Shown: positions 1 through 32,897 of the stretch, piece by piece | Position numbering within the stretch: position 1 is the stretch's first letter | Layout of the letters: every line of letters starts with the position of its first letter | From: Planctomycetaceae bacterium | GTDB lineage: Bacteria > Planctomycetota > Planctomycetia > Planctomycetales > Planctomycetaceae | Assembly (NCBI GenBank): GCA_900299185.1 | Contig: OMIV01000273.1 | Coordinates: forward strand, 1 to 32,897 | Direction of reading: 5' to 3' | DNA: 32,897 nucleotides | Position numbers and translations under genes: made by a program | The notes under the pieces: model-generated | The model's database searches: none | What the model was told of the DNA's origin: nothing | Seen by the model: the letters and a program-made list of their open reading frames with translations, nothing else

Positions 1-1
1 A

Positions 2-1723
2 ACTACTACAGATGAAGACAAGCTGACGACCGTCGCGCCGGCAGCGGCGGCTCAGCTCGTGCCCATTTTCACGGTCGGCGTCGGTACTGAAGAGTCGATG
101 CTGGATCTCAATTTGTATGACGTCTCGGTGGATGACGTAGCGTTCTTGAATGATCCGATTGCCTTCACTGCGAAGCTGAAAGCGTCGGGCTTCAAGGGCA
201 AGCCAGTGTCGATCACGCTGCGAACGAAAGACGATCGCACCTTGTTGGCGTCGAAGCAGGTTATCGCTCCCGATGACGGAACAGTGTTGCCGATCGACTT
301 CACTTGGACTCCGAAACAACCGGGCGATTATCAGTTGGTGATTGAAGTCACTCCGCAGCCAACAGAAGTTGATAAGACAAATAACTCGGAGCAGCGTCAG
401 ATCAGCGTGCGAGAAGGTCGCATTCGAGTGTTGCTCGTCGATTCCATTCCGCGCTGGGAGTATCGCGAACTCAAATTCATGCTCGAACGTGAGAAGACCG
501 TCGAGCTGCATACCGTCTTGCAAGACGCGGACTTGGAATTTGCCGACCAGGACGTGACCGCTCAGGCGTTGCGCGGTCGATTCCCGGTGACCCGCGAGCA
601 ACTCAATTCGTATGACGTCGTGATCTTCGGCGACGTTGATTCCAAGCAATTGCAGCAAGCTGGACTCGACAACCTGCGCGACTTTGTGAAGGACTCTGGC
701 GGTGGTTTGATTGTTGTTGCTGGTCCGCAATTCACGCCGCAGGCGTATCTCGATACTCCGCTGGAAACCATGTTGCCAGTCGAGCTGGACGGCCTGCATG
801 TCCCGCCCGAGCAGGCGCCGATCACAACGCCGTTTCAACCGCAGCTCACCGTGGAGGGCATGAAGAGCACCCCGCTATTTCGCTTCGACGAAAATGAAAC
901 CGACAGTCTCATCGCTTGGAAGCGGCTGCCGGGGCTGTATTGGTTTGTCGAAACCCCCAAGCTCAAACCGGGAGCGATGGCGTTTGCCGAGCATCCGCAG
1001 AAGCAAGTGGAAGGACGGCGTTTGCCGATCATCTCGATTCAGCGATATGGCGGCGGCAAGGTGTTGTTCCATGCGACCGACGAAACGTGGCAGTGGCGCC
1101 GTCGGTTGGGGGATCTCTACTTTGGTCGCTATTGGATTCAGGCCATTCGATACTTGTCGCGGTCACACATGATCGGGCAGGCCAAGCAAGCCGAGCTGCG
1201 GGCGGATCGTGCGGTTTATCAACGCGATGACAGCGTCAATTTGCGCGTACGGTTCTTTGTAGAATCCGACACACCGACGTCTGACGACGGCGTGAAGGTC
1301 CGTGTTGAAAGTCGCACGGGAGTCAGTCAGGACGTGACGTTGAAGCGAGTCGGCCTTACTCCGCATGTCTTCGAGGGTTCGTTGCCGAGGTTGGTTGACG
1401 GTTCGTATCACTCGTGGGTGCTGACGCCCAGCTTTCCGGGGGCGCCGCCATCTGCGGACTTCCGAGTCGAGTCACCGGATCGAGAGTTGCGCGTTCGAGG
1501 CATTGACCGGCGCGAGCTGACGGCTGCCGCCACCACGACTCAGGGGCGAGCCTACAGTTTGTCGACCGTCGACAAACTCCCGGACGAGGTGCCACCCGGC
1601 AAGCCGTTGACGTTGCGGACTGACGAGCCAGTCTTGCTGTGGAATCGCTGGGAAGTACTGATCCTTTTCGTGTCACTGCTGACCGCCGAGTGGTTGCTGC
1701 GCAAGAAGCTAGGGCTGATGTAA
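2..1723 (+). CDS. vWA/CARDB/glutamine-amidotransferase-like membrane protein, 5' truncated
   Basis: The frame is open from base 2 to the TAA at 1721-1723, so the start lies outside the window. The first visible residues include PIFTVGVGTEE, which looks like the last strand of a von Willebrand A domain. Next comes a CARDB/Ig-like beta domain with DKTNNSEQR at its end (roughly residues 35-135 of the visible part). A Rossmann-like segment follows that begins VLLVDSIPRWEYREL and contains GGGLIVVAGPQF, as in the GATase1-like domains of planctomycete vWA proteins. One transmembrane helix (WEVLILFVSLLTAEWLL) ends in the basic tail RKKLGLM. The helix at the extreme C-terminus suggests the large domains face the periplasm. 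Such proteins often sit in BatA/aerotolerance-type clusters, but no MoxR or BatA is visible here, so function is inferred only from architecture. Confidence 0.75.
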   Translation, partial: TTTDEDKLTTVAPAAAAQLVPIFTVGVGTEESMLDLNLYDVSVDDVAFLNDPIAFTAKLKASGFKGKPVSITLRTKDDRTLLASKQVIAPDDGTVLPIDFTWTPKQPGDYQLVIEVTPQPTEVDKTNNSEQRQISVREGRIRVLLVDSIPRWEYRELKFMLEREKTVELHTVLQDADLEFADQDVTAQALRGRFPVTREQLNSYDVVIFGDVDSKQLQQAGLDNLRDFVKDSGGGLIVVAGPQFTPQAYLDTPLETMLPVELDGLHVPPEQAPITTPFQPQLTVEGMKSTPLFRFDENETDSLIAWKRLPGLYWFVETPKLKPGAMAFAEHPQKQVEGRRLPIISIQRYGGGKVLFHATDETWQWRRRLGDLYFGRYWIQAIRYLSRSHMIGQAKQAELRADRAVYQRDDSVNLRVRFFVESDTPTSDDGVKVRVESRTGVSQDVTLKRVGLTPHVFEGSLPRLVDGSYHSWVLTPSFPGAPPSADFRVESPDRELRVRGIDRRELTAAATTTQGRAYSLSTVDKLPDEVPPGKPLTLRTDEPVLLWNRWEVLILFVSLLTAEWLLRKKLGLM

Positions 1724-1784
1724 CGCGCGGTCGTAATCATTGGCGCGAAGACGGGCGGCTCTCTGACAGAGTTGACTGCGGACA

Positions 1785-1863
1785 TGGGACGTATGAGACA
1801 CATGGGTTTGGCGATGCGCTATTGATCGGTACGCAAAACACATTCGTCCTATATGTCTCATGG
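1785..1863. repeat. Inverted pair of 9-bp-period minisatellite fragments (consensus TGGGACnnA)
   Basis: At 1785-1811 three tandem 9-bp units follow TGGGACGTA/TGAGACACA. At 1841-1863 two units of the same pattern occur on the opposite strand. The arms 1793-1806 and 1848-1861 are complementary at 12 of 14 positions, so the pair could fold. It lies between the vWA gene and the sigma factor gene. The same unit recurs inside the giant gene at 2762-2806 and 5191-5217. Confidence 0.6.
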
Positions 1864-1920
1864 CAGTCATCGGCGGTCGTTACCGAACCCGCAATCGCTC
1901 AACGCCAATGGAACAACAGC

Positions 1921-2502
1921 ATGACCGACGAGGCGTCAGCGGAACTCGAACGGCGGTTACGGGCGGGGGATGAACTCGTTCTTACAGACATCCTGCGCAC
2001 TCATGGGCCGCCGGTGCGAGCCGTCCTCAAACGCCGCTTTGGTAGCACGCTGGATGACTCGGATTGGGAAGACGTTCTCGCCGTTGCGCTCTTTCGAGTG
2101 TGGCAGGCGCGGGACCGGTTTGATCCGCTCAAGGCTTCGTTGCGAGTTTGGTTTTTTCGCATCGCGGAGAACGCAGCTCGCGATGTGCTGAAAGTCGGAT
2201 GGCAGAAGGCTCGGTTGCTGGAAGTTGGCGTCGAGCCGATTGCTCTCGCGGAGGTCGCGGCGTTTCGACATCTCGATCTGCCGTTGCCGACCGAGACGCT
2301 GATCTCATCGGAATCTCTGCAAGCCGCGCTGGCTCTATTGCCGGAAGCTCAGCGGCAGATCGTGATGGCCGACGCTCAATCACGAGACGGCATCGTGCCG
2401 AGCGAGCAACTTGGAGCGGAACTCGGCCTGCCGCCGGGCACCGTGCGCGTCTACCGCAAGCGAGCACTCGATCGGCTCAGACGCGAGTTGAGCGAAACGT
2501 GA
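1921..2502 (+). CDS. ECF-type RNA polymerase sigma factor
   Basis: This gene encodes a 193-residue sigma-70 family protein of extracytoplasmic-function size. Region 2 is visible around residues 40-85, with EDVLAVALFRVWQARDRFDP followed by WFFRIAENAARDVLK. Region 4 is at the C-terminus, with LPEAQRQIVMADAQ and the helix-turn-helix AELGLPPGTVRVYRKRALDR. The ATG at 1921 was chosen because the frame upstream of it (open back to 1639) runs through the vWA gene's end and a repeat and has no sigma-like residues. The Shine-Dalgarno signal is weak. The next gene starts 61 bases downstream and encodes a membrane protein with a FecR domain, the usual partner of ECF sigma factors. Co-transcription and regulation of this factor by that protein are inferences. 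Confidence 0.9.
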   Translation: MTDEASAELERRLRAGDELVLTDILRTHGPPVRAVLKRRFGSTLDDSDWEDVLAVALFRVWQARDRFDPLKASLRVWFFRIAENAARDVLKVGWQKARLLEVGVEPIALAEVAAFRHLDLPLPTETLISSESLQAALALLPEAQRQIVMADAQSRDGIVPSEQLGAELGLPPGTVRVYRKRALDRLRRELSET

Positions 2503-2508
2503 CTCATT

Positions 2509-2534
2509 GAGTGCTCCGTCAAGCCGGAGCGCTC
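2509..2534 (+). promoter_or_regulatory. Intercistronic hairpin between sigma factor and giant FecR gene
   Basis: GAGTGCTCCG (2509-2518) pairs with CGGAGCGCTC (2525-2534), with one G-T pair and a 6-base loop. It lies directly after the sigma factor stop and is not followed by a T-run. It may protect the mRNA or attenuate read-through rather than terminate fully. Its role is inferred from position only. Confidence 0.4.
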
Positions 2535-2563
2535 CGGGAAATTGAAATTCAGAGGACGTCGCT

Positions 2564-5500
2564 ATGAGCGAACTCAATGAAGATCTCATCCGCAACCGCG
2601 TTACGGCGGTGCTGCGATTGAATGGGCATGCTCGCGAGTTTGAAGACCTTGAAACGCTGCTGGATGGCGCGGACGCTGAGCCGCTAACGGAAGCGGAGGT
2701 CGCTCGCGTGATGGCTCGGGTGCAGGAGTTGCGAGCTAGCGATGAGACCTCTGTGAAATCAGATGGTTCATCAGGCTCATTCGTCCCATCGGTCCCATAC
2801 GTCTCATCGACTTCGGAAAGACCATTCTTCCGCCATTCGGTGGTCGCCGTTGTTGCTGCCGTCTTCATCGCGGTGGGAATTTTTCTGACACAGCAATCGC
2901 AACGCACCGAGGTTGTTTCGATGCGAACCGGGCCGGCGAATGCGATTGCTCAAGCGGTGCCGCCGATCGTGAAGGCTCCGGCTCTAATTGAGGATGTGCT
3001 TCTCAACTGGAAGCCGTTGGAAGTTCGCGTCGGTGAGACTGTGCAGACCGGTGATCGAGAGCGGCGGCAAGTCGTGCTGCCGGATGGATCGAAGCTGTCA
3101 CTCAATGCCGGGACGAAGATCACTGTCGTTGCTGAGCGGCGCGTGAAGGTGCTCAGCGGCGAAGTGTTTGCCGAAGTGAATTCAGAACCGCAGGGCGACG
3201 GCCCTCTGCCGTTTGTCGTTGAGACGCTGCAGCGCGACGTGACGGCGCTCGGGACGAAGTTTGCAGTGAAGGCGGACAAAGACAGCGGCAATGTCGTTGT
3301 GACTCAAGGCAAGGTGCGTGTTGAGAATGTCGGCTTTCGCTCCGCGAAAGCACGGGGTGCAAATGATGAACGTGATGTCGATACCGGTTCGGCAGGCGAT
3401 CAGACAGACGCAGTTCTCGCGACATCGGATGCTGCTAAGACACAGAGTGTTTTCGCGGAGCGAAAGCCGACGATCATCAACGCTGGTGAGCAGCTCGCGT
3501 TGGCGACGCTCAAGGCCGAAGCGGCGCCGCGAGCTTCGCACTCGGTCGGTTGGACCCGCGATCTGATGACGACGCCTGAGAGCGTCATTGTCCCGAAGAA
3601 TCCGCATGCGGGCGGGTCAGTGCAGGTAGTTGATCCCAACGGACAAGAGATGAACCTGTCGTTGAGGCAGTTTCATGTTGATGTCCATATCGAAGACGGG
3701 TTCGCTCGTACGACGATCGATCAGACGTACTTCAATCACACGTGGCAGCGGCTCGAAGGGACGTTTCGGTTTCCTCTGCCGGCGGATGCGTCGCTGTCGA
3801 GACTGGCGATGTACGTGAATGGGAAGCTCATGGAAGGTGGCATGGTCGAGCGGAACTATGGCCGCAATGTCTTCGAGCAAGTCATGCACACTCGCCGCGA
3901 CCCGGCGTTGCTGGAGTGGATCGACGGCAGCACGTTTCAGATGCGCGTCTTCCCGCTCGAAGCTCGGCAAGAGAAGCGGATCGTCTTGAGCTACTCGCAA
4001 CGACTGCCGTCGGACTATGGGCGTTCGACGTATCGCTTCCCGGCGGGGCATTCGTTGGAAGGCGTCGGTGAGTGGTCGGCGGAAGTGCGGTTGAAGGGCG
4101 GGGCGGCGAAGGCAGGCGAGGAAGAAAAAATACAGACGGGCAAGAGTGGCCGTCCGACGCTCGCTTGGCATAGCCCTTCGCATGTGTTGAGCGCATCAAA
4201 CGATGGCAGCGATCTCGTGCTGAGGGATCGGGAGAAGTACTCGCTGCTGGATCGGGATCTCGTGGTTGAGTTCGATGAGGTCACGAGTGGGATAGGCTTC
4301 CAGCCTGTCAGTCAAACCACGTCAACAAGCGAACGACCTTCCAATTCAACGACGAAGGATCAAGGACGACAGACTGGAAGCCTATCCCACTGGCGATTCT
4401 CCGAGTTCGAGCAAGAGGGCTATCGCTACTTGAGGGTCCGTTATCGGCCTGAGTTGCTGGGAGGTGAGCAGCAGCGCCAGTCGACCAAGCCGGCTCGGCA
4501 TTGGGTGTTCCTCGTCGAGAACTCTGCCGATCGCGATCACGTGCTGGCGAAGACTCAGCAGACGATCGTCAGCACATTGCTGGAGCATGTGGAGCACGGC
4601 GACTCGTTCACGCTCATCCGAGCTGGGACGAAGCCGGAGTTGTTTCGAGGTAAGCCCGTCGCGTGCTCGAAGAAAAACGTCGCGGCGGCGATGGAGTTTC
4701 TCAAAGCGAAGGAGCCGATTGGAGCGCTCGATCTTGGAGCGGCACTCGGCGAGGTCGAGCGGGCTTGTCGAGGTCAGAAAGATTCCATCATCGTGCATGT
4801 GGGCTCGGGCATCGCGGTGCTCGGGGAAACGGATGAGAGCACGCTGCTGCGAAAAGTAGGACGGGCTGGAAGCCCATCCTACGTTGGCATCGCGGTCGGG
4901 AAGCGTTGGTCGAAGTCGTTCATGCAGAACGCCGCCGAGCGGACTCGGGGGATGGTCACGCAGATTAATCCTGATGAGGCCGTCGCTTGGCGCGCGTTTG
5001 AGTTGCTCTCGACGTTCAATGCGCCGCGATTGGTTGATGTCGCGTTTGAGTGCGAGCAACCTGGCGTCACGTTCTTGCCGTTCGAACGACAGATCGCCGA
5101 TGGGCAAGAAGTCGCGGCAGTGACACGGTTGCCGGCGGGGGCACAGTTGCCGCGACGCGTGACGGTTAAAGGCAGTGTCATCGGCGGTCATGGGACGAGT
5201 GGGACCGATGGGACGCAGGGGAGAAAGAGCGTTGCTTTCACGCAGGCGTTGGAAGTTCGTGACGTCGCTCAGCAGGCAAGTTATCTGCCGCGCACTTGGG
5301 CTCGCTTAGAGATTGATCGGCTCGTCGCGCTGGGGGCTGAAGAGCACAAGAACGCGATCATTGATCTCAGCAAAGCGATGTATGTTATGTCGCCGTTCAC
5401 GTCGCTGCTCGTGCTGGAAGACGAGGCGATGTATGAGCAATTCAAAGTTGATCGAGGTCGCAAAGATCATTGGGCGATGTATACCGCTCCGGCTGAGATC

Positions 5501-8500
5501 AAAGTCGTCACCGAAGAAGCAGTGGCGAACAACGATCCGCTCGAAGGCGTGCGTTCGAAGCTGGTCGAGCAAGCAAAGAAGTGGAAGGCGGCGCGCGAGC
5601 AACTCGATACCGCGATTCGTGAGCGACGTTCGCTGACCGACGTGCGGACGTTGGCTCGGAAGGTGCGTGTTGAAGTGGGCGAGACTCGTCGTCTTGCCGA
5701 ACGAGTCCGAGCGAGTGAGCAGACTCAAAGCGACAGCTTGAAGACGTTGTACGACTCGGTGCTGCAAATGCAGTTGTGGCAGCAATGGACTCCGCAGCCG
5801 GTGATCCCGGTGACTCACTACTGGGCCGACGGCAATTGGCAGAACCTTTGGTGGGACGACAGCAGTTCGCTCCAAGGCGTGCGAGATCCCGCGATCAACC
5901 GCTGGGGCCAGACACCGAATCATTGGAGCATGCGGGGACGCGGCATCTCGTCGCGGCCACAACTGCGATTAACGGGGGATGACTTCATTGCCGACGACTT
6001 TGTTTCGTCGTTGTCGTTCCCGCAGAACGGCCTTCCGACACGTTTTGGAATCCGAGACTCCGGCATTAGTGGGATTCGCTCCGACGTCAGCGTTGAGTCG
6101 ATGGAAGATGTGGGCGTGATGATCCTGAAGGGCAATCAGAGCGAGGTGGATAGCGTGCTCTCGATCATCCATCAGGTCGAAGAGTTGAGGGATGCAGGAG
6201 CGTTAGCGCTGCGAAAATGGAGTTTCACCGAATACAACAACGGCAATGGCGTGCTCGACCGAGAGGAGTACCTGCCGTTCTTCATGAGACAGCCGAGCCC
6301 GATGATTGCCGGGCCGGGACCGGGAGTGCTGCCGTCACTCACATTCCAGTTCGCCCAGCGACAGGGCTATTTCTACTATAGCGACAACGCGATCGACGAC
6401 GACGGGGATGAGCTTCAGCAATTCACGCCGCTCGAACTCGGAGGGCTACGGATCGAGCAGAGCTGGAACCGCCCTGAGTTGCTCACGTTTCAATCCATGA
6501 ATGGAGTCCGCAATGGAGTCGACTGGGGCGGAACGCCGGTCTGGGGCGAACACAGTGGCTGGGACTTGGCACCTAGTGGGAGAGTGCTGATGTCGTTTGT
6601 GAGTCCGCAGCCTCAACTGTTTGGCGGCGGCATGAACTTCGGCACGAACGTGGGCTTTATCCCGATGTTCTCAAAGACGAACGTCGAAGGCTTGGATCTC
6701 TACAACGATCAGCCCAACGTGTTCTTGAACTACAGCGGGCACAGCAACTTCGGAACGCTGCCGATGTCACGCGGCGGCTCAATGATGGGCGAGCCGCTGG
6801 GATTCGTCCGCAACAAGTTCATCGCGCCGCAAGGCCGCAGCTATCGAGGCCGCGCAGCGGAGTTTGACTTCGCCAGTGACTTCGACGGGATTCCGCTTCT
6901 ACGAGACAGTGATCGGTTCGACGGTGAAGGCATCAATCCCGAAGTGCGGCACCGATTAAGGACGTCACTTCGCTCGGGCTTGTTCAATATCAATGGTCGC
7001 GTGCCGGGACAGATCAACCTGAATGTGATCTCTCGACCGGATGTACTCGAAGAACTCGTCGCACTTGATGACTGGAATGAGATCACGCTCGATGGCCGCC
7101 TCGTCAAACAACCGCTTGATGAACCGTTCGAGCTTCAGCAAATCGGTGCTGCGACAACGATTCGCAAGATGTTCACATCGGACGCATGGGAGCGCAGTGC
7201 CTTTGAATGGGCTCTTCAACAGGATGTCATTGGGAACCACGGTACTCTTTGGCCGAACGAGTTCGATTCGCTCGCAAAGCTTCGTAAGCCGGTCTCGGTC
7301 AACTGCGAGAACAAGCAGCTCTCGACGGTGGTGCAAGAGGTACTGAGTGGGCTCGGCCTCGGTTGGGGATGGGACAATGCGGCGATGGCGGCTCCCAATG
7401 GCAACGTGCCGATTACGGTGCAGCTCAACAACGTCCCAGCAAGCGAGTGCTTGCGACAGATTCTCGAACCGCATGGCATGAGCTTCATCGTTCAGCCGGG
7501 CAACGTGCGAGTCGTCGCGAAGGACGAGGCTCGTAAGAACTGGATCAATCGCGCGGAGCGAGTCCGGCCACTCGTCGAATACGCGCCGGGATTAAGGACA
7601 TCGCAAGCCGATCGCTTGGCAGTCCTCGAAGCAGAAGGCGGCGAGGCAATGCAGCCTCGACGCGGCTCTGTGGCGAAGGACGCAGCGACGCTTATCAATA
7701 AAGCACGGGCTCGCGGTTGGGAAGAAGTGACGCTGAGATCAGCAGCAGGCTCTGACCGAGCTGGAAGCCCATGCTACCGAGTCGATGGCTCGGGGCGGTT
7801 CATGCTCGATCGCACGTTGGAGTCGGGGCTCAGCGAGCAACTGCGATCGGATGGCTTGCACTCATGGTCGCTGTATCCCGAGATCTCGCTCGGAGCCAAA
7901 CGCACTCTCAGCCGCTTTCATCGCGAGGAGTTTTCGTCGTTCGTTCCGTGGCTCGTGCCGAGCGCGGAGGATCTCAGTATCGGCGGCGATGTGACGCTCG
8001 TGAGCGAGCGTGTCATTCGGATTACTCCGAAGACGGTACGACGGACTTCTAGTCCGTCGATGCCGAAGAACTCGACGACCGACGGACTGGAAGTCCGTCG
8101 TACAACGAAGAGCGTCGAGGCGAAGGATGCCGAGTCGGTGACTGTCTATGTCGAACTCGAATTCGATGCTGAGGCGCGGCTTGTTGAACGGCGGATTTGC
8201 ATGGCCAAAGACGGCGAGAAGGATGTCACAACGATTACTCGCGTGACGTACTCGGCAGACGGACTCGTGCGGGTGTTTGGTCGCGAGAAAGAGCCGCTTG
8301 TCGAGTGCCGCTTCGAACGCAAGGCGATCGAGGCTCCGCAATTCATGCCGCAGACAAAGGGGCTTGTGGTGCTGCCTCTGCCTTATCGAGATCGCTCGCA
8401 CATGGGCTTCGAACTCGTGCGAGACGAACGCACGCCCGAGGACATCGCGAACAATCGCAATGGCAAGATCCACTTTGATCGGCTCAGCGATGAGCAAGTC

Positions 8501-10456
8501 ATGCAGCTCGTGGCGAATTGCTTTGCTCAAAGCGATCAGCCGCTGTTGGTGGAGTTGGTGAAGAGCCGCCGTATGCCGCTGGGGGATGTCATTTCGACGT
8601 CCCACCGGGATGAACCCGACGGAGAAGGAACCCGCGAAGGCTTGCTCGGTTACGCGGTGCTGCTGTCGAGCTTGCATCAATCGGCGGCGGTGAGCGATCT
8701 CGTCGGGCGATTCCCGGACTCGGCGCTGGGGCGGTATCTCGAACACTGCGAGATGCCACTCGCTAATTACGATCTGCATCGCGAGTTCGTGCCGATGAAG
8801 TCCGCGAGCCCCTTCATCAAGCGGCTATGTGCGACTCACAACTTCACGATGAATTGGGCAAGCGGCCGGTACTCGGAGACTCTGCGGTTGCAGAGCGCGA
8901 AGCTGATTGAGCAGATCGATCGCGATTGGGAGTTTGTCGAACGCGAGCTGTTGCCAGGAGACACTCTTTCCCCCCTCGCCCCATCGGGGAGAGGGGCCGT
9001 GGGTGAGGGACTGCCAACCAAGAGCCTCAATCGCGCTTCGCCCCTCACCCCTAACCTCTCTCACCATAGGGGCGAGGGGAATCAGACGTCGGGAGTTGAG
9101 CCGAGCAGAACGGCTTCAACAGCCGTGCTTGCTCAGCGATGGTCAATGCTGCTGTTGATGGCTGAGGCCATCGACCGGAGTCCGCCGATCGACAATGCCG
9201 TTTGGCTGCATATCGCAGAGAAGGCGGCTGCGTTCGAGGGCGACCCGCTGTTGCAGCCGCTCGTGAGGGAGACTCGGTTGTTGTGGTTCGCTCGGGCGGG
9301 ACGTTTGCCGGTGGAACTTTTGCGACACCATTTGACCGAGGCGTTTGAACGCGGGTCGCTGGCGCCACTCAATGCCGAATTGCGGCAAGCAGTGGTCGAT
9401 GCTGCGGGCAGTGATGCTTGGATGAACGCTGTGAATGTCGCCTTTCGCTCCGCGAAAGAGCGTCTTGAGGCTGTGGCTTTGACTGAAGGATCAGAGTCCA
9501 TCACCGACCTGCCGAAGAAGCACTTTCGCGGAGCGAAAGGCGACTATCAGCGAGCTGCGATCGCCGTCTTGCGAATCGAGCTTGCGAATCGGTGCTTCAA
9601 GCTCGGTGACGTGCCGCTGGCTTGGGAGCAATTCAACGCGGCGATCGAAGGACAGTCGCTCGATGAAAATCGTTGGTTGCTCTACCGAGCGTTCGAGTTC
9701 TATCGGCTGACGAACGACTTCAAGGCGGCTGAAGCGTTGATGCCGAAGTTGATCGGGCTGAAGGATGATGCGGCGAAGGGAACTCAAGCGACTGAGAAGT
9801 CGAAGAAGCTGCAACGCATCGTGTTGTCGGCAGAGTTCTGGAAGACAGCGGCTGATGTCGCAGATCATGTGGGTGATGACGAAGAAGCTCTGCGGCGAAG
9901 AGAGCATGCTTACGAGATTGAGTTCGCTCAGTTGCCGGAGCAGGTCAATTCTCAGGAGTTTCAAAACGGCTACGTCAGTTTGTTCGACCGATATCTCAAG
10001 CTGGCTCCGCGAGTGAGTGCTCGGAAGCCGGCAGAAGTCGATGAGTTCGCAGCACGAGTTCGCAAGGCGGCTCAACGTTGGATGAGCATCGCTCCCGATG
10101 ATGCCGTGGCGAGCGAAGCTGCGGCCAAGGTCTTCATGATGCTTGGTCGTTGGGACACCGCTTGGGAGTATTGGACCGTTCCCGCTGCTCAAGCACCGGA
10201 TCGTTCGACCGTGTGGCAACTGATGGCTCAGAAGCTGGAACAACATCATCGAGTCAATGAGGCCGACTCTGCTTGGTTGCGGGCGATCGAATGTGAGCCC
10301 ACGAATCCTGATTTGCTGGAGCAGCGTGCCGCATTGCAAGGTCGCCTCGGTCAACACGGACGCGAGCGACAACTGCTGGACGAGATTGTGACGGGCAAGT
10401 GGCAACCGCGATTTGCTCCAACGGTCGAGCGTGCGAAGCAGAAGTTGGCGAAGTAG
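2564..10456 (+). CDS. Giant membrane-anchored FecR-VIT-vWA-STN-TPR-like protein (2630 aa)
   Basis: The start is supported by AGAGGA at 2551-2556, 7 bases before the ATG. Residues 1-88 are probably cytoplasmic, and one helix (about 89-112, VVAVVAAVFIAVGIFL) spans the membrane. A FecR domain (about 157-255) includes LPDGSKLSLNAGTK. A VIT domain (about 363-483) includes LEGTFRFPLPADASLS. A vWA-like fold (about 646-786) has ENSAD where DxSxS is expected, so metal binding is probably lost. MSPFTSLLVLEDEAMYEQF follows at about 942. Residues 996-1075 look coiled-coil, about 1174-1209 resembles a secretin N-type domain, and 1224-1235 is a degenerate EF-hand. An STN-like domain is at about 1576-1656 and TPR-like helical repeats at about 2330-2630. 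Located just after an ECF sigma gene, it may be an anti-sigma/sensor. Several dispersed repeats are embedded in frame. Much of 1080-1570 is unrecognised. Confidence 0.85.
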   Translation: MSELNEDLIRNRVTAVLRLNGHAREFEDLETLLDGADAEPLTEAEVARVMARVQELRASDETSVKSDGSSGSFVPSVPYVSSTSERPFFRHSVVAVVAAVFIAVGIFLTQQSQRTEVVSMRTGPANAIAQAVPPIVKAPALIEDVLLNWKPLEVRVGETVQTGDRERRQVVLPDGSKLSLNAGTKITVVAERRVKVLSGEVFAEVNSEPQGDGPLPFVVETLQRDVTALGTKFAVKADKDSGNVVVTQGKVRVENVGFRSAKARGANDERDVDTGSAGDQTDAVLATSDAAKTQSVFAERKPTIINAGEQLALATLKAEAAPRASHSVGWTRDLMTTPESVIVPKNPHAGGSVQVVDPNGQEMNLSLRQFHVDVHIEDGFARTTIDQTYFNHTWQRLEGTFRFPLPADASLSRLAMYVNGKLMEGGMVERNYGRNVFEQVMHTRRDPALLEWIDGSTFQMRVFPLEARQEKRIVLSYSQRLPSDYGRSTYRFPAGHSLEGVGEWSAEVRLKGGAAKAGEEEKIQTGKSGRPTLAWHSPSHVLSASNDGSDLVLRDREKYSLLDRDLVVEFDEVTSGIGFQPVSQTTSTSERPSNSTTKDQGRQTGSLSHWRFSEFEQEGYRYLRVRYRPELLGGEQQRQSTKPARHWVFLVENSADRDHVLAKTQQTIVSTLLEHVEHGDSFTLIRAGTKPELFRGKPVACSKKNVAAAMEFLKAKEPIGALDLGAALGEVERACRGQKDSIIVHVGSGIAVLGETDESTLLRKVGRAGSPSYVGIAVGKRWSKSFMQNAAERTRGMVTQINPDEAVAWRAFELLSTFNAPRLVDVAFECEQPGVTFLPFERQIADGQEVAAVTRLPAGAQLPRRVTVKGSVIGGHGTSGTDGTQGRKSVAFTQALEVRDVAQQASYLPRTWARLEIDRLVALGAEEHKNAIIDLSKAMYVMSPFTSLLVLEDEAMYEQFKVDRGRKDHWAMYTAPAEIKVVTEEAVANNDPLEGVRSKLVEQAKKWKAAREQLDTAIRERRSLTDVRTLARKVRVEVGETRRLAERVRASEQTQSDSLKTLYDSVLQMQLWQQWTPQPVIPVTHYWADGNWQNLWWDDSSSLQGVRDPAINRWGQTPNHWSMRGRGISSRPQLRLTGDDFIADDFVSSLSFPQNGLPTRFGIRDSGISGIRSDVSVESMEDVGVMILKGNQSEVDSVLSIIHQVEELRDAGALALRKWSFTEYNNGNGVLDREEYLPFFMRQPSPMIAGPGPGVLPSLTFQFAQRQGYFYYSDNAIDDDGDELQQFTPLELGGLRIEQSWNRPELLTFQSMNGVRNGVDWGGTPVWGEHSGWDLAPSGRVLMSFVSPQPQLFGGGMNFGTNVGFIPMFSKTNVEGLDLYNDQPNVFLNYSGHSNFGTLPMSRGGSMMGEPLGFVRNKFIAPQGRSYRGRAAEFDFASDFDGIPLLRDSDRFDGEGINPEVRHRLRTSLRSGLFNINGRVPGQINLNVISRPDVLEELVALDDWNEITLDGRLVKQPLDEPFELQQIGAATTIRKMFTSDAWERSAFEWALQQDVIGNHGTLWPNEFDSLAKLRKPVSVNCENKQLSTVVQEVLSGLGLGWGWDNAAMAAPNGNVPITVQLNNVPASECLRQILEPHGMSFIVQPGNVRVVAKDEARKNWINRAERVRPLVEYAPGLRTSQADRLAVLEAEGGEAMQPRRGSVAKDAATLINKARARGWEEVTLRSAAGSDRAGSPCYRVDGSGRFMLDRTLESGLSEQLRSDGLHSWSLYPEISLGAKRTLSRFHREEFSSFVPWLVPSAEDLSIGGDVTLVSERVIRITPKTVRRTSSPSMPKNSTTDGLEVRRTTKSVEAKDAESVTVYVELEFDAEARLVERRICMAKDGEKDVTTITRVTYSADGLVRVFGREKEPLVECRFERKAIEAPQFMPQTKGLVVLPLPYRDRSHMGFELVRDERTPEDIANNRNGKIHFDRLSDEQVMQLVANCFAQSDQPLLVELVKSRRMPLGDVISTSHRDEPDGEGTREGLLGYAVLLSSLHQSAAVSDLVGRFPDSALGRYLEHCEMPLANYDLHREFVPMKSASPFIKRLCATHNFTMNWASGRYSETLRLQSAKLIEQIDRDWEFVERELLPGDTLSPLAPSGRGAVGEGLPTKSLNRASPLTPNLSHHRGEGNQTSGVEPSRTASTAVLAQRWSMLLLMAEAIDRSPPIDNAVWLHIAEKAAAFEGDPLLQPLVRETRLLWFARAGRLPVELLRHHLTEAFERGSLAPLNAELRQAVVDAAGSDAWMNAVNVAFRSAKERLEAVALTEGSESITDLPKKHFRGAKGDYQRAAIAVLRIELANRCFKLGDVPLAWEQFNAAIEGQSLDENRWLLYRAFEFYRLTNDFKAAEALMPKLIGLKDDAAKGTQATEKSKKLQRIVLSAEFWKTAADVADHVGDDEEALRRREHAYEIEFAQLPEQVNSQEFQNGYVSLFDRYLKLAPRVSARKPAEVDEFAARVRKAAQRWMSIAPDDAVASEAAAKVFMMLGRWDTAWEYWTVPAAQAPDRSTVWQLMAQKLEQHHRVNEADSAWLRAIECEPTNPDLLEQRAALQGRLGQHGRERQLLDEIVTGKWQPRFAPTVERAKQKLAK
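2762..2806 (-). repeat. In-frame 9-bp minisatellite, five units (TGGGACnnA, minus orientation)
   Basis: On the minus strand five consecutive 9-mers run as TGAGACGTA, TGGGACCGA, TGGGACGAA and two decayed units. Nine bases equal three codons, so the frame of the giant gene is kept. The insert encodes residues 67-81, a Ser/Val/Pro-rich stretch with SFVPSVPYVS just before the membrane helix. Confidence 0.7.
3329..3471. repeat. REP-like inverted repeat pair, TTTCGCTCCGCGAAAG family, in frame
   Basis: The arm at 3329-3353 is complementary to 3447-3471 at 24 of 25 positions, and each arm holds the palindromic core CTTTCGCTCCGCGAAAG. The 93-base interior carries no recognised domain. The pair encodes residues 256-303, directly after the FecR domain and before the VIT domain. 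The left arm reads as GFRSAKA and the right arm as FAERKPT. A second copy of the family occurs at 9438-9544. Confidence 0.8.
4287..4390. repeat. REP-like inverted repeat pair, GGCTTCCAGCCTGTC family, in frame
   Basis: The arm at 4287-4309 (beginning GTGGGATAGGCTTCCAG) matches the reverse complement of 4368-4390 at 22 of 23 positions. The pair encodes residues 575-609, between the VIT and vWA-like domains, with the peptides IGFQPVS and RQTGSLSH. These peptides are familiar in planctomycete proteins as translated dispersed repeats. Confidence 0.8.
4856..4882. repeat. Single REP-like palindrome GTAGGA..GCTGGAAGC..TCCTAC, in frame
   Basis: The 27-bp near-perfect palindrome has 12-base arms with one mismatch around a GGA centre. 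It shares the CTGGAAG core with the elements at 4287-4390 and 8036-8103. It encodes residues 765-773 (GRAGSPSY) in a probable surface loop of the degenerate vWA-like domain. Confidence 0.7.
5191..5217 (+). repeat. In-frame 9-bp minisatellite, three units (TGGGACnnA, plus orientation)
   Basis: The units TGGGACGAG, TGGGACCGA and TGGGACGCA lie in tandem. They encode GTSGTDGTQG at about residues 876-886. The orientation is opposite to the copy at 2762-2806, so the same repeat gives unrelated peptides in one protein. Confidence 0.75.
7760..7777 (+). repeat. Degraded half-copy of the GCTGGAAGCCCAT palindrome, in frame
   Basis: These 18 bases match 4865-4882 at 17 positions, but the left arm of the palindrome has been lost. 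It encodes RAGSPCY at about residues 1732-1738, parallel to RAGSPSY at 765-773. It looks like an older, decayed insertion. Confidence 0.6.
8036..8103. repeat. REP-like inverted repeat pair, GACGGACTTCTAGTCCGTC family, in frame
   Basis: The arms 8036-8059 and 8080-8103 are complementary at 23 of 24 positions. Each arm is itself a palindrome around CTTCTAG or CTGGAAG. The pair encodes residues 1825-1847, with RRTSSPSMPKN and DGLEVRRTT. It lies in a linker after the STN-like domain. Confidence 0.8.
8972..9079. repeat. Dispersed CCCCTCGCCCC / GGGGCGAGGGG inverted repeat, in frame
   Basis: The C-rich arm at 8972-9009 (with CCCCTCGCCCCATCGGGGAG) pairs imperfectly with 9041-9079 (ending GGGGCGAGGGG). 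The pair encodes residues 2137-2172, including LSPLAPSGRGAVGEG and PLTPNLSHHRGEG. Sequences of this form are dispersed in several bacterial phyla. Here it sits between a conserved segment and the C-terminal helical repeats. Confidence 0.75.
9438..9544. repeat. Second REP-like pair of the TTTCGCTCCGCGAAAG family, in frame
   Basis: The arms 9438-9461 and 9521-9544 are complementary at 23 of 24 positions. They encode residues 2292-2327, with VAFRSAKE and HFRGAKGD. The left arm uses the same reading frame as the copy at 3329-3471, but the right arm uses a different one. Confidence 0.8.
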
Positions 10457-10460
10457 TTCA

Positions 10461-10488
10461 CGCGAGCAGGCCACATGGTCTGCTCGCG
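10461..10488. terminator. Hairpin between convergent giant gene and pabB
   Basis: CGCGAGCAG (10461-10469) pairs perfectly with CTGCTCGCG (10480-10488) across a 10-base loop, in the 36-base gap between convergent stops. There is no T-run on either side. It probably limits read-through both ways but is not a canonical intrinsic terminator. Confidence 0.55.
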
Positions 10489-10492
10489 AGGC

Positions 10493-11905
10493 TTAGCTGT
10501 TGCGAAGGACTCGCAGCATGCCCTCGGCTTTGTGCAACGTCTCTTCGTACTCCGCAATGGGCTCTGACTGCGCGACGATGCCACCGCCCGCGCAGCATTG
10601 CACCCATCCACGTCGCCAGACGAAGGATCGAATCAAGATGTTGCTGTCGAGCGTCCCGTCAGCTCCCACGTAAAACAGACTGCCGCAATACGGCCCCCGG
10701 ACAGTGGGCTCTAGCTCGGCAATGATTTCCATCGCGCGGAGCTTCGGAGCGCCTGTAATTGAACCTCCAGGGAAGGTCGCTTGAAGTAAGTCCCAAACAT
10801 CTCGTTGATTGGTGAGACGGCCTCGGATTTCGGAGACGAGGTGCTGAACAGTTTCGTAGGACTCGGCAGCACAGAGTTGCGGGACTGAGATCGTGCCGGC
10901 ATCGCAAACTCGCGACAGATCGTTCCGCAGCAAGTCGACGATCATCACGTTCTCGGCGATGTCCTTTTCGCTCTCACGCAATTCGTCGCGCGTGAAGAGG
11001 TCCGCTTCCGGAGTTACTCGTCGCTGACGAGTGCCTTTGATGGGCCGGGTTTCAATTTGTTGGCCAGTACCTTTGAGGAAGCGTTCGGGGGAAGCGCTGA
11101 CGATGGCCCAGTCGGCATGCTGGAGCAGTCCGGCAAACGGAGCTGGGTTGAGCAGTCGCAGCCGGCGATAAAGGTCCGTGGGAGACTTTGTCCAGCGCGC
11201 TAAGAGACGTTGTGAAAGGTTGGCCTGAAAGATGTCTCCAGCGCGGATGTATTCAATGACTCGTTCGATCGCGAGCAGATACGCCGATCGCGAAAAGTTG
11301 CTGGTCACACCGGACTCGCCAGAGAGTTCAAACTGCGGCGCGAAGTCAGATGGTGCGAAGTTGGCAGCCGATGCCAACGACTCTGCTGGCTGATGATGGA
11401 CGCTCTGAAGCTGTCGTTTGATTTGTGCCAATCGGTCAGACGCGCGACGCTCGCGCGCGGCAGGTTCGACTTCTGGGAAGCCGTGCGAGATCAACCAAGT
11501 TCGTCGCTCTTGATGATCCCAGCATAAGATCCAGTCGTACAAACCGAAGAACGCGACTGGTATCTGAAACTCGTCCCAGCGAGCGATCGGAAGTCGCTCC
11601 CAACAGCCGCCAAGTTCATAGGACAAGTGACCGGCGACTCCACCTTGAAACGGTGGGAGTTCAGGAATCGAGTCCGACCGAAAGCGCCGAGACCACTCGC
11701 GCGGTTGAAAAAACGGATCGAGTCCCAACTTGGGTCTTTCGATCGTTTCCGTGAAGACCGGGTCGGCGCTAAGAAATGAGAACCGACCAAGTCGAGTCCT
11801 CAACATGGCACTGTCGAAGAGCACGAGATCCGGCCAGCTCGAAAAAGCTGTGAGAGCTTCTTCGACGGTCAGCGATGACGGCAATTCTTCAACGAGTGGA
11901 CGCAC
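10493..11905 (-). CDS. pabB: Aminodeoxychorismate synthase component I
   Basis: This 470-residue protein of the chorismate-utilising family converts chorismate with ammonia to 4-amino-4-deoxychorismate, the precursor of p-aminobenzoate and folate. The N-terminal half includes PPFQGGVAGHLSYELGG. The catalytic half has AGDIFQANLSQR, SASPERFL, the PIKGT motif with Lys290, LRESEKDIAENVMIVDLLRNDL and FPGGSITGAPKLRAMEII. Lysine in PIKGT is the residue that marks PabB enzymes; anthranilate synthase TrpE has alanine there. The start is GTG at 11903-11905 with no clear Shine-Dalgarno signal, so a start a few codons inside is possible. The glutaminase pabA and lyase pabC are not in the window. Confidence 0.9.
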   Translation of the reverse strand: MRPLVEELPSSLTVEEALTAFSSWPDLVLFDSAMLRTRLGRFSFLSADPVFTETIERPKLGLDPFFQPREWSRRFRSDSIPELPPFQGGVAGHLSYELGGCWERLPIARWDEFQIPVAFFGLYDWILCWDHQERRTWLISHGFPEVEPAARERRASDRLAQIKRQLQSVHHQPAESLASAANFAPSDFAPQFELSGESGVTSNFSRSAYLLAIERVIEYIRAGDIFQANLSQRLLARWTKSPTDLYRRLRLLNPAPFAGLLQHADWAIVSASPERFLKGTGQQIETRPIKGTRQRRVTPEADLFTRDELRESEKDIAENVMIVDLLRNDLSRVCDAGTISVPQLCAAESYETVQHLVSEIRGRLTNQRDVWDLLQATFPGGSITGAPKLRAMEIIAELEPTVRGPYCGSLFYVGADGTLDSNILIRSFVWRRGWVQCCAGGGIVAQSEPIAEYEETLHKAEGMLRVLRNS

Positions 11906-12588
11906 AATGAAATCTGCTCGGCAGAAGGGCGGTGGTGACCAAGATTCGTCGCGTTGTTCGCAATCGAAACGCGAGTCGCAATTCGCAGCTAACTTGATTC
12001 GCTCGATGTGACTCTACGCTATCGGTTCATGATCGCGCCGTCTTCCGAGCATGTGATCGAGATTGACTGAGTTACCGACTGAGGCATCGAGTCGCGAGTC
12101 GGGGACACCGGTCGACGCCATCTCCTCGTGATGATAGGCAGCGTGGGCGGAATCAGATCGGCGATGTCCGCAGAATTCAGAGTTGAACATGGCAATGACT
12201 GGTGAAAATCGGTCGCTTGAATCTCTCCAGATGCGGCCTTACCGTCCCGCCGCTTTGGCGTCCCTGCGCTGAAATTGCGCTTGTAGCTCTCCGCAGATGA
12301 CGCATCGGTCGCGGCCTCTGTGTGGTCGTCTGACCGCTTAACTTGAGGCTGATTTCGCCGAAATCTGCCTGCGGACTTCACAAAGTCCGCCCCAGAAGAT
12401 CGTCTGCGTGCGAGTCCGCTCGGATGGTGTTGGACCATTGCGGGAATTCGCTGCGATGGACAGCAACCGCTGGCCGATCTTCATTGGCCAAATTCGGCAC
12501 CCAGTGCTGCTTCGAATGCTCAGTTCGGCAACCGGGTGGACTTATCCTGAGCGCCGGTCACGAATTAGTGACCACAGAGAGGATGACA
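11906..12588. other. Long divergent intergenic region upstream of pabB and ppdK
   Basis: This 683-base stretch lies between the divergent starts of pabB and ppdK. I find no convincing gene, tRNA or textbook promoter in it. Frames that stay open here have no recognisable protein features. Two small palindromes (12351-12390) are the only clear structure. The frame of ppdK stays open upstream to 12343, but the extra residues resemble no PPDK. Confidence 0.5.
12351..12390 (+). promoter_or_regulatory. Two adjacent palindromes in the ppdK upstream region
   Basis: GATTTCGCCGAAATC (12351-12365) is a 15-base palindrome. Five bases later GCGGACTT (12371-12378) pairs with AAGTCCGC (12383-12390) over a 4-base loop. 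They lie about 200 bases before the ppdK start. They could be leader hairpins, an operator or another dispersed repeat, and the sequence does not decide between these. Confidence 0.35.
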
Positions 12589-15333
<2,745 letters not shown>

Positions 15334-15362
15334 CGCGAATTACACGTCTGAGTTAATGCGCG

Positions 15363-15392
15363 AAGGGCGAGGTCATCTGACCTCGCCCTTTT
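15363..15392 (+). terminator. Intrinsic terminator after ppdK
   Basis: AAGGGCGAGG pairs with CCTCGCCCTT around a short loop and is followed by TTTTGCATTT. The stem lies 30 bases after the ppdK stop. It is the most canonical terminator in the window. Confidence 0.9.
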
Positions 15393-15451
15393 GCATTTGC
15401 CTATGCTCCAATTCCACTTGACTTCTGTAACGGATAACAACGGAGAGGCAC

Positions 15452-16597
15452 ATGAAGATTAAAAGAGCGGCTTCGTCTGAGTCAGAAGTCAAATACATGC
15501 ATGCGGCGCTTGCCGACTTCAGTCGTGATGGGGCGCGAGCTGAGTATGCTGCATGGTTGAAGTCTCAAGGACGCGAGACGGACGCCCGGGCGGTGCTCTC
15601 GACGATCGACGTTTTTCATAGTCTCGATGCAAACGCCTTGGATGAATTCGAGAGTGAGTCGCCGTGGGCTCGAATGATTGCGATACCGCTCTTGAAAACA
15701 TTCATTAGTACCGCGTTGTTCGATGCCGTGTCTCTGCCTCCTCCCACCAACCTGTCTCCCCAACAACTCCGAAATTGGCAACCTACTCGGACTCAGTTGG
15801 TTAGGACGTCGAACGCTAAAAGACTCGATGCAGCCAGGGCGGTGCGCGATATGGCTTTTCCCTGGCTGCGGCCGGCACTGTCGCTCTCGTTTGAGCCCGC
15901 TGAATCGGAACCTAAGCTGGGGGAGAGCTATCTCTGGGGTTCACCGGACATTCCTGAGGGCGAATCGTGGCCCAAGATCAGTGAACTCTCAGATGAGTTT
16001 GGCTGCAAAAAGGAGCTACCTCAGGATCATCCTTGTGCCTTTGTCGGACAAATTGCATTCAGTGATTTGCAGGGAACTGTTCTCGGGCACGGATTGCCAA
16101 CCGAAGGCGGGTTTGCAGTTTTCAAAATCACTGAGCCGATTCACCTCGGTATCCATGAAGCTCTGGTACGATCGTGGAACAACAAGGCTCCTCTCAAACG
16201 CCATCAGACGCCACAAGAGTTGATCGAGGACAAGCTTGGAGACTCGTGCAATTGCCCCCATCCGCCACATGTCATGATCCTCGAAGAAGTTCTTTCAGTT
16301 CCATGGGGCTGTCGAGGGCCATACTCGGAAGTATTTCCCAATTGCAGCTACGATGAAGAATTGTATGACGCGTACTCTTCGCTTCGGGACGCGTGCGAGG
16401 CCCCTTCTATTTCTGGCTTCGGTGGCTATCTGAGGCCCACGACTGGGGACGATCCTTCCCCCGATACCGATTCGCTGCGCTTCGTCGTATTGCATCGCGA
16501 TCCAGACGGAGGGACCGTGCATTTTTCGGTGCCTGCCGAAGATCTCAAAGAAGGCCGCCTCGACCGCGTCAAAAATGTTTGGTGTGACTGGGATTAA
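15452..16597 (+). CDS. DUF1963 (YwqG-like) family protein
   Basis: This 381-residue soluble protein has no signal peptide. GGAGAGG lies just upstream of the ATG. The middle and C-terminal parts fit DUF1963: WGSPDIPEGESWP (about residue 165), CAFVGQIAFSDLQG, LPTEGGFAVFKI, ISGFGGYLRP near 335, and FSVPAEDLKEGRLDRV at the end. The N-terminal 60 residues (ARAEYAAWLKSQGRETDARAVL) resemble the TIGR02996 repeat-companion domain found fused to planctomycete accessory proteins, but this match is weak. The biochemical role of DUF1963 proteins is not established. The gene stands alone between the ppdK terminator and a repeat-bearing spacer. Confidence 0.75.
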   Translation: MKIKRAASSESEVKYMHAALADFSRDGARAEYAAWLKSQGRETDARAVLSTIDVFHSLDANALDEFESESPWARMIAIPLLKTFISTALFDAVSLPPPTNLSPQQLRNWQPTRTQLVRTSNAKRLDAARAVRDMAFPWLRPALSLSFEPAESEPKLGESYLWGSPDIPEGESWPKISELSDEFGCKKELPQDHPCAFVGQIAFSDLQGTVLGHGLPTEGGFAVFKITEPIHLGIHEALVRSWNNKAPLKRHQTPQELIEDKLGDSCNCPHPPHVMILEEVLSVPWGCRGPYSEVFPNCSYDEELYDAYSSLRDACEAPSISGFGGYLRPTTGDDPSPDTDSLRFVVLHRDPDGGTVHFSVPAEDLKEGRLDRVKNVWCDWD

Positions 16598-16663
16598 TAA
16601 ATCGTAGCTGCCTTCCCGGCGCTGACGTCTTACGCCCTTTTGATTTGATTGTTGTCTTGCGGT

Positions 16664-16721
16664 ATCGCGACCCCGAGGTCGCATCCTTGTACGACAGACA
16701 TTCAAGAATGTCGTGCCCACT
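16664..16721. repeat. REP-like palindromes upstream of the glycosyltransferase gene
   Basis: GCGACC (16667-16672) pairs with GGTCGC (16677-16682). Just after, GACATTC AA GAATGTC forms a palindrome flanked by ACGACA and GTGCCC (about 16691-16718). These resemble the CTTGAATGTCGT-type dispersed planctomycete palindromes. The rest of the spacer 16598-16846 shows no gene. Confidence 0.5.
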
Positions 16722-16846
16722 CTAGATTGCGGGTCAGGTAGCCTCTGAGAGTTGGCAGAAATCCGGTGTTCTTGCGGAGTACAGCACTCCGTCGGCGCAC
16801 AGATCGTCGGCGAGTTCTGCGAAGATCGCCGTTGGAGTTCGATCGC

Positions 16847-18184
16847 ATGCATGTTGCCATCATCACGGCGGGCGGGGCGGGGATGTTTTGTGGGTCGTGC
16901 ATGCACGACAACACTTGGGCTCGTTCGTTGATGAATGCGGGGGCTGAGGTGTCGCTCATTCCGACTTACACGCCGGTGCGAGTCGACGAAGAGAATCTCA
17001 GTACCGAGCGCGTTTTCTTTGGCGGGATCAATGTGTATCTCGACCATCAATCGCGAGTCTGGCGGGCTTTGCCGAAGTGGATGAAGTCTTGGTTGGATCG
17101 CCCTGGTGTCATTCGGTTGGCGACTCGGTTTGGAGTGAGCAATGACGCCAAGCAACTTGGTGAGTTGACTCTGGCCATGTTGGAAGGCGAGTCTGGCCCG
17201 CATGCTCAGCAGGTTGAGGAACTTGTCGAGTTCATCTGTCGCGACCTTCGACCTGACGTCGTTTGCTTCAGTAACGCCTTGCTTGTGGGAGCGTTGAAGC
17301 GGCTCAAGGAACGCTTTGCAGGTCCGATCTTTTGCACGCTGCAGGGCGATGACATCTTCTTGGATAGCCTTGCTCCGACGTTCCGCACGCGAGCAATCAA
17401 GGCGATCTCCGAGCGTGCTGCCGAGTTCGATGGATTCTTGGTGCATAGTGAGTACTACCGGGACTTCATGAGCGAGTACCTAAGTCTCCCCAGAGATCGC
17501 TTTCATAAGTTGCCACTGGGCATTGATCTCAATGGCCACAATGGAACGCCGGAGAAGGCTCACGCTGTTAAACGAATCGCGAACAACGATGTGGTCACGA
17601 TCGGGTACTTCGCTCGAATCTGCCCGGAGAAAGGACTGCACGTGCTTGTCGAGGCATTTAGCGAGTTGCGACGACGACGGCCGAATGTGCGGTTGGTTGT
17701 CGGCGGGTACCTCGGAAAGCGAGACGAGCAGTACTTTGCCGATGTATCGAAATCTACATCAGCCTTGAGCGACGCGTTTCAATTCGCAGGGAGCCCTCCC
17801 GACCATGCTTCGAAGGTCGAACTCTTGAAGTCGTTCGACGTTCTTTGCGTGCCAGCTCCTTACCGCGAACCGAAAGGCCTCTACGTTGTGGAAGCCTTGG
17901 CGAATGGCGTTCCCGTGGTTGAGCCAGATCACGGTGCTTTCCGAGAGCTTGTTGCATCGACCAATGGGGGCCTGCTTTATCCGCCGGGGGATGTTGGCGA
18001 ATTAGTGGCTTGCCTCGAACGACTCGTGGTTGATCGGGTTCTTCGAATTGAGCTCGGGCGGCGAGGACAACAGGCGGTGCGGACGCTGTACTCGCCCGAG
18101 GCAATGGCAGCTCGTACTCTGCAGGTCTTTGAAGATGCACTCTCCACGAAACACACCGCGAACAGTTCTCGGGCTGGATCGTGA
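16847..18184 (+). CDS. GT4-family glycosyltransferase
   Basis: This 445-residue retaining glycosyltransferase has the GT-B fold. The N-terminal domain starts HVAIITAGGAGMFCGSCMHDN, a glycine-rich first loop. GDDIFLDSL and VHSEYYRDFM lie mid-protein. The C-terminal nucleotide-sugar domain has GYFARICPEKGLHVLVEAF, FAGSPPDH and EPKGLYVVEALANGVPVVEPD with the conserved ExxxxxxxE pattern. The ATG at 16847 was preferred because upstream residues in the open frame (from 16766) are arginine-rich and unlike the family, and GGAG lies 10 bases before it. Donor and acceptor are unknown. No other envelope polysaccharide genes adjoin it. No membrane segment is seen. Confidence 0.85.
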   Translation: MHVAIITAGGAGMFCGSCMHDNTWARSLMNAGAEVSLIPTYTPVRVDEENLSTERVFFGGINVYLDHQSRVWRALPKWMKSWLDRPGVIRLATRFGVSNDAKQLGELTLAMLEGESGPHAQQVEELVEFICRDLRPDVVCFSNALLVGALKRLKERFAGPIFCTLQGDDIFLDSLAPTFRTRAIKAISERAAEFDGFLVHSEYYRDFMSEYLSLPRDRFHKLPLGIDLNGHNGTPEKAHAVKRIANNDVVTIGYFARICPEKGLHVLVEAFSELRRRRPNVRLVVGGYLGKRDEQYFADVSKSTSALSDAFQFAGSPPDHASKVELLKSFDVLCVPAPYREPKGLYVVEALANGVPVVEPDHGAFRELVASTNGGLLYPPGDVGELVACLERLVVDRVLRIELGRRGQQAVRTLYSPEAMAARTLQVFEDALSTKHTANSSRAGS

Positions 18185-18538
18185 GAAACTACGGCATCGC
18201 CATTACGAGTCTCACGGAGTTCCGCAGCTGAGAAAGTCGCCGCTTGACAGTTCGGATTGCCGATAGCTAGCGTGCCTCCCGTCTTCGCGGGAGTCTTATT
18301 TCACATCTCAAATTGCACCATTCGGTGCCGAGTGACTCCTTGGTTTATCGTTCTGTCGAGGCTTGATCGGCGCGACGGGACGTGTCTGGCTTCCCCTTCT
18401 GATCGACCAGCTTCTCGCTGGTAGCAATTCCCCAACTCTCGAATTACCGTTTCGCCCGCGCGATCAGGTAGGCTATGTCTAAATGACGGAGTGCCTAGAT
18501 CGCCGGTTTTTTTCGCTCCAGCCTCTGGAGGATTGAGC
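18185..18538. other. Intergenic spacer between glycosyltransferase and secreted protein
   Basis: This 354-base stretch contains no credible gene. It holds a small terminator hairpin (18276-18300) and, near its end, the ribosome binding site of the next gene (GGAGGA at 18527-18532). A TTGACA at 18244-18249 has no convincing -10 partner. Confidence 0.5.
18276..18300 (+). terminator. Hairpin terminator after glycosyltransferase
   Basis: CTCCCG (18276-18281) pairs with CGGGAG (18288-18293) over a 6-base loop and is followed by TCTTATTT. The stem is short but has a T-rich tail, about 90 bases after the glycosyltransferase stop. Confidence 0.6.
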
Positions 18539-19810
18539 GTGTTTGTGATTCCCGTCTCAACCGAACGCCGTCTGTTTAGACGTCTGCGCCAGCTCGCAGT
18601 GACTTGTGTTGTTGCCTCAACGGCGACTGCCTGGGGACAAGCTCAAGCTCCTGCAAGTAAAGATACCTTGCCCAAGGACTTCAGGCCGCCACGCGCTGTG
18701 TTGGATGTCATCAACGCTGAAGACGAGCTGACAACCGAAGACGCGTATTCTCAATGGAAGAAGAAGGAACTCACGAACTTCGGCGTCGCCATCAAGAGCC
18801 CGCGACTTAATCCCGCTCAAACCAAGCAAATTGAAGACGGCTGCAAGCTGCGCGTTCAGCGACTGTCACTCAAAGTGCACCGCAATAATCTGAAGCCGGT
18901 GCGAGTTGAGATCTATCGAACGCTGCATTTGGAAGCGACTCCTGCTGCTCGCGATGTTGCTTTCAAAGCGATCGCTGCCGAGGCGGAGCGTTTGCTGGCT
19001 GGAAATCTGACCGTGCGATTGCAGGCATTGATTCTGCTGTCGGAATTGGAAACAGTCGCCGCCAATCCGGCCAAAAATGCTCCCGCAGTTTTGTATGCCG
19101 ACGCTCTCAACATCTACTTCAAGGTGATAAACGACAGCAAGCAGCCGGAGGCTGTGAGACTCTTGACGGCATCTCTCACTGAGAAGCTGCTCAAAGAATC
19201 TGGATTGGCTACGAATCCGCCGGCCAAGCTCAGGATCGAAGCTGGAAAGGTTCTGGCTCCTCTGGTTGCGAAGAACGATAGCAACGAGTGGTATCAGAAG
19301 GCACTGGTCACTGCGTTGCAGGCGGTCAACTTGCCGACCATTCCTGATGCGAGCAATGTCCAACAGCCCATTATTGCAAACACTCTTCACAAGGTGATTG
19401 CAGATCCCATGCGAACCTACATGGTGCGATCTAAGGCGGTGCAAGCTTTTGGCAATTTGTCTTTGCCTCAATCAGGAGTGGACTTCGCGGCTGTAACAAA
19501 GGACATGCTGAAGCTCACTCGCGAGATTTCGACCGACTACAACGCAGGCAAGGTGAACGCGACGAAGGCTACTTTTCAGTTGCAGGACATCTACCTTGGA
19601 CTGAAGGCTTGGAAAGCAGCATCGCCCAACGACAAGAACGTCCAAGCGGCCTACACAGCGGCGTTGCCGCCGGTCCGCCACGCGTTGAAGAACCTGCAAA
19701 ACAATCCGCCAGCCGCGATGCCGAAGGATACTTTGGACGGCATTAACGCGATTATTGGGGTCGAGAAGAAGACGGCCGAGCAGCCGAATGTGAATGCAAA
19801 GCAGGGCTAG
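18539..19810 (+). CDS. Secreted helical protein of unknown function
   Basis: I do not recognise this 423-residue protein. The GTG at 18539 was chosen because GGAGGA at 18527-18532 is spaced 6 bases before it; the frame is open 16 codons further up to a GTG at 18491. The N-terminus looks like a signal peptide: basic RRLFRRLRQ, hydrophobic LAVTCVVASTATA and a likely cut after AWGQA. The mature part is Ala/Leu/Lys-rich and predicted helical, with HEAT- or TPR-like stretches such as ARDVAFKAIAAEAERLLAG and AVRLLTASLTEKLLKESG. No catalytic motif or further membrane segment is seen. It ends in a Gln/Asn-rich tail. A planctomycete-type periplasmic scaffold or repeat protein is only an inference. Confidence 0.7.
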   Translation: MFVIPVSTERRLFRRLRQLAVTCVVASTATAWGQAQAPASKDTLPKDFRPPRAVLDVINAEDELTTEDAYSQWKKKELTNFGVAIKSPRLNPAQTKQIEDGCKLRVQRLSLKVHRNNLKPVRVEIYRTLHLEATPAARDVAFKAIAAEAERLLAGNLTVRLQALILLSELETVAANPAKNAPAVLYADALNIYFKVINDSKQPEAVRLLTASLTEKLLKESGLATNPPAKLRIEAGKVLAPLVAKNDSNEWYQKALVTALQAVNLPTIPDASNVQQPIIANTLHKVIADPMRTYMVRSKAVQAFGNLSLPQSGVDFAAVTKDMLKLTREISTDYNAGKVNATKATFQLQDIYLGLKAWKAASPNDKNVQAAYTAALPPVRHALKNLQNNPPAAMPKDTLDGINAIIGVEKKTAEQPNVNAKQG

Positions 19811-19832
19811 TAACTGATTGAGCTTTCAAAAC

Positions 19833-19888
19833 AATAAGGCGGCGTGAGCGACTGGTAACCCAGCCGCTCACGCCGCCTTATTTGTTTT
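19833..19888. terminator. Bidirectional terminator between secreted protein and serA
   Basis: AATAAGGCGGCGTGAGCG (19833-19850) pairs perfectly over 18 bp with 19865-19882. On the plus strand it is followed by TGTTTT, and on the minus strand by GTTTTG. It lies between convergent genes and should stop both transcripts. Confidence 0.9.
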
Positions 19889-19935
19889 ACGATTTCGCAT
19901 TTGATCGTATCGAGATTCCGAATCTCTGGAACGCC

Positions 19936-21603
19936 TCACGAACGGCTATCGAACCACGGTAACGGCTGACCGGCTGGCGGGAGTTGCACAAGTTCAACTC
20001 CGGTGACGTCCGGGTGTCCTGCAACTTGTTGCCGCGCGGAATCTGATGGAGCTGAATCGAGATTGAGCACTGCCAGTGCCTCTCCGCCAACTTTCGAACG
20101 GCCGAGTGCCATGTGCGAAATGTTGACATTGTGTTGACCCATCGCGGTACCAATGAAGCCGATAAGTCCTGGCTTGTCTTGATGTCGGAACATCAGCAGG
20201 TGACCATCGAGGTAGGCATCAAGATGGAATCCATCGAGGCGAACGAGTCGCAAGAACTCGTTGCCAAAGATCGTGCCTGAAACATCGAACTCACCATGAT
20301 CACTGACGATGGTCGTGCTTACCAAGGAAGCGAAGTCACCGGCTTGGTCAGTGGACGATTCAGTGATGCGAATGCCTCGCTCACGAGCGACGACTTCTGC
20401 GTTAATGATGTTGGCAGGTTCGTCGACTCCGGAGCTCATTAAACCCGCAACGAAAGCTTGGGTGATCAACTTGGTCTTGCGCTTGGCGACTTCGCCGCGA
20501 TAGGTCACTCGCGCCTCTTTGATTCCAGCAGACTTGAAGCGTTGAGCCAGCAACTGCGACTGCAACAGGCCCAGGCGGTAGCCAAGATCGAGATACGTCT
20601 TTGCGTCCTTCAGTTCGGCTCCCGAGATCGGAACCATGTTGATGGCGTGACGTACTTCGTTGTGAACTAGGAACGCCGTGATGATTTCGGCTGCTTCGAC
20701 AGCAACGGCTTCTTGAGCTTCTTCAGTCGAGGCACCCAGGTGCGGCGCGCAGATCACCTTGTCGAGCTTTCGCAGCGGGTGATCTTTGGCCGGTGGTTCG
20801 TCGACAAACACGTCGAGAGCAGCTCCACCGATGTGACCAGTTTCGATGGCGGCAGCCAAGGCCGCTTCGTCGACGATTCCGCCGCGGGCACAGTTCACAA
20901 TGCGAGCACCCTTCCGCATCTTCGCCAGCCGCGTCGCGTTGATGAGTCCATTGGTCTCGGGAGTGAACGGCGTGTGGACCGTCAAGAAATCGCATTTGTC
21001 GATCAGCTCGTCGACATCGCGGTACAGCGAGATGCCGAACTCGCGAGCACGTTCTTCGGAGAGATATGGGTCGTAGCCCAGTACTTTCATCTCGAACGCC
21101 AGTGCTCGCTTCGCAACGGTCAGGCCGATACGTCCCAGGCCAATAACCGCCAGCGTCTTGCCCGCCAGTTGTGACCCCGTGAACTTGTTTCGGTCCCAAC
21201 CACCTGCCTTCATCGTGGCGGCCGCTTGCGGAATGTTTCGAGCCAACGACATCAACATCGCGAAGGTGTGCTCGGCGGTGCTGGTCGTGTTTCCGGCGGG
21301 AGTATTCATCACCACGATGCCCTGCCGGGTCGCCGCCTCGAGGTCAACGTTGTCGACTCCAACGCCCGCTCGCACGATGACTTTCAAACGCGTTTGCCCG
21401 TCGAGCAATGCTGGCGTCAGCTTAGTGCCAGACCGAATGATGATGCCGTCGGCGTTCTTCAGCTCTTCTCGGACTTGGTCCGGGGTGAGGCCGCTGCGAT
21501 TCACGATTTCCAGTTGAGGCTCGGCCTCAAGTACTTTGAGGCCAGCTATGGAGAGGTTGTCGGTGATCAGAACTCGGAGCTTTTGGGTCATTTTTCGCAG
21601 CAT
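19936..21603 (-). CDS. serA: D-3-phosphoglycerate dehydrogenase
   Basis: This enzyme makes the first committed step of serine synthesis, oxidising 3-phosphoglycerate with NAD. At 555 residues it is the long form with an extra intervening domain and a C-terminal ACT domain. VRAGVGVDNVDL and the NAD loop GLGRIGLTVAKRA are visible. The catalytic Arg is in CARGGIVDEAAL, Glu in DVFVDEPP and His in CAPHLGAST. The ACT part begins near HLLMFRHQDKPGLIGFIG, with HNVNISHMALGR. Two ATGs are possible, 21603 and 21591; the second gives MTQKLRVLITD and fits family N-termini better, but neither has a clear Shine-Dalgarno signal. Other serine genes are not nearby. It converges on the preceding gene across a strong terminator. 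Confidence 0.95.
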   Translation of the reverse strand: MLRKMTQKLRVLITDNLSIAGLKVLEAEPQLEIVNRSGLTPDQVREELKNADGIIIRSGTKLTPALLDGQTRLKVIVRAGVGVDNVDLEAATRQGIVVMNTPAGNTTSTAEHTFAMLMSLARNIPQAAATMKAGGWDRNKFTGSQLAGKTLAVIGLGRIGLTVAKRALAFEMKVLGYDPYLSEERAREFGISLYRDVDELIDKCDFLTVHTPFTPETNGLINATRLAKMRKGARIVNCARGGIVDEAALAAAIETGHIGGAALDVFVDEPPAKDHPLRKLDKVICAPHLGASTEEAQEAVAVEAAEIITAFLVHNEVRHAINMVPISGAELKDAKTYLDLGYRLGLLQSQLLAQRFKSAGIKEARVTYRGEVAKRKTKLITQAFVAGLMSSGVDEPANIINAEVVARERGIRITESSTDQAGDFASLVSTTIVSDHGEFDVSGTIFGNEFLRLVRLDGFHLDAYLDGHLLMFRHQDKPGLIGFIGTAMGQHNVNISHMALGRSKVGGEALAVLNLDSAPSDSARQQVAGHPDVTGVELVQLPPAGQPLPWFDSRS

Positions 21604-22078
21604 TTACGAGGGAGTGGTCCGTTAAAGGGGCGTTTGATAATGGTGGCGTCACTCGAAAAAAAGTGTGCTCTTCACGCATCGTCATAGGCCGATTCATGGG
21701 CCGGTACTATGAATCAAATCTTGTCGCAAAGATCTCGAATCGAGGCGGTTGAAATTGTGATGAAGGTGGCAAGCCGACAGCACAACCCACATGACCTGTC
21801 TCGTGTGGGAAATCGCTAGAACTGCTACGAGAGGCCCGCTTCGGGTTCATCGGAAGCATTCGAAGCATCCGTCAAATCGGTATGAGTCGCAGGTTCTGTC
21901 CGATCCGAAAACTGGCTTCCAATCGACTAACTCATCGAAGTCTTTACTCCTTGACCACCCCCAAGAACCGAACCAAGATCGATGACACAGGTTGAAGAGC
22001 CGGTCCGCGTTGCGCCGATGCGGATGAGACGACTCTTGCTCGTTTCTCAACCATCCGTCCTCAGACGATTGATTCGCC
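21604..22078. other. Divergent intergenic region upstream of serA
   Basis: This 475-base region must hold the serA promoter and that of the next gene. I see no gene or RNA in it. One perfect inverted repeat, GATTCAT (21691-21697) with ATGAATC (21709-21715), lies about 90-110 bases upstream of serA and could be an operator, but this is weak evidence. Confidence 0.4.
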
Positions 22079-22975
22079 ATGAAGATGCATATTCTCGGAA
22101 TAATCCTCGCATTCCTCACCGCAGGCGGTGCGCTAGGTACGGTGATGCTGACGACCAAGACGCTGCAGGTGCGGACGTCGTGGACTAAGAGCATCGAGAA
22201 GAAACGTGATGCGTATCTCAAGATCAAGGATGAACCGGTCAAGCTGCGGGCTGAACTGACGAAGCATCAGCTTGAGTACCACCGAGTGACCTATAACTGG
22301 GGAAAGTTCTACAACAACCTCGAAGTTCAGCCGGGTGGTGTCGGAGTGATGGTTCGTGGGGCTGGCGTTGCTGACGGGTTGAGGCAAGGCCAGATCGTGC
22401 ATCTGTTCCGCCCTGACGACAATCAAGCTTCGAGCTATGTCGGTCCGTTCCGAGTCGAGAACGTGGCTGATGGCCAGTTTGCTGCGTCACCGACTTGGAC
22501 CGTTCGACCAACTGATGCCGCGACTTTCCGACTTGGGCAGCCGGGCTTCCGAGTTCGCGAAATGGTTCCCGCAGCTGATCTCGAAAACTTCGTAAAGATG
22601 CAGCACTCGATGTCTCTGAAGGATGTCGAACTCAAGGATGCTAAGAAGTGGTTGGACTTCGCTCAGAACCGTGATCGCAAGACGGCTGAAGACCAGCTTC
22701 AGTTCCGCATCAACGAATTGCACGGTGACCCAGCTCAAGCGGATAAGAAAGGCGTACTGCCTGATTACCTCGTGGATGGGTTCGTGATTGCCATTGAGAA
22801 CGCCGAAGAATCTCGCAACGTCACTCTGGAAGAGGTGCATGAGCTGCGTCAGAAGTTGCAGGACATCTATGACGAGATCGTTGAGATTCAGAAGAAGAAC
22901 GAAGAGCTGATCCTGACTCTGCCTGGTGCTGCACCCGCTGCTTCTTCGCCCAAGGGTGATTCTCTAGGCAGCTAG
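22079..22975 (+). CDS. Membrane-anchored coiled-coil protein of unknown function
   Basis: I do not recognise this 298-residue protein. An N-terminal hydrophobic helix (HILGIILAFLTAGGALGTVML) should anchor it in the inner membrane or act as an uncleaved signal. The next 50 residues are charged and helical (WTKSIEKKRDAYLKIKDEPVKLRAELTKHQ). A central part with RGAGVADGLRQGQIVHLFR and YVGPFRVENV looks like a small beta domain. The C-terminal third is helical, with a coiled-coil-like ESRNVTLEEVHELRQKLQDIYDEIVEIQKKNEEL. No catalytic motif is visible. The start lacks a strong Shine-Dalgarno signal, and ATG at 22085 is an alternative. A rhomboid protease gene follows 195 bases downstream, so the two could be co-transcribed; any protease-substrate link is speculative. 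Confidence 0.7.
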   Translation: MKMHILGIILAFLTAGGALGTVMLTTKTLQVRTSWTKSIEKKRDAYLKIKDEPVKLRAELTKHQLEYHRVTYNWGKFYNNLEVQPGGVGVMVRGAGVADGLRQGQIVHLFRPDDNQASSYVGPFRVENVADGQFAASPTWTVRPTDAATFRLGQPGFRVREMVPAADLENFVKMQHSMSLKDVELKDAKKWLDFAQNRDRKTAEDQLQFRINELHGDPAQADKKGVLPDYLVDGFVIAIENAEESRNVTLEEVHELRQKLQDIYDEIVEIQKKNEELILTLPGAAPAASSPKGDSLGS

Positions 22976-23170
22976 TCGCTAACGAACCGTTTGAAGTCGA
23001 GCCTCTGCAATGGGTCTTGTCTTGCCCCGTCGCTAACGCTGGACGCGAAGCGAGTCGTCAGAGAGATCTTCTTGGCAATCGGCGATGTTGGAGATCGGAG
23101 TTCGATCGGTAACTTGATCGAGAGTTGGCCTTCGCGAGGTCGCTCTGAATTGGATGCAAGGAACGCGGCG

Positions 23171-24097
23171 ATGGGAATCAATGACCGCGACTACTATCGG
23201 GATGAAGAGCCCGAGGTCTTTCAGCGTGCGACTGCCTCAATGAGAGTTACCAAATCGAGCGATGCGCTCGTGAAGTCGCTCATTGCGATCAACATTGCTG
23301 TTTACGTCGTGAACTCGATCTTGTCTGGCGACGGGACCGGCTTCTCGCTCAATGGCCTGCTGAGCCTGCATCTAGCGGGGCTGAAGAACTTCGAGCTGTG
23401 GCGGCTTGTGACTTATGGCTTCTGCCACGCGAGTCTCAATCACTTGATCTTCAACATGTTCGGCCTGTGGATGTTTGGCCGATTGGTCGAGTCCGTGCGC
23501 GGGGCGCGAGAGACGTTGGCCTTTTATCTCTTGGCATTGGTGGTCAGTGGAGCCAGTCAGATCTTTATCGGATCGGGCTCGAAGTTGGCCTTTCAGGTCG
23601 TGGTTGGAGCCTCTGGCGGTTGCTGTGCGTTAACCGTGTTGAGTGCGTTCTACTTCAGTCGGTTGAAGCTCCATTCGCTGATCTTCCCGTTTGGTATCGA
23701 ACTGCGATGGGCCGCTCTGATCTATGTCGGGATCGATGCGATGGGAGTGTTGCGTGGCGGTGGAGATCACATTGCTTACTGGGCTCATCTTGGAGGTGCC
23801 GCGTTCGGTGCTCTCTATGGCGTGTTGGGTATGAGATTGACTCCGACGCGCAGCTTGGTGAATTGGTCATCGGTTACGACCGAACCCGCATCCACTGTTC
23901 CGTGGCGAGAACCTGAGGCTCCAGCACGCTCAGCTCAGCAGGCGAAGGTGCGGCTTTACGAGCCTCCTGTCGATGCATTGGACAATGAGGTCGATCGATT
24001 GCTCGACAAGATCAATCGAGAAGGTAAGGCCAGTTTGAGTCCCGCAGAACTCGAAGTTCTGAACCGTGCGAGTCAGGTTTATCAGCAGCGCCGATAG
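23171..24097 (+). CDS. Rhomboid family intramembrane serine protease
   Basis: This 308-residue polytopic membrane protein cleaves other membrane proteins within the bilayer. The rhomboid signatures are intact: HASLNHLIFNMFGLWMFGRLVE in the second and third helices, the catalytic serine in VVGASGG (Ser148), and the partner histidine in AHLGGAAFGALYG (His206). Six helices can be followed from SLIAINIAVYVVNSIL to the last helix. A cytoplasmic tail of about 70 residues ends in DRLLDKINREGKASLSPAELEVLNRAS, which recurs in planctomycete rhomboids. ATG at 23171 was chosen because AAGGA at 23158-23162 precedes it; the open frame further upstream starts in spacer repeats. Substrates are unknown. Confidence 0.9.
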   Translation: MGINDRDYYRDEEPEVFQRATASMRVTKSSDALVKSLIAINIAVYVVNSILSGDGTGFSLNGLLSLHLAGLKNFELWRLVTYGFCHASLNHLIFNMFGLWMFGRLVESVRGARETLAFYLLALVVSGASQIFIGSGSKLAFQVVVGASGGCCALTVLSAFYFSRLKLHSLIFPFGIELRWAALIYVGIDAMGVLRGGGDHIAYWAHLGGAAFGALYGVLGMRLTPTRSLVNWSSVTTEPASTVPWREPEAPARSAQQAKVRLYEPPVDALDNEVDRLLDKINREGKASLSPAELEVLNRASQVYQQRR

Positions 24098-24355
24098 TCT
24101 TGAGATTGATCTCGCTGGGTTGCTGTTGAAGACCGAGCAGAAGTCCTAAAAGACGCGCCCGAACGATCATTCTTCGGAATGCCGCGTCTGTCTGCCCAAT
24201 TAGCCCGGTGCTCGTAGCGAGTCTTGTTGGCAGTTGGAGATGAATCCTCTGCCGGACGTTCCCGTCTCTCTTCGAAGTGCATGGGCTCGCGTCACCGGAT
24301 GAGATCACGCCGGCGCGGCTTCGTCTTGATATCTCGACTCTGATTGGAAACTACA

Positions 24356-25684
24356 GTGAGTGACCTAATTGAACCTCGGACGCTGAAAGGTTTTCGCGAC
24401 TACTTGCCTGCAGCGATGATGGCGCGAGAGAAGCTGATCGAAACGGCGAAGTCTGTGTATCGCAGTTATGGCTTCGGCCCGATCGATACTCCGGCCTTGG
24501 AGTATGCTGAGATCCTGACGGGCAAGGGCGGTGAAGAGTCGGATAAGCAGCTCTATCGGTTTCGAGATCACGGCGACCGTGATGTTGCGATGCGCTTCGA
24601 CCTTACTGTTCCGCTGGCTCGATTCGCGGCTCAGTACGCCAATCAACTCGGCTTGCCGTTTAAGCGGTATCACATCGGAACCGTATGGCGCGGCGAGAAC
24701 ACTCAGGCCGGTCGCTATCGCGAATTCATGCAATGCGACTTCGACACGATCGGTACCGAGTCCAATGCTGCCGATATCGAGACGTTGCTCGTCATTCACG
24801 ATCTGATGGTGAAGATCGGGTTTGAGCGCTTCACGATTCGCGTCAACAACCGACTGGTGCTCAATGGACTGCTGCAACAGCAGAGTCTCAGCGACAAGTC
24901 GGTCGGCGTGCTGCGAGCAATTGACAAGCTGCCAAAGATCGGACGCGAGGAAGTCATCAAGGAGATGACCGAAAAGGTTGGAGCGTCTCGCGAGCAAGCC
25001 GAACGCGTGCTCGATCTGGTCCAACTCACTGGCGAACCTCTCGACATGCTGAAGTCGCTCGACGGGATGTTGGCGGGTAACGAAACGGGATTGCTGGGTG
25101 TCGCGAAGTTGCGCGAGCTGTTCGAGTCGTGTTTGAGGGCGGGCTTGCCGCCAGAACGTATGAAGCTCGATCTCTCGATCGCGCGCGGTCTCGATTATTA
25201 CACCGGGACGATCTACGAAACGTTCCTCGGCGATAAACCAGAGATCGGCAGCGTTTGCTCCGGCGGTCGTTACGACAACCTCGCTGGGCTGTTTACAAAA
25301 GAAAAGTTGCCGGGCATTGGTGCCAGCTTGCGACTGGATCGATTGCTCGCGGCGATGGAGTTACTCGGCATGGTCGAGTCGTCGTCGACTCCCGCCGAAG
25401 TCTTCGTGCCGCAGTTCGATGCTCCTCGTTTGGCCGACTATCTGCGGATCAGTCGCGTGCTACGAGAAGCCGGTTTTCGCGTGGAAGTCTTCCCGGAAGC
25501 CAAGGGGCTCGGCAAACAGTTCAAGTACGCGGACAAGAAGGGCCACAAGATCGCGGTCATTGCAGGCGAGAACGAATTCCAAGCCGGTGTTTGGCAGGTC
25601 AAGAACCTGCGTGTGCAAGGCGATCAAGCGACCGTGCCTGAGGCCCAACTGATTGATCATCTCAAGGGCTTGCTTCGGTCGTAG
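24356..25684 (+). CDS. hisS: Histidyl-tRNA synthetase
   Basis: The enzyme charges tRNA-His. At about 442 residues it is of normal length. Class II motifs are present: motif 2 RGENTQAGRYREFMQCDFD, the HisRS signatures RGLDYYTGTIYE and CSGGRYDNL, and motif 3 around GIGASLRLDRLLAAM. The C-terminal anticodon-binding domain includes EVFVPQFDAPRLADYLR and KYADKKGHKIAVIAGENE. The start at GTG 24356 is preferred, with GGAAA at 24346-24350 as its binding site; a TTG at 24344 is in frame. The spacer upstream (24098-24355) shows no gene. A large dispersed repeat lies immediately downstream. Confidence 0.95.
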   Translation: MSDLIEPRTLKGFRDYLPAAMMAREKLIETAKSVYRSYGFGPIDTPALEYAEILTGKGGEESDKQLYRFRDHGDRDVAMRFDLTVPLARFAAQYANQLGLPFKRYHIGTVWRGENTQAGRYREFMQCDFDTIGTESNAADIETLLVIHDLMVKIGFERFTIRVNNRLVLNGLLQQQSLSDKSVGVLRAIDKLPKIGREEVIKEMTEKVGASREQAERVLDLVQLTGEPLDMLKSLDGMLAGNETGLLGVAKLRELFESCLRAGLPPERMKLDLSIARGLDYYTGTIYETFLGDKPEIGSVCSGGRYDNLAGLFTKEKLPGIGASLRLDRLLAAMELLGMVESSSTPAEVFVPQFDAPRLADYLRISRVLREAGFRVEVFPEAKGLGKQFKYADKKGHKIAVIAGENEFQAGVWQVKNLRVQGDQATVPEAQLIDHLKGLLRS

Positions 25685-25696
25685 ATCTATTTCCTA

Positions 25697-25868
25697 CTCG
25701 TTCCCAGGCTCTGCCTGGGAACGTAAGTTCGGAGGCTCCGCCTCATGATTCTCTGGTTTAGGTTTCGCAGTTGCATGACAACTGAGGCCGAGGCGATTGA
25801 ATGGGTGTCCGACGAAACTTGAGGCAGAGCCTCCTCTTGAGCCTTCCCAGGCGGAGCCGAGGAACGAG
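25697..25868. repeat. 172-bp MITE-like dispersed element with CTCGTTCC / GGAACGAG ends
   Basis: The element begins CTCGTTCC and ends GGAACGAG, an 8-bp terminal inverted repeat. Inside, CGTTCCCAGGC (25699-25709) pairs perfectly with GCCTGGGAACG (25713-25723). GAGGCTCCGCCTC (25732-25744) and GAGGCAGAGCCTC (25821-25833) are further palindromes. This CTCGTTCCCAGGCTCTGCCTGG type is a familiar dispersed repeat in planctomycetes and some other bacteria. It fills the space between convergent hisS and the hydrolase gene, and its first hairpin may double as a terminator. Confidence 0.75.
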
Positions 25869-25876
25869 TTCCTGCG

Positions 25877-26857
25877 TCATCGCTCCATGTTCCGCTTGAT
25901 GTGATCGAGGACCAGCGGCAGATAGATGACTCCGGTGTAGTGGTCGGCGATCAGGCTGATGTGGTGTTGTTTGTCGAGCTGGGCTGCTTTCGCCAGCACG
26001 AGTCCATTTTCAAAGGGCACCACTTGATCGGCGAGTGCCGAGTACAGCCACGTGTGTTCGGGGCGTAGTCGATGTGCGATGCGAGTGGGCTCGACGACAT
26101 GTAAGAGTTGCTTCAGCTTCTCGCCTTCAATACCCGCCTCGCTGAGTTCGCGGCGGAATTGAGCGACCTCGCGTTTGCCAGTTTGCATCATGCCGAAGAG
26201 GTCGCCGCCAGCGAGCAAGATGAATGTCGAGTCGTAGCCGTGATCGACGGCTCCAACATTCGCGACTATGAAGCCGCCGAGGCTCGTGCCTTGCAGTCCA
26301 ATGTGATCGCTTTCGACCCAGGGCAGGGTGGTGACGGCATCGCGTGCTCGGCGGACATCAGCAATCGCTTGCCGCATGACGGAGCTGACTTGCGGACCGG
26401 TAGGCCGCTTCTGATCGCCTCGGCGGAGTCCGTAGTACGGCATCTGGACCATGAAAGCGTGCAAACCTCGTTCGCGAAGTCCCGACGCAAACAACTTGCC
26501 GACCGTCATGCCGCTGCCAGATTCATGCACAACGACGACGGCTCGAGCTTTCTTCGGTTGGCCCGACTTGTCCTTCGCCAACGAGCCTTCGATGACGACG
26601 ACATCGTTCTTGGTGTGACCGCTTGGCAGTGGTGAAGGGAATGTGATCCAGACATCGTGCGGTCCATTGGCTGGAGATGTTTGCGCCTTGAAGGAGCTCG
26701 GGTTCCAGCACAGGCCATCGAGGCAAGCACGAGCGTCGGCGTTGGGCTCTTCATCACGTTGAAGTGTGTCTTTCACTTCGTATTCGCGCGGAAGGTGAGT
26801 GAGTTCCAGCGATGGTTCAGCAAACGTCAGACACATCAGCACGAAGATGGCAGACAT
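25877..26857 (-). CDS. Secreted alpha/beta hydrolase
   Basis: This 326-residue protein has the alpha/beta hydrolase fold. The nucleophile elbow is GTSLGG, the likely acid is the Asp in SALADQVVPFENG, and the His is in DHYTG near the C-terminus. The core begins RAVVVVHESGSGM, the oxyanion-loop region. ATG at 26857 was chosen because AAAGGA lies 7 bases upstream on this strand, and translation from there gives a signal-like N-terminus (MSAIFVLMCLTFAEPS); an in-frame start 14 codons further up exists. It resembles the dienelactone hydrolase or acetyl-xylan-esterase-like group, but the substrate is not identifiable. It is divergent from the sulfatase gene, which suggests a role in carbohydrate-ester processing, though this is inferred from neighbours. 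Confidence 0.8.
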   Translation of the reverse strand: MSAIFVLMCLTFAEPSLELTHLPREYEVKDTLQRDEEPNADARACLDGLCWNPSSFKAQTSPANGPHDVWITFPSPLPSGHTKNDVVVIEGSLAKDKSGQPKKARAVVVVHESGSGMTVGKLFASGLRERGLHAFMVQMPYYGLRRGDQKRPTGPQVSSVMRQAIADVRRARDAVTTLPWVESDHIGLQGTSLGGFIVANVGAVDHGYDSTFILLAGGDLFGMMQTGKREVAQFRRELSEAGIEGEKLKQLLHVVEPTRIAHRLRPEHTWLYSALADQVVPFENGLVLAKAAQLDKQHHISLIADHYTGVIYLPLVLDHIKRNMER

Positions 26858-27011
26858 CAGGCGGTCCTTTCCCATGAGTCGACTATCGCAAACGATCAAT
26901 CCGCAAGTCGCCGGAGTTTGCTCGGTCGCTTACTCTGCCGCGACCGTGTTTTGTTCGGGATGTAACAACTCAATGTCACTTCGGTGACGAGCAACTTTTC
27001 TTCGAGGCCAC
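26858..27011. promoter_or_regulatory. Divergent promoter region, hydrolase / sulfatase
   Basis: The 154 bases between divergent starts must hold both promoters. I could not place -35/-10 boxes with confidence. GAGG at 27004-27007 is the likely sulfatase ribosome binding site. Confidence 0.4.
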
Positions 27012-28997
27012 ATGACGCTGAAACTCAAACTGCTGACGTCATTCATACTCTGTCTGCTGACGAGCTCGGTGTTGCTTGCTGCGGATCGCAAGCCCAACGT
27101 CATTGTGTTTCTGGTCGATGACATGGGGTGGATGGACTGCGGTGCGTACGGCTCGAAGTACTACGAGACTCCTAACATCGACCGCTTCGCAACGCGCGCG
27201 ATGCGATTCACCGACGCTTACGCTCAGCCGCTGTGTTCGCCGACTCGGTGTAGTCTGTTGACTGGCAAGTATTCGGCGAGGCACGGGATTACTTCCGCAA
27301 CCGGACATCAACCACCGCAGTCTGCGGACTTCAAGTTCTTGGCAGAGAGCGGACCGGCGAACCAACCGACGTTGGTACCTCAGAGCAAGAACTACATGGA
27401 GCCCGCGGAGTACACGCTGGCCGAAGCGCTGCGTGATGCTGGCTATCAGACGGCTCACATCGGCAAATGGCATCTCGGCTTAACTCAGCCGCATTGGCCG
27501 GAGCGGCAAGGATTCCAGTTCGCGTTTCATTGTCATCCCGATCCGGGACCGCCGGGCGGGTACTTCTCGCCCTATGGAGTGAGTCTTACAGGAACCGCCA
27601 GTGGCAAGAACAAGTTGGGGACAATTACCGACGGCCCGGACGGCGAATACATCGTCGATCGATTGGCGGATGAGGCCGTGAAGTTCATTGCTAGCAACAA
27701 TGGGCGACCGTTCTTCCTCAACTTGTGGAACTATGGAGTGCATGGTCCGTGGGGGCACAAGGTCGAGTACACGCAGGCGTTCGCATCGAAGAAGGATCCG
27801 CGCGGACTGCAGGGGAATCCGATCATGGCTTCGATGCTGAAGAGCGTCGATCAGTGCTTTGGTCGCATTGTCGATGAACTAGAGAAGCAAGGTCTCGCTG
27901 ATAACACCATCGTTGTTTTCAACTCGGACAATGGCGGGAACACTCACAGCAATACGGCCGAAGATGCCAAACGCGGTTCGGCGTCGGCACAACTCGCTGA
28001 CTGGCGGAAGTGGGCTGGTACTCAGCCACCAACGGTCAATGCGCCACTTCGAGACGGCAAAGGCACGCTTTACGAAGGCGGCACTCGTGTGCCGCTGATG
28101 TGGTCTTGGCCTGAGCGCATCAAACCCGGAACAACGAACGATGCGGTCGTGGCTCACATCGACCTCTACCCGACTTTGGTGGACCTCATAGGTTTACCAA
28201 AGCCTGCCGACGAGAAGTTTGACGGAGTCAGTTATTCGCGCGTGCTGAAGTCCGCAGGGAAACTCGAACGTCGTGCGCTCTTTAACTACTTCCCGCACGG
28301 TCCGAGTCCCGGTCGAGCTGGTGGTGTTTGGGTTCGCTCGGGCGATTGGAAATTGATTCGCTGGTTTGGATTGCTGAAGGACGAGGAACGATTCGAACTC
28401 TTCAACTTGAAGGCTGACTTGAGCGAGTCCAAGAACTTGGCTGCCACTGAAGTCGCACGAGTGAAAGAGTTAGATGGCTTGATCGACCAGTTCTTGATCG
28501 ACACTCACGCGATGTATCCGCGACCCAACCCGGCTTACAAGCCAGAACCGTCTAAGTCGACTGCTGCGACGAAGAAGAATGCGACTGACGATCCGCTTGA
28601 AGGCTGGAAGGCTCGACAGTGCGATGTCGTTGTGAAGGACGGAGTCTTGTCGATGACAAGCACGAATCGACCGGGCACTGCCTTCTTGGGCTATGGCATG
28701 GGCAAGCAAGCGGGACCGGTGGTTCTGAAGTTTCGGGCGCGGTGCACTGCTGGCGGCGAGGGCAAGGTGGAGTGGCTTGGCGATACGGCAGCCGGAGCGC
28801 AACCTCAGTCGGTGGCTTTCAAACTCGAAGCTGGTGAATGGCGAGAGGTCACGGTTGATGTTCCAGCCAAGGGCTTGCTCGGCATCACTCGTCTCTATCT
28901 GCCGGCCGGTGCGAAGCCCGTCGACGTTGATTGGATCGAAGTTCAAGGCAAAGGCGCGAATTCGAAGCCGGTCCGGTGGGACTTCGGTGCTCGGTGA
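27012..28997 (+). CDS. Secreted sulfatase (arylsulfatase type)
   Basis: This enzyme family hydrolyses sulfate esters, typically on polysaccharides or aryl compounds. A signal peptide (LKLLTSFILCLLTSSVLLA) targets it to the periplasm or outside. The metal-site start NVIVFLVDDMGW is followed by the sulfatase signature CSPTRCSLLTGKYSARHG, in which Cys75 would be converted to formylglycine. Conserved IGKWHLGL and the metal-binding FNSDNGG follow. The catalytic domain ends near residue 500. Residues about 520-661 form an extra beta-rich domain (starting near DPLEGWKARQCDVVVKDG) that resembles a carbohydrate-binding or lamin-G-like module but is not clearly assigned. No maturase gene is in the window. 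Length of 661 residues exceeds a plain sulfatase because of this domain. Confidence 0.93.
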   Translation: MTLKLKLLTSFILCLLTSSVLLAADRKPNVIVFLVDDMGWMDCGAYGSKYYETPNIDRFATRAMRFTDAYAQPLCSPTRCSLLTGKYSARHGITSATGHQPPQSADFKFLAESGPANQPTLVPQSKNYMEPAEYTLAEALRDAGYQTAHIGKWHLGLTQPHWPERQGFQFAFHCHPDPGPPGGYFSPYGVSLTGTASGKNKLGTITDGPDGEYIVDRLADEAVKFIASNNGRPFFLNLWNYGVHGPWGHKVEYTQAFASKKDPRGLQGNPIMASMLKSVDQCFGRIVDELEKQGLADNTIVVFNSDNGGNTHSNTAEDAKRGSASAQLADWRKWAGTQPPTVNAPLRDGKGTLYEGGTRVPLMWSWPERIKPGTTNDAVVAHIDLYPTLVDLIGLPKPADEKFDGVSYSRVLKSAGKLERRALFNYFPHGPSPGRAGGVWVRSGDWKLIRWFGLLKDEERFELFNLKADLSESKNLAATEVARVKELDGLIDQFLIDTHAMYPRPNPAYKPEPSKSTAATKKNATDDPLEGWKARQCDVVVKDGVLSMTSTNRPGTAFLGYGMGKQAGPVVLKFRARCTAGGEGKVEWLGDTAAGAQPQSVAFKLEAGEWREVTVDVPAKGLLGITRLYLPAGAKPVDVDWIEVQGKGANSKPVRWDFGAR

Positions 28998-29014
28998 AAC
29001 CACCGCGAAACAAA

Positions 29015-29058
29015 AGCGGCGAGTGGTTCATGCTTTCGCACATGAGCCACTCGCCGCT
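29015..29058 (-). terminator. Terminator between convergent sulfatase and TIM-barrel gene
   Basis: AGCGGCGAGTGGTTCATG (29015-29032) pairs with 29041-29058, with one T-G pair in 18 and an 8-base loop. On the minus strand it is followed by TTTTGTTT, so it is a good terminator for the minus-strand genes, and it probably also stops sulfatase transcripts. Confidence 0.85.
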
Positions 29059-29090
29059 GGAGATGTGAGCCGCGAACCGAGTTCAGTTTC

Positions 29091-30062
29091 TTACGACAAA
29101 CCGAATGCCTTCTGCATTTGCTTGCGGACGATCGTGAGTCGTTCGAGTCCGCCGCCACCGACTTCGGCTGTGGTCCAACCGCTGAAGCCGATCTCGTCGA
29201 GTCCCTTTTGGACTTCGCCCCATGGTAGATCGTCGTCCTCTGAGGTGATGTCGACAAACTTGTTCTTCGCGCGACTGAAGCCTTTCACGTCGAGCTTCAC
29301 GGCGCGACGACCAAAGGCATTGAGCCATGCTCGAGGCTGGCCGTACTTCCAATGGTTGCCGATGTCGTAATACATGCCGACCCAATTGCTGTTGAAGCTG
29401 TCGACAAACTTGATGAAGCGATCGGGCATTTGCTCTGGCGGCTTGTCGTGGTCGTAGTGCATCTGGTTCCATACGTTTTCGAAGAGAATCATCTGCCCGA
29501 GCGATGAAGCGAGTGGCAGCATCTTCTTGATCTCAACGCGAGCACGTTCTTCGATCTCGGCTTCTGGTCCATCGCCGCCACGCCCGATGACGATCAGCAC
29601 CCCGCTGCCACCGGCCGCATGCGAGACTCGCAAGCAATGCTCGATGTTGGCTCGGCCCTGATTGCGTTCTTCTTCTTTGGCACTGGTGAGACGCTGGCCC
29701 CAGTGAGCGTGATTGATGGCGTTATGCACGAACACGCCGGACTCGCGGACGGCATCGCGAGCTTGCTCGGGCGTGAAAGAGCCCGCTTCATCGAAGTCGA
29801 CTCCGTCGAAGCCTGCCGAACCTGCGAGCTTCAGCCGCTCGGTCAGCGTGAAGTCCTTACCCTCGGGAGACTTCTTCGCGATCATCGTGAGCTTGCACGA
29901 CAGCAGAATCCGCTTATCGACGGGCGGACGAATGATGCTCGACGCCGCCGGCTTATCTTGAGCTTGCCCTGTAAGAGTTGTTCCTGCTGCGACAGCCGCT
30001 GCTCCGGCGGCCAAGAACGACCGGCGGTTAACTCCTGAAATCTCCGCACGCGCGTCTGACAT
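29091..30062 (-). CDS. Tat-exported sugar phosphate isomerase/epimerase-like TIM barrel
   Basis: This 323-residue protein belongs to the xylose-isomerase-like TIM-barrel superfamily (AP endonuclease 2 fold). The N-terminus has a twin-arginine signal (NRRSFLAAGAAAVAAG), so it is exported folded. The barrel begins near LSCKLTMIAKK. Visible motifs include FDGVDFDEAG, a strand with HNAINHAHWGQ, VLIVIGRGGDGP, ENVWNQMHYDHDKPPEQ, YYDIGNHWKYGQP and GWTTAEVGGGG. These supply the His, Glu and Asp residues expected to bind a divalent metal. AGGAG lies 8 bases upstream of the start. It is downstream of the Mo-enzyme gene on the same strand (67-base gap). The substrate is unknown. Confidence 0.85.
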   Translation of the reverse strand: MSDARAEISGVNRRSFLAAGAAAVAAGTTLTGQAQDKPAASSIIRPPVDKRILLSCKLTMIAKKSPEGKDFTLTERLKLAGSAGFDGVDFDEAGSFTPEQARDAVRESGVFVHNAINHAHWGQRLTSAKEEERNQGRANIEHCLRVSHAAGGSGVLIVIGRGGDGPEAEIEERARVEIKKMLPLASSLGQMILFENVWNQMHYDHDKPPEQMPDRFIKFVDSFNSNWVGMYYDIGNHWKYGQPRAWLNAFGRRAVKLDVKGFSRAKNKFVDITSEDDDLPWGEVQKGLDEIGFSGWTTAEVGGGGLERLTIVRKQMQKAFGLS

Positions 30063-30129
30063 TGTTGAAACTCCTGATTGCGTGATGACAAAACCAAAGA
30101 CCCCTCCGACGCAGCCTATCGAGCCGACG

Positions 30130-31401
30130 TTACTCCTTCACTGTCAGCAGCACCGACTCAATCTTGGCGTGCCCCGACTTCTGGAACGGTCGCGGCATCG
30201 GCTGAGCCTGACCTTTCTCGTCGATGGTGCGGCAACGCAGCGTGTATTCGCCGGCAGGTAACCCTGGCAACGCGGCTGCCCAGTGCGCGTTGGTCAGTCG
30301 CATGGGCCAATGCTTAGGACGACCGTTGGCATCGAAGCCGTGCGCTCCCGCCAGAATCTTGGCGTCATTAAGTCCCGACCATTGAGTCGGCGCTGGCAGT
30401 AGATCGGCATCAACCCACGGTGCCTTCAGATAGTGCGGGTCATTCTCGGGACGAGGCATGGCATTGGACTCGATCGAAACTTGCACCTTCGACAGTCCCG
30501 AGATGCCAACCTGCGCATAGCCCGAGACTCGAATGGGTTCATTGGAGTTGATCGCGCTGGGCACTGCCAACGTTGCTGCGAATGTCTTGAGCGGACTGTC
30601 GACGTCGTTGTTCTGCTCGCCGTAGGTGTCGTTGGCATAGAACAGATTCGTCAGCACGACATGAGTCAGCCATTTGATCGACTTAAACCCATAGGCTTCG
30701 GGAACAACGATCCTCACTGGCCCGCCGCGTTCGGCGTCAAGCCACTCGCCGTTGAGCTTGTAACAAAGAATAACCGGCGGCAGGTCATACGGATCTTCTA
30801 AGACGCGGCCGATCGGCAGCGAGCTGCGAAACATCTGCTTGGGATCATCGTTGTGATAGCCGTAGTAGAAGACGCGGCGCAGGTTCTCGCGCGGCTGAGT
30901 CAACCAAACGACTTCGCGCAGCGGCACGCCTTCCCACAAGCCCATGCCTAACGGACAGCCGAGGTTCAGGCACGTCATCACTTTGGGAAAGCGAACCGCA
31001 TGCTTTTCAGCAAGCTTCATCAACGCCTCGAAGTCGAATGCCGTCCCATCCACTTTCGTCAGTGGCTTGCCAAGTCGAGCGGGATGATCGGGATCAGAGA
31101 TGACTTCGAGCTTCCAGGTATCGCGAGTCATGCCGACTTCGCGCTTCTTCTCTTCAGGCAACAAGTGCGGCACTGGCTTCCCTCGCGACACATCTCGGAA
31201 GTCCGCCACCGGTGTGAAGTAGGGATCGGGCTTGGCGCCGGCCTTATCGGGCTTGGTTCGCGGCTTGGGTTTGTCGGCGGTCTCTTGAGCATCGGCCTGC
31301 TGATTGATGAGCGTGGTCGCCAGAGTCCCGGCCATCCCGAGCCCCAAGAAATGACGACGCGTGAGTTCCAGATGCTCGGCGATGAAAGTGGTCTGGGGCA
31401 T
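30130..31401 (-). CDS. Tat-exported sulfite-oxidase-family molybdopterin oxidoreductase
   Basis: This 423-residue protein has a twin-arginine signal (TRRHFLGLGMAGTLATTL) followed by a Pro/Lys-rich linker. The sulfite-oxidase-type molybdopterin domain starts near GMTRDTWKLEVI. Its cofactor region is VMTCLNLGCPLGMGLWEGVPLREV, where a Cys is the likely Mo ligand and WEGVPL is family-typical. GGPVRIVVPEAYGFKSIKWL is the second signature. The C-terminal Ig-like part (about 290-423), with RVSGYAQVGISGLSKVQVSI, matches the Mo-co dimerisation domain. GAGG precedes the start. No cytochrome or heme partner gene is adjacent. Substrate and electron acceptor are not predictable. It probably shares a transcript with the TIM-barrel gene. 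Confidence 0.85.
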   Translation of the reverse strand: MPQTTFIAEHLELTRRHFLGLGMAGTLATTLINQQADAQETADKPKPRTKPDKAGAKPDPYFTPVADFRDVSRGKPVPHLLPEEKKREVGMTRDTWKLEVISDPDHPARLGKPLTKVDGTAFDFEALMKLAEKHAVRFPKVMTCLNLGCPLGMGLWEGVPLREVVWLTQPRENLRRVFYYGYHNDDPKQMFRSSLPIGRVLEDPYDLPPVILCYKLNGEWLDAERGGPVRIVVPEAYGFKSIKWLTHVVLTNLFYANDTYGEQNNDVDSPLKTFAATLAVPSAINSNEPIRVSGYAQVGISGLSKVQVSIESNAMPRPENDPHYLKAPWVDADLLPAPTQWSGLNDAKILAGAHGFDANGRPKHWPMRLTNAHWAAALPGLPAGEYTLRCRTIDEKGQAQPMPRPFQKSGHAKIESVLLTVKE

Positions 31402-31458
31402 AGCATGGCCTCAAGGAGTGCGATGGAATGGAACGCCATTGGGCGAAGCGTTGGAAGA

Positions 31459-31480
31459 GTGCCACACCTGCTCGTGGCAC
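31459..31480 (-). terminator. Hairpin between HNH gene and Mo-oxidoreductase gene
   Basis: GTGCCAC (31459-31465) pairs perfectly with GTGGCAC (31474-31480) over an 8-base loop. On the minus strand the stem is followed by TCTTCC. It lies just after the HNH stop, so it may be a weak terminator separating the two minus-strand units, or one more dispersed palindrome. Confidence 0.45.
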
Positions 31481-31495
31481 AAGTATGTTGCGAGT

Positions 31496-31932
31496 TCACG
31501 TTTGTGATTCGTTTTGGCGATCACTTGTCTCCCGACTTTGAGAGAGCCGTTGGCGTCGAATGGCGACGACTTTCGGGCGATTGAGTTGCAAGAGATGTTC
31601 GGTCACTCGACCGACCGCAGTTTTCGGAACGACGACGCCGTTGCTCCTTTCGAAATGCTCGTCCCACTGATTGCGACGAGGGTGAAAGAGCCGGGCGATC
31701 TGACCTGTTTCCGGATCAATTGAAGAAAGGTCCGTCCCCTTGAGGCGATTGCATTCAAAACAACTGCAGGCCAAGTTTGACTCAATGGTTGGGCCTTGAT
31801 GTTTGATCGAAATGTGTGATCCGGCTCAAACGGAAAGTACGCCTCTGCTTCGGGCAATCGGCAGTACTCGCAACGAAATGCGGCGCGTTCGCGGATGAAG
31901 TTTCGCAAGGTGACGGGAATGTATTCCGACAT
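31496..31932 (-). pseudogene. HNH endonuclease gene split by a frameshift
   Basis: Two overlapping minus-strand frames together make one HNH protein. The first gives residues 1-39, including RCEYCRLPE and PFEPDH. The second continues ISIKHQGPTIESNLA, then CFECNRLKGTDL and SIDPETGQIARLFHPR. Joined, they give about 144 residues with both CxxC zinc pairs and the D-H/N/C-F-E-C-N-R pattern of small HNH nucleases. The break is at 31814-31818, where CACAC stands in place of CAC, an apparent 2-bp AC duplication immediately at the catalytic His39. As written, translation runs out of frame to about residue 109 and lacks the nuclease core. Possible causes are a true null mutation, slippage or a sequence error. 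It starts 14 bases after the small upstream gene. Confidence 0.85.
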
Positions 31933-31946
31933 CTTAGCTTCGCTCC

Positions 31947-32177
31947 TTACATCCGCGCCTTGAGCATGCGGACGAAAAGCTCGGCACGTCCAAAGTCATC
32001 TAGCTCCTCTCGCTCTTCGTCCGTGAGTTCTCCCGCGTTCGACTTCCAAAGTAGTTCGCGTGCGCGATCTTGAATCTCAACCGATGGTCGAAACGCGAGG
32101 ACTTCGTCACGAGTCGGAAAGGACGCCACAAACTCTGCGATCTCTTCAAATACTTGGGGATGAGTTGCGATCGACAT
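31947..32177 (-). CDS. Small acidic protein paired with the HNH nuclease gene
   Basis: This 76-residue protein has a good binding site (GGAGG) upstream of the ATG. The sequence includes EIAEFVASFPTRDEVLAFRPS and a charged C-terminal part, GELTDEEREELDDFGRAELF, ending RMLKAR. Proteins of this kind occur next to small HNH nucleases in cyanobacteria and planctomycetes, which I recall as a recurring gene pair. The gene ends 14 bases before the HNH start, so they are almost certainly co-transcribed. The order (small protein first) and sizes resemble toxin-antitoxin operons, but an antitoxin role is not shown. No DNA-binding motif is obvious. Confidence 0.75.
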   Translation of the reverse strand: MSIATHPQVFEEIAEFVASFPTRDEVLAFRPSVEIQDRARELLWKSNAGELTDEEREELDDFGRAELFVRMLKARM

Positions 32178-32430
32178 ACCTGCCTCCGAATCAAGTTGCT
32201 GATGCAGTCCTGGCGTTGAGGAGCGGACATTAACCGAGGGCGATTCTCACGTCTTCAATTTCATGGACTCTGTTGACCGTCATGCCCTAACCGCGTGCTT
32301 GAGAGTCAAGCTACGGCTACTCGGATAGGCTCCTTGGGGACAGTCGAAGGTCAGTTTCTCGCTGGTATCCCGAACTGGGAAGTCGTTTCTCGACTGATCC
32401 TTACCGGCGGAACTGGTTATGAAGTCGCGG

Positions 32431-32883
32431 TTATTGAGGCTTCAAGTCGAAGCTGGCGGGCGTGAGTTTCTTTTCTGCCCAGACTGCGTCAGGAATGGCT
32501 CCGGTTGGCGAGGGCTGGTAGTCGTCCACGAAATTGACATTGGACTTAGTCGGGATGTCGGACTCGTGTCCCGTCAGCGACAGCATGGCGTTGACCATTA
32601 AGCGACGCAGATCTTCGCTGAGCCAATCAACTGAAGCTCCGGCGGTGGTCGTGAACGATCGGCCCTGCTTGCCAGATGGGGCGGTGTAATTCTTAAACCA
32701 TGCGAACGGCATGCGTTTGTCTTTGCGATTGTCGGTGACTGGCGGATCGGTTGGCTGCAAGCCGGACAACACTTGGCCGTGAAAAAGCACGACCTCATTG
32801 GGAGTCAGCCGCTCGACCGAGTTCACGTCGGTATGCACGAAGATTTGCGGTGCGACTCCTCGCAACACCGGGTGGTTGCTGTG
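32431..32883 (-). CDS. ThuA-like domain protein, 5' truncated at contig end
   Basis: Only the C-terminal part is present. The frame is open upstream of the GTG at 32866-32868 through HSNHPVLRGV, which fits the HPIxxG motif of ThuA (trehalose-utilisation) domains, so the true start lies beyond the adapter boundary. Further matches are VVLFHGQVL, RMPFAWFKNY, GKQGRSFTTTAGASVDWLSEDLRRLMVNAMLSLTG, the usual end of ThuA-like glutamine-amidotransferase folds. In planctomycetes such domains are often secreted and linked to sugar metabolism, consistent with the nearby sulfatase and TIM-barrel genes, but the function is unknown. About 150 residues remain here. Confidence 0.75.
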   Translation of the reverse strand, partial: HSNHPVLRGVAPQIFVHTDVNSVERLTPNEVVLFHGQVLSGLQPTDPPVTDNRKDKRMPFAWFKNYTAPSGKQGRSFTTTAGASVDWLSEDLRRLMVNAMLSLTGHESDIPTKSNVNFVDDYQPSPTGAIPDAVWAEKKLTPASFDLKPQ

Positions 32884-32897
32884 CTGTCTCTTATACA
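32884..32897. other. Tn5 mosaic-end / Nextera adapter remnant at contig end
   Basis: The last 14 bases, CTGTCTCTTATACA, are identical to the first 14 of the 19-base Tn5 mosaic end used in Nextera libraries. The ThuA frame stays coherent up to 32883 and then enters this sequence. It is most simply read as untrimmed adapter, not genome. Confidence 0.9.

Follow-up and report, generated by a model that had tools for sequence, protein, structure and literature searches.

In-frame palindromic elements of several families in a giant planctomycete FecR-VIT-vWA gene and at shared sites in its relatives

Introduction

How does one protein-coding gene come to hold several families of palindromic repeats while its reading frame stays open, and what do the inserted peptides mean for the protein? 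Both questions are raised by a gene of 2,630 codons in a Planctomycetaceae bacterium. Since the Rickettsia reports, of which those by Ogata et al. in 2000 and 2002 are reportedly the original ones, it has been an open question whether palindromes in coding DNA are inert or can give rise to new protein sequence.

Several known systems offer a comparison. Rickettsia palindromic elements (RPEs), as described in reviews, are approximately 105-150 bp long, fall into ten families and lie in frame and free of stops in unrelated protein genes (PMC10969869, PMC2229807). Intragenic GTAG/CGTC REP dimers are described as encoding 20-30 amino acids and their clusters 43-82 amino acids; double insertions in single genes are on record, e.g., in both uvrA genes of O. 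terrae, tolerance of intragenic REPs in flexible linkers has been proposed, and families have been reported in Planctomycetes (Di Nocera 2013, PMC3733652, in its accessible sections). REPINs, in turn, are described as inverted hairpin pairs with a less conserved spacer that are primarily extragenic; in SBW25, the 16-mers of highest abundance number about a thousand (Bertels and Rainey 2011, PMC3116915, likewise).

Results and discussion

Palindromic sites in a single open frame

The window, which is the whole of contig C273 (32,897 nucleotides) from a genome of 7.87 Mb in 383 contigs, carries on its plus strand one open frame of 2,630 amino acids without a stop (2564-10456). The predicted protein has FecR (aa 159-252), VIT (aa 367-477), vWA (aa 648-797, VWA_3), STN (aa 1612-1653) and TPR (aa 2571-2603) matches. 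A gene for an ECF-type sigma factor (1822-2502, plus strand) lies directly upstream, and this factor and the FecR domain may be functional partners. The STN match (window 7397-7522) was found in the window gene and was absent from the four orthologues scanned; conservation was scant in the centre of the gene (approximately aa 1000-1660).

Seven palindromic sites within this frame belong to four arm families, all of which recur in the genome. Family F1 accounts for a pair just after the FecR domain (3329-3471; arms of 25 nt, 96% complementary, with a GTCG foot and a TTTCGCTCCGCGAAA core) and a second pair at 9437-9544, whose arms can be taken as 30 nt (93%) or 35 nt (89%); neither spacer has another copy in the genome sample described below. 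F5, with GTGGGATAGGCTTCCAGCCTGTC arms, is represented by a pair in the VIT-vWA linker (4286-4391; arms of 24 nt, 96% complementary), by a single F5-type palindrome of nine codons in a loop of the vWA domain (4856-4882, aa 765-773) and by a half-copy (7757-7777) in a loop that contains two other families in relatives. The F4 pair (GTACGACGGACTT..) at 8036-8103 also has arms of 24 nt that are 96% complementary, and F4 is related to F5, as the F5 pattern also matches 8081-8103. Finally, the F6 pair (CCCCTCGCCCC..) at 8972-9079, between predicted C-terminal helices, has arms of 38 nt with 76% complementarity. The first-pass annotation of this DNA had described paired and single palindromes and a half-copy in one stop-free frame of 2,630 codons, and we found them where it had placed them. 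Its view that most of the sites lie between domains was right for the site after FecR and for the VIT-vWA linker but not for the palindrome at 4856-4882, which lies within the vWA match.

Two stretches taken for minisatellites in that annotation turned out to be short imperfect runs. Tandem Repeats Finder reported neither, and the tandem-repeat reading was rejected on this ground. One of them, a GTCCCAT-type run at approximately 2769-2820, is near an N-terminal site that holds elements in five relatives, while the other (5189-5224) is specific to the window gene and partly complementary to the first, with 26 nt of one being 88% complementary to the other.

According to AlphaFold2 models built from six-sequence alignments (mean pLDDT 57 and 68), nearly all sites are predicted to fall in loops, largely with pLDDT below 50, the 9437 pair excepted in part. 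The 3329 insert was placed in a low-confidence stretch past the last FecR strand. Two strands flank each of the stretches of pLDDT <50 that contain the 4286 insert, the 8036 insert and the 5189 run. In the models the vWA palindrome lies where a helix gives way to a strand, the 7757 half-copy precedes a strand, and helices bound the long low-confidence stretch that contains the 8972 pair, whereas the 9437 pair starts within a predicted helix and continues through the following loop. The low pLDDT values arise in part because the inserts have no aligned homologues.

Absence of the inserts from orthologues

A search of 59 genomes, including the bacterium's own, yielded five orthologues; no relative was found on the contigs scanned with the single window protein as query. 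Each orthologue is a single open frame of 2,015-2,212 amino acids. In the alignment with them, the stretches of the five paired inserts were specific to the window gene, including the F1 pair at 3329-3471. This was the comparison that the first-pass annotation had proposed, and it came out as anticipated; conservation of the paired inserts across species was not seen in the five orthologues or in the aligned relatives. The case for specificity is weaker for the vWA palindrome, which represents a net gain of a few residues over the orthologues, one of which (G013) has a different, longer insertion at this loop. The half-copy at 7757-7777 was not among the stretches specific to the window gene. 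We also considered whether the two arms of the 3329-3471 pair could have been inserted separately around old host sequence, and discarded this possibility, as the spacer is missing from ten aligned relatives as well.

The assembly is fragmented (383 contigs) and has transposon-adaptor sequence at contig ends, so that one might suspect several fused genes, or intergenic repeats that are read through, instead of a genuine giant gene. Assembly error is nevertheless unlikely because the five orthologues are each one uninterrupted gene, in the same order and without the five paired inserts. In addition, codon usage was of the coding type on both flanks of the four strict pairs in the window, and the adaptor search listed no match within the window. 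We therefore regard an artefact of assembly or annotation as extremely improbable and rejected it; the joining of several genes, which the first-pass annotation had named as a way for its reading to fail, was not found. As to the adaptor itself, 15 matches were found in the genome sample, and the eight that were listed are at most some 50 bases away from the end of a contig (e.g., at L081, L085, L113, L136, and L145). They represent an assembly contaminant, which we take to be the Nextera adaptor.

Elements at shared loops of relatives

We then used a FecR-VIT-vWA profile search, which gave 53 loci, five of them on the contigs of the five orthologues. Most are named Planctomycetota and a few otherwise (e.g., L189, L231, and L235). 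Paired elements were present in 12 of the 53 frames, several of which are cut by contig ends, and numbered 34 in 281,634 nt, compared with 1 after one round of codon shuffling; in the other 41 relatives the scan used detected no paired element. L205 and L239 have seven elements each, L189 and L230 five each, L201 and L203 two each, and L193, L212, L219, L232, L233, and L237 one each, although the L193 and L203 elements close to the 5' end may be upstream of the actual start. The remaining coding DNA of the same 53 loci had 8 elements in 306,303 nt, which corresponds to a 4.6-fold higher density in the gene family (one-sided P 1.1e-5). These 34 elements are not independent, because 24 of them are in four related genomes and some were inherited or exchanged. 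The L237 frame (6854-8176) covers 54% of the match and has a large inverted pair, and is possibly a disrupted copy.

The four relatives with most elements (L189, L205, L230, and L239) are 73-76% identical to one another in protein and 76-79% in DNA, and 41-43% identical to the window gene in protein. At five places, unrelated elements occupy the same site in different members of this group, the elements being 0.36-0.61 and their flanks 0.72-0.89 identical. Where the elements at a shared site are related, their identity is 0.84-0.97, or 0.67 in one additional same-family pair, and four of the six related-element pairs common to two species exceed the identity of their flanks by at least 0.10. 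The loop of the 8036 pair, which follows the motif ERTIRIT (ERVIRIT in the window gene), contains F4 in the window gene and one other family in both L189 and L230, but no element in L205 or L239. Likewise, the 9437 site is filled by F1 in the window gene, by one family common to L205 and L239 and by another in L230, and is empty in L189. The 5189 loop holds an F5-type element in L189, two other families in L205 and L239, and no element in L230. In the VIT-vWA linker, F5 in the window gene is matched by one family common to L189 and L239 and by another in L201. At one site in L205, two families adjoin. The lengths of filled and empty alleles (132 versus 51 nt, and 105 versus 60 nt) are multiples of three apart, a necessity if both frames are open. 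No single tree fits the way in which elements are shared among the four relatives, and exchange or repeated gain and loss among them is therefore likely.

The extent of site sharing depended on the null model. The 17 site-family events in the four relatives, with families assigned by eye, fell into 9 clusters, compared with 15.5 expected under uniform placement (0 of 20,000 draws as low), 13.5 for equal draws from 54 indel junctions of the other orthologues (P 0.004), and 11.7 when the junctions were weighted by insertion frequency (P 0.07). With the window gene added, 24 events formed 12 clusters (0 of 20,000 uniform draws; P 0.004 for junctions and 0.13 for weighted junctions). Four of the seven palindromic sites in the window gene lie within 12 residues of a site in a relative (P 0.005 uniform, 0.011 for indel junctions), but only two of seven within 5 or 8 residues (P 0.05 and 0.11; range over the tests 0.05-0.18). 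Site sharing far exceeds a random distribution along the gene, and most of it may be explained by loop tolerance.

Element frequency in the host genome

In the bacterium's own genome, 31 elements were located in 20 predicted frames; two of these elements, at L079, come with stops and were dropped from a later comparison. The hosts of in-frame elements include VIT-vWA, HEAT-cytochrome, WD40-Roc, and LRR-Roc-COR-TIR proteins; the latter two are encoded at L177 (8218-11403) and L136 (3130-5853), respectively. For a comparison with chance, the first 20 kb of contigs C221-C341 and the window were sampled (121 contigs, 1,615,726 bases, and 1,038 genes predicted by a purpose-written codon-usage script), and an element was counted wherever two inverted arms of 20 nt or more, with a complementarity of 80% or higher, were separated by no more than 200 nt. 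After two elements at contig ends were dropped, 17 were in predicted coding frames, 87 were intergenic and 6 partly overlapped genes. Given that 81% of the sample is coding, elements were under-represented in coding DNA, as would be expected if most coding insertions are removed. This coding-versus-intergenic count had been put forward as a check in the first-pass annotation, and its outcome agrees with the selection proposed there.

The window gene alone accounts for 4 of the 17 coding elements, compared with 0.079 expected (P 1.5e-6), or approximately 50 times its share; the 8972 pair, at 76% complementarity, falls below the 80% cut and is outside this count. In comparison with other genes of >1,000 amino acids, and with the two doubtful L079 elements dropped, 4 elements were observed against 0.22 expected (P 8e-5), an 18-fold density. 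The density in one gene had initially been put forward as the novelty, but it is not unique: a 2,169-aa gene at L053 (C50), on a contig chosen for holding F1 copies, also has four elements, and orthologues of the window gene have up to seven. Two genes at L057 have two and three elements.

Codon-shuffled versions of the window gene and the five orthologues gave 0 pairs in 5 rounds. Across 101 sample contigs, 97 elements (those at contig ends included) were found versus 6 in a Markov control, and a strict scan for hairpin pairs found 14 in 1.38 Mb versus 0 in the control. Single hairpins in the same strict scan of 1.38 Mb showed no excess over the control (4,774 versus 4,900).

Families, reading frame and mobility

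The arms of F1 have the form GTCG-(G/C)CTTTCGCTCCGCGAAAG, and close arms follow the order plus then minus. Its spacers range from 4 nt to >100 nt, and 50-bp short forms also occur. Four spacers from the window had no match elsewhere in the sample above background; the arms do recur. Half of the distinct F1 pairs examined (16 of 32, from 20 loci on contigs partly chosen for F1) are in coding frames. For every F1 pair listed, the sequence on either side had a positive codon score, and the arms are read in all three forward frames. F1 flanks, where a target-site duplication would be expected, often read GATN..N'ATC. In 12 of 14 intergenic but only 2 of 16 coding copies, the bases just outside the GTCG foot at the two ends are complementary to each other (P 1.3e-4); different subfamilies, selection on RNA hairpins between genes or insertion into palindromic targets are possible causes.

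The first-pass annotation had also proposed to look at whether repeat lengths are divisible by three. For F1 they mostly are not: with two overlapping copies set aside, unit lengths leaving remainders of 2, 0, and 1 numbered 13, 3, and 0 in coding DNA and 8, 5, and 1 in intergenic DNA, i.e., 3n+2 in 13 of 16 and 8 of 14 copies, respectively. As the two distributions did not differ significantly (P 0.24), the F1 unit itself is no codon multiple, and a unit length divisible by three was discarded as the rule.

Families differed in how often they enter genes. Outside the window gene, F1 had 3 coding, 4 intergenic and 1 edge element, while F2 had 1 coding and 43 intergenic (P 0.006). With L079 left out and overlapping hits merged, the coding to intergenic ratio outside the window gene was 9:29 for the families that the window gene contains (F1, F4, F5, and F6) and 4:84 for those not found in it (F2, F3, F7, and F8; P 0.0026). 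On average, 4.0 of 6 frames are open in an intergenic F1 copy, versus 2.3 in length-matched random intergenic DNA. Yet the arms of F7 and F8 are open in 5.0 and 5.75 of 6 frames and are almost solely intergenic, so that freedom from stops alone fails to predict which families enter genes, and stop-free arms were rejected as the whole reason.

A hairpin core, CGCTCCGCG, was found in 64 sample hairpins with complementary outer stems of 15 sequences, some differing only in length; none of 60 shuffled cores had more than 4 hairpins. Most of these hairpins are F2 arms with a CTACGTAG foot, of which 82 of 83 are intergenic. The foot is GTCG in F1 and GTAG in F2 and F3. Elements of other families were noted by eye inside F1 spacers at L060, L062, and L057, and this nesting indicates mobility. 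The small palindromes in the window gene are probably mobile as well.

Tolerance, target choice or recruitment

We consider it probable that REPIN-like, non-autonomous palindromes insert widely and that selection keeps those insertions that are in frame and free of stops in permissive loops. Under this explanation, several families of small palindromes, each composed of two inverted hairpin units and a spacer, would insert throughout the genome, and the survivors within genes would be frame-keeping, stop-free insertions in flexible loops. Survivors would accumulate in this gene family because a long multidomain protein has many permissive loops, and unrelated families would thus reach the same loops in different lineages. 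The inserted peptides would then be interchangeable filler that turns over, presumably close to neutral, with purifying selection acting as the putative filter. The absence of the paired inserts from orthologues, the scarcity of elements in coding DNA and the mostly predicted loop positions all speak for tolerated insertion in linkers with selection for an open frame, as the first-pass annotation had suggested.

Tolerance may be only part of the story if one insertion begets the next, with a palindrome or its remnant in a loop being a preferred target, such that newcomers land in or beside it and replace it. The nested elements seen by eye in the own genome, the two families adjoining at one L205 site and the five sites with different families in close relatives would all fit such a process. 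On the other hand, four of the seven window sites are within 12 residues of sites in relatives despite only 41-43% protein identity, and ancestral occupants at this evolutionary distance are hypothetical. On balance we find this process rather unlikely, and equally doubt that recurrence at the same site reflects target choice beyond mere tolerance. Recruitment, in which selection would favour longer or more hydrophilic linkers in this protein and draw on mobile palindromes as a ready supply, appears less likely still. The element density, 4.6-fold that of neighbouring coding DNA in relatives and 18-fold that of the remaining large genes sampled from the own genome, is in its favour, as is the high identity of four of the six related-element pairs relative to their flanks. 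Exchange or recent gain, however, explains that identity equally well, the families and peptides at one site vary between species with some sites empty elsewhere, and 41 of 53 relatives have no element by the scan. Selective retention of tolerated insertions thus remains our preferred explanation. More tentatively, and with more doubt than confidence, we suggest that planctomycete FecR-VIT-vWA giants, here beside an ECF sigma gene, are a recurrent landing pad in which unrelated palindromes are gained, lost and replaced at the same loops. If so, mobile DNA would be a standing source of new linker sequence and no occasional accident.

In either case, the gene family provides replicated natural experiments, in which related species have different elements, or none, in the same loop. 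Such natural replicates permit direct tests of tolerance, turnover and function, and they chart the positions at which a large multidomain protein permits insertions.

Relation to known elements and candidate transposases

In-frame coding palindromes are already known; what is new here is that several element families have repeatedly used the same loops within a single gene family. As with RPEs, with which we compare by description, stop-free palindromes lie in frame in unrelated coding genes of the own genome; they differ in belonging to another phylum, in the several families within one gene and in the different families at the same loops. Compared with the intragenic REPs, for which the accessible sections describe genes hit twice, up to seven elements of several families are present in one gene, different lineages have reused homologous loops, and the F1 foot is GTCG as opposed to GTAG/CGTC. 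The F1, F4, F5, and F6 pairs of the window resemble REPINs in having two inverted hairpins around a spacer, and MITEs in having terminal inverted repeats. Unlike REPINs, F1 is not confined to extragenic DNA and has no GTAG foot, and its 72 palindromes (places with CTTTCGCNNNGCGAAAG in the 7.87-Mb genome) are below the hundreds typical of REPINs. Among the matches listed in our literature search, which covered titles and the openings of abstracts and included few subscription papers, we found no sharing of the loops of one gene family by several families; the cited passages describe none either, and a search on the FecR-VIT-vWA protein returned nothing.

Transposition may be carried out by RAYT-type (Y1 tyrosine) enzymes. 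Three Y1 transposase matches were found in the genome. The gene at L077 (7900-8562) has HVH and YIANNP motifs and matches NF047646 (REP-associated tyrosine transposase) with 53.5 bits, below the cut-off of 80. It is located between two F3 pairs containing CGCTCCGCG, the nine bases that F1 also has; a Y1 gene flanked by related pairs recalls REPIN-RAYT systems. None of the three Y1 genes is flanked by F1 itself, and one of these enzymes, or one like them, is at most a candidate transposase for F1. Planctomycete class 3 Y1 enzymes are described, in the accessible part of the source, as having a CnGA foot (PMC6006769). The repeat finder gave no inverted pairs around the other two Y1 genes, at L085 (8450-9230) and L108 (6000-6760), where several hairpin-like motifs with unlike stems were seen by eye on each side. 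A further family, GGGGTCAGGCACTTCGGAAATTCGGAATTGGGCG, has inverted arms of 31-35 nt and a length of approximately 94-102 bp; its copies at L089 (1775-1876), L136 (11691-11792), L079 (18684-18785), and L115 (2961-3054) are intergenic or overlap gene ends.
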